Positions 1 through 64,000 of a DNA stretch of 64,000 nt are shown here, piece by piece (positions within the stretch are counted from its first letter, which is position 1; every line of letters begins with the position of its first letter). The stretch covers positions 62,001 to 126,000 of the forward strand of contig CACILM010000002.1 in assembly GCA_902587515.1 (NCBI GenBank), in the 5' to 3' direction. This DNA comes from an uncultured Pelagibacteraceae bacterium (GTDB lineage Bacteria > Pseudomonadota > Alphaproteobacteria > Pelagibacterales > Pelagibacteraceae). The notes under the pieces were generated by a model, which made no database searches, was not told where the DNA came from, and saw only the letters and a program-made list of their open reading frames with translations. Position numbers and translations under genes: made by a program.

Positions 1-257
1 GAGGCTTTCCTATCCTCTTTGGCTCCAATTGAATTACTGATTAAAGCTGTAGTTCCGGCTCCAATACCAACTGCAACAGCTATTGCTATGAAGTATATTG
101 GCCATGATTTTGCAATCGCTGCTAACGCTTCTGGTGAAATTCTACCTGCAAAATAAGTATCGACTAGATTATAAAAAGTTTGAAAAAGGGATCCTGTGCT
201 TGCAGGTATGGTCACTTTTCTTAAAAGTTGCCAAATTGAACCTTTAGTCAAATCCAT
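1..257 (-). CDS. MATE family efflux transporter (N-terminal part, truncated by window edge)
   Basis: Reverse-strand translation MDLTKGSIWQLLRKVTIPASTGSLFQTFYNLVDTYFAGRISPEALAAIAKSWPIYFIAIAVAVGIGAGTTALISNSIGA has the MATE N-terminal pattern; ORF runs off the left edge. Confidence 0.85.
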   Translation of the reverse strand, partial: MDLTKGSIWQLLRKVTIPASTGSLFQTFYNLVDTYFAGRISPEALAAIAKSWPIYFIAIAVAVGIGAGTTALISNSIGAKEDRKA

Positions 258-259
258 AA

Positions 260-1165
260 TTAATATTCCTTTTGAAATTTATGCTTTCTTCCAGCTTTTT
301 TAGCAAGATTAATTTGATTTTGCCTCATGCGAAATCTTGTTTTTTGTGAATTTGAGAGTGTGTCATAACACCTTGGGCACGAGACCCCCTCCTCAAATTT
401 GTAAGATTTTTTATCTTTTGTTGAAAAAGTCATTCGACATCCACTGCATACAGAGTAAGTTCCATGTTTTAATTTATGTTTAAGAGATACTCTATTATCA
501 AAAACAAAACATTCTCCTTTCCATAGACTGTCTTTCCTCTCAGTTTTTTTCAAATAATTAAGTATTCCACCTTTTAATTGAAAAACATTTTTAAAACCTT
601 TTCTTTTTAAAAATATGGAGGCCTTTTCACATCTAATTCCTCCAGTGCAGAACATTGCTACAGGTTTGGTTTTATCGACTTTTTTTAGATATTTTGGAAA
701 ATCTCTAAAATTTTGAATATTTGGATTTATAGAATTTTTAAAGGTACCCACATCATATTCAAATGGTTTTCTAGCATCTATAACTAAAGTTTCTTTATTT
801 GAAATAAGTTTATTCCATGACTTTCCAGAAACATATCTATTAAGTTTTTTATTCTTTGGGTTTATTTTTAAACCCAATGGAACAACTTCTTTTTTGATTT
901 TTATTTTACCTTTGTGGAATGGTTGAAAAAGACTCTTAGAAATATTCTTACTATCAAAATCTTTCAACCGAAACTGTCTTTTTATAATCTTAATTATTTT
1001 TCTTATATCATCTTTTTTGCCTGCAATTGTTCCATTTATACCCTCTGCTGATAAAATTATTGTGCCCCTCACATTTTTTTTTAAAATTTCTTTTTGAAAT
1101 AAGGATTTATATTTTTTTAAAAATTTAATCTTTTTAAATTTATAAAAACCAAAAACTGTATACAT
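260..1165 (-). CDS. trhO: tRNA uridine(34) hydroxylase / rhodanese-domain protein (YceA/TrhO)
   Basis: FCTGGIRCEKAS rhodanese active site, GTIILSAEGINGTIAG N-terminal domain, CxxC-rich C-terminus. Confidence 0.9.
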   Translation of the reverse strand: MYTVFGFYKFKKIKFLKKYKSLFQKEILKKNVRGTIILSAEGINGTIAGKKDDIRKIIKIIKRQFRLKDFDSKNISKSLFQPFHKGKIKIKKEVVPLGLKINPKNKKLNRYVSGKSWNKLISNKETLVIDARKPFEYDVGTFKNSINPNIQNFRDFPKYLKKVDKTKPVAMFCTGGIRCEKASIFLKRKGFKNVFQLKGGILNYLKKTERKDSLWKGECFVFDNRVSLKHKLKHGTYSVCSGCRMTFSTKDKKSYKFEEGVSCPRCYDTLSNSQKTRFRMRQNQINLAKKAGRKHKFQKEY

Positions 1166-1818
1166 TATTTTTTAATACAAATTGTAAGTCCATCACCTAT
1201 TGGAATAATATTTTTTGCAACTCTGCTATCTTTCTTAATATGTGTATTAAATTCCCTTATAATATTTGTAAATTTATCGTTTTTCGTATCATCTATTACT
1301 TCTCCGTGCCATAAAACATTATCTATAACAATAAGTCCATTTTTATTAATAAGATCCATAGACGCTTCATAGTATTTAAGGTAATTTTCCTTATCAGCAT
1401 CAATAAAAATTAAATCAAATCTTTGACTTGAATCTTTCAATTCATTAAGGCTTTCAGTAGCAGGTTTTACAATTTGCTTTATTTTTTTTTCATTTGCTTT
1501 TTTATAAAATGATTGTGCTTTAATACTGAATTCAGGACTTTTATCTAAGCTAATTAGAAGACCATCAGATGGAAGGGCTAAGGCCATTGATAAAGCGCTA
1601 AAACCTGTGAAACTTCCTATTTCTAAAATCTTTTTAATATTAGAGATTTTAATTAATGTTTGTAGAAATTGTGCTTGAGAAACTGAAATTTGCAATCTCT
1701 GTTGATCACCAAGACTTATATTATATTGAATTATTTCTTTCTGTACATCAGTCAAAGATTCTGAATGATCAATAATGTATTTTTCAAGATTTTCAGTTAA
1801 ATCTAATTTTTTAGGCAT
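1165..1818 (-). CDS. class I SAM-dependent O-methyltransferase (caffeoyl-CoA OMT-like)
   Basis: ILEIGSFTGFSALSMALALP, FDLIFIDADKENYLKYYE, GLIVIDNVLWHGEV motifs. Confidence 0.9.
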   Translation of the reverse strand: MPKKLDLTENLEKYIIDHSESLTDVQKEIIQYNISLGDQQRLQISVSQAQFLQTLIKISNIKKILEIGSFTGFSALSMALALPSDGLLISLDKSPEFSIKAQSFYKKANEKKIKQIVKPATESLNELKDSSQRFDLIFIDADKENYLKYYEASMDLINKNGLIVIDNVLWHGEVIDDTKNDKFTNIIREFNTHIKKDSRVAKNIIPIGDGLTICIKK

Positions 1819-1820
1819 AA

Positions 1821-3286
1821 TTAGCCTTTTAAAAGCTTTTTTAGAATTTCATTTGTCAATTGGGGGTTTGCTTTCCCGCCAGATAATTTCATAACCTGTC
1901 CAACAAAAAAACCAAACAATTTTTCTTTTCCAGCTTTATATTGATCAACTTTATCTTTATTTTTTGATAGTATTTCATTAATCATTTTTTCTAATTCTTT
2001 AGGATCGCTTTGTTGTTTCATCCCTTTTGACTCTATGATTTTTTTTGGGTTATCACCGCTTTCAACCATAATTTCGAAAACTTCTTTTGCTATTCTTCCT
2101 GAAATCTCTCCAGATTTAATTGATTGTACTAACTCAGCAAAATTTTTAGCAGAAATTGGTGAGTTAGAAATATTAAGTCCTTTGTCGTTGAGCATTGCAA
2201 ATAAATCACCCATCATCCATGTAGCTGCTAGTTTTTTGTCAGATAATTTTGCAACTTCCTCATAATAATCAGAGATTTCTTTTTCGGAAACCAATACGTT
2301 TGCTTCATATGAGTTAAGCCCATATTCTTGAATAAATCTCTCCTTCTTATTATCTGGCAACTCAGGCAAAGATTTTTTTAAATCATCAATTAATTTTTGT
2401 TCAAGTTTTAATGGTAAAAGATCTGGATCAGGAAAGTATCTATAATCGTGAGCATCTTCTTTTGATCTCATTGATCTTGTTTCATTTTTTTTTGTATCAA
2501 ATAATCTTGTTTCTTGATCTATCTCTTTTCCATCTTCTAGTAATTCAACCTGTCGATTAGCCTCATATTCAATCGCCATTTGCATAAATTTAATTGAATT
2601 TACATTTTTAATTTCACATCTTGTGCCGAAATTTTTATCGCCTACTTTTCTTACTGATACATTTACATCTGCTCTTAATGAACCTTCTTGCATATTGCCA
2701 TCACATGTGCCCAAGTATCTCATAATGGTTCTTAATTTTTTTATGTAAGCATTTACTTCATCGGGTGAACGAAGATGGGGTTTGCTAACTATTTCCATTA
2801 AAGCTATTCCAGAACGATTTAAATCAACATAGGTGCTTGAAGGATCCATATCATGGATACTTTTACCTGCGTCCTGTTCTAAATGAAGCCTTTCAATGCC
2901 AATTTCTTTTGAACCATAAGGCATATCCAGCAAAACTTTTCCTTCACCAACAATAGGATTTTTATATTGGGAAATCTGGTAGCCCTGTGGAAGATCTGCA
3001 TAAAAATAATTTTTTCTATCGAATACTGAATAATTATTTATTTTTGCATTTAAACCTAAGCCTGTTCTTACAGCTTGTTTCACGCACTCCTCATTGATAA
3101 CTGGTAGCATTCCGGGAAAAGCAGAGTCAATTAAACTTACTTGTTTGTTAGGATCAGCTCCGAATTTAGTTGAGGAGCCTGAAAAAAGTTTAGAATTAGA
3201 AAGGACTTGAGCATGAACTTCTAAACCTATAACTACTTCATACTTCCCTTTCTCACCATTTATAAAATAATCAAATTTTTCTTTGC

Positions 3287-3299
<13 letters not shown>
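1821..3299 (-). CDS. gatB: Asp-tRNA(Asn)/Glu-tRNA(Gln) amidotransferase subunit B
   Basis: [30 protein letters not shown]; in gatCAB order. Start may be at internal Met (about 3290). Confidence 0.97.
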
Positions 3300-4743
<1,444 letters not shown>

Positions 4744-4744
<1 letters not shown>

Positions 4745-5031
4745 TACTCAACCACCTTTGGAACTACAAAAAACTCCTCATTTTTTTTTGGAGAATTTTT
4801 AAGAATTTTTTCTCTTATCTTGCCATCACTGATTTCGTCTTTCCTTGATCTCAAAGACTGGTTTAAAATCGATGTTAATGGTTCAACTTTATCAGTATTC
4901 AGTTCATTTAATTGTTCAATAAACTTGAAAATTGAGTTTAAATCTTTGGTTAAGCTATCTACTTTAGCTTCATCAACTGAAATTCGAGCTAATTTTGCTA
5001 CATGTTTAATTTTCTCTTTATCTAAGGACAT
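4744..5031 (-). CDS. gatC: Asp-tRNA(Asn)/Glu-tRNA(Gln) amidotransferase subunit C
   Basis: [16 protein letters not shown]-terminus; adjacent to gatA. Confidence 0.95.
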
Positions 5032-5082
5032 TTGTGCAATAAGTTAATTTAAATGTGTTTTATCACAAATTAGGTAAATTTC

Positions 5083-5547
5083 ATGCTCGATATTGACGTA
5101 TTTATTGAAAAAACCAAGAAAAAATCAAGATTAATAGGTATTGATCCTGGCGGCAAAAGAATAGGAATAGCTCTATCAGATGAAAATAAAATTGTAGCTA
5201 CGCCATACACCACGATTATTAAAGAAAATTATAGAGACCTAGTTGATCAAATTAAGAAAATTGTCGAAGAATATGACATAGACGGAATAGTCATAGGTAA
5301 TCCAATTAATATGGATGGAACGGAAGGGCCTTCTTCACAATCAGCCAAAGATCTGGCTAAAAATCTTTCAAAAGATATTACAGAAAATATCACTTTATGG
5401 GATGAGAGACTATCTAGCCAGGGAGCCTTTAATCTATCTAATGATTTAGCAATTAATTCATCAAAAAAAGTGAAGAAATTAGACGAGAATTCTGCTCAGT
5501 TTATACTTCAAGGGATTCTAGATTATTATCATAAAAAAAATACTTGA
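5083..5547 (+). CDS. ruvX: Holliday junction resolvase-like RuvX/YqgF
   Basis: LIGIDPGGKRIGIALSD, VIGNPINMDGTEG, WDERLSS, ILQGILD. Confidence 0.95.
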   Translation: MLDIDVFIEKTKKKSRLIGIDPGGKRIGIALSDENKIVATPYTTIIKENYRDLVDQIKKIVEEYDIDGIVIGNPINMDGTEGPSSQSAKDLAKNLSKDITENITLWDERLSSQGAFNLSNDLAINSSKKVKKLDENSAQFILQGILDYYHKKNT

Positions 5548-5573
5548 TATAATATAGTAAAAGGCCTATAGAG

Positions 5574-6527
5574 TTGATTTTAATGGCAACTGAAAAAAAA
5601 GTTACAGCTATTAAAAACACTCCCAAACATCTATTAGGTATTCAAAATTTATCAGTTCTCGAGGCAAAAGAGATTTTAAACGAAGCAAAATCCTTCATAA
5701 AATTAAACAGAGGAAGTTCTAAAAAACTAGATGTCCTTAGGGGAAAAACTCAAATAAACTTATTTTTTGAACCTTCTACAAGGACACAGAGTTCATTTGA
5801 TTTAGCTGGAAAAAGACTAGGAGCGGACGTAATGACGATGAATATGGGTAACTCTGCATTAAAAAAAGGGGAAACATTAATTGACACTGCCATGACATTA
5901 AATGCCATGCATCCTGACATTATTGTTATAAGACATCAAGACTCGGGTGCACCAAATCTTCTTTCACAAAAAGTAAATTGTACGGTCATCAATGCAGGTG
6001 ATGGAAGGAGAGAACACCCTACACAAGCATTACTTGATGCTTTAACAATTATTAATAGAAAAGGTAACATTGAGGGATTAAAAATTGCAATATGCGGAGA
6101 CATTCTTCATTCAAGAGTTGCTAGGTCTAACATTTATTTAATGAATATGTTGGGTGCAGAAGTAAATGTCATTGCACCGAAAACTTTAATGCCCGAAGGG
6201 ATAGATAACTTAGGTGTTAAATCATTTACCGATATGAAAAAAGGATTAGATGGGTGTGATATTGTTATGATGTTAAGATTGCAAAATGAAAGAATGCAGG
6301 GATCTTTTCTTCCATCAAAAAGAGAATATTACGAATTTTTTGGACTGACGCCAGAAAAACTAAAGTTTGCAAAAAAAGATGCTTTACTAATGCACCCTGG
6401 TCCAATGAACAGAGGTGTTGAGATTGATACTAAATTAGCAGATGACATAAATGTTAGTCTCGTGAAAGAACAAGTCGAATTAGGTGTAGCTGTTAGGATG
6501 GCATGTTTAAAATTGTACTGTAAATAA
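5574..6527 (+). CDS. pyrB: aspartate carbamoyltransferase catalytic subunit
   Basis: [47 protein letters not shown]. Confidence 0.97.
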
Positions 6528-7808
6528 ATGAAAGAAAAAATTTTAAAAAATGTGAGAATTATCGACCCATCTCAAAAGATGGATGAAATAGGAAATATAG
6601 TTATCGATGAAAAAGGAAAAATAAAATCCATTGGAAAAGAATTAGGTACATCTAAATCAGCAGAAAAAATTGATTTGAAAGGCCTAGTAGCTATTCCTGG
6701 ATTAGTTGATATGAAAGCTTTTGTTGGAGAGCCTGGCTTTGAATATAAAGAAAATTTTAGAACATTAAGCCAAGCAGCTTTGGCAGGTGGAGTAACTTCA
6801 ATTGTAACTATGCCAAATACTAAGCCAGTTATAGACAACGTATCTATGGTGGACTTTATAATTAGAAGGGGTAGAGATAAAGCTAAGGTAAATCTTTTTC
6901 CATGTGCTTCGATTACTAGACAGATGGAAGGTAATCAGATGACTGAATTTGGTTTGTTAAAAGCAAGAGGAATTGTTGGGTTTAGTGATGTTAATAAAAC
7001 TATCCAAAATTCTGAATTGATGTCTAGAATAATGAACTATGCTTCAGACATTGATGTTCTGATTATGCAACATGCCGAGGATTATGAATTAGCTAAAAAT
7101 TCATGCATTAATCAGGGCGAAGTGGCAACAAGATTAGGTTTACAAGGTGTCTCAGATATTGCTGAAAAGATTATTATTGAAAGGGATTTATCTTTGTTAA
7201 GTGAATTTCCTTGCAGATATCATATTAATCAAATTTCCTCAAAAAATTCTCTTAATGTTATTAAAAAAAATAAATCTAATGGAATAAAATTCAGCACAGG
7301 GGTTTCTATTAACAATTTATCGTTAAATCAAAATGACATCGGAGAATTTAGAACTTTTTTGAAATTATCTCCCCCTCTTAGAAGCGAGGAGGATAGACTT
7401 TCATTAATAGAAGGAATTAAAAATGATCTCATTAATGTAATTGTATCAGATCACATTCCTGAAGATGAGGAAAGTAAAAGACTTCCGTTTGCACAAGCAG
7501 CGACAGGTTCTATCGGTATAGAGACATTGCTATCTTTATCTTTAGAGCTTTACCATAATGAATCATTGCCTTTGGAAAAAATAATTAAGTGCTTAACGAT
7601 TAATCCAGCTAAGATACTAAAAATAGATAAAGGATCCCTTAAAGAAGGATCGGACGCAGATATTTGTATATTTGATCTAGAAAAACCATGGGTAGTGAAA
7701 GCTGAAGAACTTAAATCAAAATCAAAAAATACTGCGATTGAAAATAGAAAATTACAAGGTAAAGTGAAAATGACTTTGCTTCAAGGCGAAGTAGTATATT
7801 CGAACTAA
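6528..7808 (+). CDS. pyrC: dihydroorotase
   Basis: Amidohydrolase fold (GLVDMKAFVGEPGFEYKE, VTSIVTMPNTKPVID, VSDHIPEDEESK); follows pyrB. The metal-binding DxHxH is degenerate (DMKAF), as in PyrC-like/PyrX proteins. Confidence 0.88.
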   Translation: MKEKILKNVRIIDPSQKMDEIGNIVIDEKGKIKSIGKELGTSKSAEKIDLKGLVAIPGLVDMKAFVGEPGFEYKENFRTLSQAALAGGVTSIVTMPNTKPVIDNVSMVDFIIRRGRDKAKVNLFPCASITRQMEGNQMTEFGLLKARGIVGFSDVNKTIQNSELMSRIMNYASDIDVLIMQHAEDYELAKNSCINQGEVATRLGLQGVSDIAEKIIIERDLSLLSEFPCRYHINQISSKNSLNVIKKNKSNGIKFSTGVSINNLSLNQNDIGEFRTFLKLSPPLRSEEDRLSLIEGIKNDLINVIVSDHIPEDEESKRLPFAQAATGSIGIETLLSLSLELYHNESLPLEKIIKCLTINPAKILKIDKGSLKEGSDADICIFDLEKPWVVKAEELKSKSKNTAIENRKLQGKVKMTLLQGEVVYSN

Positions 7809-8389
7809 TGGACATAGATTTAATTATTGTAGCGATTTACTCATACCTTTTGGGATCAATACCATTTGGATTACTCTTAACTAGGATATTTCTAAAAAAA
7901 GATATTAGAACTGTTGGCTCTGGCAATATCGGAACTACAAATGTGCTTAGAACCGGAAATAAATTTCTCGCAATAACTACGTTAGCTCTTGATTTATTTA
8001 AAGGATATATTTCAGTTTATATAACAATATTTTATTTTGAAGACTTAACCTCTCTATCTGCATTAATTTGTTTCATCGGACATATTTTTCCTGTTTGGTT
8101 AAAATTTAAAGGAGGAAAAGGTGTGGCAACTTACCTTGGAGTAATTTTAGCTTTATCTAATAAATTTTTTTTAATTTTTATCATAGCGTGGATTTCTTTA
8201 TCGTTATTATTTAGATTTGCATCATTATCTTCAATGATTTCTTCGTTAATAGTTTTTCTCTATGCATATTTTTACGAAATAAATAACAATATCCTAATAC
8301 TTTTTATTTTTTTTGTGATGATTCTTTTTACTCATAAAGAAAATATTTTAAGACTTAAAAGTTCTACAGAAAATAAAATTAAGTTATAA
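7808..8389 (+). CDS. plsY: glycerol-3-phosphate acyltransferase PlsY
   Basis: YLLGSIPFGLLL, VGSGNIGTTNVLRTG, GHIFPVWLKFKGGKGVAT. Confidence 0.97.
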   Translation: MDIDLIIVAIYSYLLGSIPFGLLLTRIFLKKDIRTVGSGNIGTTNVLRTGNKFLAITTLALDLFKGYISVYITIFYFEDLTSLSALICFIGHIFPVWLKFKGGKGVATYLGVILALSNKFFLIFIIAWISLSLLFRFASLSSMISSLIVFLYAYFYEINNNILILFIFFVMILFTHKENILRLKSSTENKIKL

Positions 8390-8457
8390 GTGCTGTCTTT
8401 TCTGGTTTTTCAATAATAAATTTGACAAACTCGTTTAATTTTGAAAATAAATAATTA

Positions 8458-11025
8458 ATGAACTTAGTAATTGTTGAAAGTCCAGCTAAAGCAAAAACAA
8501 TAAATAAATATTTAGGAAAAGATTATTTAGTTTTAGCAAGTTATGGTCATATAAGAGATTTGCCTTCAAAAAATGGATCTGTCGATCCAGAAAATAAATT
8601 TCAAATGGAATGGGAAATTGATTCTTTTTCCAAAAAATATTTAAAAGAAATTACAAATGCTGCTGAAGACTCAGATAAAATTATTTTAGCAACGGATCCA
8701 GATCGTGAAGGTGAGGCTATAGCTTGGCACGTTAAAGAAGTTCTGGAAAAAAAGAAACTTCTCAAAGATAAAAATTTAGAAAGAGTTGTCTTTAATGAAA
8801 TTACTAAAAAAGCAATACTCGATGCTATAAAAAATCCTAGACAAATCCATTTGCCTTTAGTCGAAGCTTACTTAGCTAGACGAGCGTTAGATTATCTTGT
8901 CGGATTTAATATCTCACCAATTCTTTGGACTAAATTACCTGGATCAAAATCAGCAGGAAGAGTTCAATCTGTGGCCTTAAAACTTATTACAGAAAGAGAA
9001 AAGGAAATAGAATTATTTAAGCCAGATGAATATTGGACTCTTACATCAGACTTTACAAATAAAAATAATAAAAATATTTTTTCAAAATTAAGTTTATTTA
9101 ATGGAGAAAAAATAGAAAAATTTTCTTTCAAAAATAAAGAAGAAATACAAAAAGCAGTAGATGTAATCAATAAAACAAAATTTAAAATTACAGATGTAAA
9201 CACAAAAGTATTCAGACGTAATCCCCTAGCCCCTTTCACCACATCTACCTTACAGCAAACTGCTTCAGGACGATTTGGTTTTGGAGCTTCCAGAACAATG
9301 CAAATTGCACAACGACTGTATCAAGGAGTAGATATCGAGGGTGAAACTACCGGATTAATTACTTATATGAGAACTGATGGAACTAATATTTCAAAAGAAG
9401 CAATTGAAGATTTTAGGAAATTCATTACTGATGATTATGGTGATAGATATTTGCCAGAGGCACCGAATAGTTATACTGGAAAAAAAGCAAAGAACGCTCA
9501 AGAAGCTCATGAAGCAATTAGACCAACTAATATAAGTAGAAAACCCTCTGACATCAAAAAATATGTAAATGCAGATCAATTTAAACTCTATGAATTAATT
9601 TGGAGTAGAGCCTTATCATCTCAAATGACACCAGCAGAATTTGATAGAAATACGATAATTATTTCGTCAATTGATAATAAAATTAACTTTAGAGCTAGCG
9701 GCTCAGTAGTAAAATTTGATGGATTTCTTAAAGTTTATCAAGTTCAAGAAACTGACGAAGATGCAAAGAATATTTTGCCCGAAGTCAAAGTTGGTGAAGA
9801 AATTAGCATACTTAAGTTACATGATGAGCAGCACTTTACAGATCCACCGCCACGTTACTCTGAAGCTAGTTTAGTAAAAAAGATGGAGGAGTTAGGCATC
9901 GGTAGACCCTCCACTTACGCTAGTATTATTTCGGTATTATCTACTAGAAATTATGTAGAGTTAATTAATAAAAGGTTTAATCCAACTGATAGAGGCAAGC
10001 TAATTTCAGCTTTTTTAGAGAAATTATTCTCTAAATACGTAGATTATAATTTTACTGCGGACCTAGAAAATCAGCTAGATGAAATCACTAGTGGTAAAAT
10101 TGAATGGGTTCAAGTTTTGAATAATTTTTGGAAAGATTTTTATGAAAATGTGGGAAAAGTTAAAGAAAAGAGAACTAGAGAAGTATTAGACTTATTAAAT
10201 GAGAGTTTAGGGGCTTTAATTTTTGAAAGAGATGATAAAGACGCAATCGATCGAAAATGCAAGTTATGTTCCAATGGAGAATTAAGTCTAAAAAATAGTT
10301 TTAGAGGTGGTGCTTTTATAGGATGTTCAAATTATCCGGAATGTAAATTTACTAGACCTTTATCTAAAGCTAAAGCTGCAGCCCAATATAACTTAGCAGA
10401 GCCTAAATTACTAGGTCAAAATGAAAAGGGTAAAGATATTTATTTAAAGAATGGTAGATTCGGCCCCTACTTACAATATGAAAAAGAAAAAGATGAATTA
10501 GAAACAAAAAAGAAAAAAGGTAGAAAGAAAAAAAATGAGAATGAACATCTTCAAAATGTATCAATTCCAAAAGGTATAGATGTTGACAGTATTGATTTAG
10601 ATAAAGCAAAGTATTTATGCTCTCTTCCTAAAGTATTAGGACAACACCCTGATAATGGTCAGGACATAACATTAAATTCTGGAAGATTTGGTCCTTACCT
10701 TAAATGTGAAAATAAATCTGCACGACTTGAAAATATTGAAGATCTTTTTTCTATCGGAATCAATCGGGCAATAACATTAATTGCTGAAGCTAAGCCGGGA
10801 AGAATTTCTTCTTCACTAATAAAAGATCTTGGTGAACATCCAGAGGATAAAAAACCAGTAAGAATCATGAAAGGTCAATATGGACCATACATAAAATATA
10901 AATCTCTTAATGCAACTATTCCAGAAGAAAAAGATCCAAATGATCTTACTATGGAAGAGGCACTTATATTAATTGAAAAAAGAAAAGAATACGATAAAAC
11001 TAAAAAGAAAGGACGAAAAAAATGA
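8458..11025 (+). CDS. topA: DNA topoisomerase I
   Basis: NLVIVESPAKAKTINKYLG, TDPDREGEAIAWH, GLITYMRTDGTNIS, C-terminal zinc/TopoI repeats. Confidence 0.98.
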   Translation: MNLVIVESPAKAKTINKYLGKDYLVLASYGHIRDLPSKNGSVDPENKFQMEWEIDSFSKKYLKEITNAAEDSDKIILATDPDREGEAIAWHVKEVLEKKKLLKDKNLERVVFNEITKKAILDAIKNPRQIHLPLVEAYLARRALDYLVGFNISPILWTKLPGSKSAGRVQSVALKLITEREKEIELFKPDEYWTLTSDFTNKNNKNIFSKLSLFNGEKIEKFSFKNKEEIQKAVDVINKTKFKITDVNTKVFRRNPLAPFTTSTLQQTASGRFGFGASRTMQIAQRLYQGVDIEGETTGLITYMRTDGTNISKEAIEDFRKFITDDYGDRYLPEAPNSYTGKKAKNAQEAHEAIRPTNISRKPSDIKKYVNADQFKLYELIWSRALSSQMTPAEFDRNTIIISSIDNKINFRASGSVVKFDGFLKVYQVQETDEDAKNILPEVKVGEEISILKLHDEQHFTDPPPRYSEASLVKKMEELGIGRPSTYASIISVLSTRNYVELINKRFNPTDRGKLISAFLEKLFSKYVDYNFTADLENQLDEITSGKIEWVQVLNNFWKDFYENVGKVKEKRTREVLDLLNESLGALIFERDDKDAIDRKCKLCSNGELSLKNSFRGGAFIGCSNYPECKFTRPLSKAKAAAQYNLAEPKLLGQNEKGKDIYLKNGRFGPYLQYEKEKDELETKKKKGRKKKNENEHLQNVSIPKGIDVDSIDLDKAKYLCSLPKVLGQHPDNGQDITLNSGRFGPYLKCENKSARLENIEDLFSIGINRAITLIAEAKPGRISSSLIKDLGEHPEDKKPVRIMKGQYGPYIKYKSLNATIPEEKDPNDLTMEEALILIEKRKEYDKTKKKGRKK

Positions 11026-11234
11026 AATACATAATCTTAATAATCTTTTTTAACATTTTTGTCATAACAAATTTGTTTTCTGATGAAAAAAAGTGCAAAG
11101 ATTTAATTGATAAACCAATTGAATGGTCTAAATGTGTAAAAGATAAAAGTATTGATCTAAGTAAGAAAGGATCAAAAAAACTTAATACAGACTCAAAACT
11201 TACTGACTGGGTGAAGAAAAAATTTGGTAAATAA
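11022..11234 (+). CDS. small exported protein of unknown function
   Basis: Overlaps topA stop by 4 bp; signal-peptide-like N-terminus MKYIILIIFFNIFVITNLFSD. Confidence 0.6.
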   Translation: MKYIILIIFFNIFVITNLFSDEKKCKDLIDKPIEWSKCVKDKSIDLSKKGSKKLNTDSKLTDWVKKKFGK

Positions 11235-11236
11235 AA

Positions 11237-11701
11237 ATGAGTATTATCGATGATAATCTTAAAAAATTAAATATTACTTTACCTGATCCAAAAGGACCTG
11301 TTGGGGCATACGTTGCCACTAAAATTGTTGGAAAATTACTATTTATATCTGGGCAAGTATCAATAGATAAAAATGCAAAACTTATTACTGGTAAAATAGG
11401 TAAAGACTTAAATTTAGAACAGGGTTATGTGGCCGCTGAAAGATGTGGATTGAGTATAATCGCCCACGTTAAAAAAGCTTGTGAGGGAGATCTTAATAAA
11501 ATTAAAACTTGTGTTAAACTAACTGGTTACGTCAACTCAACAGATGATTTTAAAGATCAGCCTAAAATCATAAATGGTGCTTCAGATATAATAGCTAAAA
11601 TTTTTGAAAAAAAAGGTGAACATACAAGAGCTGCGGTTAGTGTAAATAGTTTACCTTTAGGAGTTGCTGTTGAAGTTGACGCTATATTTGAACTTAATTA
11701 G
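11237..11701 (+). CDS. RidA/YjgF family protein
   Basis: GKLLFISGQVS, ADRC-like layout, HTRAAVSVNSLPLGVAVEVDAIFEL C-terminus. Confidence 0.9.
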   Translation: MSIIDDNLKKLNITLPDPKGPVGAYVATKIVGKLLFISGQVSIDKNAKLITGKIGKDLNLEQGYVAAERCGLSIIAHVKKACEGDLNKIKTCVKLTGYVNSTDDFKDQPKIINGASDIIAKIFEKKGEHTRAAVSVNSLPLGVAVEVDAIFELN

Positions 11702-12998
11702 CGTCAGGTCTACCAACAGAGTAATATTTAATCTTATTTTTTTTCATTTCTTCAGTAGAATAAAGGTTTCTTAAATCGAACACTTTAAATTTACTATTTT
11801 TAACAACCTTTTTGAAATCTATTGATTTAAATTCATCCCATTCGGTGAGTAGAACTATTAAATCTGCACCATTACAACTAGATTTTATATTGTTTCTGTA
11901 ATTACAGTTTTTAATCTTTTTAAACTCATTCTTTTCTCCAGAAGGGTCGTAATATCTAACTTTCGCACCTTTTTTACAAAGGTAAGGAATCATTTTAAGA
12001 CTAGAAGAATCTCTCATATCGTCAGTGTTTGGTTTAAATGTAACGCCTAAAAAAGAAATTTTTTTATTTCTTATATTTGAACCTAAAATTTTATGAATTC
12101 TTTGAGTTAGTAAATTTAATCTTTCTTGATTTGACTTAATAACTGATTTAACAACAGACAAGTTTATTTTAAATTTATCTGCTGCTGATACAAGTCCTTT
12201 AGTATCTTTAGGAAAACATGAGCCTCCGTAAGCTGGGCCAGCTCGTAAAAATCTACCGCCTATTCTGCTATCAGAACCCATACCTAAAGAGATATCCTCT
12301 ATATTTACTCCAGTTTTTTCACACAAATTAGCAAGTTCATTTATAAAAGTAATTTTGGTTGCAAGAAAAGCGTTTGATGCATACTTTATTAACTCAGCTC
12401 CTCTTCTTGAAGTAGTAAAAAATTTTGAACCCTTATTAATTAATGGTGCATAAAGTTTTCTCATAGTGTTAAAGGCTTTTTTTTCGTTGGAACCTATTAC
12501 GATTCTATCAGGATATCTAAAATCACGAATTGCTTCTCCTTCTCGTAAGAATTCAGGGTTAGAGATTACTGTAAAAAGTTTTTTTTTTTTTTTTAAAATT
12601 TTTTCAATTTCATCGCCTGTTCCTACTGGAACAGTAGACTTGGTTACAATAATTTTTTTTCTTTTTGAATATTTAAATATTTCTTTTGTACATTTGTTAA
12701 CAAAAGATAAATCAACTTTGATTGATCCTTTTCTAGTAGGTGTTCCCACACATATAAAAATTATGTCTGACTTACTAATAGCTTTATTCATATCTGTAGT
12801 AAACGAAAGACGTTTGGCTAAAAAATTTTTTTTTATTAATTCATCTAACCCTGGTTCATAGATTGGGGAGATACCAAAATTAAGTTTATCTATTTTAGTT
12901 TTATCTTTATCAACGCATACAACTTGATTACCTATGTCTGCAAAGCAAACGCCACTTACTAATCCAACGTAACCAGTACCTATCATACATAGTTTCAT
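11694..12998 (-). CDS. ugd: UDP-glucose 6-dehydrogenase
   Basis: MKLCMIGTGYVGLVSGVCFADIGNQVVCVDKD, GRFLRAGPAYGGSCFPKDTKGL. Confidence 0.97.
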   Translation of the reverse strand: MKLCMIGTGYVGLVSGVCFADIGNQVVCVDKDKTKIDKLNFGISPIYEPGLDELIKKNFLAKRLSFTTDMNKAISKSDIIFICVGTPTRKGSIKVDLSFVNKCTKEIFKYSKRKKIIVTKSTVPVGTGDEIEKILKKKKKLFTVISNPEFLREGEAIRDFRYPDRIVIGSNEKKAFNTMRKLYAPLINKGSKFFTTSRRGAELIKYASNAFLATKITFINELANLCEKTGVNIEDISLGMGSDSRIGGRFLRAGPAYGGSCFPKDTKGLVSAADKFKINLSVVKSVIKSNQERLNLLTQRIHKILGSNIRNKKISFLGVTFKPNTDDMRDSSSLKMIPYLCKKGAKVRYYDPSGEKNEFKKIKNCNYRNNIKSSCNGADLIVLLTEWDEFKSIDFKKVVKNSKFKVFDLRNLYSTEEMKKNKIKYYSVGRPDAN

Positions 12999-13814
12999 TT
13001 ATTTTCCCTTAAATATTTGAATACCTGAATTAATATATCCACTTAAAGTACCACAATCTAAATATTTCCCTGTAAAAATATTTCCATAAAATTTATTTTC
13101 TTTTTTAATTAACCTTTTAATTGCGTCAGTAATATGTATCTCTCCACCTTGACCAGGTTTTAATTTTTTAATTTCATTAAAAATTTTTGTCGTTAATATA
13201 TATCTTCCAATAATTGCGAAGTTTGAAGGGGCTTTTTTGATGCTAGGTTTCTCTACTACATCTTTAATTTGAAAGTAATTTTTTTTTTTATTTTTGATTG
13301 ATAAAATTCCCCATCTTGAAACTGTTTTTCTTTCCACTCTTTTTGCAGCAATTATTGATCCATTAGTTTTTTTATGTAATCGTATCATTTCTTTAGAACA
13401 ATTTTTTCTTATTATTAAGTCATCAGGTAATAACATTAAAAAATATTTATTTTTTATAAATTTTTTACATTTCAAAACTGCGTCCCCTGTTCCTCGAGGT
13501 TTATTTTGATAAACAAATCTAATCATTTTTTGATATCTTTTTATTTTTTTATACTCTTCAAGAAGTCTTTTATCTTTTTTCTTTTTTAATATTTTTCTAT
13601 AGAAATTATCATTGAAAAAATATTTTTTTATTGATAGTTTTTTTTTTGATATTATAAAGATAAATTCCTTTACACCTGCATCAATACATTCGTCTAATAT
13701 ATATTGTAAATTTGGTTTACCATTAATCGGCATTAATTCTTTAGGCATTACACTTGTCAATGGAAGCATTCTAGTACCTAATCCTGCTAATGGAATAATG
13801 GCTTGTTTTATCAT
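12999..13814 (-). CDS. galU: UTP--glucose-1-phosphate uridylyltransferase
   Basis: AIIPLAGLGTRMLPLTSVMPKELMPI, VEKPS, GGEIHITDAI. Confidence 0.95.
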   Translation of the reverse strand: MIKQAIIPLAGLGTRMLPLTSVMPKELMPINGKPNLQYILDECIDAGVKEFIFIISKKKLSIKKYFFNDNFYRKILKKKKDKRLLEEYKKIKRYQKMIRFVYQNKPRGTGDAVLKCKKFIKNKYFLMLLPDDLIIRKNCSKEMIRLHKKTNGSIIAAKRVERKTVSRWGILSIKNKKKNYFQIKDVVEKPSIKKAPSNFAIIGRYILTTKIFNEIKKLKPGQGGEIHITDAIKRLIKKENKFYGNIFTGKYLDCGTLSGYINSGIQIFKGK

Positions 13815-13852
13815 ATGATTCTTATAATAGTTATTATCATTGCTTTATAGAA

Positions 13853-14668
13853 ATGAAAATATTTAAAGACAAACAAACACTTCAGAAAGAGATTTTAAAA
13901 ACTAAAGGCATAGCATTTGTGCCTACGATGGGCGGATTACATAAAGGGCATATTTCATTGATCAAAAAATCTAAGAAATTTCAGTTAAAAACTTTAGTCT
14001 CAATTTTTGTTAATCCTAAACAATTCAATAAAAAAAGCGATTTTAGGTCTTATCCAAGGAATACAAAAACAGACTTAAAAAAACTAAAAAAATTAAAAAT
14101 TAATTACTTATATATTCCTTCGGTTAAAGACATATACGGATTTAAACCAAAGAAAAAGATTTTCTTAGATAAATTTTCAGAAAAATTATGTGGTAGATTC
14201 AGAAAAGGTCATTTTGAAGGTGTTTTAAATGTAGTAAATAGATTTTTAGAAATAATTAGACCTAAATATATTTTTTTGGGGAAAAAAGATTATCAACAAT
14301 TGTATCTAATAAAAAAACATATCGAAAAAAGAAAAATTAAATCTAAGATTATTGAATGTGAAACTATAAGAGAAAATAATGGCGTAGCTCTCTCAACAAG
14401 AAATTCAAATCTTGATAAAAATCAAATAAAGATTGCATCTAATATTTATTATTATTTACGTAACTTAAAGAAAAAAATTAAAAAAAATTATAATTTTTTT
14501 AACCTTAATAAAATAAAAAAAGACTTGAAAGATTTAGGTGTTAGTAAAATAGATTATTTAGAAAATTATAATACTAAAAATTTTAAAAAAATTAAAAGAC
14601 AAAGCAAAAAATTCAATCTATTTATTGCCTACTATATTAAAAATGTTAGATTAATTGATAATATCTAA
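13853..14668 (+). CDS. panC: pantothenate synthetase
   Basis: FVPTMGGLHKGHISLIKKS, VSIFVNPKQF, LGKKDYQQLYLIKKH. Confidence 0.95.
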   Translation: MKIFKDKQTLQKEILKTKGIAFVPTMGGLHKGHISLIKKSKKFQLKTLVSIFVNPKQFNKKSDFRSYPRNTKTDLKKLKKLKINYLYIPSVKDIYGFKPKKKIFLDKFSEKLCGRFRKGHFEGVLNVVNRFLEIIRPKYIFLGKKDYQQLYLIKKHIEKRKIKSKIIECETIRENNGVALSTRNSNLDKNQIKIASNIYYYLRNLKKKIKKNYNFFNLNKIKKDLKDLGVSKIDYLENYNTKNFKKIKRQSKKFNLFIAYYIKNVRLIDNI

Positions 14669-16044
14669 TTTAAAAAATAAAAAGATCCTAAACCTAGGAA
14701 AGAAAGAAATCCAATAACGTCTGTAATGGTTGTGACAAAAACACTAGAAGCTAAAGCGGGATCTATATTTAGTTTTTTTAATGATACTGGGACCAAAATA
14801 CCAAACAATCCTGCAACAATCATATTTAAGACCATTGAAATACCAATCAATAGAGAAAGATTTAATTCTTTAAACCATAATTGAACTATTATAGCGGTTA
14901 TTATTGCAAAAATTATCCCATTTAAAATACCTATTAAAAATTCTTTACCAACTACTCTATTGAAATTACTTTTTGATAATTCTTTGGTAGCTATTGCTCG
15001 AATAGTAACTGCTAAGGTTTGCATCCCAGCATTTCCCCCCATTGAAGCAACTATTGGCATAAGAAAAGCTAAAGCTACCATTTGTTCAATTGAGGCTCCA
15101 AAGAAACTTATAACCCAAGTAGCTAATAAAGCTGTAAATAGATTCAATAATAACCAATTAAATCTTCTTTTTGTTTTTAACATAACGCTATCGGTAATTT
15201 CTTCATCACCAACACCTGCTAAACGTAAAGCGTCTTCTTCTGCTTCTTCTTGAACAACTGTTACCACATCATCTGCTGTGATCATGCCAACTAATTTGTT
15301 TTCTTTGTTAACTACCCCTGCAGAGACCAAGTTATAATTTTCAAAAGTAAGACCAACTTCTTCTTTATCCATATTAACTGAAATTAAGACTGGCATTTCT
15401 CTCATTATAGAGTTCATTTTTAAGTCTCTAGATGTTCTTAGCACTCTTGAAGAAGGAACAGTCCCAATTGGTTTAAAGTCATTATCTACAATAAATATCT
15501 CTAAGAATTCTTCAGGTAAATCTTTGTTTTCTCTTAAATAATCAATAGTTTGTCCTACAGTCCAGTTGCTGGGTACTGCCGTAAATTCTCTTTGCATTAT
15601 TCTTGCTGCTGAGTCTTCAGGGTAACTTAGTCCCTCTTGAAGTAAAAATTTATCTTTTGGTGGAAGTTTTTCTAAAACTTTTTCTTTTACTTCCTTTGAT
15701 AAATTTTCAAGAATTTTAATAGCATTATCCGACTCTAATCTTTTTATTATTTTAATAAGAGATTCTATAGAAAGTAATTGTAAAACTTCGCTTTGGACTG
15801 ACTCGTTTAATTCAATAAAAATTTCTGGATCAATATTAAACGACTCAATTTCGATTAATTTATTTCTTATATCAGGATTTAAATTTTCAATTAAATTAGC
15901 AACATCAGCTTCATGCAAATCTTTTAGAGTTTGATTTATAAATTCAACGTTTCTACTCTCAATATTTTGAGTGAAAGTGCTGATAAATTCTTTATTAAAA
16001 TCCAAATTGACTTTTTTTGCCTCTCCTGATTTTGCTAAAGTCAT
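14665..16044 (-). CDS. mgtE: magnesium transporter MgtE
   Basis: MgtE N-domain, CBS pair, C-terminal TM region with MPIVASMGGNAGMQTLAVTIRAIA. Confidence 0.95.
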   Translation of the reverse strand: MTLAKSGEAKKVNLDFNKEFISTFTQNIESRNVEFINQTLKDLHEADVANLIENLNPDIRNKLIEIESFNIDPEIFIELNESVQSEVLQLLSIESLIKIIKRLESDNAIKILENLSKEVKEKVLEKLPPKDKFLLQEGLSYPEDSAARIMQREFTAVPSNWTVGQTIDYLRENKDLPEEFLEIFIVDNDFKPIGTVPSSRVLRTSRDLKMNSIMREMPVLISVNMDKEEVGLTFENYNLVSAGVVNKENKLVGMITADDVVTVVQEEAEEDALRLAGVGDEEITDSVMLKTKRRFNWLLLNLFTALLATWVISFFGASIEQMVALAFLMPIVASMGGNAGMQTLAVTIRAIATKELSKSNFNRVVGKEFLIGILNGIIFAIITAIIVQLWFKELNLSLLIGISMVLNMIVAGLFGILVPVSLKKLNIDPALASSVFVTTITDVIGFLSFLGLGSFYFLN

Positions 16045-16104
16045 AAATGCCTCTTTAAGTTTTTTTGAGACTATTAGTCTATATAATGATAAAATTCAAA
16101 TTAA

Positions 16105-16716
16105 ATGAGTATAGAAATTAAAATCAGCAAAAAACGTATACCCTATAAGATAGCGATGCATTATCTCAATAAAAGAGTAGAGGAAGTAAAAAAAGGGACA
16201 AATAGGGAATTATTATGGATCCTAGAACACCCCACTACTTATACTGCCGGGGTAAGTTTTAACAAAAAAGAGATAATAGATAAAAAAATTAAAATAATCA
16301 AATCAAATAGAGGTGGCAAAATTACATTGCATAACCCTGGGCAAAAAATTGTTTACTTTGTGATAGATTTAAACAAAAGAAAAAAGGACATTAGAAAATT
16401 AATAAACTCAATAGAAAAAAGTATAATACAATTTTTAAAAAGCTATAAGATTCAATCCAAAAAAGATAAAAAAAATATTGGCATATGGGTTAAAGACAAG
16501 AAAATTGCAGCAATAGGTATTAGAGTATCTAGATGGGTAGCTTATCATGGTTGCTCAATAAATATTGCAAACAATTTAGATCAATATTTGAAAATTATTC
16601 CCTGTGGTTTAGATAATAAAAAGGTTACTTCTATGTTAAAATTAATTTCTGTCAAACCTAAAAAATTTGAAAATAATTTAGCAAACATTTTTATAAAAAA
16701 TATTAACGATATTTAA
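16105..16716 (+). CDS. lipB: lipoyl(octanoyl) transferase
   Basis: LLWILEHPTTYTAG, RGGKITLHNPGQKIVY, KKIAAIGIRVSRWVAYHG. Confidence 0.95.
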   Translation: MSIEIKISKKRIPYKIAMHYLNKRVEEVKKGTNRELLWILEHPTTYTAGVSFNKKEIIDKKIKIIKSNRGGKITLHNPGQKIVYFVIDLNKRKKDIRKLINSIEKSIIQFLKSYKIQSKKDKKNIGIWVKDKKIAAIGIRVSRWVAYHGCSINIANNLDQYLKIIPCGLDNKKVTSMLKLISVKPKKFENNLANIFIKNINDI

Positions 16717-17612
16717 ATATTTTTTTTAAGAAAATCTTCAAATAGTTTATTGTATTTTGCTTTAAAATTATATTGAATATTATTAATCATAAATTTTATT
16801 TTATATGCGTGCAACATAAGATTTTTTATTTTAATTCTTTTTCTAGTATTTATAAAATATTTATCGTCTCCTATTATTGGACATCCAATTTTGAGCAATT
16901 GTTTTCTTAATTGATGTTTTCTTCCAGTAATTGGATTTAATTCAAGGTATGAAAAACCCTCGTTCGACTTAATAACTTTTAGGTTTGAAACAGCTTTTTG
17001 AGAAATTTTTTTATTATTTTCGTAATAAATTAAATCATCTTTCATCACTTTTATAGATTTATCGATTTTTCCATACACTATCGCTAGATAAGTTTTATGA
17101 ATTTTCCTTATTCTAAAGAGTGAAGTAAATAATTGAGCATATTTTCTATTTTTGGCAATTATCAAAACCCCAGATGTCTCTTTATCTAATCTATGAACAA
17201 TGAAAGGTTTTGAGTTTTCAAAGTATGTTGAGTTCTTTAATATATCTATTATATTTTTAAATGATTTTGTGCCTGATTGAACAGGTATTCCTGTTGGCTT
17301 ATTAATTACTATAAAATTTTCATTATCCTCTATTACGTAATCGTCATAAGCACCAATTTCTTTTTTTTTTGGTAAATATTTAGTTTTCTCTTTTTTATCA
17401 ACTGGTTTTAATTTAGAAATATCATAAATTTCGATTAAATCGCCTGTCTGAAGTCTATAAGATGATTTAATTTTTTTTTTGTTTACTTTTACTTTATTTC
17501 TTCTAATTAATTTCTCTATGAGTGAATGGGGTACATTTATAACTTTATTCTTAAACCATCTATCAAAACGAGAGTCTTGATAGTCTTTATCGACTGTAAA
17601 AGTTTTAGGCAT
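16713..17612 (-). CDS. rluC: RluA-family 23S rRNA pseudouridine synthase (RluC-like, S4 domain)
   Basis: S4 domain N-terminus, FIVHRLDKETSGVLIIAKN, ITGRKHQLRKQL. Confidence 0.88.
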   Translation of the reverse strand: MPKTFTVDKDYQDSRFDRWFKNKVINVPHSLIEKLIRRNKVKVNKKKIKSSYRLQTGDLIEIYDISKLKPVDKKEKTKYLPKKKEIGAYDDYVIEDNENFIVINKPTGIPVQSGTKSFKNIIDILKNSTYFENSKPFIVHRLDKETSGVLIIAKNRKYAQLFTSLFRIRKIHKTYLAIVYGKIDKSIKVMKDDLIYYENNKKISQKAVSNLKVIKSNEGFSYLELNPITGRKHQLRKQLLKIGCPIIGDDKYFINTRKRIKIKNLMLHAYKIKFMINNIQYNFKAKYNKLFEDFLKKNI

Positions 17613-17624
17613 TAGAAACTTTTA

Positions 17625-18074
17625 TTACTTTTTTGCAGTTTTTACTTCTGCTTCAGTATCTTTAGTCTTATCTTTTGTTTCTACTTTTTTAGGCTTATCA
17701 ATTTTTTTAGCTTCTGGGTTTCTGTCAACCAATTCAATGACAGCCATTGGTGCGTCATCTCCAGTTCTAAAGCCAGCCTTTAATACTCTTGAATAACCGC
17801 CTTTTCTTGAACTGTATCTTTTTGATAATTCATCAAACACTTTATTTACTGACTTTTTATCTTGAAGTTTTGAAAATAACCTTTTTTTATTACTCAATTT
17901 GTTATCTTTACCTATTGTAATAACTTTATCTATTTGTGGCTTTAATTCTTTAGCTTTAGGAAGTGTAGTGATTATTTGCTCATATTTTATCAATGAGTTA
18001 AGCATGTTTTTAAAAAGTGCTTTTCTGTGCTCACCTGTTTTATTGAGCTTTCTAAATCCAATTCCGTGTCTCAT
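17625..18074 (-). CDS. rplQ: 50S ribosomal protein L17
   Basis: [24 protein letters not shown]. Confidence 0.98.
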
Positions 18075-19108
18075 TAGTAGTTATTTTCCTCTAGTTTCTT
18101 TGAAAGTTCAGCAATATTATCTGGAGGCCAATTCGGTATTTCCATACCTAAATATAAAGACATAGTGTTTAAAACCTCTTTAATTTCGTTTAAAGATTTT
18201 CTTCCAAAATTTGGTGTTCTAAGCATCTCGGGCTCGGTCTTTTGAACTAAATCGCCAATGTAAATTATATTATCATTTTTTAAACAATTCATAGATCTTA
18301 CAGATAGCTCCAATTCCTCAACTCTTTTCAATAGATTTCTATTAAACTCAGGCTCAGAGGATTTAACTTCTTTTACGACCTCTTGAGGATCCTCAAAATT
18401 CACAAACATAGATAATTGATCCTGAAATATTCTTGCAGAATATGCGATTGCATCTTCCGCATCAACAGTTCCGTTTGTTTCAACTGTCATTAAAAGTTTA
18501 TCATAGTCTAACGCGCTTCCTGCTCTAGTATTTTCTACTGAAAAAGAAACTTTTTTAACTGGACTAAATAAAGAATCTATTGAGATTAAGCCTAGGGGAC
18601 TATCATCTGTCTTATTTTTTGGTGCTTGAATATAACCTTTTCCAGTACTGACCATAAGCTCCATATGAAAATTAGTTTTTTCGTCTAAGTTACAAATAGT
18701 TTGCTCTGGGTTTAGTATTTCGATTTCAGGAACTAGAGTAATATCTTTTGCTTTTACTTCTTTTGGTCCTTTAATATCTAAAATAATTTTTTTTGGATTT
18801 GATGATGATGATTTTATTGCTAAATTTTTTACATTTAGAACTATATCAGTTACGTCTTCTCTTACACCTTTGATTGAAGAAAATTCATGTAACACTCCAT
18901 CTATTTGTATGGCAGTTACAGCTGCTCCTTGTATAGATGAAAGAAGTATTCGTCTTAATGAGTTGCCAATAGTTTGACCAAAACCTTTTTCTAATGGTTC
19001 TGCAATCACTTTTGCTATTGTTCTATCCTCGTTACTGTTAATTTCAAGTTTATTTGGTTTAATTAATGCTTTCCAGTTTTTATCTATTATATTAGTTGTC
19101 GATTGCAT
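18074..19108 (-). CDS. rpoA: RNA polymerase alpha subunit
   Basis: [25 protein letters not shown]-terminal alphaCTD. Confidence 0.99.
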
Positions 19109-19555
19109 TTATACTCTCCTTCTTTTGGGTGGACGTGCACCATTGTGAGGCATTGGTGTTGTGTCTCTTATAGTCAAAATTTTAAAGCCTTTTGATTGTA
19201 AAGATCTAAGTGCAGTTTCTCTACCCGAACCCGGACCTTTAACTTCAACTGATAAAGTTCTTAAACCTTGTTCGTAAGCTTTTTCTCCAGCATCATCGGC
19301 TGCAACCTGAGCTGCATAAGGAGTCGATTTCCTTGAACCTTTGAATCCTTTGGCTCCTGCAGATGACCAAGAAACCACATTACCATTTTCATCAGCAATT
19401 GAAATAATTGTATTGTTAAAAGTTGAGTACACATAAGCAATTCCAGATGTAATGTTTTTTTTAATCTTTTTTTTTTTCTTTACTACTAATGGTTTTTTTT
19501 CTTCAACTTTTTTTAATTCGTTTTTTTTATCACTTTTTTCATTTTTTTTATTCAT
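19109..19555 (-). CDS. rpsK: 30S ribosomal protein S11
   Basis: [36 protein letters not shown]. Confidence 0.98.
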
Positions 19556-19561
19556 ATAGAA

Positions 19562-19945
19562 TTATTTCTTTAATGGTGTAAGTTTTTTTCCAGCAATTGC
19601 TATAGCTTTACCTTTACGAGTTCTAGCGTTACATTGAGTTCTTTGACCTCTTACTGGTAGTTTTTTTTTGTGCCTTGAGCCTCTGTAACAAGCCAAATCT
19701 ACAAGTCTTTTAATATTAACAGAGGTCTCTCTTCTTAAGTCACCCTCAACTTTATGATTAGCGTCAATAAATTCTCTGATTTTAAGGACTTGTTCTTCTG
19801 ATAATTCATTAACTCTTTTTGACTCTGGTATATCTAATTTTTTACAAATTTTCTTTGATGAATATAGACCAATTCCGTGGATGTAGGTTAATGCAATACT
19901 GACAACTTTATTTTGTGGAATATTTATTCCTGCTATTCGAGCCAT
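19562..19945 (-). CDS. rpsM: 30S ribosomal protein S13
   Basis: [27 protein letters not shown]. Confidence 0.98.
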
Positions 19946-20003
19946 ATGTTTAATGAGTAATTATTTATGCGTATTTATATTGCGAAATTACCTAAAGTCA
20001 ACC

Positions 20004-20570
20004 CTAGATAGCTTCAATTAATGCGCTAATTTCGCTATTAATTTCGGTTATAGACGCTTCTCCGTTTACTACCTTCAATAAACCAGAATGTTTGTAAAAT
20101 TCTAATACTGGTTTGCTATTTTTTTCATAAGTATCGTATCTTTTTATAGCAATTTCTTCACTGTCATCTTTTCTTTTTTCTAAATTTTTTCTCTCAGATA
20201 TTCTTTTTTTTATTGTCTCTAAACTTACAGATAGTTTTAAAACCATATCAATTTTTTGATCGTTTTTTGTTAAAAGATTATTCAAATTTTTTGCTTGGGC
20301 AAGATTTCTTGGGTAACCATCAAATATTATTCTGTTTTTAAACTCTTTTTTAGAAATAAATTTTTCTATAAGCTCACTAACAATCTTGTCTGATACTAAG
20401 TCTCCAGAGTTAATAATTGAGGATATTCTTAAACCTAACTCAGTCTTGTTTTTAATTTCTTCTCGCAACAACTCACCGGTAGATAACTGATATAATTTGA
20501 ATTTTTTAGTGATAAAACTTGACTGTGTTCCTTTGCCTGCTCCTGGAGGGCCAAATATAACTAAATTCAT
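20004..20570 (-). CDS. adk: adenylate kinase
   Basis: MNLVIFGPPGAGKGTQS, IFDGYPRNLAQA. Confidence 0.98.
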   Translation of the reverse strand: MNLVIFGPPGAGKGTQSSFITKKFKLYQLSTGELLREEIKNKTELGLRISSIINSGDLVSDKIVSELIEKFISKKEFKNRIIFDGYPRNLAQAKNLNNLLTKNDQKIDMVLKLSVSLETIKKRISERKNLEKRKDDSEEIAIKRYDTYEKNSKPVLEFYKHSGLLKVVNGEASITEINSEISALIEAI

Positions 20571-20578
20571 AGGTATTA

Positions 20579-21883
20579 TTATTTCCCAAATTTAGTTTTT
20601 CTTATCAGAGACTCATACTGAGAGCTCATCAATCTTGTTTGAACTTGTGTTACAGTGTCCATCGCCACTACAACAACAATTAATATTGAAGTACCCCCTA
20701 AATAAAAAGGGATAGGATATTTGGCAATAAGAAATTCAGGCATCAAACAAACAAATGTTAGATAAAGAGAGCCTACTGTAGTTAGTCTTATTAAAATTGT
20801 GTCTATATATTCCGCTGTTCTTTCTCCTGGTCTAATTCCTGGTATATAGCCTCCATATTTTCTTAAATTTTCTGCTGTTTCTTTTGGGTTAAAAACAATC
20901 GATGTGTAGAAAAAAGAAAAAAATATTATACCAGAAGCATACAATAACATATATAGAGGTTGTCCTTGTGTAAACATCGAAGATATCGTAAGAAAAGTAT
21001 CTGACTCAGCAAAACCAAAGTTTGATATTGTTACTGGTAATAATAATAAAGCAGAGGCAAAAATTGCAGGTATAACCCCAGCTGTATTAATTTTTAAAGG
21101 TAAGTGAGAAGACTCGCCTCCATACATTTTATTACCTACTTGTCTTTTTGGATAATTTATTAAAATCTTTCTCATTGCTCTTTCAAAGAAAACGATAAAT
21201 AAAACTGTAAAAATTACTAAAATAAAGATACCAACAATCATTAAAGCTGAAAGTGCGCCTGTTCTACCTAATTCAAAAGTAGAAGCTAATGCACGTGGAA
21301 TTTCTGCTACTATTCCTGAAAATATGATTAAAGATATACCATTACCAACTCCTCTTAATGTAATTTGTTCACCCAACCACATTAAAAATGTTGTGCCGGC
21401 TACTAAAGAGATAGTAGTTATAATCCTAAAGGATAAACCTGGTTCAGATACTAAATTGCCAGCATTTTCTAATCCTACTGAAACACCATAACCTTGTAGA
21501 CAAGCGATCAAAACTGTGCCGTATCTTGTGATTTGAGTAATTTTTTTTCTACCAATTTCACCTTGCTCTTTTAAATTTTTAAAGTAATCAGAGACCCCAG
21601 TTAAGAGCTGAACAATAATTGAAGAAGATATATATGGCATTATCCCTAAAGCAAAAATTGCCATTCTTGTTACTGCTCCTCCAGAAAACATATTAAACAT
21701 TCCTAAGAGTCCTTTTTGACTTGATGCCATGACTTCTTTTAAGGCATCTGGGTCGATACCGGCTAATGGTACGTAAGTCCCAAGCCTGTAAATTACTAAA
21801 ATTAAAATAGTAAAAAGAATTCTATTTTTAAGATCTGTAGCTTGACTAAAAGCGCCTGTTGTATTTAATCTTTCACTAGACAT
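20579..21883 (-). CDS. secY: preprotein translocase subunit SecY
   Basis: SecY TM pattern; GIMPYISSSIIVQLL, GGYIPGIRPGERTAEYID. Confidence 0.98.
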   Translation of the reverse strand: MSSERLNTTGAFSQATDLKNRILFTILILVIYRLGTYVPLAGIDPDALKEVMASSQKGLLGMFNMFSGGAVTRMAIFALGIMPYISSSIIVQLLTGVSDYFKNLKEQGEIGRKKITQITRYGTVLIACLQGYGVSVGLENAGNLVSEPGLSFRIITTISLVAGTTFLMWLGEQITLRGVGNGISLIIFSGIVAEIPRALASTFELGRTGALSALMIVGIFILVIFTVLFIVFFERAMRKILINYPKRQVGNKMYGGESSHLPLKINTAGVIPAIFASALLLLPVTISNFGFAESDTFLTISSMFTQGQPLYMLLYASGIIFFSFFYTSIVFNPKETAENLRKYGGYIPGIRPGERTAEYIDTILIRLTTVGSLYLTFVCLMPEFLIAKYPIPFYLGGTSILIVVVVAMDTVTQVQTRLMSSQYESLIRKTKFGK

Positions 21884-21894
21884 ATATTATCGGA

Positions 21895-22347
21895 TTATTT
21901 TTTCACTAAACTTAATTTTCCACCTGCTTTCTGAATTTTATCAGATGCTTTTTTAGATGCAAAATTTGCAGTAATATCAATACCTTTTTTTAAGTCTCCA
22001 GTACCTAATATTTTTAAATGTAAGTATTTTTTGTTTATTAAATTTTTTTCCTTAAGTATCTTTAAATCAAGAGAATTTTTTAAGTTATTATCTGTTTTAT
22101 CTAGAATATTTTGAATTTTAGATAAATTTAAGATAGCTACTTTTGATTTTTTAAATCTTTTAAATCCTCTTTTTGGAAGTCTTCTATATAAAGGCATTTG
22201 ACCACCTTCAAAACTTTTAATTGCTACACCTGATCTTGATTTTTGACCTTTGTGTCCTCTGGAAGATGTTTTTCCCCTTCCTGAGCCTATACCTCTTCCG
22301 ACTCTAATTTTTTTTTTATTAATTTTGATTAAATTGTTTAATTGCAT
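21895..22347 (-). CDS. rplO: 50S ribosomal protein L15
   Basis: RVGRGIGSGRGKTSSRGHKGQKSRSG. Confidence 0.98.
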   Translation of the reverse strand: MQLNNLIKINKKKIRVGRGIGSGRGKTSSRGHKGQKSRSGVAIKSFEGGQMPLYRRLPKRGFKRFKKSKVAILNLSKIQNILDKTDNNLKNSLDLKILKEKNLINKKYLHLKILGTGDLKKGIDITANFASKKASDKIQKAGGKLSLVKK

Positions 22348-22348
22348 A

Positions 22349-22867
22349 TTATTTAGCCTCTCTTTTGGAAATTACTTCTGAGATTTTTTTACCTCTGATA
22401 GCTGATAAAATTTTTGGTGAATTTTGTGACTTTAAGCCATTAACACAAGCTTTTAAAACATTATGAGGGTTTGCTGATCCTAACGATTTAGCAACAACAT
22501 CTTGTATTCCAAGAACTTCACAAACTGATCTTATGGCACCACCAGCTATTATACCAGTTCCTGATGGAGCAGCTCTTAAAAAAACTTTACCAGATCCATT
22601 TTTACCTTTCACATCGTGATGGAGAGTTCTACCCTCTTTTAAAGGTATTTTTATTAAATTTCTTTTAGCAACTTCTGTAGCCTTTTTTATCGCATCTGGA
22701 ACTTGTTTTGATTTACCTTGACCAATACCAATGGTTCCTTTTTGATTTCCCACTACCACTAAGGCTGCAAATCCAAATCTTCTTCCGCCTTTAACTACTT
22801 TGGTAATTCTATTTATAGCTACTAGTTTTTCTTTTATATCGCTTTCAATTTTTTTATTTTCTGTCAT
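22349..22867 (-). CDS. rpsE: 30S ribosomal protein S5
   Basis: [24 protein letters not shown]. Confidence 0.98.
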
Positions 22868-23217
22868 TAAAATTTCAATCCATTTTTTCTTAGAGTTTCA
22901 GCAAAGGTTTTTATTCTACCATGATATTTATAAGAACCCCTATCAAAATAAACTTCATTTATTTTTTTTTCTTTAGCTCTTTTAGCTAAAGTCTCCCCAA
23001 TTAAAGTAGATTTATCCATCTTTTTTAATTTCTTTAATTTAAAATCCTTCTCAATCGATGACGCAGATACGAGAGTCTTGTTATTTTTATCATCAATAAT
23101 TTGTGCTGAAATATTAGTTAATGACTTGTTTATAGATACTCTATATCTATTTACATTAACTTTCTTTAATTTAATCCTATTTCTCAATTTTCTTTTTTCT
23201 TTGCTATTTATTTTCAT
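22867..23217 (-). CDS. rplR: 50S ribosomal protein L18
   Basis: [28 protein letters not shown]. Confidence 0.98.
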
Positions 23218-23759
23218 TATTTCTTTTTTCCTTCTTTTCTGAGAACGAATTGACCTCTCTCTTTTATGCCTTTTGCTTTGTACGGCTCAATAGGTTTTAA
23301 GCTTTTAACATCAGCTGCAACTTTAGAGACTAATTCTTTATCAACACCATTAATTTTAATAATAGTTTGTTTTTCAACAGTAATTTTAATTTCTTTTGGA
23401 ATTTTATAGTTTATGTCGTGGCTAAAACCAATTTGTAAATTCAAAATTTCTCCTTTTAAATTAGCTCTGAATCCAACTCCAGATAACTCTAATATTTTTT
23501 CGTGACCAGCTGTAACACCTGTAACTGCGTTATTAATTAAGCTTCTGTAAGTCCCCCACATTATAGAAGTTTTTTTATCTAATTTTTTTTCTAATGGTTC
23601 TATTTTAAATTCTTTTTCGCTTAATTTTGAGGTAAAAATCTTATCATTAATAGATAGTTTTTTTGTTCCTTTTGGACCAGTTATAGTTAAGTTTCCTCCC
23701 TCAATTTTAATAGAGGACTCTTTCGGTATAACTATATTTTTTTTTCCTATTTTAGACAT
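23217..23759 (-). CDS. rplF: 50S ribosomal protein L6
   Basis: MSKIGKKNIVIPK, GVGFRA, EPYKAKGIKERGQFVLRKEGKKK. Confidence 0.98.
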   Translation of the reverse strand: MSKIGKKNIVIPKESSIKIEGGNLTITGPKGTKKLSINDKIFTSKLSEKEFKIEPLEKKLDKKTSIMWGTYRSLINNAVTGVTAGHEKILELSGVGFRANLKGEILNLQIGFSHDINYKIPKEIKITVEKQTIIKINGVDKELVSKVAADVKSLKPIEPYKAKGIKERGQFVLRKEGKKK

Positions 23760-24157
23760 TAAAATACCCTACAAATTATTTCTCCACCGATATTTTGTTT
23801 TCTAGCCTCTGCATCGCTCATTACACCTTTAGGTGTAGATATAATTGCTAATCCTAGTCCATTCATTACTTTTGGAATACTATTTGCTCTTGAATAAACT
23901 CTTCTTCCTGGCTTAGAGATTCTTTTTATCTCTTTAATTACTGGATCACCTTCATAATATTTTAGAGAAATCTTTAAACTCGTTTTGTTATTAAGGTTTT
24001 TTTCTATAAAGTAATCTTTTATATATCCTTCACTTTTAAGTATCTCTAAAATATTTTTTCTAAAGTTCGAGGAAGGGATTTCAACTGAATTTAGATTTCT
24101 CATTTGTCCATTTCGAATTCTCGTAAACATATCTCCTATTGGGTCTGAATAAGTCAT
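23759..24157 (-). CDS. rpsH: 30S ribosomal protein S8
   Basis: SDPIGDMFTRIRNGQ, GLGLAIISTPKGVMSDAEARKQNIGGEIICRVF. Confidence 0.98.
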   Translation of the reverse strand: MTYSDPIGDMFTRIRNGQMRNLNSVEIPSSNFRKNILEILKSEGYIKDYFIEKNLNNKTSLKISLKYYEGDPVIKEIKRISKPGRRVYSRANSIPKVMNGLGLAIISTPKGVMSDAEARKQNIGGEIICRVF

Positions 24158-24164
24158 AATCCTC

Positions 24165-24470
24165 CTACCAACTTGATTTTGTTATTCCTGGAATTTTGCC
24201 TGAAGATGCCATATCTCTCAAAGCTATTCTGGATATTTTTAATTTTCTATAGACACCATGTGGTCTACCCGATACTTCACATCGATTTCTAATTCTTATT
24301 TTTGAAGAATTTTTTGGTAACTTATTTAATTTTAGTTGAGCTGCAAATCTCTCTGATAATTCTAACTTTTTATTATTGATTATTTTTTTCAAAGCAGCTC
24401 TTTTTTTTGCGTATTTTTTCACTAATTTAATTCTTTTAAGGTTCTTTTGTATTGCGCTTGTTTTAGCCAT
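24165..24470 (-). CDS. rpsN: 30S ribosomal protein S14
   Basis: [41 protein letters not shown]. Confidence 0.98.
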
Positions 24471-24476
24471 ATATCC

Positions 24477-25028
24477 TCAGTTCTTTTTATCGTTTATTGG
24501 AAAATTAAACTCTTTAAGAAGTTCAATTGTAGCATTTTTGTTATTACTTGATGTAACTATTGTAACATCCAGACCTCTTATTTTATCAACTTTGTCAAAA
24601 TTTACCTCAGGGAAAATAATATGTTCTTTAATTCCAAAAGAAAAATTATTTGAACTATCAACGCATTTTGAAGTAAGTCCTCGAAAGTCCTTCACTCTTG
24701 GTAAAGCGATATTAATAAGTCTGTCGATAAATTCGTACATTTTGGATGATCTTAGAGTTACTTTTACACCTGCATTAGCACCTTTTCTTGTTTTAAAGTT
24801 TGAAATTGATTTTTTAAATTTTGTTATTACAGGTCTTTGGCCAGCGATTAAAGACATATCCTCTACGCAAGATTTTAGTTTTTTTCCATCTGCAGCGTCT
24901 TCTCCAAGCCCCATGTTTAAAATAACTTTAATAATTTTTGGTACCTCATTTTTATTTTTTAAAGATAGCTTAGCTAATAATTTCGTTATTATCTCTTTTT
25001 TATAAGTTTCTTTTAATCTTGAAGTCAT
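24477..25028 (-). CDS. rplE: 50S ribosomal protein L5
   Basis: ILNMGLGEDAAD, GQRPVITKFKKSISNFK, GLDVTIVT. Confidence 0.98.
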   Translation of the reverse strand: MTSRLKETYKKEIITKLLAKLSLKNKNEVPKIIKVILNMGLGEDAADGKKLKSCVEDMSLIAGQRPVITKFKKSISNFKTRKGANAGVKVTLRSSKMYEFIDRLINIALPRVKDFRGLTSKCVDSSNNFSFGIKEHIIFPEVNFDKVDKIRGLDVTIVTSSNNKNATIELLKEFNFPINDKKN

Positions 25029-25035
25029 ATTTTTA

Positions 25036-25272
25036 CTATTTTTTGTTTACCTTTTTTTTATCTATGTTTTTAACATTAGATTGATGAATAAAACTCTCTT
25101 TAGAAACTATCCCGCCTTTGTTTTCTTTAGTTGGCTTTAAATGTTTTTTTATCATGTTTATTGATTTAATCTTAATCTTGTTAAATTTTCTATTGATTTC
25201 TAAAATTTCACCAGTTTTACCCTTATCTTTACCAGCAATAACTTTAACTTGATTTCCTTTTTTTATTTCCAT
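25036..25272 (-). CDS. rplX: 50S ribosomal protein L24
   Basis: [20 protein letters not shown] (KOW). Confidence 0.97.
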
Positions 25273-25641
25273 TTAAAGTACCTCCGGTGCTAATGATATA
25301 ATTTTTGTGTGTCCTTTTAATCTAAGCTCTCTTGTTACAGGACCAAATATTCTGGTTCCAATAGGTTCACCTTTGTCGTCAGTGAGTACTACAGCATTAT
25401 TATCAAATTGAACTTTAGATCCGTCATCTCTATAAATTTCTTTTCTTGTTCTAACTACCACCGCTTTGTGAACAGCTCCTTTTTTGACTTTACCTTTAGG
25501 TATAGCATCTTTAACACTTATAACTATAATATCTCCTACAGATGCATATCTTCTTTTTGATCCTCCTAGAACCTTAATACATTCAACTCTTTTTGCGCCA
25601 GTATTATCTGCAACTGTCAGCTCTGTTTGTATTTGTATCAT
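25273..25641 (-). CDS. rplN: 50S ribosomal protein L14
   Basis: [33 protein letters not shown]. Confidence 0.98.
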
Positions 25642-25868
25642 TTTTCAATTACCTGCCATGTTTTCTTTTTTGAGTAAGGTTTACATTCAATTATGGAAAC
25701 TTTCTCTCCTTCTTTAAATTTATTTTTTTCATCATGGGCATGATATTTTTTCGATCTTTTAATCACTTTTTCATAAAATGGATGTTTGAATTTTCTCACA
25801 ACTTCAACAACTACGGTTTTATTGTTTTTAGCGCTTGTAATAATTCCTTTTAAAATTTTCTTTGTCAT
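25638..25868 (-). CDS. rpsQ: 30S ribosomal protein S17
   Basis: [27 protein letters not shown]. Confidence 0.97.
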
Positions 25869-26053
25869 TTTAAATTTTTCAAATTTGTGTATAACCTGGC
25901 TATATTTTTTCTAATCTGATTGAATTGAGCAGGATTATTGATTTGATTGTTTACTTTTTTAAACCTTATATTAAATAAATCTTTTTTTAATGATAAAATT
26001 TTCTTTTCTGTTTGGTCTTTAGTCAATTTTTTTTCTTCTTTCTTTTTATTCAT
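25865..26053 (-). CDS. rpmC: 50S ribosomal protein L29
   Basis: Position in S10 operon; [35 protein letters not shown]. Confidence 0.95.
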
Positions 26054-26055
26054 GA

Positions 26056-26460
26056 TTATCTTTTTATAAATTTTGTTTTTATTGGTAGTTTAGCCCCAGC
26101 CTTATATAAAGCTTCTCTGGCTGTTTCCTCGCTGACACCGTCGATTTCAAATATTATTCTTCCAGGTTTTACCCTACACGCATAATACTCTGGTGATCCT
26201 TTACCTTTACCCATTCTCACTTCTGTAGGCTTTTTGGAAACAGGTATATTTGGAAAAATTCTTGTCCAAACTTTTCCTGTTCTTTTCATGTATCTTGTTA
26301 ACGCAACTCTGGCTGCCTCAATTTGTTTGCCAATTATTCTTTCTGGTTCAATAGCTTTTAGGCCAAATTGACCATAATTTAGTTTAACTGCTCTAGAAGC
26401 GTTTCCGTGAATTCTGCCCTTAAAAGCTTTTCTGTATTTAGTTCTTACTGGTTGTAGCAT
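26056..26460 (-). CDS. rplP: 50S ribosomal protein L16
   Basis: [39 protein letters not shown]. Confidence 0.98.
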
Positions 26461-27124
26461 TTTTTACTCTCTCTTTTTTTTCTTTTTCAACATCTTTTGC
26501 CATAAGTTCACCTTTATAAATCCAAACTTTAACACCTATGATTCCATAGGTTGTTAATGCTTCGGCAAAACCATAATCAATATCAGCTCGTAAAGTGTGA
26601 GATGGAATGCTTCCTTCTCTTAACCACTCTGTTCTAGCTATCTCATTTCCTGCTAATCTACCACTTAACATAACTTTGATCCCTTTAGCATTTAATCGCA
26701 TAGCTGATTGCATTGCTCTTTTCATTGCTCTTCTATAGGCAACCCGTTTAACCAGTTGTTGTGCAATATTTTCTGCAACTAGATTTGAATTTAGTTCAGG
26801 TTTTTTAATCTCTTTTATATTGACATTCACATCACCATTAGTGATTTTTGTTATATTCTTTTTTATTTTTTCGATATCAGCACCTTTTTTTCCAATAACG
26901 AATCCAGGTCTTGAGGTATGAATAGAAACAATACATTTTTTTGAAGACCTTTCTATAATAATTTCAGATACACCTGAGTTGATTATATTTTTTTTGATGT
27001 AATTTCTTATTTTAAAATCTTCAATTAAATATTTTCCGAAATCTTTCTTTTTTGCGAACCAAGTGGAGTCCCATCCTCTGTTAATTCCTAGTCTAAGTCC
27101 TATTGGATTAATTTTTTGTCCCAT
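26438..27124 (-). CDS. rpsC: 30S ribosomal protein S3
   Basis: [26 protein letters not shown] domain. Confidence 0.98.
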
Positions 27125-27492
27125 TATTTTTTAACCTTTTTTTCTTTTTTTTCTTCTAAAACTATTGTGATCCTACTGAATGGTTTTTTAATAGGTGATG
27201 CTCTACCTTTAGCTCTAGGTCTATACCTTTTCATTACTAATGATTTTCCAACATAAGCTTCTTTCACAAATAAATTATCAATATCATACTGATAGTTATT
27301 TTCTGCATTGGAAATAGCTGATTTTACTGTTTTGCTTACATCTTTTGCAATTTTCTTTCTTGTGAATTCTAAATCTCTTAAAGCAACATCTGCTTTTTTT
27401 CCTTTAATAAAATTACAAACTAGGGACAATTTTCTTGGACTAGTTCTAACATTTTTATTTATTGCTTTGACTAAAAAATTATTTTTTTCCAT
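27124..27492 (-). CDS. rplV: 50S ribosomal protein L22
   Basis: [37 protein letters not shown]. Confidence 0.98.
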
Positions 27493-27803
27493 TATTTTTT
27501 ATCTCCCACTGCTGGTTTAGTTTCAGCTGCAGCTGCTTTTTTATCTGCAGGAGTGTGACCTTTAAAAGTTCTTGTTGGAGCAAATTCTCCCAGCTTATGT
27601 CCAACCATTTCTTCAGAAATAGTAATCGGTATAAATGTTTTTCCATTATGAATCATAAAACTGTGTCCTACAAAATCCGGGATAATAGTAGAGTTTCTTG
27701 ACCAGGTTTTAATAGGTTTTTTATTTGGACTATCTTTTAGTTTATCTATTTTCTTTAACAAACTTGGATGTACAAAAGGTCCTTTCCAAATAGATCTTGT
27801 CAT
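27492..27803 (-). CDS. rpsS: 30S ribosomal protein S19
   Basis: [32 protein letters not shown]. Confidence 0.98.
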
Positions 27804-28636
27804 TTTTTATTTCTCTTTCTTCTTCTTGTTAAAATCAATTTATCACTTCTCTTAGGTCTTCTTGTTTTTAATCCTTTCGCAGACTGCCCCCACGGAGAAA
27901 CAGGGCTTCTCCCCCCAGATGTTTTACCCTCACCTCCTCCATGTGGATGATCGACGGGGTTCATAGCAACACCTCTTGTCTGAGGTCTTTTTCCCCTCCA
28001 TCTATTTCTACCTGCTTTTCCAATTTTTATATTTTTCTGATCTGGATTTGAAACAGTTCCAATTGTTGCTGAACATGAACTACTGACTTTTCTTGTTTCT
28101 CCAGATGAAAGCTTTAAAATTGCATAGTCTCCATCATATCCAGACAAAGTAACTGACGAGCCAGCGGATCTTGCTAACTTTGCCCCATTACCTGGAATTA
28201 ACTCAACATTGTGTAATAGAGTCCCAGGCGGTATCTCTTTTAATTGTAAAGAATTACCGATTTTTATATCAACATTTTTCCCAGACTCTATTTTATCTCC
28301 AACTTTTAATCCTTGAGGACATATTATGTAGGATTTAACTTTATCTACATAAGCAATAAGTGCAATGTAAGCTGTTCTATTTGGATCATACTCAATTCTT
28401 TCAACTGTGCCGACTACGTTATATTTCTTTCTAAAAAAATCTATAACTCTATATTTATGTTTAGAACCGCCTCCAATATGCCTAGAGGTTATTCTTCCAT
28501 TATTATTTCTGCCTCCAGTAAAGTTTTGGCCTTTTGTTAAAGGTTTGTAAGGAGTTCCTTTCCACAAACTACTTTTATCGATTACAACAGTTCCTCTTGT
28601 TGATTTTGTGTAAGGTTTAAAAGTTTTTAACGCCAT
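27800..28636 (-). CDS. rplB: 50S ribosomal protein L2
   Basis: [45 protein letters not shown]. Confidence 0.99.
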
Positions 28637-28639
28637 AAA

Positions 28640-28933
28640 TTAAATTCCAGTTGTAAGGTCAATACTTTGACCTTTTTTTAAAGTTACAATAGCTTTCTTA
28701 TAACCAGATTTATAAGATTTCCTTCCTTGTTTTATCTTAAATTTAGTTTTTTGATTTATGATATTTATCTTTGTAACGGTTACTTTAAATAATTTTTCAA
28801 TATTTTTTTTTATATTCTTCTTATTTGCGCTCGTATGAACTTTGAAAACTGTTTTATTTTGCTCTGACAGAATTGTAGCTTTTTCAGTAACAATCGGATT
28901 TCTAATTGAGTCTATATAATTAATTTTTTTCAT
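28640..28933 (-). CDS. rplW: 50S ribosomal protein L23
   Basis: IRNPIVTEKATILSEQ, GRKSYKSGYKKAIVTLKKG. Confidence 0.97.
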   Translation of the reverse strand: MKKINYIDSIRNPIVTEKATILSEQNKTVFKVHTSANKKNIKKNIEKLFKVTVTKINIINQKTKFKIKQGRKSYKSGYKKAIVTLKKGQSIDLTTGI

Positions 28934-29555
28934 TTAGTATCCTTTCTTGTATCTTTTTCACTGAGGTAGACGTAATCATTACATTTTTAAATTTATATAA
29001 ATCATATACATTTGTGCCTTCGTGTTTTATTAACTTTAAGTCTTTAATATTTCTAGCTGACTTATTAATATTTTTCAAAGAATCTTCGTCAGATATAATT
29101 AAAATATTATTCAATTTATTTTTTTCTAAAAAATTATTAAACTCTTTTGTTTTTTTTATTTCCTTTTTTACATCGGCTAAAATATAAAAATTTTTATCTA
29201 AATTCTTCTTTGATAAAGTTTGAGCAAGAGCTAGTTTTCTTATTTTTTTATTTATTTTTTTATTTTTATAAACTGCACCTTTTGGTCCATGAGCTATTCC
29301 TCCACCAATAAATATCGGAGCTTTTTTGCTTGCATGTCTAGCACCACCACTTCCTTTTTGAGCTACAATTTTTCTTGTAGATCCTGAAACTTGATTTCTT
29401 TGTTTTGTTTTTGCTGTTCTTGGTTTTGCATGATTTAACTGCCAATCAATTACGGATTTAATTAACTTGTGATTTACTTTTAAATTAATCAACTTATCAG
29501 AAATTTCTAAAGTGCTGCCTTTTGATCCATCAATGTTTAAAATTGGAAACTTCAT
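28920..29555 (-). CDS. rplD: 50S ribosomal protein L4
   Basis: RTAKTKQRNQVSGSTRKIVAQKGSGGARHASKKAPIFIGGGIAHGP. Confidence 0.97.
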   Translation of the reverse strand: MKFPILNIDGSKGSTLEISDKLINLKVNHKLIKSVIDWQLNHAKPRTAKTKQRNQVSGSTRKIVAQKGSGGARHASKKAPIFIGGGIAHGPKGAVYKNKKINKKIRKLALAQTLSKKNLDKNFYILADVKKEIKKTKEFNNFLEKNKLNNILIISDEDSLKNINKSARNIKDLKLIKHEGTNVYDLYKFKNVMITSTSVKKIQERILNEKN

Positions 29556-30265
29556 TATTTTTTTCCTTTTTTCGCTGCCGCTGCCTTTAATTTTGCTTCA
29601 TGCTTTTCTTTAATTGTTTTTCTATTCACTTGCTTAATAGACTCTCTCAGCAAAACAGTTGAGTTTTTAGATCCTGGGATTGATCCTTTTAAATATATTA
29701 AATTATTTTCTAAATCTGATTTAATAATTTCTAAATTTAATATTGTTCTTGTTTTATCACCCATGTGGCCGGCCATTTTTTTTCCTTTAAATACTTTTCC
29801 AGGATCTTGTCTTTGACCAGTAGATCCATGAGATCTATGGGATACTGAGACACCATGTGAGGCTCTTAAACCACCAAAGTTCCACCTTTTCATCACTCCT
29901 GCAAAACCTTTTCCAATTGTCTTTGATTTAACATCAACAAATTTTTTATCTTTTAAAATTTCTAAACCTAGCTCGTTACCCTCTTTATACTCCTCGCTAT
30001 TTTTGACTCTAAATTCCTTTAAAATTTTTTTTGGTTCAGTATTTTTTTTTGCAAAATAACCTTTCATTTGTTTGGTAAGCTTAGAATTCTTAATCTTAAA
30101 AAATCCTACTTTGATTGCATTATATCCTCTTTTATCACTGTTAATTATGTCCAGCACTCTACCTTTCTCAACCTTAATTACAGTAACTGGAACAGATTGA
30201 CCTGTTTCCATGAATTCTCGTGTCATTCCAATTTTTGTTCCTACTAGGCCTATGCTCATAATCAA
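29555..30265 (-). CDS. rplC: 50S ribosomal protein L3
   Basis: [49 protein letters not shown]. Confidence 0.98.
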
Positions 30266-30570
30266 ATCTTTATCTCTATATCAACACCTGATGCTAAATC
30301 GAGTTTCATCAATGCTTCTACTGTTTGAGGTGTTGGTTCAATAATATCTATCAATCTTTTATGCGTTCTTGACTCAAATTGTTCCCTGCTTTTCTTATCA
30401 ATATGCGGAGACCTTAAAACTGTATATCTTTCTATTCTAGTTGGTAATGGTATTGGGCCTTTAACCTGCGCCCCGGTTCTCTTAGCAGTGTTTACAATTT
30501 CCTCGGTCGACAAATCAAGAATCTTGTTATCGTATGCTTTTAAATGTATTCTAATGTTTTGATTTTCCAT
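30262..30570 (-). CDS. rpsJ: 30S ribosomal protein S10
   Basis: [46 protein letters not shown]. Confidence 0.98.
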
Positions 30571-30572
30571 AA

Positions 30573-32645
30573 TTAAGCTAATTTTTTTGTTACTTCATCT
30601 TGAACATTTTGAGGAACTTTATCATAATGACTAAATTGCATTGTGTATTGAGCTCTTCCCTGTGTTGAAGATCTTAAATTATTAATGTATCCAAACATGT
30701 TGGCTAAAGGCACGACTGCATTGATTGCTGTTGCGTTACCTCTTGGTTCAGTTGAGCCAACTTGTCCTCTTCTGCTATTTAAATCGCCAATAACATCTCC
30801 CATAAATTCTTCAGGGGTTACAACTTCGACTTTCATCATTGGCTCAAGTAATTTTAATGTTGCTTTTTGACATGCTTCTCTAAAGCACGATCTGCTTGCT
30901 ATTTCAAAAGCAAGAACGCTTGAGTCCACATCATGATGTAAACCGTCTAAAATTTTTACCTTATAATCTATGATTGGAAAACCTGCCAAAATTCCACTGT
31001 CAGCAACACTTTCGACACCTTTTTCTACTCCAGGAATAAATTCTTTGGGAATAGCTCCACCTTTTATTAAATTTTCGACTTCTCTTCCTTTTCCAGCTTC
31101 AAGAGGTTCAACTCCTAATTTTACTTTTGCAAATTGACCAGCACCACCACTTTGTTTTTTATGGATGTATTCCATTTCTGCTGAACTTAATATTGTTTCT
31201 CTGTAGGCAACTTGAGGTGCGCCAATATTTGCTTCTACTTTAAATTCTCTTTTCATTCTATCTACAATTATATCTAAATGAAGTTCACCCATTCCTTTAA
31301 TTATCGTTTGACCTGACTCTTCATCAGAAGAAACTCTAAAAGATGGGTCCTCCTTAGCGAGTCTTGCTAATGCCTCACCCATTTTTTCTTGGTCACCTTT
31401 AGTTTTAGGTTCTACGGCTATTTCTATTACAGGATCAGGAAATTCCATTGGTTCTAATAAAACAGGACTCTTAGAGTCACATAAAGTGTGTCCAGTTATT
31501 GTATGTTTTAAACCTGCTAAAGCTACAATATCGCCTGCAGTTGCTTGTTTTATATCTTCTCTACTGTTTGCATGCATTAATAACATTCGCCCAATTCTTT
31601 CATCTTTATCTTTAGAAGAGTTTAATACAGACGTTCCAGCATTTAATGTCCCTGAATAAATTCTAATGAAAGTAAGTGAGCCTACAAATGGATCGTTGGC
31701 AACCTTAAACGCCAATGCAGAAAAATTCTCTTTTTCATCAAATTTCATCATAACTTTTTCCTCTGAGCCTACTTTTGTACCCTCAATAGAATTAAGATCG
31801 CTTGGGCTTGGTAAATAATCAATCACTGCATCTAATAATGGCTGAACTCCTTTATTTTTAAATGCTGAACCAGTTAATATTGGCACAAAATCAAATGATA
31901 ATGTTCCCTTCCTCACACATTTGATCAAATCATTTTCAGATGGTTCCTTCCCTTCCAGGTAAGACTCCATTAATTTTTCATCTTGCTCTACAGCAGTTTC
32001 GACTAATTCTTTCCTATACTTTTCAGCTTTGTCTTTCAAATCTGCCGGAATTTCAACGTAATCAAACTTTGCTCCTAAATCCTCATTCTGCCAAACAACA
32101 CCTTTCATTTTTACAAGATCAATTACACCTTTTAGTTCTGCCTCTGATCCAATTGGTAGTTGTAAAGGCAATGGTTTACAACCCAGCCTCTCTTTAATCA
32201 TTTCCACACAGCGATAAAAATCTGCCCCAGTTCTATCTAGTTTATTAACAAAACAAATTCTTGGAACTTTGTATTTATCTGCTTGTCTCCACACTGTTTC
32301 TGATTGAGGCTCAACACCAGCAACTCCATCGAAAACTGCAACAGCTCCATCAAGAACCTTCAAAGATCTCTCTACTTCAATTGTAAAATCAACGTGTCCT
32401 GGTGTATCTATGATGTTAATTCTATGATCTCTCCAAAAACAAGTTGTTGCGGCTGATGTGATTGTAATGCCTCTTTCTTGCTCTTGCTCCATCCAATCCA
32501 TAGTAGCAGCTCCATCGTGCACCTCACCGATTTTATGACTTTTTCCAGTATAATACAAAATTCTTTCAGTCGTAGTTGTTTTGCCGGCATCGATGTGGGC
32601 CATAATACCAATATTTCGATATTTATCTAAAGTGTATTTAGACAT
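30573..32645 (-). CDS. fusA: elongation factor G
   Basis: [34 protein letters not shown]; the 33 aa preceding this Met in the ORF track overlap rpsG and are unlikely to be translated, so start set to 32645. Confidence 0.98.
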
Positions 32646-32649
32646 AAAT

Positions 32650-33120
32650 TTACCATCTAAAATGAGCAAAAGCTTTGTTCGCCTCTGCCATCTTATGAGT
32701 GTCCTCTCTTTTTTTAATTGCAGATCCTTTATTTTGCGATGCATCTAAAATTTCTGCGTATAATTTTTCAGCCATCGTCTTATTTTTTCTTTTTCTTGTT
32801 GCATCCATTATCCATCTTAATGCTAGAGCTTGAGCCCTTTTGGATTTTACTTCAACTGGAACCTGGTAAGTTGCGCCTCCAACTCTTCTTGATCTGCACT
32901 CTAAATTAGGTTTAACATTACTTATCGCGTTATTAAAAACTTTCAAAGGATCTTCATTGCCTTTTTTTTTAATCTTATCTAAAGCATCGTAAAGTATTTT
33001 TTCTGCAGTAGATCTTTTACCATCATACATGATAGAATTTATAAATTTTGAAACTACCTCTGAATGAAATCTTGGATCAGGATAAACTTTTCTCACAGGT
33101 GCTTTTCTTTTTCTAGACAT
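32650..33120 (-). CDS. rpsG: 30S ribosomal protein S7
   Basis: [28 protein letters not shown]. Confidence 0.98.
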
Positions 33121-33121
33121 A

Positions 33122-33493
33122 TTATTTTGGTTTTTTTGCTCCGTATAGAGATCTTCTCTGTTTACGATTAGCTACACCTTGTGTATCTAAATTTCCCCGA
33201 AGTATATGATATCTCACACCTGGTAAATCTTTTACTCTACCACCTCTTAATAGAACAACAGAGTGCTCTTGTAAATTGTGACCTTCGCCTGGAATATATG
33301 CTGTTACTTCAAATCCATTAGACAATCTCACTCTTGCAACTTTTCTTAAAGCTGAATTTGGTTTTTTAGGAGTAGTTGTATAAACTTTAACACAAACACC
33401 TCTCTTCAAAGGTTGTTTTTCAAGAGCAGGAACTTTATTCCTAGCTAAAGGTTTAACTCTACTTTTTTTAATCAACTGATTTATAGTCGGCAT
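33122..33493 (-). CDS. rpsL: 30S ribosomal protein S12
   Basis: [52 protein letters not shown]. Confidence 0.99.
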
Positions 33494-33593
33494 AATATTA
33501 TTTTGAAGTTATAGGTAAGTTTTACCTTTTAAGATTTGTTGTTAGTGTTTAAAGTTATAATCTACCTTACTTCTAACATTCAAAATGTGCCGT

Positions 33594-33621
33594 AAACTAG
33601 CATTGAATTTAAAAAAGTCAA
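33594..33621 (-). promoter_or_regulatory. candidate sigma70-type promoter upstream of rpsL
   Basis: Minus-strand TTGACT (33616-33621) - 16 nt - TAGTTT (33594-33599) in the 146-bp gap between rpoC and rpsL; -10 is weak. Confidence 0.35.
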
Positions 33622-33639
33622 TAATTTACAGGCTTTTTT

Positions 33640-36600
33640 TTATGATTGAGGCGTCTGATCTGGCGCAGCAGCAGTGGATTCTAGCTCTTCTTTTTTAAGT
33701 TCCTCTAGTCTTATTCTATCTTGTTCTCTAGCCTGTTTGTCCCACTCAATTTTAGTTAATCCAGTTCCAGCTGGAACCAATCTTCCTACAATTACATTTT
33801 CTTTTAATCCTTCAAGTGTGTCAGTTTTTCCTTTAATTGATGCGTCAGTTAATACCCTAGTTGTTTCTTGAAATGAGGCAGCAGATATAAAAGAATTGGT
33901 TTGTAATGATGCTTTTGTAATTCCTAGTAAAACTCTCTCAAATGTTACAGGTTTCTTTTTGTCTTTTCGTAAGTTCTCATTTATTACGTTGATGTCTAAT
34001 AAATCTATAACCTCTCCAATTAATAATTCAGAGTCACCTGGATCTTTGACCTCTACTCTTTTCAACATCTGCCTTACAATTGTCTCTATATGCTTATCGT
34101 TTATTACTACTCCTTGTAATCTATAAACTTCTTGTACCTCAGTAACAAAATACTCCGTTAATTTTTCAACACCTAAAATTCTAAGAATATCATGTGGAGC
34201 CGGACTGCCATCAAGTAAGTACTCACCTTTTTTTATTTTTTCTCCTTGGTTAAAGTTAACATGCTTACCTTTTGGGATAAGATAGTTTGATGATTCTCCG
34301 TTAGAAGAAACTATTGAAATTTTTTGTTTACCTCTTACTTCTTTTCCAAATTCAATAACTCCATCGTTTTCAGCGATGATAGCGCTATCTTTTGGTCTTC
34401 TTGCCTCAAATAACTCTGCAACTCTAGGCAAACCTCCGGTTATATCTTTTGTTTTGGATGTTTCTTTTGGAAGTCTAGCAAGTACATCTCCAGCAGAGAT
34501 TTTTTGGCCATCTTTTACTGATAAAATTGTGTCAGGAACTAAATAGTATCTTGCTTCATTACCATCTGCTTTTTTAATTATTTCTCCTTTATCATCTCTT
34601 AAAGTTATTCTAGGTTTTAATTCAGAATTTCTAGATGAGGATTTCCAATCAGTAACTGACTTTGATGACAATCCAGTTGCATCATCTAAAGTTTCAGTTA
34701 ATGAGCTTCCTTCCATTAAGTCCATATAATTTACTATTCCACTTGTCTCAGCAATCACAGGTAATGTATATGGATCCCATTCAGCAATTTTTTTTCCTTT
34801 TTCAATTGTTTCTCCATCTTTAAAGAAAAGTTTAGAGCCATAGTTCACTTTATAAATAGCTAATTGTCTACCATTCTCATCTTCAATACTTAACTGAGTG
34901 TTTCTTCCCATTACAATTATATTTTTCTTTGAGTCCTCAATTAAATTTTTATTAATAATGTTTAATTTTCCGTTTGTTTGAGATATTATTTGAGACTCTT
35001 CTTTAATTTGTGCAGTTCCGCCAACGTGAAAAGTTCTCATCGTTAATTGTGTTCCAGGTTCTCCAATTGATTGAGCGGCTATCATTCCCACTGCTTCTCC
35101 AACGCTTACTAATTTACCCCTGGCAAGATCTCTTCCGTAACATATTTGACAAACTCCACGAGTAGATGCACAAGTTATCACAGAATAAACATTTACGGAC
35201 TTAACACCAGCAGCGTCAATTTTCTCACAATCAAATTCATCAATAAGTTTATCCTTTTTTACAATTACCTCACCTGTAACAGGATTTTTAATATTTTCTG
35301 CGATTACTCTGCCTAAAACTCTTTCAGACAAACTCACTAAAATATTTCCACCCTCAATAATTTCAGAAATATTTACAGATGATCTTTTTTTTGGGTCACA
35401 TTCTTTTTTTGTAATTTGCACATCCTGGGCTACATCACATAGCCTTCTAGTAAGATAACCTGAGTTAGCTGTTTTTAATGCGGTGTCTGCTAATCCTTTT
35501 CTAGCACCATGTGTAGAATTGAAGTACTCTAACACTGATAAACCCTCTTTAAAATTTGAAATAATTGGTGTCTCAATTATTTCTCCAGAAGGTTTAGCAA
35601 TCAATCCGCGCATACCTGCTAATTGTTTCATTTGAGCTTGTGAACCCCGAGCTCCAGAATCGGCCATCATGTAAACTGAATTCGTCTCGATTCTATCATT
35701 GTCATATATCTTTTCTGCGGATGAAATTTCTTTCATCATTTCATTTGCGACTGTATCTGTACATTTAGACCAAACATCTACAACCTTATTATATTTTTCT
35801 CCTCTAGTTATTAATCCATCAGAATATTGTTTTTCATATTCTTCTATTTGTTTTTTTGTATTATTTATTAAATTTTCTTTTGTTTTAGGAATAATTAAGT
35901 CATCTTTTCCAAATGAAATACCCGCTTTAAATGCATGTTTGAAACCCAATGTTTTAATTTTATCACAGAAGATAACAGTTTCTTTTTGCCCACAATATCT
36001 AAAAATTGTATCTATAACTTCTGAAACATTTTTTTTAGTTAATAGTTTATTGACCAAAGAAAACTTAATGTTATGATTTTTTGGTAAGACATTTGCCAGT
36101 AAAAATCTTCCTGCTGTACTAGTATATTTTTCTAATTTAATGTTATTATCTTTATCTAAAGTTTCAAAAGTTGAAATAATTTTTGAATGCAAACTTATAA
36201 CTTTGCTCTCTAAAGCTTGTTCAATTTCTTCTATGCTAGAAAATATTCCCTTAGGTTTTTTTTCTTTTTCTTCAGCTTGAGATAAGTAATAAATACCTAA
36301 GACTATATCCTGACTGGGTACTATAATTGGTTTACCATTTGAGGGACTTAGAATATTGTTAGTAGACATCATTAATACTCTCGCTTCTAATTGAGCCTCC
36401 AAACTGAGTGGTATATGGACTGCCATTTGATCTCCATCAAAATCCGCATTAAAAGCTGCGCATACTAAAGGATGAAGTTCGATAGCGTTTCCCTCGATCA
36501 ATTTTGCCTCAAAAGCTTGAACTCCAAGTCTATGAAGTGTTGGCGCCCTATTTAAAAGAATTGGATGTTCACGAATAATATGTTCTAATGAATCCCAAAC

Positions 36601-37830
36601 TTCACTTTTTTCTTTTTCAACTAATCTTTTTGCTTGTTTAATAGTTGTTGCAAGACCTAACTTGTCTAACCTTGCGTACAAAAATGGTTTGAAAAGCTCT
36701 AAAGCCATTTTCTTTGGCAAGCCACACTGGTGTAGCTTTAACTCTGGTCCTACTACTATTACCGACCTTCCTGAATAGTCTACTCTTTTGCCTAATAAAT
36801 TTTGTCTAAATCTTCCTTGTTTTCCTTTCAGCATTTCTGCTAATGATTTTAATGGTCTTTTTCCTGTTCCAGTAATTACTCTTCCTCGTCTTCCATTATC
36901 AAATAATGCATCAACTGACTCTTGAAGCATTCTTTTTTCATTTCTTACGATAATATCTGGGGCCTTTAAGTCTAAAAGTCTTTTAAGTCTATTGTTTCTG
37001 TTAATTACTCTTCTATATAAATCATTAAGATCTGAAGTAGCAAATCTACCACCATCTAGAGGAACTAACGGTCTAAGTTCTGGTGGAATAACTGGAACTG
37101 AAGTTAATATCATCCACTCAGGTTTGTTGCCAGAAGAAATAAAGGATTCAATAAGCTTTAATCTCTTTATAGTTCTCTCTTCAGTGACTTTAGACTTTAT
37201 TTCAGCTAAAGAGTCCCTTAATTTTTTCTGCTCTTTTTTTAAATCTAAACTAACTAAAATTTCTCTTACTGCCTCTGCTCCTATACCAGCTGTAAAAGCG
37301 TCCTCTCCAAATTCTTCCTGGGCTTTTAGTAATGCTTCCTCAGAGATCAGTTGTCCTTTCTTAAGTGTTGTAAGACCTGGCTCTATTATTATAAAACTTT
37401 CAAAATAAAGAACTTTTTCTACCTCTTTTAATTTCATATCAATTGCTAATGAAATTCTACTAGGTAAAGATTTTAAAAACCATATATGGGCAACTGGACA
37501 AGCTAGATCTATGTGGCCCATTCTTTCTCTTCTTACATTTGATTTAGTTACTTCGACACCACATTTTTCGCATATTATTCCTCTAAATTTCATTCTTTTG
37601 TATTTTCCACACAAACATTCGTAATCTTTCACTGGTCCAAAAATTCTTGAGCAAAATAAACCGTCTTTTTCTGGTCTAAAAGTTCTATAATTTATAGTTT
37701 CTGGTTTTTTTATCTCGCCATAAGACCATGATTTAATCTTATCTGGACTTGCCAAGGTAATCTTAATACTGTTAAAATTATCTTGGGGTAGGCTTTGACT
37801 TTCAAAGTTTTTTAGTAAATTTTTTTCCAT
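33640..37830 (-). CDS. rpoC: RNA polymerase beta' subunit
   Basis: [16 protein letters not shown], zinc finger [20 protein letters not shown]. Confidence 0.99.
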
Positions 37831-37832
37831 AA

Positions 37833-40800
37833 CTAGTTAAGCTCTATATTTAAGCCAAGAGCTCTTATTTCCTTAACTAACACATTAAATGACTCGGGTA
37901 CCCCTGACTCAAAATTATTATTACCTTTAACAATTGTTTCATAAACTTTAGTTCTACCTGCAACATCATCTGATTTTACAGTTAATATTTCCTGTAATGT
38001 GTAAGATGCGCCATATGCTTCTAGTGCCCAAACTTCCATTTCACCAAATCTTTGCCCTCCCAATTGAGCCTTTCCACCTAGTGGTTGTTGAGTTACTAAA
38101 CTATATGGACCAGTTGATCTTGCGTGTATTTTGTCTTCAACTAAATGATTTAGCTTTAACATATAAATTATTCCCACTGTAACTGGTCTATCAAACCTTT
38201 CTCCAGTTTGTCCGTTCCACAGATGGGTTTGTCCAGTACCTGGTAGATTTGCTAAGTTTAACATGTTGTTAATATCTTTTGTACTTGCTCCATCAAAAAC
38301 CGGTGTAGCTATAGGTATTCCATTAGAAAGATTTTGAACAAGTTCTGCAATTTCTTTAGTTGATAGTTTTGATATAACTTTTTCATAATAAGAGTTTCCA
38401 TAAATATCTCTTAACTTTTCCTTTAATTTATCAATCTCTTTATCAAAATTTTTTAAGTAATTTTTTATCTGATCTCCAAGTTCTGAACATGACCAACCTA
38501 AATGTGTCTCTAAAATTTGCCCGACATTCATCCTACTAGGTACCCCTAATGGATTTAATACAATATCAACTGGTTTTCCATTCTCCATATAAGGCATGTC
38601 CTCTACAGGTACAATTTTACTTACCACTCCTTTGTTTCCATGTCTCCCAGCCATCTTATCGCCAGGCATCAATCTTCTTTTTACGGCTACAAATACTTTT
38701 ACTACTTTCATAACTGTGGGTAATAAATCATCACCCTGCTGAATTTTAGTTACTTTATCTTCAAATCTTATTTTGATATCCTCAGAAGCGTTTTCAAATT
38801 GATTTTTAAGTTTTTCAAGGTCGGCATTAATTTCTTGTTTTTGTAGTGATATTTTCCAAAGATCTTTCAAATTTAAGTTTTCAAGATCATTTTTATTTAA
38901 AGTTATTCCAGGTTTTAAATCTTTAAATTGTTTGTTTATAGCTTGACCATTTAAAAGGTCAATTGCTCTTAACTTTATATTCCTATTTAAAATTTCTTCC
39001 TCAACTTTTTTGTCTTCTTGGACAGACTCAATTTCAGCTCTTTCTATAGCAATAGATCTTTCGTCTTTTTCAATACCGTGTCTATTAAATACTCTTACAT
39101 CTATTACAACACCTGTGCTACCAGAGGGTAATTTCAAGGATGAGTCTCTAACGTCAGTAGCTTTTTCACCAAAAATAGATCTCAAAAGTTTTTCCTCAGG
39201 ACTAGAAGAAGTTTCGCTTTTAGGTGTAACTTTACCAACTAATATATCACCAGGTTTTACTTCTGCGCCAACGTATACAATCCCTGATTCATCTAGATTT
39301 CTTAAGCTTTCTTCACTAACATTTGGTATATCTCTAGTGATTTCTTCGGCACCTAATTTCGTATCTCTAGCCATTGATTCGTATTCTTCGATATGAACTG
39401 AAGTGAATACATCATCAGTTACACATCTTTCAGAAATCAAAATAGAGTCTTCAAAGTTATAACCTTGCCAAGGCATAAAGGCTACTGTCACATTTTTACC
39501 TAAAGCTAATTCACCAAGTTTTGTCGCAGGGCCATCTGCTATTATATCTCCTTTTTTAATTTTATCTCCAACCTTTACAAGCGGTTTTTGATTTATACAT
39601 GTATTTTGGTTAGATCTTTGAAATTTTGAGAGGTTATAAATATCTACGGCTGATTGAGAAAGATCTGTTACTTCAGTAGCTTTAACTACAATTCTTTTAC
39701 CATCTATTTTATCAACCAAACCATTTCTTTTTGCTACAATTGTTACACCTGAGTCTAAAGCAACATCTGACTCTATGCCAGTTCCTACTAATGGAGCCTC
39801 TGGTTTTAATAAAGGAACTGCTTGTCTCATCATATTAGATCCCATTAAAGCTCTGTTAGCATCATCATTTTCTAAAAATGGAATTAAGGCAGCTGCTACG
39901 GAAACAAGTTGTTTTGGAGATACATCGATATAATCGATGTTTTCTTTAGATGAAAGTTCAAAATTTAAATTTTTTCTACAGGCAACTAATTCTTCTGCAA
40001 AAGATCCATCATTTTTTAAAACTGAATTCGCTTGAGCAATAGTATATTTTTCTTCTTCAATTGCTGATAAGTATTTAATCTCTGAAGTTACTTTACCGTT
40101 ATTAACCTTTTTGTACGGACTTTCAATATAACCGAATTTATTCACTCTGCAGTAAGTTGCCAAACTATTTATTAATCCAATGTTTGGTCCTTCGGGAGTT
40201 TCGATTGGGCAAATTCTACCGTAGTGAGTTGGGTGAACGTCTCTAACTTCAAAACCAGCTCTTTCTCTTGTTAATCCACCTGGACCTAGTGCTGAAACTC
40301 TTCTTTTATGAGTAATTTCAGATAAAGGATTTGTTTGATCCATAAATTGTGATAGCTGAGAAGTGGCAAAAAAATCTTTTAAAGAAGTTGTAATTGGCTT
40401 AGCATTTATTAAATCTTGTGGCATAGCCGACTCGATCTCTAAAAAAGTAGACATTTTTTCTTTAACTGTTCTCTCCATTCTTAATAGACCAATTCTGAAT
40501 TGATTTTCAACTAGTTCTCCAACTGACCTTACACGTCTATTTCCCAAATGGTCTATATCATCTACATCACCTTTTCCATCTCGTAAATCTAACATAAACT
40601 TAATTATCTCAATTACATCTGTGGTTTCTAAAATTGTTTTTTTTAAACTTGTACTTAAATTTAGTTTTGAATTTAATTTTACTCTACCAACTTCCGAAAG
40701 ATCGTACCTTTCTTTTTTAAAGTATAAATTATTAAATATTTCTTGTGCTATTTCCAATGAAGGTGCTTCGCCGGGTCTTAATACTTTGTAGATATCATTT

Positions 40801-41930
40801 AATGCATCAGTTTTATTTGAGTTTTTATCAATTTTAAGAGTCTCTAAAATGTAAGGACCTTTATTTATTGGATCAATATTTACTAAATTTATTGATTTTT
40901 CTCCCTCATTTTTTAAGAATTTATCTAATTGTTCTTCAGTAATATCAAAACCGGCATTAAATAACATTTCATCACTTTTGCTTTTAACATTATTGGCAAC
41001 ATATTTGCCAATAATTTGATGATTAGAAACGGATATAGAATTCAAACCTTTTTCTTGAAGTTTCTTTGCAATTATAAAATTTAATTTTTCACCTTTTGCT
41101 AAAATTTTCTTATTTGTTTTTGAATCAATTAAATCATAGGATAATTTTATTGGTCTCTTATAATTTTCTGGATTAAAATTTGTAGACCAGTTTTTTGTTT
41201 CAGAGTTGTAAGTATATTTATCTTTGGTGTAGAATGTCTCAATAATTTTTTCTTTTGTAAATCCAAGAGCATAAAGAATAGTCGTAATTGGTAATTTTTT
41301 CTTTCTGTCTATTCTAAAATACAAAATATCTTTTGGATCAAATTCAAAATCTAACCAAGAACCTCTTCCAGGGATTATTCTGCAATTAAATAACAGTTTA
41401 CCGCTTGCATGAGTTTTTCCTTTGTCATGATCAAAAAAAACTCCAGGGCTTCTATGCATTTGATTAACAACTACTCTTTCAACTCCATTTGTAATAAACG
41501 TAGCACTAGGAGTCATAAGTGGTAAGTCGCCTATAAAAACTTCTTGTTCTTTTGCTGATAGTATTTGTTTAGTATTATTTTCTAAGTCAATGTCATATAC
41601 TACTAGTCTTAAGTTTGCTTTTAATGCAGCTGAGTAAGATAAACTTCTTTGTTTGCATTCAATAACATCAAATTTTGGTTTTTCTAATTTATAAGATATG
41701 TATTCTAATGTAGCTTTGTCATTACCATCTTCAATCGGAAAAATACTTTTAAAAACTTTATCAATTCCTTTGGAGAGGTCGCTTAATTGCTCTTTTAAAG
41801 ATTTTGACTCTAAAAACTCGTTGTAAGAGTTTTTCTGTACTTCAATAAGATTTGGGATGGATAGACCTTCGACTAATTTGCCAAAATTTTTTCTAATATG
41901 TTTCTTTTGCGTAAAAGATAATTGCATCAA
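37833..41930 (-). CDS. rpoB: RNA polymerase beta subunit
   Basis: [64 protein letters not shown]. Confidence 0.99.
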
Positions 41931-41934
41931 ATAT

Positions 41935-41966
41935 AAAAAACCTCATCGCAAATTTACATTGCAATG
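41935..41966 (-). terminator. hairpin plus T-tract between rplL and rpoB (attenuator-like)
   Basis: Minus-strand CATTGCAA-TGTAAAT-TTGCGATG (8-bp stem, one G-U) then AGG and TTTTTT; lies wholly in the rplL-rpoB gap. Confidence 0.6.
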
Positions 41967-41987
41967 AAATTTCACTTTAAATTTTGT

Positions 41988-42359
41988 TTACTTTAACTCT
42001 ATTTTAGCTCCAGCTGCTTCAAGTTTTTTCTTAAATTCTTCTGCATCTTTTTTAGCTACACCACCCTTAATTTCTTTTGGTGCTGCTTCAACTAAATCTT
42101 TTGCTTCTTTTAAACCTAAACCAGTTATCGCTCTTACTTCTTTAATTACGTTAATTTTTTTTTCACCCGCAGATGCTAGAAAAAGTGAGAATTCTGATTT
42201 TTCCTCTCCTGCTGGTGCTGCTGCTCCACCTGCCGGTGCTGCTGCAACTGGTGCTGCCGCGGTAACGCCCCATTTTTCTTCTAACTGTTTTGAAAGTTCT
42301 GCAGCTTCAACAACAGTTAATTTTGATAGATCATCTATTATTTTATTTAAGTCTGACAT
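41988..42359 (-). CDS. rplL: 50S ribosomal protein L7/L12
   Basis: [33 protein letters not shown]. Confidence 0.98.
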
Positions 42360-42374
42360 TTTTTTTCCTGTGAA

Positions 42375-42905
42375 TTAATTTTTTAAACTCTTTGCGCGCG
42401 CTAAATTAGCAATTTTTGAGCCTGGTGCAAGTAAAATACTCACTAATTTTTGAGCGGGAGTAGCCAATATTCCCACTATTTTAGCTCTTGCTTCCTCCAA
42501 GGACGGTAGTGTGGCAATAACAGACACCTCTTTTTCATCTAAAACCTTACCATCCATGAATCCTGCAACTATTTTTAATTTATCGTTAGATTTTGAAAAT
42601 TTAGTTAAAATTTTTGCTGTCGAAATAGGATCTGATGAAATAGCTGCAGCTGTTGGTCCAATAAAATATTTTTCAAGATCCTTTTTAGGAGTTTCTTTTA
42701 TGGCTAGTTTAGTAATTCTATTTTTTGTGATCTTAAATAAAATTCCTTTATCTCTTAACTCTTTTCTTAAAGCATCTAACTCATTTACGTTAAGACCTTG
42801 ATATTGAGCAATCATAACTGACTCGTTATCAGTGAAATTTTTCTTCATTTCTTCTACATAATTTTTCTTTGCTTCTTTTGACATCATAGATTTATTTTCC
42901 TCCAA
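42375..42905 (-). CDS. rplJ: 50S ribosomal protein L10
   Basis: VMIAQYQGLNVNELDALRKELRDKGILFKITKNRITKLA. Confidence 0.97.
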   Translation of the reverse strand: MEENKSMMSKEAKKNYVEEMKKNFTDNESVMIAQYQGLNVNELDALRKELRDKGILFKITKNRITKLAIKETPKKDLEKYFIGPTAAAISSDPISTAKILTKFSKSNDKLKIVAGFMDGKVLDEKEVSVIATLPSLEEARAKIVGILATPAQKLVSILLAPGSKIANLARAKSLKN

Positions 42906-43578
42906 CTTTATAAGAAATACCCATTGTGGAAGTCAAGAAAGTTGCTTTAATAAACTCACCTTTAATAGTGTCAGGTTTTTCTTTTTTAACGCTGTCAACA
43001 AAAAAATTAAAATTTTCGAATAACTTCTCAATAGAAAAACTTCTTCTACCAATTGTTGATGCAAGATTGCCATCTTTATCATTTCGAATTTCAACCAATC
43101 CAGTTTTAATATCATTTACAGCTTTCGTTAAATCAGTTGAAACAGTCCCTAATTTTGGATTTGGCATTAAGCCTTTGGGGCCTAAAACTTTTCCATGTTT
43201 TCCAATTTTTCCCATCATTGATGGAGTACAAATTAGTTTTGTAAAATTAAATTTTCCTGCTGAAATCTTTTCTATTAGATCTTCAGAACCAACGACATCT
43301 GCGCCAGCTTTTTTTGCCTCTTCAATTTTTGCAGGCTCACATAAAACTGCAATTTTATTTTTTTTACCTGATCCATTTGGTAAATTTACAATTGTTCTTA
43401 AACTAAAATCACCCCCTTTTGATTGTTTTAAATTTATTTTTAATGAAACATCAATAGACTCATCAAATTTAGTGGTTGAGTTTTTTTTTACTAAATCTAA
43501 TGCCTCTTTCACATTAATTTTTTTATCCTTTATAGATTTTTTTAAAATTTCTCTGTATCTTTTTGAATTTTTTTTCAT
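42892..43578 (-). CDS. rplA: 50S ribosomal protein L1
   Basis: CTPSMMGKIGKHGKVLGPKGLMPNPKLGTV. Confidence 0.98.
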   Translation of the reverse strand: MKKNSKRYREILKKSIKDKKINVKEALDLVKKNSTTKFDESIDVSLKINLKQSKGGDFSLRTIVNLPNGSGKKNKIAVLCEPAKIEEAKKAGADVVGSEDLIEKISAGKFNFTKLICTPSMMGKIGKHGKVLGPKGLMPNPKLGTVSTDLTKAVNDIKTGLVEIRNDKDGNLASTIGRRSFSIEKLFENFNFFVDSVKKEKPDTIKGEFIKATFLTSTMGISYKVGGK

Positions 43579-43580
43579 TA

Positions 43581-44006
43581 TTATTCTTTTACCTCAATAC
43601 CCATTGATCTTGCTGAACCACAAATAATTTTTGTAGCCTCTTTTAAGTCAAAAGCATTCAAATCTTTCATCTTCTCTTTTGCAATTGCTTCAGCTTGTTT
43701 CATTGTAATTGATCCTGCAACCACTCTACCGGGTTCACTTGATCCACTTTTTAATTTAGCAGCTTCTCTTATAAAATGAGATGCGGGTGGAGATTTTATT
43801 ATAAAATCAAATTTTTTATCTTTATAAACAGTTATTACTACGGGTACAGGTTTTCCCATGAATGATTTTGTTTTTTCATTAAATGCCTTACAAAACTCCA
43901 TGATGTTTATACCTCTTTGGCCAAGCGCAGGTCCAACAGGAGGAGCTGGATTAGCTTGCCCTCCTTTTATCTGCAATTTTACATAACCTGCAATTTCTTT
44001 TGCCAT
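43581..44006 (-). CDS. rplK: 50S ribosomal protein L11
   Basis: [34 protein letters not shown]. Confidence 0.98.
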
Positions 44007-44531
44007 TTAATTTTTCTCCACTTGGTTAAATTCTAAATCTACCGGTGTTGCTCTACCAAATATAGAAACTGACACTTTAAGTCTAGATTTTTCTTCATCA
44101 ATTTCTTCAATTAATCCATTAAAAGAAGCAAATGGTCCATCGCAAACCTTTACTTTTTCACCTATTTCAAAATTTATACTAGTTTTTTGACTTACAGCAC
44201 TTTCTGAAACTTGGCCAAGAATACGTTTAATTTCATTATCCGAAATAGGAGTAGGTTTGTCTGTTGATCCTAAAAAACCGCTAACTTTTTGTAAATTTTT
44301 AATAAGATGATAAATTTGCTTTGTAAGTTCAATTTTTACTAAAACATAACCAGGAAAAAATTTTTTCTCTTTTTTTGTTCTTTTTCCTTTTTTAACTTCA
44401 GTAACTTGGTGAGTAGGTACCAATATTTCATGGAGGCTATCTGAAAGTTTATTCTTTTTAAGTTCTTCTTTAATAGATTCTACAACTTTTTTTTCAAATC
44501 CTGAGTAAGCTTGAACAATGTACCAATTCAT
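44007..44531 (-). CDS. nusG: transcription termination/antitermination protein NusG
   Basis: MNWYIVQAYSGFEKKV, FFPGYVLV, GPFASFNGLIEEID. Confidence 0.98.
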   Translation of the reverse strand: MNWYIVQAYSGFEKKVVESIKEELKKNKLSDSLHEILVPTHQVTEVKKGKRTKKEKKFFPGYVLVKIELTKQIYHLIKNLQKVSGFLGSTDKPTPISDNEIKRILGQVSESAVSQKTSINFEIGEKVKVCDGPFASFNGLIEEIDEEKSRLKVSVSIFGRATPVDLEFNQVEKN

Positions 44532-44533
44532 AT

Positions 44534-44725
44534 TTAAAAATTAACAGTTAAAATTAAATTTAATAAAAATCTTAAAATTTGATCTAAAATCAAAAAAAAT
44601 ATTGCTGCAATTGAAGCTAAGGCAAAAACCATTACGGCGCCCATCATAGTGTCTTTTTTTGTAGGCCAAGTTATTCTAAAAGTTTCCTGTTTAACTTCTT
44701 GAAAAAATTTTAAAGGGTTTTTCAT
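44534..44725 (-). CDS. secE: preprotein translocase subunit SecE
   Basis: FFQEVKQETFRITWPTKKDTMMGAVMV. Confidence 0.97.
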   Translation of the reverse strand: MKNPLKFFQEVKQETFRITWPTKKDTMMGAVMVFALASIAAIFFLILDQILRFLLNLILTVNF

Positions 44726-44740
44726 AGCATTTTATAGTTT

Positions 44741-44816
44741 TGGCAGGAGCGGAGGGACTCGAACCCACAACCTCCGGTTTTGGAGACCGGCGCTCTACCA
44801 ATTGAACTACGCTCCT
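44741..44816 (-). tRNA. tRNA-Trp (CCA anticodon), encoded 3' CCA
   Basis: Reverse complement AGGAGCGTAGTTCAATTGGTAGAGCGCCGGTCTCCAAAACCGGAGGTTGTGGGTTCGAGTCCCTCCGCTCCTGCCA folds as cloverleaf. Confidence 0.96.
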
Positions 44817-44822
44817 AAGCGT

Positions 44823-46022
44823 TTATTTAACTATTTTAGTAACTACTCCTGCTCCTACTGTTTTTCCACCCTCTCTTATAGCAAAGTTTAAGTTTTCGCT
44901 CATCGCTATCGGAGTGATTAACTTCACAGTAAATTTACCATCATCTCCTGGCATTACCATTTCTGTGCCTGATGGAAGAGTAACTTCACCTGTTACATCT
45001 GTAGTTCTGAAATAGAACTGAGGTCTATATTTTGTAAAAAATGGAGTGTGTCTTCCACCTTCCTCTTTTTTTAAAATATAAGCCTGACATTCAAATTCTG
45101 TATGGGGAGTAATAGAACCAGGTTTGCAAAGAACTTGTCCTCTCTCCACATCGTCTCTTTCAACGCCTCTTAAAAGAGCTCCAATATTATCGCCTGCTTC
45201 ACCGCTATCTAAAAGCTTTCTAAACATTTCTACTCCAGTGCAAACAGATTTTTTGGTATCTCTAATACCTACTATTTCTATTTCTTCTCCAACTTTAATG
45301 ATACCAGACTCTACTCTACCTGTTACTACTGTTCCTCTTCCAGAAATAGAAAATACATCTTCTACTGGCATTAAGAAAGGTTTATCTTTAGGTCTGTCAG
45401 GTTGAGGGATTGTTTCGTCAACTGCTTTCATTAATTCCATGATTGCGTTTTTTCCTGTAGCTTCATCTTTACCCTCTACAGCGTTTAATGCCGAACCTTT
45501 TATAATAGGAATTTTATCTCCTGGGAATTTATATGAAGTCAAAAGTTCTCTTATTTCTTCCTCAACCAAATCTACAAGTTCTTTGTCTTTAACTGTATCA
45601 ATTTTATTTAAGAAAACTACAATTGCTGGAACCCCGACCTGTCTTGCTAAAAGAATGTGTTCTCTAGTTTGTGGCATAGGACCGTCGGCAGCATTTACCA
45701 CTAAGATCGCACCATCCATTTGAGCTGCTCCTGTGATCATATTTTTTACATAGTCAGCATGACCAGGACAGTCTACGTGAGCATAGTGTCTTTTTTCAGT
45801 TTCATATTCAACGTGAGCTGTTGAAATTGTAATTCCTCTTTCTTTTTCCTCTGGAGCTTTATCAATTTGATCATAAGCAACAAAGTTCGCAGAGCTCGAG
45901 CCTCCTGCTTCTGATAACACTTTTGTTATAGCAGCCGTTAATGTTGTTTTACCATGGTCTACGTGTCCGATTGTACCAATATTACAATGTGGTTTGTTTC
46001 GGTTAAACTTTTCTTTTGACAT
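44823..46022 (-). CDS. tuf: elongation factor Tu
   Basis: [47 protein letters not shown]. Confidence 0.99.
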
Positions 46023-46058
46023 CTATTTTTTCCTCACTTTAATTTTAATTTTTAATTT

Positions 46059-46132
46059 TGGAGCGGGTAAAGGGAATCGAACCCTTACATCCAGCTTGGA
46101 AGGCTAGCGTTCTACCATTGAACTACACCCGC
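46059..46132 (-). tRNA. tRNA-Gly (TCC), encoded 3' CCA
   Basis: Reverse complement GCGGGTGTAGTTCAATGGTAGAACGCTAGCCTTCCAAGCTGGATGTAAGGGTTCGATTCCCTTTACCCGCTCCA. Confidence 0.96.
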
Positions 46133-46177
46133 AAAATCCAAACTTATCTCGCTCTTTATTATCAAAGTTTTTAAGTT

Positions 46178-46263
46178 TGGTGGAGGGGGAAAGATTCGAA
46201 CTTTCGAAGACCGAAGTCAACGGGTTTACAGCCCGCCCCATTTGACCGCTTTGGTACCCCTCC
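46178..46263 (-). tRNA. tRNA-Tyr (GTA), encoded 3' CCA, long variable arm
   Basis: Reverse complement GGAGGGGTACCAAAGCGGTCAAATGGGGCGGGCTGTAAACCCGTTGACTTCGGTCTTCGAAAGTTCGAATCTTTCCCCCTCCACCA. Confidence 0.96.
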
Positions 46264-46398
46264 TGACATTACTGTGGGGATACCCACTAACTTAAAAAGC
46301 ATTTAACAACAAGGGTTTTATAAGCATTTATTGGATAATTGCAATAAATCATTTTGCCATAAAATATGCTAGTAATTTGAAAAATTTGCTTAAAAATC

Positions 46399-47142
46399 AT
46401 GAAAAAAACCACTTTTTTAATCGTTGGAAAACATGCAGTTTTAGAGGCTCTTAAAAACCCTTCAAGGAAAATTGAAAGAGTATTTTTGACTGAAGATGCC
46501 CAAAAAAAATTAAATAGAGAAAATCAGTCTTTAAATTTATTTAAATCTTTAAATGTTTTTTATAAATCAAGGAAAGAACTTGATAATTTATGTGGGAGAG
46601 ATGAGACCGCTCACCAGGGTCTAATAGCTGAAGTCGAGCAACTTGAAGAAATAACACTCAAAGAATACGTTTTAAATAATAAAAATAAAAATATTAATTT
46701 AATAGCCTTAGAAGAAGTAACTGACCCTCGAAATATTGGATCAATTATAAGAAGTGCTGTCGCATTTAATATTGATGGATTAATAGTCAAAGAGAGGTCT
46801 TTTCCATCAAAAAGTAAATTGCTTTATAAAAGTGCTAGTGGAGGCACTGAACATATTAAGATATTCAAAGTTTCAAATTTAAATACAGCTCTTAAATTTT
46901 TAAAAACGAAAGAATTTTGGATTAGTGCTTTTGATGTTTCTGCTAAAAAAGATTTTACAAAAAATAATTGGAAAGGAAAGAATGTTTTATTATTTGGATC
47001 TGAGGGATATGGAATAAAAGCAAAGACGTTAGAGAATTCTGATTTTAAATTTAAAGTGTATATGAATGATGATATTGATAGTTTAAATATATCAAATACT
47101 GTATCAGTTGTTTGTCACCATATATTTCAATCAATAAAATAA
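46399..47142 (+). CDS. rlmB: TrmH/RlmB family rRNA 2'-O-methyltransferase
   Basis: GKHAVLEALKNPSRKIERV, VTDPRNIGSIIRSAVAFNIDGLI, LLFGSEGYGIK, LNISNTVSVV. Confidence 0.93.
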   Translation: MKKTTFLIVGKHAVLEALKNPSRKIERVFLTEDAQKKLNRENQSLNLFKSLNVFYKSRKELDNLCGRDETAHQGLIAEVEQLEEITLKEYVLNNKNKNINLIALEEVTDPRNIGSIIRSAVAFNIDGLIVKERSFPSKSKLLYKSASGGTEHIKIFKVSNLNTALKFLKTKEFWISAFDVSAKKDFTKNNWKGKNVLLFGSEGYGIKAKTLENSDFKFKVYMNDDIDSLNISNTVSVVCHHIFQSIK

Positions 47143-47195
47143 TTTTAGCTTATTTGTGTTGTTTTTTTGATAAAATTATTCTAAAAAACTCTCAT

Positions 47196-47268
47196 GCCCT
47201 CATAGCTCAATTGGTAGAGCAATTGATTTGTAATCAATAGGTTCGCGGTTCGAGTCCGTGTGAGGGCA
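47196..47268 (+). tRNA. tRNA-Thr (TGT); no encoded CCA (followed by CCG)
   Basis: GCCCTCATAGCTCAATTGGTAGAGCAATTGATTTGTAATCAATAGGTTCGCGGTTCGAGTCCGTGTGAGGGCA cloverleaf with TGT anticodon. Confidence 0.96.
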
Positions 47269-47270
47269 CC
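47225..47270 (+). repeat. left 46-bp direct repeat (attL-like, within intact tRNA-Thr)
   Basis: GATTTGTAATCAATAGGTTCGCGGTTCGAGTCCGTGTGAGGGCACC. Confidence 0.9.
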
Positions 47271-47272
47271 GC

Positions 47273-47296
47273 AAACTAAGTAAATCCTTAGTTTTT
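47273..47296 (+). terminator. rho-independent terminator downstream of tRNA-Thr
   Basis: AAACTAAG-TAAATC-CTTAGTTT perfect 8-bp stem followed by TT. Confidence 0.6.
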
Positions 47297-47396
47297 AAAT
47301 TAATAAAAAATTATTTTACAGAACATCAATAGTGCAAGTGATATAAACAGAACGACTTGTGGTGTCCGAGATTAGCAAGATCAAGTTAAATAGATA

Positions 47397-48023
47397 CTAA
47401 TAACTTTTTTTCATAACTTCATTTAATTCAGAAGAAACAATACTTACTTTTAAATTTGGCATCCAATTATTATTTATTCTATATTTTTCTTGCCAGTCTG
47501 TACAATTAATTCCAATAACTTCATTATTTTTAAATCTAAACCAAGAATTATAAGAGGTACTAGTTTTATCGTAAGCGTGTTTTTTTGTTTCACGCACAGC
47601 TTTTATATTTAAAGTTTTTTCTATATCAAGTTCAATTTTAAATCTTTCTTTATTACAATCATCAATTTTTTTAAACCTAATGTATCCTTGAACGCCAATA
47701 ATTTTATAATTTACTTCATCTAATACAGTGGCTCCTACAAAATCATAAAAGGAAGCTTTTCTCTCACCTTTCCTCGCGGGCTCATCTCTGTGAGTTCTAA
47801 TAATTTTTGCTTTGGAATTATTGTAAGAAAATGTGGAGCGATGATTAGCTAAAGATCTTAATTCACTTAGTGAAAAAAAATCTAAGAGACTGCCTCCAAC
47901 ATTCATTTCCTCAATTTGAAATTCTTCAATATTATTGGCCTTAGACGGATAAATAAAACCTAGACACAGAACTAGAGAGTAAATAAAGAAATATCTCATA
48001 TTAAAGTGATAAATTTTTTTCAT
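47397..48023 (-). CDS. small exported protein, island paralog family member 1
   Basis: Signal peptide, then NIEEFQIEEMNVGGSLLDFFSLSEL; C-terminal CTDW; similar to ORFs at 48046, 57525, 58217, 58810. Confidence 0.8.
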   Translation of the reverse strand: MKKIYHFNMRYFFIYSLVLCLGFIYPSKANNIEEFQIEEMNVGGSLLDFFSLSELRSLANHRSTFSYNNSKAKIIRTHRDEPARKGERKASFYDFVGATVLDEVNYKIIGVQGYIRFKKIDDCNKERFKIELDIEKTLNIKAVRETKKHAYDKTSTSYNSWFRFKNNEVIGINCTDWQEKYRINNNWMPNLKVSIVSSELNEVMKKSY

Positions 48024-48045
48024 GATCTTAATATTTTATCTGGTT

Positions 48046-48624
48046 CTAATAAGCATTTGTATTTAACCAGTTTAAAAGTTTTTTTGTATAAATATCAAAT
48101 ACCAAACTATCATTAATACCTGTATCTTTATCCCATTTATCACATTTCACAGAAATTTTTCCGCCTTTTAATTCATACATTATATGTTTGTATATAAATC
48201 CTTTTTTAGATGTATGTTCATAATTATCTTTTCTGTATTTCTTAGCGCCCTTAAATAAATCGTCTAAACCTTTTTCAGCATTATTAAATTCTTTTAAACA
48301 TTTTCCTTTATCGCTAATGTGCTTTGCACCAGTGAGTGCATGAATTTTATATAGATTATCGTTTTTTTCTAAATGAAATTGAATTTCATCAAAATTTTTT
48401 AGATTAAATTCATCATTTTTAAAAAAAGTAACACTATAGAAATCATCAGATTTATAAAGATCATAGGATGAGTTCTTTTTTTTTAAAATTCTTTCTTTTG
48501 AAATAAATTTTGTTAAAGGATCTAAAATGCTGATACCCTCTAGTTCGAAATCTTTTATACCATTTGCTTTTGAGTGAGTAACGGTAGTAAACAATATAAA
48601 TATTATTAATAAAAATTTTTTCAT
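48046..48624 (-). CDS. small exported protein, island paralog family member 2
   Basis: Signal peptide, GIKDFELEGISILDPLTKFISKERI; CDKW; C-terminal NAY. Confidence 0.8.
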   Translation of the reverse strand: MKKFLLIIFILFTTVTHSKANGIKDFELEGISILDPLTKFISKERILKKKNSSYDLYKSDDFYSVTFFKNDEFNLKNFDEIQFHLEKNDNLYKIHALTGAKHISDKGKCLKEFNNAEKGLDDLFKGAKKYRKDNYEHTSKKGFIYKHIMYELKGGKISVKCDKWDKDTGINDSLVFDIYTKKLLNWLNTNAY

Positions 48625-48627
48625 AAT

Positions 48628-49473
48628 TTAAAATAATATAGCTGCCATAACTATTAAAGTTACTAGAATAGCAGCTGATATATATGAATATAAAACTTCG
48701 ATATTTTGTACTCGAGTTTTATCTATTGATTCTGTAATTTTTTTTAATTGTTCTCTTCTATAGTAATAGATGAGACTAATCATAAATATAACCGATAAAA
48801 GAGGAAAAATACTTGCCGCTCCATAATAATTATACGCACCATGAAAAACTATTGGTAAAGATAAAGATAGAATTAACATTATCCTTCTTTTAAAAATATT
48901 TCTTTCTTCAAATAAATTTAGACTTAATAACCACCCCATTAAAACTCCAAAACCCATATGCATAACAAGGGGATAATATCTTGTTTTAACCATTTGTATT
49001 GTCCATGCATTTTCTAGACTAGAGCTGGATAAGTAACCGACATTTTCTATCGCCGCATAACCAAGGCCTATGGCTGCACCATAAACTATTGCATCCATTG
49101 GTTCGTTTAGAGCTGATAACCTGACACAAAAGAATATAAGTAACGCAAATTTTATTCCCTCCTCTAAAAAAGCTGCTCTAAAAAAACTTTGATATGCATT
49201 TTCTGCTACAGGAAAAGTAGCTCCTGCAACTTTATAACCGCCATCGATATATTCATTGTAAGCGTTTATATCTAAACCCAACAGAGGACCTAAGTGATCC
49301 TCTGCGAGCATTACGAATAAATGTAGCGGTAAAACTATCGATGCACCTAATAAAAATGATGAGAACAAAAATTTACCTGGTTCAGGAAATCTATCTGATT
49401 TCCAAACTGCAATTCCTAGCAATATAGGTGGTAGTACTGTTGAAATATAAAGAAAGGAAGGATCGGTAAACAT
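48628..49473 (-). CDS. PrsW-type intramembrane metalloprotease
   Basis: Multi-TM with FLEEGIKFALLIFF (EExxK), DAIVYGAAIGLGYAAIENVGYL, YPLVMHMGFGVLMG, PIVFHGAYNYY motifs. Confidence 0.9.
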   Translation of the reverse strand: MFTDPSFLYISTVLPPILLGIAVWKSDRFPEPGKFLFSSFLLGASIVLPLHLFVMLAEDHLGPLLGLDINAYNEYIDGGYKVAGATFPVAENAYQSFFRAAFLEEGIKFALLIFFCVRLSALNEPMDAIVYGAAIGLGYAAIENVGYLSSSSLENAWTIQMVKTRYYPLVMHMGFGVLMGWLLSLNLFEERNIFKRRIMLILSLSLPIVFHGAYNYYGAASIFPLLSVIFMISLIYYYRREQLKKITESIDKTRVQNIEVLYSYISAAILVTLIVMAAILF

Positions 49474-50387
49474 TATTGAATATCAAGTTGTTTAATTATC
49501 TCATAATTATCAACACCAATGTAATTAAATAAATCTTCCCAGAGTTTTACAAGTGAACTTGATAAACCATCTCTAGTTTCATAGTCATGATTTATATATA
49601 AAACAGTTACTTTTAAATTTTTTAAGGTTTGTTTGTTTGGTTTTCTATCATCTATATAATTCTTTACTTTTTTATTTTTAATTAAATTAGCAAATGATTT
49701 ACATTTATTTGGTTTTACAATTTCTAGATTAGTTTTGCAGTGATTATAAAATGAAAATCTTTTTGAATACTGCATTAAATCAGAAACAATAATTAATTCT
49801 CTCTCTGGATAGTCAGGGGTAAAATCTACTTTTGCTTCTCTTAAAACATGAAAAAAATATTCAAATATTAAACTTTGTTTTCCTTCGGGAGCATTTACGC
49901 TTAAGAAATTTTTTTCAAATTTATTAGTCAACTCATTCCAAACAAAAAATGCTTCTTTTATTCTCTTGTATCCTTCACACTTTGTATTTGCTTCTTCACC
50001 TTCAAATTTAGATTTATCGCCAGTTTTGAATCTACATTTTGAGTAATTAATAGTTTGTGATTGAGGCGGAGTATCGTCAATTTTCATGTAAGAAATCTTA
50101 TGATAAGGAGGGGTGTTTTTTATTAAAACGTCTCCAAAAATTCTTCCTTGAATCCAATCAACTTGGGCTTGTTTTAAGGGAGATGTAAAATCGACTAAAA
50201 AAAACTTGTGACCTAGTTTTGAATTTAAGGGACAAAATTGGTTAGGATCTTCAAAATCAATTATAATAGGATTCTTGCTATCCTGCCAACATTTAGGGTA
50301 ACCTTTGGGAAGTTCCGCAAAAGACTTAACAGAAATTGAAAATAAAAGAATTACAAAAATAGATAATTTAACAGTATTAAATTTCAT
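49473..50387 (-). CDS. exported protein with von Willebrand A-like features, unknown function
   Basis: Signal peptide; FFLVDFTSPLKQAQVDWI (degenerate MIDAS-like), ELIIVSDLMQYSKRFSFY, KVTVLYINHD alternation of beta cores; translationally coupled to neighbours. Confidence 0.6.
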   Translation of the reverse strand: MKFNTVKLSIFVILLFSISVKSFAELPKGYPKCWQDSKNPIIIDFEDPNQFCPLNSKLGHKFFLVDFTSPLKQAQVDWIQGRIFGDVLIKNTPPYHKISYMKIDDTPPQSQTINYSKCRFKTGDKSKFEGEEANTKCEGYKRIKEAFFVWNELTNKFEKNFLSVNAPEGKQSLIFEYFFHVLREAKVDFTPDYPERELIIVSDLMQYSKRFSFYNHCKTNLEIVKPNKCKSFANLIKNKKVKNYIDDRKPNKQTLKNLKVTVLYINHDYETRDGLSSSLVKLWEDLFNYIGVDNYEIIKQLDIQ

Positions 50388-51876
50388 ATTTCTTTCTTAT
50401 ATCTTCAATTTTTAAATTAATTTCACTTTCATAAGTGTTAATTAAATTAATATGATCATTAGCAGCAGATTGTATTTTATTTTGATAACTTTCTATTTTT
50501 TTTTCAATCTCATCTTTGCTCAAATATAAAACTGCAATATCAGAAAATACTTCTTTAGGATCACTTTTTCTTGGACTTAAATTATAATAACGAGTTTTCA
50601 TTTTACCATTAGCATCTTTCCAATATTTTGGTGCGTCATCTGTTCTGAAGTTTGCATTGATGGATCTATATTCACCTAAAGCATGGTCTATAGAGTCATC
50701 AATTTCATTAGCGAATCTTTTATAGCTTGAAAATGTATTTTCTAAAGATGTTATATTTGGTCTCCATTGTTTAATTAGAATATTTGATAAAATTGAGTCT
50801 CTTCTTTCACCGGTGTCTTTTATCTCATTTTTAAATATTTTTTGAACTTCCGTGGCTAGATGTTCCCTAATTCTATTAATTTCTTTTTTATCTTCATTTC
50901 TTGTTTTACCAATATTTCCAAATTCAGGGTATGTGTCCCCAAAAAAGTATCCGTCAATTAAGGATGCTATCGCAAATCCAATTCCTAAAAAAATTAATAC
51001 TAGTGAAATAAAATTTAGCTCAACAGTCCAGGGTAAAAGTTCGTTAGCTGTTTGGGCTGCTTGATCTACACCTGAAGTATTTCCTCTCATCTTATCAACC
51101 ATTGATACACCACCTGTATCGTGAATTGCTCTATATGCTCCTAAAATCCAATTTAAATAAAATATAAAAACTAGGTAAACGGTTAATCCTATTTTACCTA
51201 TTACTCTTCTACTTTGCTTAATATGATTAAAGTTTTTTAATGCAAAGAAACCAATTCCAAAAGAGACCAAAACATTGAGAGCGGCTACAGTAATAGAAAC
51301 AGCTAAACCTGCTTTATCACCACCACCAAACGCTGGACCAAGAATTCTTCCGTTTGCTTGATACTCAATAAGAAATAAAATTAAAATTACTGAAAGACCA
51401 ATTATTATATTCAATGTTGTTAACGATTTTGGCTCTCTATTTAATTTATTTTCCAATTTAAAATTTCTCACTTCTCTATCATGAGTATTGTATGAATCTT
51501 TTAAACTAGATAATCTTCCCTCCGCACTTACTAATGTCTGTTGTATCCTTCCTTTAAAATCTTCAATATAAAAGTTTTTTTGTCCAAGCTTGGCAGTACT
51601 ATCAATAATTTTATCTTTAATTGAATTTAAATAAGAGGCGGCTTTTGAAACTTGATCATTTCTTATTTCATCTGCGTATACAATTGCTTCATTTTCACAT
51701 ATAGAAAAATTTTCAGAATTTGATCTTGGAATATTGTTTTTACCATCTGTAGTGGCATTTTCTTTTAGATTTATTTTATCTTCCAAAGCTTTAACTTTTA
51801 TATTTTCAAAATCGTAGCTCATATTATTTTTTTTAAAAATTCTCTTAATCCTATTTATTAGTTTTTTTAATTTCAT
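50377..51876 (-). CDS. membrane protein with four predicted TM segments flanked by coiled-coil regions
   Basis: TM stretches LNIIIGLSVILILFLI, AVSITVAALNVLVSFGIGFFAL, IGLTVYLVFIFYLNWIL, LNFISLVLIFLGIGFAIASLI; charged helical flanks; overlaps 49473 ORF by 11 bp. Confidence 0.75.
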   Translation of the reverse strand: MKLKKLINRIKRIFKKNNMSYDFENIKVKALEDKINLKENATTDGKNNIPRSNSENFSICENEAIVYADEIRNDQVSKAASYLNSIKDKIIDSTAKLGQKNFYIEDFKGRIQQTLVSAEGRLSSLKDSYNTHDREVRNFKLENKLNREPKSLTTLNIIIGLSVILILFLIEYQANGRILGPAFGGGDKAGLAVSITVAALNVLVSFGIGFFALKNFNHIKQSRRVIGKIGLTVYLVFIFYLNWILGAYRAIHDTGGVSMVDKMRGNTSGVDQAAQTANELLPWTVELNFISLVLIFLGIGFAIASLIDGYFFGDTYPEFGNIGKTRNEDKKEINRIREHLATEVQKIFKNEIKDTGERRDSILSNILIKQWRPNITSLENTFSSYKRFANEIDDSIDHALGEYRSINANFRTDDAPKYWKDANGKMKTRYYNLSPRKSDPKEVFSDIAVLYLSKDEIEKKIESYQNKIQSAANDHINLINTYESEINLKIEDIRKKYEI

Positions 51877-51950
51877 AATAATTTTATTCTTATTTCAACC
51901 TTTTATTTGAATTTTTCTCCCCCTTTTTACAAAGAGGGAGTAATCAATTA

Positions 51951-52190
51951 CTAGTCACCGTCTTTTCCTGCGCTCATTAATGCAGCTCCAATAAATCCAA
52001 AGATCATTGGAGAAAATCTTGAAGCAGCACCCATAAAGCTAGTAAGGTTAACTCCAGCCCAAGACATTGCAAAGTCTGCTATTGCGAAGGCTATTAACAA
52101 GAAGCCTAATACCTGCAAACCTGATGTAGAACTAGTCTCATTTTGTACTTTTGCTTTTTTCATTTTTTTTCCTTTGGTTTGTGTTTTCAT
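51951..52190 (-). CDS. small two-TM membrane protein
   Basis: LQVLGFLLIAFAIADFAMSW and FSPMIFGFIGAALMSAG; first gene of the leftward cassette. Confidence 0.7.
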   Translation of the reverse strand: MKTQTKGKKMKKAKVQNETSSTSGLQVLGFLLIAFAIADFAMSWAGVNLTSFMGAASRFSPMIFGFIGAALMSAGKDGD

Positions 52191-52221
52191 GATTTAAATA
52201 TAGTTGTTCTTGTAAAAAATT

Positions 52222-52291
52222 CTTGTCCACCTTTTATAAAAAAATTGGACAATTAAATTTAAGTCCAAAATTAAAAATAATATTGGACAAG
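52222..52291. promoter_or_regulatory. cluster of four TTGGACAA-like half-sites in divergent intergenic region
   Basis: CTTGTCCA (52222-52229), TTGGACAA (52245-52252), AAGTCCAA (52261-52268), TTGGACAAG (52283-52291), alternating in orientation. Confidence 0.55.
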
Positions 52292-52323
52292 AAAAATAAA
52301 TAAAAATTTAGTATTATTTATTT

Positions 52324-52557
52324 ATGAAAAAAATAATTTTAACAATTTTAATAATTTTTAGCTCAAGCTCTTTATATGCTTCAGAAATGAATGTGCTTTT
52401 AGATCAAAATTATAAAATAATCAAAACTGAGATAATAAAATTTGATCAAGATGCTCAAAAAATTTTTACTTTGCAAAATGGTAAAAATATTTTTATATGC
52501 TCTGTTCAAATAGAAGACATGGGCGGTTTAATTAGCTCTGAATGCATAAAACCTTAA
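52324..52557 (+). CDS. small exported protein of unknown function
   Basis: Signal peptide MKKIILTILIIFSSSSLYASE; first of four tandem + strand ORFs. Confidence 0.65.
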   Translation: MKKIILTILIIFSSSSLYASEMNVLLDQNYKIIKTEIIKFDQDAQKIFTLQNGKNIFICSVQIEDMGGLISSECIKP

Positions 52558-52561
52558 AATA

Positions 52562-52759
52562 ATGAAAAAGATTTTAATTATAATAGGTTTTAGTTTGTTA
52601 ATATCGTGTGATCGCGCGGAGCCATTAGTAAAGAAATCTAAGAACGGTATTTGTCATAAAGTTGGTACTAGATATTATGATCAAACGAAACACTTTAAAA
52701 ATTTTTCATCAATTGAAGATTGTATAAAAAGTGGTGGTAGATTACCAAAAAGAAGGTAA
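52562..52759 (+). CDS. small putative lipoprotein
   Basis: MKKILIIIGFSLLISC lipobox-like N-terminus; 4 bp after previous ORF. Confidence 0.65.
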   Translation: MKKILIIIGFSLLISCDRAEPLVKKSKNGICHKVGTRYYDQTKHFKNFSSIEDCIKSGGRLPKRR

Positions 52760-52801
52760 ATAAATTATAGAATTTTTAAAAATTTTATCTAAAATATTCT
52801 T

Positions 52802-54223
52802 ATGATTAAAAATTTTAAAAAACTAAGCATACTACTTTTTACGAGTTTTTTTCTATTCACATCGGTTGAGGCTAATTGGATAACCAAAAAAAGCGACAAA
52901 TCTAAAGAAACTATTAAAGAGGAGAAAAAACAAAAATCTGAATGGATTAAACTTAAAAAAAAAGAAATTAAAAAAAATAAAGAAGATTACAAAAAGAAAG
53001 AAAAAAATATTTCTAAAGAAGTTAAATCATGGATAACTAAAAAGATAAAAAAAGATAAATTTTTAGAAATAAATTCTCTTCCAAATTCTCAGATTTATTT
53101 CACAGCTTATGCTAGTGATGGAAAAATTTTTTATGGTTATATTAATGATGATAAAAAATCCGAAAAATTTAGTTTTCAGGGTAATTCAATATATAAAATA
53201 AGTAAAGGTAAAGGCTACATTCAAAATAATAAAGCAGTTTGTAATATTGCAACTGAAAGAGGAGTAATTGCAAACAACATAATTGGTTTTGTCTCTGGAG
53301 AATGTAACGATAAAACAAAATTTACAGGTCAATATAGCCAAAAAAGTAAAAGCGGAAGTGCAGAAACTGAGCAAAAAATAAAAATTAATTTTAGTTTTGA
53401 TGAAAATTTAAAAATATCAAAAGATCAAATTGCTCAACTAAATAAAAAAAATAACATCACTGATCAACCCAATTTACGTGCACCTACTGATGTGGCTGAT
53501 ATAACTTTAAGTCCAAATGGCAAATACTATGCACTACTGATTGGAAATTCTAATTATGTAAAATGGTCATCACTAAAATCTCCAGTAAATGATGTTAGTG
53601 AAATAAAGAGAGTACTTGAACAAAAATATAAATTTGAAAAAGTGATATCTGTCATAAATGGAACAAGGAAAGATATCTTTAAAGCCATTAATGAACTGAC
53701 AAAAATTACGACAGATAAAGATTATGTCTTAATTTATTATTCAGGACATGGTGATATACGGTCAACTCAATCTTATTGGATACCAGTAGATGGAGCCAAA
53801 GATTATGATCCTACAGAATGGATAAATATTAGAGATATTGAAGTTTATCTAGAAAATGAAATTTCTGCTCATCATCTAGCTGTAATGGTTGACTCATGTT
53901 ATTTTGCTGTTGCCACAAAAGGTAAGACAAAAGTTGATAATAAAAATAAATCTTTAGCCTACAGTAAATTATTAAATCGGAGAGCAAGAATAATACTATC
54001 TTCAGGTAGCAATGAACCAGTAGAAGATACTACAAATAAACACTCTAAGTTTGCAACAAGTTTTATTCAATCTCTTAAAAATAATCAGAAAGCAATTAGA
54101 TTAAGTGAAATAACTGAAAATATATTCATTGATCATGCTGGTTCAAGACAACAACCTTACTACGCAAGAATAATGTCTTGGGGACATGGTGGTGGTGATT
54201 TTATATTTATCTCTAGAAAATAA
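52802..54223 (+). CDS. predicted exported caspase-fold (peptidase C14) protease
   Basis: KYYALLIGNSNYVKWSSLKSPVNDVSEIKRVL, catalytic His in YYSGHGD, catalytic Cys in VMVDSCY; N-terminal signal peptide MIKNFKKLSILLFTSFFLFTSVEAN. Confidence 0.9.
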   Translation: MIKNFKKLSILLFTSFFLFTSVEANWITKKSDKSKETIKEEKKQKSEWIKLKKKEIKKNKEDYKKKEKNISKEVKSWITKKIKKDKFLEINSLPNSQIYFTAYASDGKIFYGYINDDKKSEKFSFQGNSIYKISKGKGYIQNNKAVCNIATERGVIANNIIGFVSGECNDKTKFTGQYSQKSKSGSAETEQKIKINFSFDENLKISKDQIAQLNKKNNITDQPNLRAPTDVADITLSPNGKYYALLIGNSNYVKWSSLKSPVNDVSEIKRVLEQKYKFEKVISVINGTRKDIFKAINELTKITTDKDYVLIYYSGHGDIRSTQSYWIPVDGAKDYDPTEWINIRDIEVYLENEISAHHLAVMVDSCYFAVATKGKTKVDNKNKSLAYSKLLNRRARIILSSGSNEPVEDTTNKHSKFATSFIQSLKNNQKAIRLSEITENIFIDHAGSRQQPYYARIMSWGHGGGDFIFISRK

Positions 54224-54228
54224 TAACA

Positions 54229-55506
54229 ATGAATAAAAAAATTTTAATTGTATTAATTTCAATCTTTTACAGTTATGCAACACAGGCAGAAATAACTTCT
54301 AAGTTAATTTTAGAGTCAAAGTTAAAAGGGAAAGAATCTATTAGTATTGCGGTTACTCCTCTTACTGAAAAAAAACAAATTAAGGAATTAAAAGTAAATG
54401 TAGAGTCTAACAAAAATTATTTAAATGTTATTAGACCAAAATTAATTAGCAAAAATAAAAATAGACCGTCTAGAACTAAGTTTAAAGGACCAGCTGAAGA
54501 AATTTTTAAAGATTATGCAAAAAGTGTTGTTTTTATAGGAAACTATAAAAAAAATGGTTCTGGCTCTGGATTTGTTGTCAATCATAAAGGAAAAAAAATA
54601 ATAACGAATTGGCATGTAATTGAAGGCACTAAAAAAGTAAGAGTATGGTTAAAACCTGAAAATTTAGTGAATGAAAGATACATGTTAGATAATTTAGACT
54701 CTTATGAGGCGAAAGTAATAAAAATAGATAAAGAGAAAGACTTAGCTTTATTAGAAATCATTGGTCTACCGCAGGATATTAAAGCTGTAAAATTTGGTGA
54801 TTTTAAAAATGTAAATATTGGTGAAACAGCTTTCGCTATTGGCCATCCAGGAGATTTAATTTGGAGTTTCAATAATGGAATGGTGAGTCAATTAAGGAAA
54901 GATTATAAATGGAAATATAAAAATTCTAATCACTTTGCGGATGTAATACAAATCCAGGTTCCAATAAATCCAGGAAACTCGGGTGGCCCTTTATTTAATA
55001 AAAATAAAAAATTAATTGGAGTTAATACTTTTACTGCTGATGGTGAAAATTTAAATTTTGCTATTTCAGTGAATGATATGATTGAGTTTTTAAATGAACC
55101 TGAAAAAATTAAAGAAAATAAATATATTAAAAAGAAAAAAAAGGGTCCTACTTGGATAACTAAAAAAAGCAAAAAAGTTAAAGAAAATAGTATAGATAAA
55201 AAATATCCTAATGCACAAAAAGGAGATATGAATGAAAACGGATCTACCGATATATGGTTTTTAGATGAAAATAAAAATGGGAAAATAGAAACCGCAGTCA
55301 TAGATGCAAATGAAGATGGTATTATTGAGACAGTAGCTTTTGATGAGAATGAAAATGGAAACTTTGAAATATTTCTATTTGATGATGACTTAGACGGTAA
55401 TGCTGATAGAGCTGAAATAGATGAAGATGATAATGGTTCTTCAGATATTATGGCTTATGATAATGATCAAGATGGTTCATGGGATAGATATGAAAAAATA
55501 TCATAA
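54229..55506 (+). CDS. predicted exported HtrA/trypsin-like serine protease with C-terminal Ca2+-loop-like repeats
   Basis: SGSGFVVNHKGKKIITNWHVIEG, EKDLALLEI, INPGNSGGPLFNKNKKLIGVNTF (H/D/S triad); signal peptide; C-terminal DxNxNG repeats; no PDZ evident. Confidence 0.9.
   Translation: MNKKILIVLISIFYSYATQAEITSKLILESKLKGKESISIAVTPLTEKKQIKELKVNVESNKNYLNVIRPKLISKNKNRPSRTKFKGPAEEIFKDYAKSVVFIGNYKKNGSGSGFVVNHKGKKIITNWHVIEGTKKVRVWLKPENLVNERYMLDNLDSYEAKVIKIDKEKDLALLEIIGLPQDIKAVKFGDFKNVNIGETAFAIGHPGDLIWSFNNGMVSQLRKDYKWKYKNSNHFADVIQIQVPINPGNSGGPLFNKNKKLIGVNTFTADGENLNFAISVNDMIEFLNEPEKIKENKYIKKKKKGPTWITKKSKKVKENSIDKKYPNAQKGDMNENGSTDIWFLDENKNGKIETAVIDANEDGIIETVAFDENENGNFEIFLFDDDLDGNADRAEIDEDDNGSSDIMAYDNDQDGSWDRYEKIS
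55225..55497 (+). repeat. seven tandem 13-aa (39-bp) calcium-loop-like repeats inside the HtrA-like protease
   Basis: DMNENGSTDIWFL / DENKNGKIETAVI / DANEDGIIETVAF / DENENGNFEIFLF / DDDLDGNADRAEI / DEDDNGSSDIMAY / DNDQDGSWDRYEK. Confidence 0.92.
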
Positions 55507-55511
55507 GTGCT

Positions 55512-55988
55512 TTAATCATTTTTTCTTTTACCATCAATCGTAAGCTTAATTTTAAGTATTTTATTTTCTAGATCCGTTATTGCTTCAAAAATATCTTTTT
55601 TTTCTAAAGCCGATATTTCAACACCCTTCTCGCCTTTAGGATCCTTAGCGTCTTTAACAAGTTCCGTGAGTTTTCCATGCAAAATTGTAGATTTTACTAA
55701 CATCTCGTTAATATCCTTATTTTCAAAATTATCAGCTTTCTCTAACAACTGTGCAATCATATACTCGTAAGCGGTAAGTAAAGGTGGAGCTTTGCCTTTT
55801 TGAATACAGGCTTGATCAAGTTTAAATGAGTCGTTGTGATCAATTTGTTGGGCTAAATCAGGATTACTGCATTTTCTAAGATATGAGGAAGTTTTGCCGA
55901 TTGCTCTGTTTATCTCTTCATCAGATAAGATTTTTAAAACCTCCATTAAACCACTCTCTATAGAGGCGCTTTTTCTTATTTTTGCCAT
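55512..55988 (-). CDS. small cytosolic protein with possible HTH N-terminus, unknown function
   Basis: No signal peptide; ILSDEEINRAIGKTSSYLRKCSNPD resembles HTH-like segment; helical C-terminus. Confidence 0.6.
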   Translation of the reverse strand: MAKIRKSASIESGLMEVLKILSDEEINRAIGKTSSYLRKCSNPDLAQQIDHNDSFKLDQACIQKGKAPPLLTAYEYMIAQLLEKADNFENKDINEMLVKSTILHGKLTELVKDAKDPKGEKGVEISALEKKDIFEAITDLENKILKIKLTIDGKRKND

Positions 55989-56026
55989 TTCAAATATTAT
56001 GATTATAATAAATCAAACTCAACTTA

Positions 56027-57499
56027 TTGTTTATGAACTTGATGAAATATAAATTTCTTTTATTGCTTTTTTTAAGCATTGTATTATCTGACTTTTTTCA
56101 AGCTAAAGCAGATGTAGAAGAATTTCACAATAAAATAAGTGAAAACTATACAGAAATTATTGGACAATACCCTTTTCAGGAAAGAAGGAATGATATTGGA
56201 ATATTTTATGATTTTGCTTGGGATAAAAATAACAAGAAAATTATCATAAAAAGAGATAATCAAAATTTACCTATTATAAGATTTTCTTTATTTAACAAAG
56301 ATATTCAACCAGGTGTTTCTATTAAAAAATATAATGATACAGATTTATCTCAAACTTCAGATGAAGAAATAATAAAACTTCATAAACAAAAAGTTGAAGC
56401 AAAACTTACTTTTAAAGATAACCAAATAATCTCTCTTAAACCCAACATCTATGATTACAATGATATAAAGCTATCTAATTTTTATTTAGAATTTATAAAT
56501 AACATTGATACTAACAAAGGGTTGCTAGAAATCACATTTGAAGCAAACTTTACTAATAAAAGACCTGAGCTTAATTCATTAGCTGAAGGGTTATTGGGGG
56601 ACAATGAATATTGTGCTGAACGTTATATTGGACCATATCCCATAGACCAAATTCGTATTAATGAATACAAATATGATGTTGATATAAGAACAGGTACTGG
56701 AACTCCGGTCCCTCCTGAAGGATGTTATCCTATATTTTTTACTTATGATAACAATGAAGTAAAAACTATTAGGTCCGAACTTGGTATAGGACAATTCAGA
56801 CAAGTTTTTGATTTTAAAAAGTTTCCTTTTGATAAACAGAAATTAAAAGTTTCAATCCGTACTAATGCGCATAGCAGTCAAAACATTTCAGAGATATGGC
56901 CAAAAACAGGTTATGGCGCAGTACATTTTTTAACGCCTGAGAGAGGTGCATTTTTAGGATTAGAGGAATACATAAATAACATCTCTAAAAATTATCTAAA
57001 AGAATGGACCGTTAGCAATACCAATATAGAAAGTGAAGTATTAATCTTAGAAAATTATTACAGTCCTTATACGAATAAAACTTATCCTTTCCATGAAAAT
57101 TCTATCAACTTAGTTTTAGATATCGAAAGAAATTCTGCTCATTACGTTTATAAAATTATTATCCCTGTGTTTCTAATACTAAGTGTCGCGTGGTTTGTTT
57201 TATGGATTCCTACTCACCACCTAGAGTCTAGATTGACAACTTCTATAGTTGCTCTATTAGCTTTGATTGCATATAACTTTGTTTTTTCAGATGATATTCC
57301 TAAGCTAAATTATTTGACTGCATTAGATAAATATATTTTATTGTCCTATATCTTCTGTTGTATACCCACTTTTATGAGTATTGGATTTAGTAGGTTTATA
57401 GTTAGAAATCAAAGAATGGTAACAATTGTAAATAAAAGACTTAGAACCTGGTTAGGACTGGTTTATTTATTAGCTTCTATACAAATATTTAGTTTTTAA
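56027..57499 (+). CDS. pentameric ligand-gated ion channel (Cys-loop receptor superfamily) homologue
   Basis: Signal peptide; FDFKKFPFDKQKLKVSI (FPFDxQ loop); C-terminal four TM segments with ELIC/GLIC-like M1-M2: IIPVFLILSVAWFVLWI...LESRLTTSIVALLALIAYNFVFSDDIPKLNYLTALDKYILLSYIF. Actual start may be ATG 56033 or 56042. Confidence 0.9.
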   Translation: MFMNLMKYKFLLLLFLSIVLSDFFQAKADVEEFHNKISENYTEIIGQYPFQERRNDIGIFYDFAWDKNNKKIIIKRDNQNLPIIRFSLFNKDIQPGVSIKKYNDTDLSQTSDEEIIKLHKQKVEAKLTFKDNQIISLKPNIYDYNDIKLSNFYLEFINNIDTNKGLLEITFEANFTNKRPELNSLAEGLLGDNEYCAERYIGPYPIDQIRINEYKYDVDIRTGTGTPVPPEGCYPIFFTYDNNEVKTIRSELGIGQFRQVFDFKKFPFDKQKLKVSIRTNAHSSQNISEIWPKTGYGAVHFLTPERGAFLGLEEYINNISKNYLKEWTVSNTNIESEVLILENYYSPYTNKTYPFHENSINLVLDIERNSAHYVYKIIIPVFLILSVAWFVLWIPTHHLESRLTTSIVALLALIAYNFVFSDDIPKLNYLTALDKYILLSYIFCCIPTFMSIGFSRFIVRNQRMVTIVNKRLRTWLGLVYLLASIQIFSF

Positions 57500-57524
57500 T
57501 GTAGAGGTGATGTTCATGATAGAA

Positions 57525-58166
57525 CTAATTAACTAGAACCTGTTTCATTAACCAGTCATTGTATTTATCTGTTTTTATTACGACGCCAGCAGAACTCTCA
57601 TAAGTTTCTGCAATTTTACCTTTATAATATATACAAGAAATCTCTACCTCGTAATATTTGGATTTTGGATCGATTTTAAGGCCAGTTCTGTAAGACATGC
57701 TTTTGCCAGTAGTATCAACTGCAGCTGCCTCATCTCTGCGTATAACTTTTGCATCAGGATAAATAGGTTTAATTTCATCAAATATATTTTCTTTTAAAGC
57801 TACACATTCTTTCTCTGAAGAAAAGCTTTTTCCAACGTTTTTTGATAATGCCCCCGCTAACACTTCAATAGTGTAATTTTTATCGTTCTTTAACCAATAT
57901 ATTTCTATAACATCATAAATTTTGTACTTAAATTTTGAAGTATTGCTGTATTCACCAAACCTGTTGTCATAAATTGCAGCAAAAACATATTTATTGTCTG
58001 TTCGTGGTATTTTGTGTGAGCTCATCTTAATTAATTCTTCATCAAAATATTTTAATGCACTATCGCCGATACTTATTCCTTCAATTTCAATATCTTTAAT
58101 ACTTTCAGCATGAACGGGAATTGAGATAAGTTTTATTAAAAAGATTATTGTGATAATTTTTTTCAT
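57525..58166 (-). CDS. small exported protein, island paralog family member 3
   Basis: Signal peptide then SIKDIEIEGISIGDSALKYFDEELIK. Confidence 0.8.
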   Translation of the reverse strand: MKKIITIIFLIKLISIPVHAESIKDIEIEGISIGDSALKYFDEELIKMSSHKIPRTDNKYVFAAIYDNRFGEYSNTSKFKYKIYDVIEIYWLKNDKNYTIEVLAGALSKNVGKSFSSEKECVALKENIFDEIKPIYPDAKVIRRDEAAAVDTTGKSMSYRTGLKIDPKSKYYEVEISCIYYKGKIAETYESSAGVVIKTDKYNDWLMKQVLVN

Positions 58167-58216
58167 ATAATTTTTATAAAATAAAAAAATTTGTTATGTC
58201 TAATTAGTGTTTTATA

Positions 58217-58810
58217 TTAATTATAAGCTTCATATGTTACAAAATTTAAAAATTCCTCAGAACCAACCATTACCTTAAGAGTATCTTCCCAACCATTTTT
58301 AGTAAACATTTTTTCAGACCAATCAGTACAGGAAGCTCTAGCAAAACCACCACTTTTTGGATAAAAATCTGTTTGATCTACAATTGACTCATTGGATTTA
58401 TCTGTAGCGTGTGGCGATTCTCTCTCAAACATCTCGGCATTTTTTAATAGCCCTTTTATTTCTAAAACAATATCAGATTTATCTTTTTTGCATTTTTTAT
58501 AATTATCAGGATAGGTAATCCTGCCCACTAAATTATGGATCAAAAAGTTTTTATCGTTTGGTTTATAAGTTACTTCTATTTGTTGATATTTCTCCGAACT
58601 TTTATTTGAAAAAATTACTATGTATCTTTTATCTTTATAATAAGTTGAGTTTTCTTCTGCTTTTTTTATTTCATTAATACTCATAAAATCTAACAATTTA
58701 TCCCCTATACTCATACCTTCTATTTGAAAGTCACTAATATCATCAGCTTTGGTCCAGGATTGAAGGGTAAAAGTTAAAATCATTATTGTTAAAAATGCCT
58801 TTAAATACAT
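58217..58810 (-). CDS. small exported protein, island paralog family member 4
   Basis: Signal peptide then DISDFQIEGMSIGDKLLDFMSINEIKKA; CTDW; C-terminal EAYN. Confidence 0.8.
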   Translation of the reverse strand: MYLKAFLTIMILTFTLQSWTKADDISDFQIEGMSIGDKLLDFMSINEIKKAEENSTYYKDKRYIVIFSNKSSEKYQQIEVTYKPNDKNFLIHNLVGRITYPDNYKKCKKDKSDIVLEIKGLLKNAEMFERESPHATDKSNESIVDQTDFYPKSGGFARASCTDWSEKMFTKNGWEDTLKVMVGSEEFLNFVTYEAYN

Positions 58811-59409
58811 TAATAAGCTTCATTTTGAAGAAAATCTCTTCCTTCTTGAGACTCAATATTTACTTTTAAATTATTATCGTAACCTTCATTTTTTAATTCT
58901 TCGCTCCAAATATAACATTCAGCCGATAAAGTACCTTCGCTTGGAAAATCTAAATAAATACCATTTGAAATACTTTTTCCTGATTTATCTATGGGATGTT
59001 TTAAAAATCTATCAACCACTTTTTTTGCGGAAGGAGCCATTTCATGCAAAGATTTTATAATTTCATCTTGTTTTTTTAAACACTTTTCTTTTGTTTCTGT
59101 ATTTTTGCTTAGTATTCCCGTAACAGTATATATTTTATAATTTTTTGTATCCAAATTAAATTGAACACTATCATAAATTTGAAAAGTTCCTCTATTTTTA
59201 AAACGTAACATACCAATTCTTTTGCTATTTGGATAAAATGCGATTTCTCTCTTCAATATAAATTCTTTTGTTACACCAAGTTTTTCTGCTTGATCCAACA
59301 GGTTGCTAAAAATTGTTATCCCTTCTATCTCAAAGTCTTCTATATCATTAGCTTGGGATGGTATTATGAAACATAAGGTTAAAATGATAATAGCTAAAAA
59401 TTTTTTCAT
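58810..59409 (-). CDS. small exported protein, island paralog family member 5
   Basis: Likely start at MKKFLAIIILTLCFI (59409), not the longer GTG-started ORF to 59472; DIEDFEIEGITIFSNLLDQ; C-terminal NEAY. Confidence 0.8.
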   Translation of the reverse strand: MKKFLAIIILTLCFIIPSQANDIEDFEIEGITIFSNLLDQAEKLGVTKEFILKREIAFYPNSKRIGMLRFKNRGTFQIYDSVQFNLDTKNYKIYTVTGILSKNTETKEKCLKKQDEIIKSLHEMAPSAKKVVDRFLKHPIDKSGKSISNGIYLDFPSEGTLSAECYIWSEELKNEGYDNNLKVNIESQEGRDFLQNEAY

Positions 59410-59521
59410 TTCACTATTATAAATAAATTCATTGTGGTGTCCAAGATTAAACTTCTTGACCGATGACTCCACTATCCTTTATTATCAATGATAATAGAAA
59501 GAATAATGTACCTTGCTTGAA

Positions 59522-59567
59522 GATTTGTAATCAATAGGTTCGTGGTTCGAGTCCGTGTGAGGGCACC
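59522..59567 (+). pseudogene. orphan tRNA-Thr 3' fragment (attR-like direct repeat copy)
   Basis: GATTTGTAATCAATAGGTTCGTGGTTCGAGTCCGTGTGAGGGCACC followed by A, i.e. a complete CCA end; no 5' half. Confidence 0.9.
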
Positions 59568-59571
59568 ACTT

Positions 59572-60339
59572 TTAATAAGTTTCTTTTCTTAATTGTTCTA
59601 ACTTAATTTTCTTTTGGAGACTTTTATTTTGATCATATAGTAAATTGAATCTAATTTTATTTTGTACTTTTATAATAATTTTTTTTGCATTTCTAATTTC
59701 TACATTGTCTGCTACTGCACTAACTGGTCTCTTATTTGAGTTTAAATTTAGAATAGTTATTTTTGATTTATCACTAACAATTTTTCCTCTCCACCTTCTT
59801 GGTCTAAAAGCACTTATAGGTGCAATAGAAATTTTTTTAGAATTTAAACTAAGTATTGGTCCATGCACTGATAAATTATACGCAGTGCTACCTGCCGGCG
59901 TAGATACTAACACGCCGTCAGAAACTAAATTTTTCATTATATAAGTTGATCTATTTTTAATAGATAAATTTGCTGCCTGTCTACTTTGTCTCAATATAGA
60001 GACTTCATTAATAGCTAAACATTTGATATTTTTTTTTCTATTAGTAACAATCATTTCCAGAGGTGAAATATTAATCATATTCGACTTATTAATATTTTTA
60101 ATTAACGAATTTTTAGAAAATTTATTCATAAGAAAACCGTAGTTTCCGGAATTTACACCGTAAAAATATCTTTTAGTTTTTTTATTTCTCTTTAAAGTTT
60201 TAAGCATAAACCCATCCCCTCCAACAACAATTGCAACATTTGTTTTTTTCAGCGATGTATTTTTAAAAATTTTTCTAATTTGATTTTTAATCTTTAAAGA
60301 TTTCGAGTTGCTATCAGATATTATTAAAGGTTTACTCAT
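59572..60339 (-). CDS. nadK: NAD kinase
   Basis: VAIVVGGDGFMLKTL, GVNSGNYGFLMN, DGVLVSTPAGSTAYNLSVHGPIL. Confidence 0.96.
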   Translation of the reverse strand: MSKPLIISDSNSKSLKIKNQIRKIFKNTSLKKTNVAIVVGGDGFMLKTLKRNKKTKRYFYGVNSGNYGFLMNKFSKNSLIKNINKSNMINISPLEMIVTNRKKNIKCLAINEVSILRQSRQAANLSIKNRSTYIMKNLVSDGVLVSTPAGSTAYNLSVHGPILSLNSKKISIAPISAFRPRRWRGKIVSDKSKITILNLNSNKRPVSAVADNVEIRNAKKIIIKVQNKIRFNLLYDQNKSLQKKIKLEQLRKETY

Positions 60340-60347
60340 TTTTTATT

Positions 60348-60433
60348 TGGTGCCCTCGGCCAGACTCGAACTGGCACTCCCAAAAGGGCAAGGATTTTAA
60401 GTCCTTTGTGTCTACCAATTTCACCACGAGGGC
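60348..60433 (-). tRNA. tRNA-Leu (TAA), encoded 3' CCA
   Basis: Reverse complement GCCCTCGTGGTGAAATTGGTAGACACAAAGGACTTAAAATCCTTGCCCTTTTGGGAGTGCCAGTTCGAGTCTGGCCGAGGGCACCA. Confidence 0.96.
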
Positions 60434-60658
60434 ACGTCGTTATTTTTATTGTTATTGTTAATATATTAATACACAAGAGTTTTAAATAAGTAAAAAAAAA
60501 TTATTTTCCTTTTCTATCTTCTAGTCTACACAAAAAATTAACCTCTATTTCTAATGTTAATTAAAGGGCTAGATAATAAAATGGGGACTAATAGCTTGTT
60601 TTAGACAATTAGAACCATCATTATCGTTTTTTAAATAAAAACTTGGTCTTAAAAAGAT

Positions 60659-61369
60659 TTATTTTTTTTTATTTAAAAAAATATTAAATCTAAATTTACT
60701 GTTTTCTTTTTTGATTAATTTTTGATTTAAAATAGATATATTCAATTTTTTTGATAATGCATAATTATAAAAAAAAGATTTATCATAAAATTTATGTTTT
60801 AAATTTTTATAATTTTTTTTAAACTCAGAAATACCTATTTTTTTTATCGCAGATTTTTTCCATAATTTGTATTTATTTTTGTCGGGTACATCCAAAATTA
60901 TTATTCTTGTTTCTGAGTGTGATATTCTAACCATTTCATCTAAAACTTGTGTTGCATATTTTAAATTTTTAAAATATTGAAAAACTGAATTTGCAAAAAT
61001 AAAATCAATTTTTTTATTTTTTATCTTTGATAAATTGTTTGCTTCTCCTGTATGAAAATTTTCTTTTTTAAAAAATTTTTTTGCAATTTTGATTAAATTT
61101 GCACTATTATCAATACCGAAACATTGTATTTTTTTTTTGAAAAAAAAATATAAAAAAGCACCACTTCCACACCCGATTTCTAAAATAGAGTGGTTTTGTT
61201 TAAAGTTGTATTTTTTAGTGAAATAATTTGTATATTTTTTCCAATCTTTTTCTTTTATTTCAGAAGTGGCACTAGAGTGACCGTTTAACTTTATTAAATC
61301 TTTTAAATTTTTAGGTTTAATTGTTTTTGCATTTTTATTCCAAATTTGTTTCCAGTTTTTATATTTCAT
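60659..61369 (-). CDS. class I SAM-dependent methyltransferase
   Basis: SILEIGCGSGAFLYFFFKKKIQCFGIDNS. Confidence 0.85.
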   Translation of the reverse strand: MKYKNWKQIWNKNAKTIKPKNLKDLIKLNGHSSATSEIKEKDWKKYTNYFTKKYNFKQNHSILEIGCGSGAFLYFFFKKKIQCFGIDNSANLIKIAKKFFKKENFHTGEANNLSKIKNKKIDFIFANSVFQYFKNLKYATQVLDEMVRISHSETRIIILDVPDKNKYKLWKKSAIKKIGISEFKKNYKNLKHKFYDKSFFYNYALSKKLNISILNQKLIKKENSKFRFNIFLNKKK

Positions 61370-61518
61370 ATTTTAGAATTAAGTATTAAATAAATTTCTA
61401 TCAAAAAAGGATATTCAATTTACAACTTTTTTATTAAAATCGAATATTGTTAGGGTTGAATTGATCACAGTAAAGAACATAAAAAATAAGCTCTAAATAT
61501 ACGTTCTAATTATTATAT

Positions 61519-61767
61519 CTATTTATCATCTTTTTTTTTTCTTCCAAAAATTTTATTATAAATATTTTTAATGATCCTAATTGGATAGCCTAAGTAAAAA
61601 ACAATAGATCCGATAATTGCTAATATAGACTGAATAATAAAAGCACCGGTTCCTGGATCAATGTATGCATGTGAATTAGAATTCATAAGTAATAAAAACA
61701 AAAAAACAGAATAAATAAATTTGATTGAATTACCTACGAAATATTTCATGGTTACTTTCTTTTTCAA
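61519..61767 (-). CDS. small membrane protein (AYIDPGTG motif)
   Basis: AYIDPGTGAFIIQSILAIIGSIVFYLGYPIRIIKNIYNKIFGRKKKDDK; overlaps upstream sulfatase-like ORF by 38 bp. Confidence 0.75.
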   Translation of the reverse strand: MKKKVTMKYFVGNSIKFIYSVFLFLLLMNSNSHAYIDPGTGAFIIQSILAIIGSIVFYLGYPIRIIKNIYNKIFGRKKKDDK

Positions 61768-63253
61768 AAAATAGTTTTATATCGTTATTGTTAAGTATAC
61801 TTCCATCATAATAATTATCAATTAGATCTTTAATACTTGATGAATTGTTATCTTTACTCCCTTCAAAATAATTATTATCACCTATTATCTTTGAGAAAAA
61901 AACTCCAGGATATGCTTTATCTTCCGAATGACCTTTAAACCAATGATCAGTGGTTATTATCAATAACGAATTTTTATGATTATTTATCGATGACTCAATA
62001 TTAGCAATTGTTTTATCAACTAAAAAAAAGTTTTTTTCATAATCTGAAAGATTTTCAAATTTCTTATCAAGGGTTATTAATCCATTTGTCTTTAATGGGA
62101 TATGTGGATAATCGTAGTGAATGTATACTAAATTTGTATTTGAATTAATAAAATTAACTGAGTTCTCAAACATAATACGAGAAGTTAAATTATCTTCAAG
62201 TTTTTGATTATTTAATTGACGATTGAATATTTTTTTATATTGAGAGTATAATTTAACTAAATAAGTTACATCGAAAAAATATTGAAATGATTTTTTAATA
62301 CTAATTTTTAACCTTGAAAAGTTAATTGAATCATAACAATTTTGAACAGTAAAAGTTTTACAATACGGGTGATATAGGCCGTAAATACTTGAAGAAAAAT
62401 TTTTATATTTTGTTTGATTAAATATTGAGTTTTTAAAATTAAATTGCACTAATTGATCTTCTAAATTATAAAAATATAGATCATTTTTTTTAAAAAATTT
62501 TTTTTTAATAGAATTGCCTGTTAAAATTGCAGGTACAGAATCTATCGTATACATTGCAGGTGTAAAAAAATTCTTATTAACATAAGATGTAGAATAAATT
62601 TTTTTGAGATTATTTAGATGTTTTAAATTCTTTTCAAAATAAAACTGATCGAATTCATCAAAAATAATAAATATCACCTTTTTTTTTATCTTTTTATTAT
62701 CTGCATTTTCTACTTGAAAATTTTTATAATCATTTCTTGAATTAAATGCTATCTCATCGTTATTGTATAATTTGTAAATTCTCGTTATCGATAAAAAATT
62801 TAAGATTATCAATAAAATGAATAAAAATTTATTAATTTTATAAAGCAAATTTTCTTTTAAAAAAAAACTTATAAAAAAAGGGATAAAAAAAGGAAAAGAA
62901 TAATACGATAATTTAAATAAATAATTTTGATCAGTAAAATAAGATAAATAAATGCTTTCGTAATTTAAATCAGAAAACCTGATGACGTAAAAATAAATAA
63001 AAAAAAATACTGTTCCGAACAAAATAGATTCGAAAAAATTAAAAATTATTTTGGGAAATAAGCGATTTATAAAGCTTTTAGTTAATAGAACCACTAATGT
63101 AAATAATATAGAAAGTATTATGGCGCTTTTAAATATTTCAAATGTAAGATATTTTGGATAAAAATAAGTTCTTGTTCCAAAATAAAAATAGCTAAGATAA
63201 ATACCAATAATAGACAAAAAAAAATTTATAGAAAGATAATTGCTATATTTCAT
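61730..63253 (-). CDS. membrane-anchored sulfatase / alkaline-phosphatase superfamily protein
   Basis: N-terminal TM bundle; KVIFIIFDEFDQFYF, FFTPAMYTIDSVPAILTG, LLIITTDHWFKGHSEDKAYPGVFF. Confidence 0.8.
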   Translation of the reverse strand: MKYSNYLSINFFLSIIGIYLSYFYFGTRTYFYPKYLTFEIFKSAIILSILFTLVVLLTKSFINRLFPKIIFNFFESILFGTVFFFIYFYVIRFSDLNYESIYLSYFTDQNYLFKLSYYSFPFFIPFFISFFLKENLLYKINKFLFILLIILNFLSITRIYKLYNNDEIAFNSRNDYKNFQVENADNKKIKKKVIFIIFDEFDQFYFEKNLKHLNNLKKIYSTSYVNKNFFTPAMYTIDSVPAILTGNSIKKKFFKKNDLYFYNLEDQLVQFNFKNSIFNQTKYKNFSSSIYGLYHPYCKTFTVQNCYDSINFSRLKISIKKSFQYFFDVTYLVKLYSQYKKIFNRQLNNQKLEDNLTSRIMFENSVNFINSNTNLVYIHYDYPHIPLKTNGLITLDKKFENLSDYEKNFFLVDKTIANIESSINNHKNSLLIITTDHWFKGHSEDKAYPGVFFSKIIGDNNYFEGSKDNNSSSIKDLIDNYYDGSILNNNDIKLFFEKESNHEIFRR

Positions 63254-64000
63254 TTTTATAATGTATTAAAAACCGTGTAGCAGTTATTTGATTTTCTGAG
63301 ATTATAGTATTTTTATTTTTAATAATTTTTTTTAAATTTTCTAAAGTATAATTATTCATTAAATTTTTTTTATTAACTGAAAGATTTTTAACCATTTGAT
63401 CTTTATCAGATACGAACTCAAGCAAAATATTTTTAGAAAAATTTCCTATATAATCAACAAATTGTTCCAAAGGAACATTATTTCCTACACAGATATGATG
63501 AATAAAAGCTAAACAAATCATACCATCAAATTTATTTTTATATCTTTTTAGAAAACTTTTTCTTTCCTCTCCCATCCAGCCCATATCTGGAGATGTATTT
63601 GTAAAATTTTGGTAAATAGCTAAAAAATTTTCAGAAGTTTGCTTGAATTTCAGATAGGCATCATTCAAAGAATCTAAATCGTAATCAACTCCAACAATTT
63701 TTTTTACTCCACTATCGAAACTTACTTTTGAAAAATACCCATCATTACATCCTAAGTCTATTAGTGAATTAACTTTTTCATTTTTTATAAAATTGGAAAT
63801 AATATTACTTTTCTTTCCATAATCTTCACTCGAATAAGAGTTAACTTTAGAATACGAAGACCAATATGATGTTTTTTTTGCGAAAAGTTTACTAATTGTT
63901 TTTTTTAAACTTTCTGCAATAAAAACTTTTTGCCTGATATTTAAATTCTTTTTGCCAGGCAAATTAAGTTTAGTCGAGGATGAAATTTTTGAGTTTAAAT
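63243..64000 (-). CDS. class I SAM-dependent methyltransferase (N-terminus beyond window)
   Basis: SLIDLGCNDGYFSKVSFDSGVKKIVGVDYD; reverse frame stays open upstream of the listed TTG start to the window edge (LNSKISSSTKLNLPGKK...). Confidence 0.8.
   Translation of the reverse strand, partial: LNSKISSSTKLNLPGKKNLNIRQKVFIAESLKKTISKLFAKKTSYWSSYSKVNSYSSEDYGKKSNIISNFIKNEKVNSLIDLGCNDGYFSKVSFDSGVKKIVGVDYDLDSLNDAYLKFKQTSENFLAIYQNFTNTSPDMGWMGEERKSFLKRYKNKFDGMICLAFIHHICVGNNVPLEQFVDYIGNFSKNILLEFVSDKDQMVKNLSVNKKNLMNNYTLENLKKIIKNKNTIISENQITATRFLIHYKNEI

Follow-up and report, generated by a model that had tools for sequence, protein, structure and literature searches.

The 12.3-kb island inserted at the 3' end of a tRNA-Thr(TGT) gene in the window (by which we mean the whole 64,000-nucleotide stretch of SAR11 DNA that was analysed, taken from a 1.05-Mb assembly in 18 contigs) is quite probably a non-autonomous, site-specifically integrated att-only cassette, one of a family moved in trans by a helper integrase. 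The cassettes of this family share end signals and encode no mover, so something else must move them. The gain and swapping of defence and surface genes in the streamlined, integrase-poor SAR11 is poorly understood; two of the family's cargoes are DNA-restriction systems, and att-only cassettes make the question testable. The site comprises the following features.

47196..47270, + strand: reconstituted tRNA-Thr(TGT) (ARAGORN; repeat search; empty/occupied comparison)
47225-47270, + strand: left attachment core, the 3' part of tRNA-Thr (repeat search; empty/occupied comparison)
59522..59567, + strand: right attachment core, the original host tRNA-Thr 3' half, now an orphan (repeat search; core comparison)
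59572..60339, - strand: nadK, the first gene beyond the site in empty genomes (PF20143/PF01513)

A reading made earlier from the sequence alone (the sequence-only reading) had reported a 46-bp direct repeat with one mismatch, the left copy completing a full tRNA-Thr and the right copy being an orphan near nadK. All of this was borne out. The copies at 47225-47270 and 59522-59567 are identical at 45/46 nt, far beyond chance in the repeat search, and are the only two in the whole 1.05-Mb assembly with up to 3 mismatches allowed. ARAGORN called an intact tRNA-Thr(TGT) at 47196-47270; at the right copy, 4 bp from the nadK stop codon, it called none. The cores lie ~12.25 kb apart, and fifteen proteins are encoded between them. 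The left copy ends in CCG and the right remnant in CCA, as at empty sites, which is expected if the element donated the present 3' half of the tRNA. The duplicated block spans tRNA positions 30-75/76 and in nearly all elements begins within the anticodon stem, at position 30, where the sequence ATTGATT-TGT-AATCAAT forms a palindrome. Symmetrical tRNA sites of this kind are recombined by lambda-type tyrosine integrases, which also bind repeated arm sites to either side. The G+C content of the island is 0.28 versus 0.30-0.34 in the left flank, that of the right flank is even lower, and base composition is weak evidence. A degraded tandem duplication of tRNA-Thr, unrelated to integration, would account for the right copy being tRNA sequence, but this is hardly credible: the right copies begin at nearly the same point of the anticodon stem, what precedes them is element-specific sequence rather than a tRNA 5' half, and in most relatives the tRNA is single, with no remnant.

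The tRNA-Thr 3' end was located in 113/169 genomes of the genus, and these loci were compared. The synteny check proposed in the sequence-only reading, a search for tRNA-Thr directly abutting nadK, found an empty site (the two no more than 38 nt apart) in 53 of the 90 loci with nadK in reach, the window included; the other 37 hold an insert, and the empty site is the commonest state in the genus. Many of the inserts between tRNA-Thr and nadK lack a repeat and resemble sugar or surface genes of low G+C; these were not counted as elements. Repeat-bounded inserts, 0.84 to 13.8 kb long and with unrelated cargo, occur at tRNA-Thr in eight other genomes.

G083, 0.84 kb: one secreted-protein gene
G068, 0.88 kb: one secreted-protein gene
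G157, 1.8 kb: one 537-aa gene
G010, 5.1 kb: a complete type I restriction-modification system
G194, 6.2 kb: a type I restriction-modification system differing from that of G010
G059, 13.8 kb: many secreted paralogues, with caspase and trypsin
G026, two inserts in tandem: a giant coiled-coil protein (5.9 kb) and a ResIII-type helicase (3.3 kb)
G162: an insert with an inverted copy

The claim that an element is integrated at the tRNA-Thr 3' end is thus supported by empty sites and by different DNA at exactly the same point in other genomes. Neither of the two outcomes that had been named as counting against integration, the same 12 kb carried vertically by all close relatives or a right copy belonging to a degraded tandem tRNA gene, was found; the relatives show empty or alternative occupancy, and the right copies lack the tRNA 5' half. 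On the rlmB tree, the 8 carriers need 8 changes, which is maximal scatter with no clustering. Close pairs differ in occupancy as well: the flanks of G010, with its type I restriction-modification insert, are 95.3% and 94.6% identical to those of the empty G023, and the flanks of the occupied G068 are 93.9% and 93.6% identical to those of the empty G036. In G157, the insertion follows the same tRNA in a different gene context. All assemblies are of course drafts, and the inverted arrangements in G162 and G009 may be amplification chimeras of the kind that whole-genome amplification can produce. Nonetheless, an assembly or amplification artefact of single-cell genomes has next to no probability as a general explanation, as the junction geometry is identical in several independent assemblies and an artefact could explain the inverted cases only.

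Inserts with unrelated cargo share ~125 bp at the left end and ~110 bp at the right end in the end alignment. In the window, these ends are as follows.

47271..47395, + strand: conserved left end, common to the islands of G083, G010, G068, and G009 (alignment; nhmmer E 1e-26 to 5e-35)
47358..47366, + strand: putative arm-type unit TGTGGTGTC, offset +87 past the tRNA end (motif search)
59428..59521, + strand: conserved right end, common to G010 (type I restriction-modification) and G026 (coiled-coil giant protein) (alignment; nhmmer E 7e-29 to 2e-35)
59433..59441, + strand: putative arm-type unit TGTGGTGTC, offset -89 before the right core (motif search)

Each end of the family carries a 9-bp unit twice, with the copies oriented alike and spaced 11 bp apart, at +87/+98 past the tRNA (+86/+97 in one case) and at -100/-89 before the right core (-99/-88 in one case). 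The unit occurs in two classes, A (TGTGGTGTC) and B (TGTAYTGTT); three elements have A at both ends, three have B at both ends, and none is mixed. The window has one A unit per end instead of two, at +87 and -89. A class match over seven elements would arise by chance alone about 1 time in 35, and the fixed spacing and rarity of the units are therefore the stronger evidence. The double-unit motif has 11 matches in the 169 genomes, all in tRNA-Thr islands, versus 0 for a reversed-pattern control, and only one isolated match was obtained outside the genus among the other SAR11 genomes searched. The ends are not uniformly preserved: left arms are missing in G059 and in the first element of G026, the right core of G068 is degraded, and some inner end copies in G059 are without cores and look like fossil ends of earlier insertions. 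G026 has three tandem cores, which set an element with a class A right end apart from a complete element of class B; the middle core is unlike the outer cores at one position of the stem and joins the class A right end to the class B left end, in the order that serial insertion predicts.

The geometry of the paired units leads us to infer that they serve as arm-type sites for a lambda-type tyrosine integrase. Of the features by which lambda-type att sites are recognised, a tRNA core with an identity block common to both ends is present, as are repeated arm-type sites at a fixed distance from the core in the family, the window having one unit per side. The units were also considered as promoters of the secreted-protein genes, and this was rejected because they also terminate restriction-system elements, are found at left ends that have no gene start, and do not accompany the same gene family elsewhere. 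An integrase-less family with arm-like ends, the symmetry of the tRNA core, the CCG and CCA termini, and the order of cores in G026 are together read as cassettes moved in trans. The sequence-only reading had left it at a recombinase that was lost or acts in trans; the paired end motifs common to islands of unrelated cargo narrow this and favour the latter.

Exchange of islands by homologous recombination, through the conserved rlmB/tRNA and nadK flanks after DNA uptake and with the repeat as a passenger of one old event, is known for other SAR11 islands (PMC4033161). As the explanation of this family it is distinctly unlikely, as it leaves unexplained the paired-unit ends at fixed offsets, the two unit classes matching at both ends, the precise insertion between the near-identical flanks of G010 and G023, and the G157 insertion beside the same tRNA in other surroundings. 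Homologous recombination may spread islands once they are integrated.

For movement in trans, the proposed sequence of events would begin with an incoming circle carrying a tRNA-Thr 3' half, which would recombine within the anticodon stem-loop of the host tRNA-Thr. The host tRNA would keep its 5' half and gain the 3' half of the element, and the original 3' half would be displaced 12.3 kb, to nadK. The helper could be a temperate phage, a satellite, or an integrative element absent from these genomes, encoding a lambda-type tyrosine integrase with an arm-binding domain that integrates and excises the cassettes in trans. The circle junction is predicted to read from the right end, ...ACCTTGCTTGAA, through the tRNA-Thr 3' half to the left end, CAAACTAAGTAAATCC... 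The two unit sequences, A and B, would imply two helper specificities for one tRNA, and islands would enlarge through repeated insertion beside the tRNA and the capture of gene blocks. With only one unit left at either end, the window copy is of doubtful mobility and may by now be fixed or impaired. The 22-bp end signature provides a handle for counting insertions, finding circles, and fishing the helper integrase from metagenomes.

A Pfam profile search of the ORFs between the repeats found no integrase, as the sequence-only reading had it, and no conjugation or transfer gene. Nor was an integrase, or a remnant of one, found in any of the nine repeat-bounded elements of the window and other genomes. 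The genome search for a tyrosine recombinase that had been suggested returned a single PF00589 match in the assembly, ~102 kb from the island: a conserved Xer-like protein of 317 aa. A recombinase of like size (~309-327 aa) is present in most of the 123/169 genus genomes that have any tyrosine recombinase. The 317-aa protein has a SAM-like core-binding domain at residues 17-81, and no arm-binding domain was detected in it; because of this domain content, it appears to be a poor candidate for the trans-acting enzyme of the cassettes. Integrases elsewhere in the genus genomes are phage- or satellite-like, and the adjoining tRNA, if any, is Leu, Glu, Met, Pro, or Val; tRNA-Thr was never found beside the integrases of the other genus genomes. 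In the viral, phage, and genome collections searched, we found no helper integrase, no circle junction, and no phage with core and arms, and an autonomous relative was found neither in the 169 genus genomes nor in ~350 other SAR11 genomes nor in the viral or phage collections. Viral contigs with the core or arm motif were rejected as helpers: they were either a different kind of phage contig that bears tRNA-Thr or unrelated phages with a G+C of 48-50%. About 10 matches to the arm motif in non-SAR11 genomes were taken as chance, with neither tRNA-Thr nor a clear integrase nearby. One of these ~10 has a weak integrase-like match in its vicinity.

The islands might instead be decayed relics, which arrived as autonomous elements, later lost their own integrase by deletion, and have no present movement in trans. 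Cis-mobilizable elements (CIMEs) are known to arise through such decay, which leaves att-only elements (PMC5704250), and the lost unit at each end of the window island, the mismatch in its repeat, and the degraded right core of G068 are in keeping with it. We judge this unlikely, given that none of nine elements contains an integrase or a remnant, and that two elements of only 0.84-0.88 kb combine a single intact gene with complete ends; from independent decay one would expect gene fragments and ragged ends rather than differing cargo enclosed by intact ends.

Cassettes moved in trans have parallels among known systems. Phage satellites (PICI, PICMI) are likewise helper-dependent islands. They normally encode an integrase and regulators, whereas the tRNA-Thr island has neither. 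A prophage was rejected, as no phage structural or replication genes were found among the Pfam matches of the island ORFs, and the PHROGs matches of ten of these ORFs are limited to protease-like and unknown families. CIMEs by definition keep att sites and lack integration genes (PMC5704250); among the Dehalococcoides ssrA islands, fifteen are module-free beside sixteen with modules (PMC3146451). Like the CIMEs of Streptococcus and these ssrA islands (PMC3146451), the tRNA-Thr elements are bounded by attL and attR, lack integration and transfer genes, and can accrete in tandem at one RNA gene. By sequence, the family thus shows both structural hallmarks of a CIME, i.e., attL and attR are retained as 46-bp cores with conserved ends, and integration and transfer genes are missing; the family may have descended from an autonomous element. 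In the literature, CIMEs are decayed companions of ICEs or IMEs, mobilised together with a related one, whereas no autonomous relative of the tRNA-Thr family was found, and the tRNA-Thr elements go down to one gene and have ends with paired units, conserved spacing, and two classes.

Tycheposons (Prochlorococcus; Methylophilaceae, PMC10872708) are islands that also carry cargo at tRNA genes, in marine picoplankton with streamlined genomes. Strictly defined, a tycheposon was rejected: the island does lie at a tRNA gene, but reported tycheposons carry a tyrosine recombinase, and the tRNA-Thr island has none. The additive flexible island at tRNA-Lys of 'Ca. Methylopumilus' resembles the family in that its content and size (330 bp to 42 kb) vary and tRNA 3' ends are repeated; it differs in its 20-bp repeat, and the parts of that report available to us describe no arm-like end motifs or mobilisation mechanism (PMC10872708). 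Integron cassettes and CALINs (PMC11389934) are passive gene cassettes moved by an integrase in trans, whereas the tRNA-Thr family uses a tRNA 3' half with arm-like repeats in place of attC, and no integron integrase is present. An integron or CALIN was rejected, as the boundaries are tRNA 3' halves and the sole recombinase scores far below the cut-off of the integron integrase profile, TIGR02249. A bolder proposal is that one SAR11 genus runs an integron-like cassette economy at one tRNA, in which obligately integrase-free cassettes, down to one gene, swap cargo between end types A and B, with a separate helper integrase, carried by none of the sampled cells, reading each type; we regard this as slightly less likely than not. 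No prior description of the tRNA-Thr family in SAR11 was found in the open-licence papers searched. The genes carried by the window island are listed below.

47397..48023, - strand: i01, small secreted protein, 'DFxIEGxSIGDSLL' family (ORF; family alignment; no Pfam family above cut-off)
48046..48624, - strand: i02, secreted paralogue (ORF; family alignment)
48628..49473, - strand: i03, PrsW-family intramembrane protease (PF13367, 4e-25; motif conserved in 7 genomes)
49473..50387, - strand: i04, putative secreted protein, no family (ORF; Pfam search)
50377..51876, - strand: i05, membrane protein, no family above cut-off (ORF; Pfam search)
51951..52190, - strand: i06, small membrane protein (ORF; Pfam search)
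52324..52557, + strand: i07, small protein with a signal-peptide-like N-terminus (ORF)
52562..52759, + strand: i08, small putative lipoprotein (ORF)
52802..54223, + strand: i09, caspase-like peptidase C14 with a signal-peptide-like N-terminus, GHG...DSC dyad invariant (PF00656, 2.5e-21)
54229..55506, + strand: i10, HtrA/trypsin-like protease with acidic DxNxDG repeats, catalytic triad invariant (profile search; alignment)
55512..55988, - strand: i11, conserved cytoplasmic-looking protein, no family above cut-off (ORF; Pfam search)
56027..57499, + strand: i12, pentameric ligand-gated ion channel homologue (PF02932, 1.3e-6; ELIC/GLIC and eukaryotic channels in PDB)
57525..58166, - strand: i13, secreted paralogue (ORF; family alignment)
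58217..58810, - strand: i14, secreted paralogue (ORF; family alignment)
58810..59409, - strand: i15, secreted paralogue, from an ATG start; the ORF caller extends it to 59472 (ORF; family alignment)

Five paralogues (i01, i02, i13, i14, and i15) belong to the secreted small-protein family, for which a fold search gave no significant match. Besides the PrsW protease, the caspase-like and HtrA/trypsin-like proteins, and the ion channel homologue, the block i03-i12 holds six uncharacterised proteins. Across seven genomes there is no variation in the caspase dyad, in the trypsin triad, or in the PrsW glutamates, and the cargo is therefore maintained; that it forms a periplasmic protease cascade coupled to the channel is a guess. 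Close kin of the block lie elsewhere in six further genomes: three have it after tRNA-Leu(TAA), one has it between tRNA-Cys and tRNA-Asn, and two have it with no tRNA nearby; genes of the secreted family lie beside it in each of the six. These locations show the block itself to be mobile. Over 4.5 kb the window and G068 are 94% identical, versus 85% and 81% in the flanks and only 45% in the neighbouring caspase protein, a pattern that indicates recent, mosaic exchange.

The ten genes at 48628-57499 of the window constitute a conserved block with kin in six other genomes (loci L053, L012, L164, L165, L166, and L167), and are a candidate multi-gene system. Among their products are a PrsW protease, a caspase-like peptidase, an HtrA-like protease that carries acidic repeats, and a homologue of pentameric ligand-gated ion channels. 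The location of the block differs among the seven genomes, and the divergence between its copies is mosaic.

A second kind of variability was observed between tRNA-Thr and nadK, at L005:2833-3970, L009:11946-13242, and about 25 further loci in the genomes compared. The genes in these inserts are of low G+C content, mostly 0.21-0.26, and look like sugar or surface genes; the tRNA repeat is absent from all of these inserts. At L010 (genome G162) and L058/L134 (genome G009), the tRNA-Thr core or element is inverted with respect to rlmB and nadK, reflecting either an inversion between cores or a single-cell amplification chimera.

The sole tyrosine recombinase in the window's genome is a 317-amino-acid protein (L001:1135-2088), and most of the 123 genomes, of 169 in the genus, that have any such enzyme have one of similar size. 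It scores far under both the XerC and XerD cut-offs, despite which it may fill the XerC/XerD role. Several genus genomes carry prophage-like elements at tRNA-Leu(TAG) (L121, L123, L124, and L130), with integrases of 446-453 amino acids, one of them incomplete at a contig start. A 3.7-kb insert adjoins tRNA-Leu(TAA) at L012:4691-8650 and terminates in a second copy of the tRNA 5' half plus ~90 bp of upstream sequence; this arrangement mirrors the 3'-half duplication that is usually seen.
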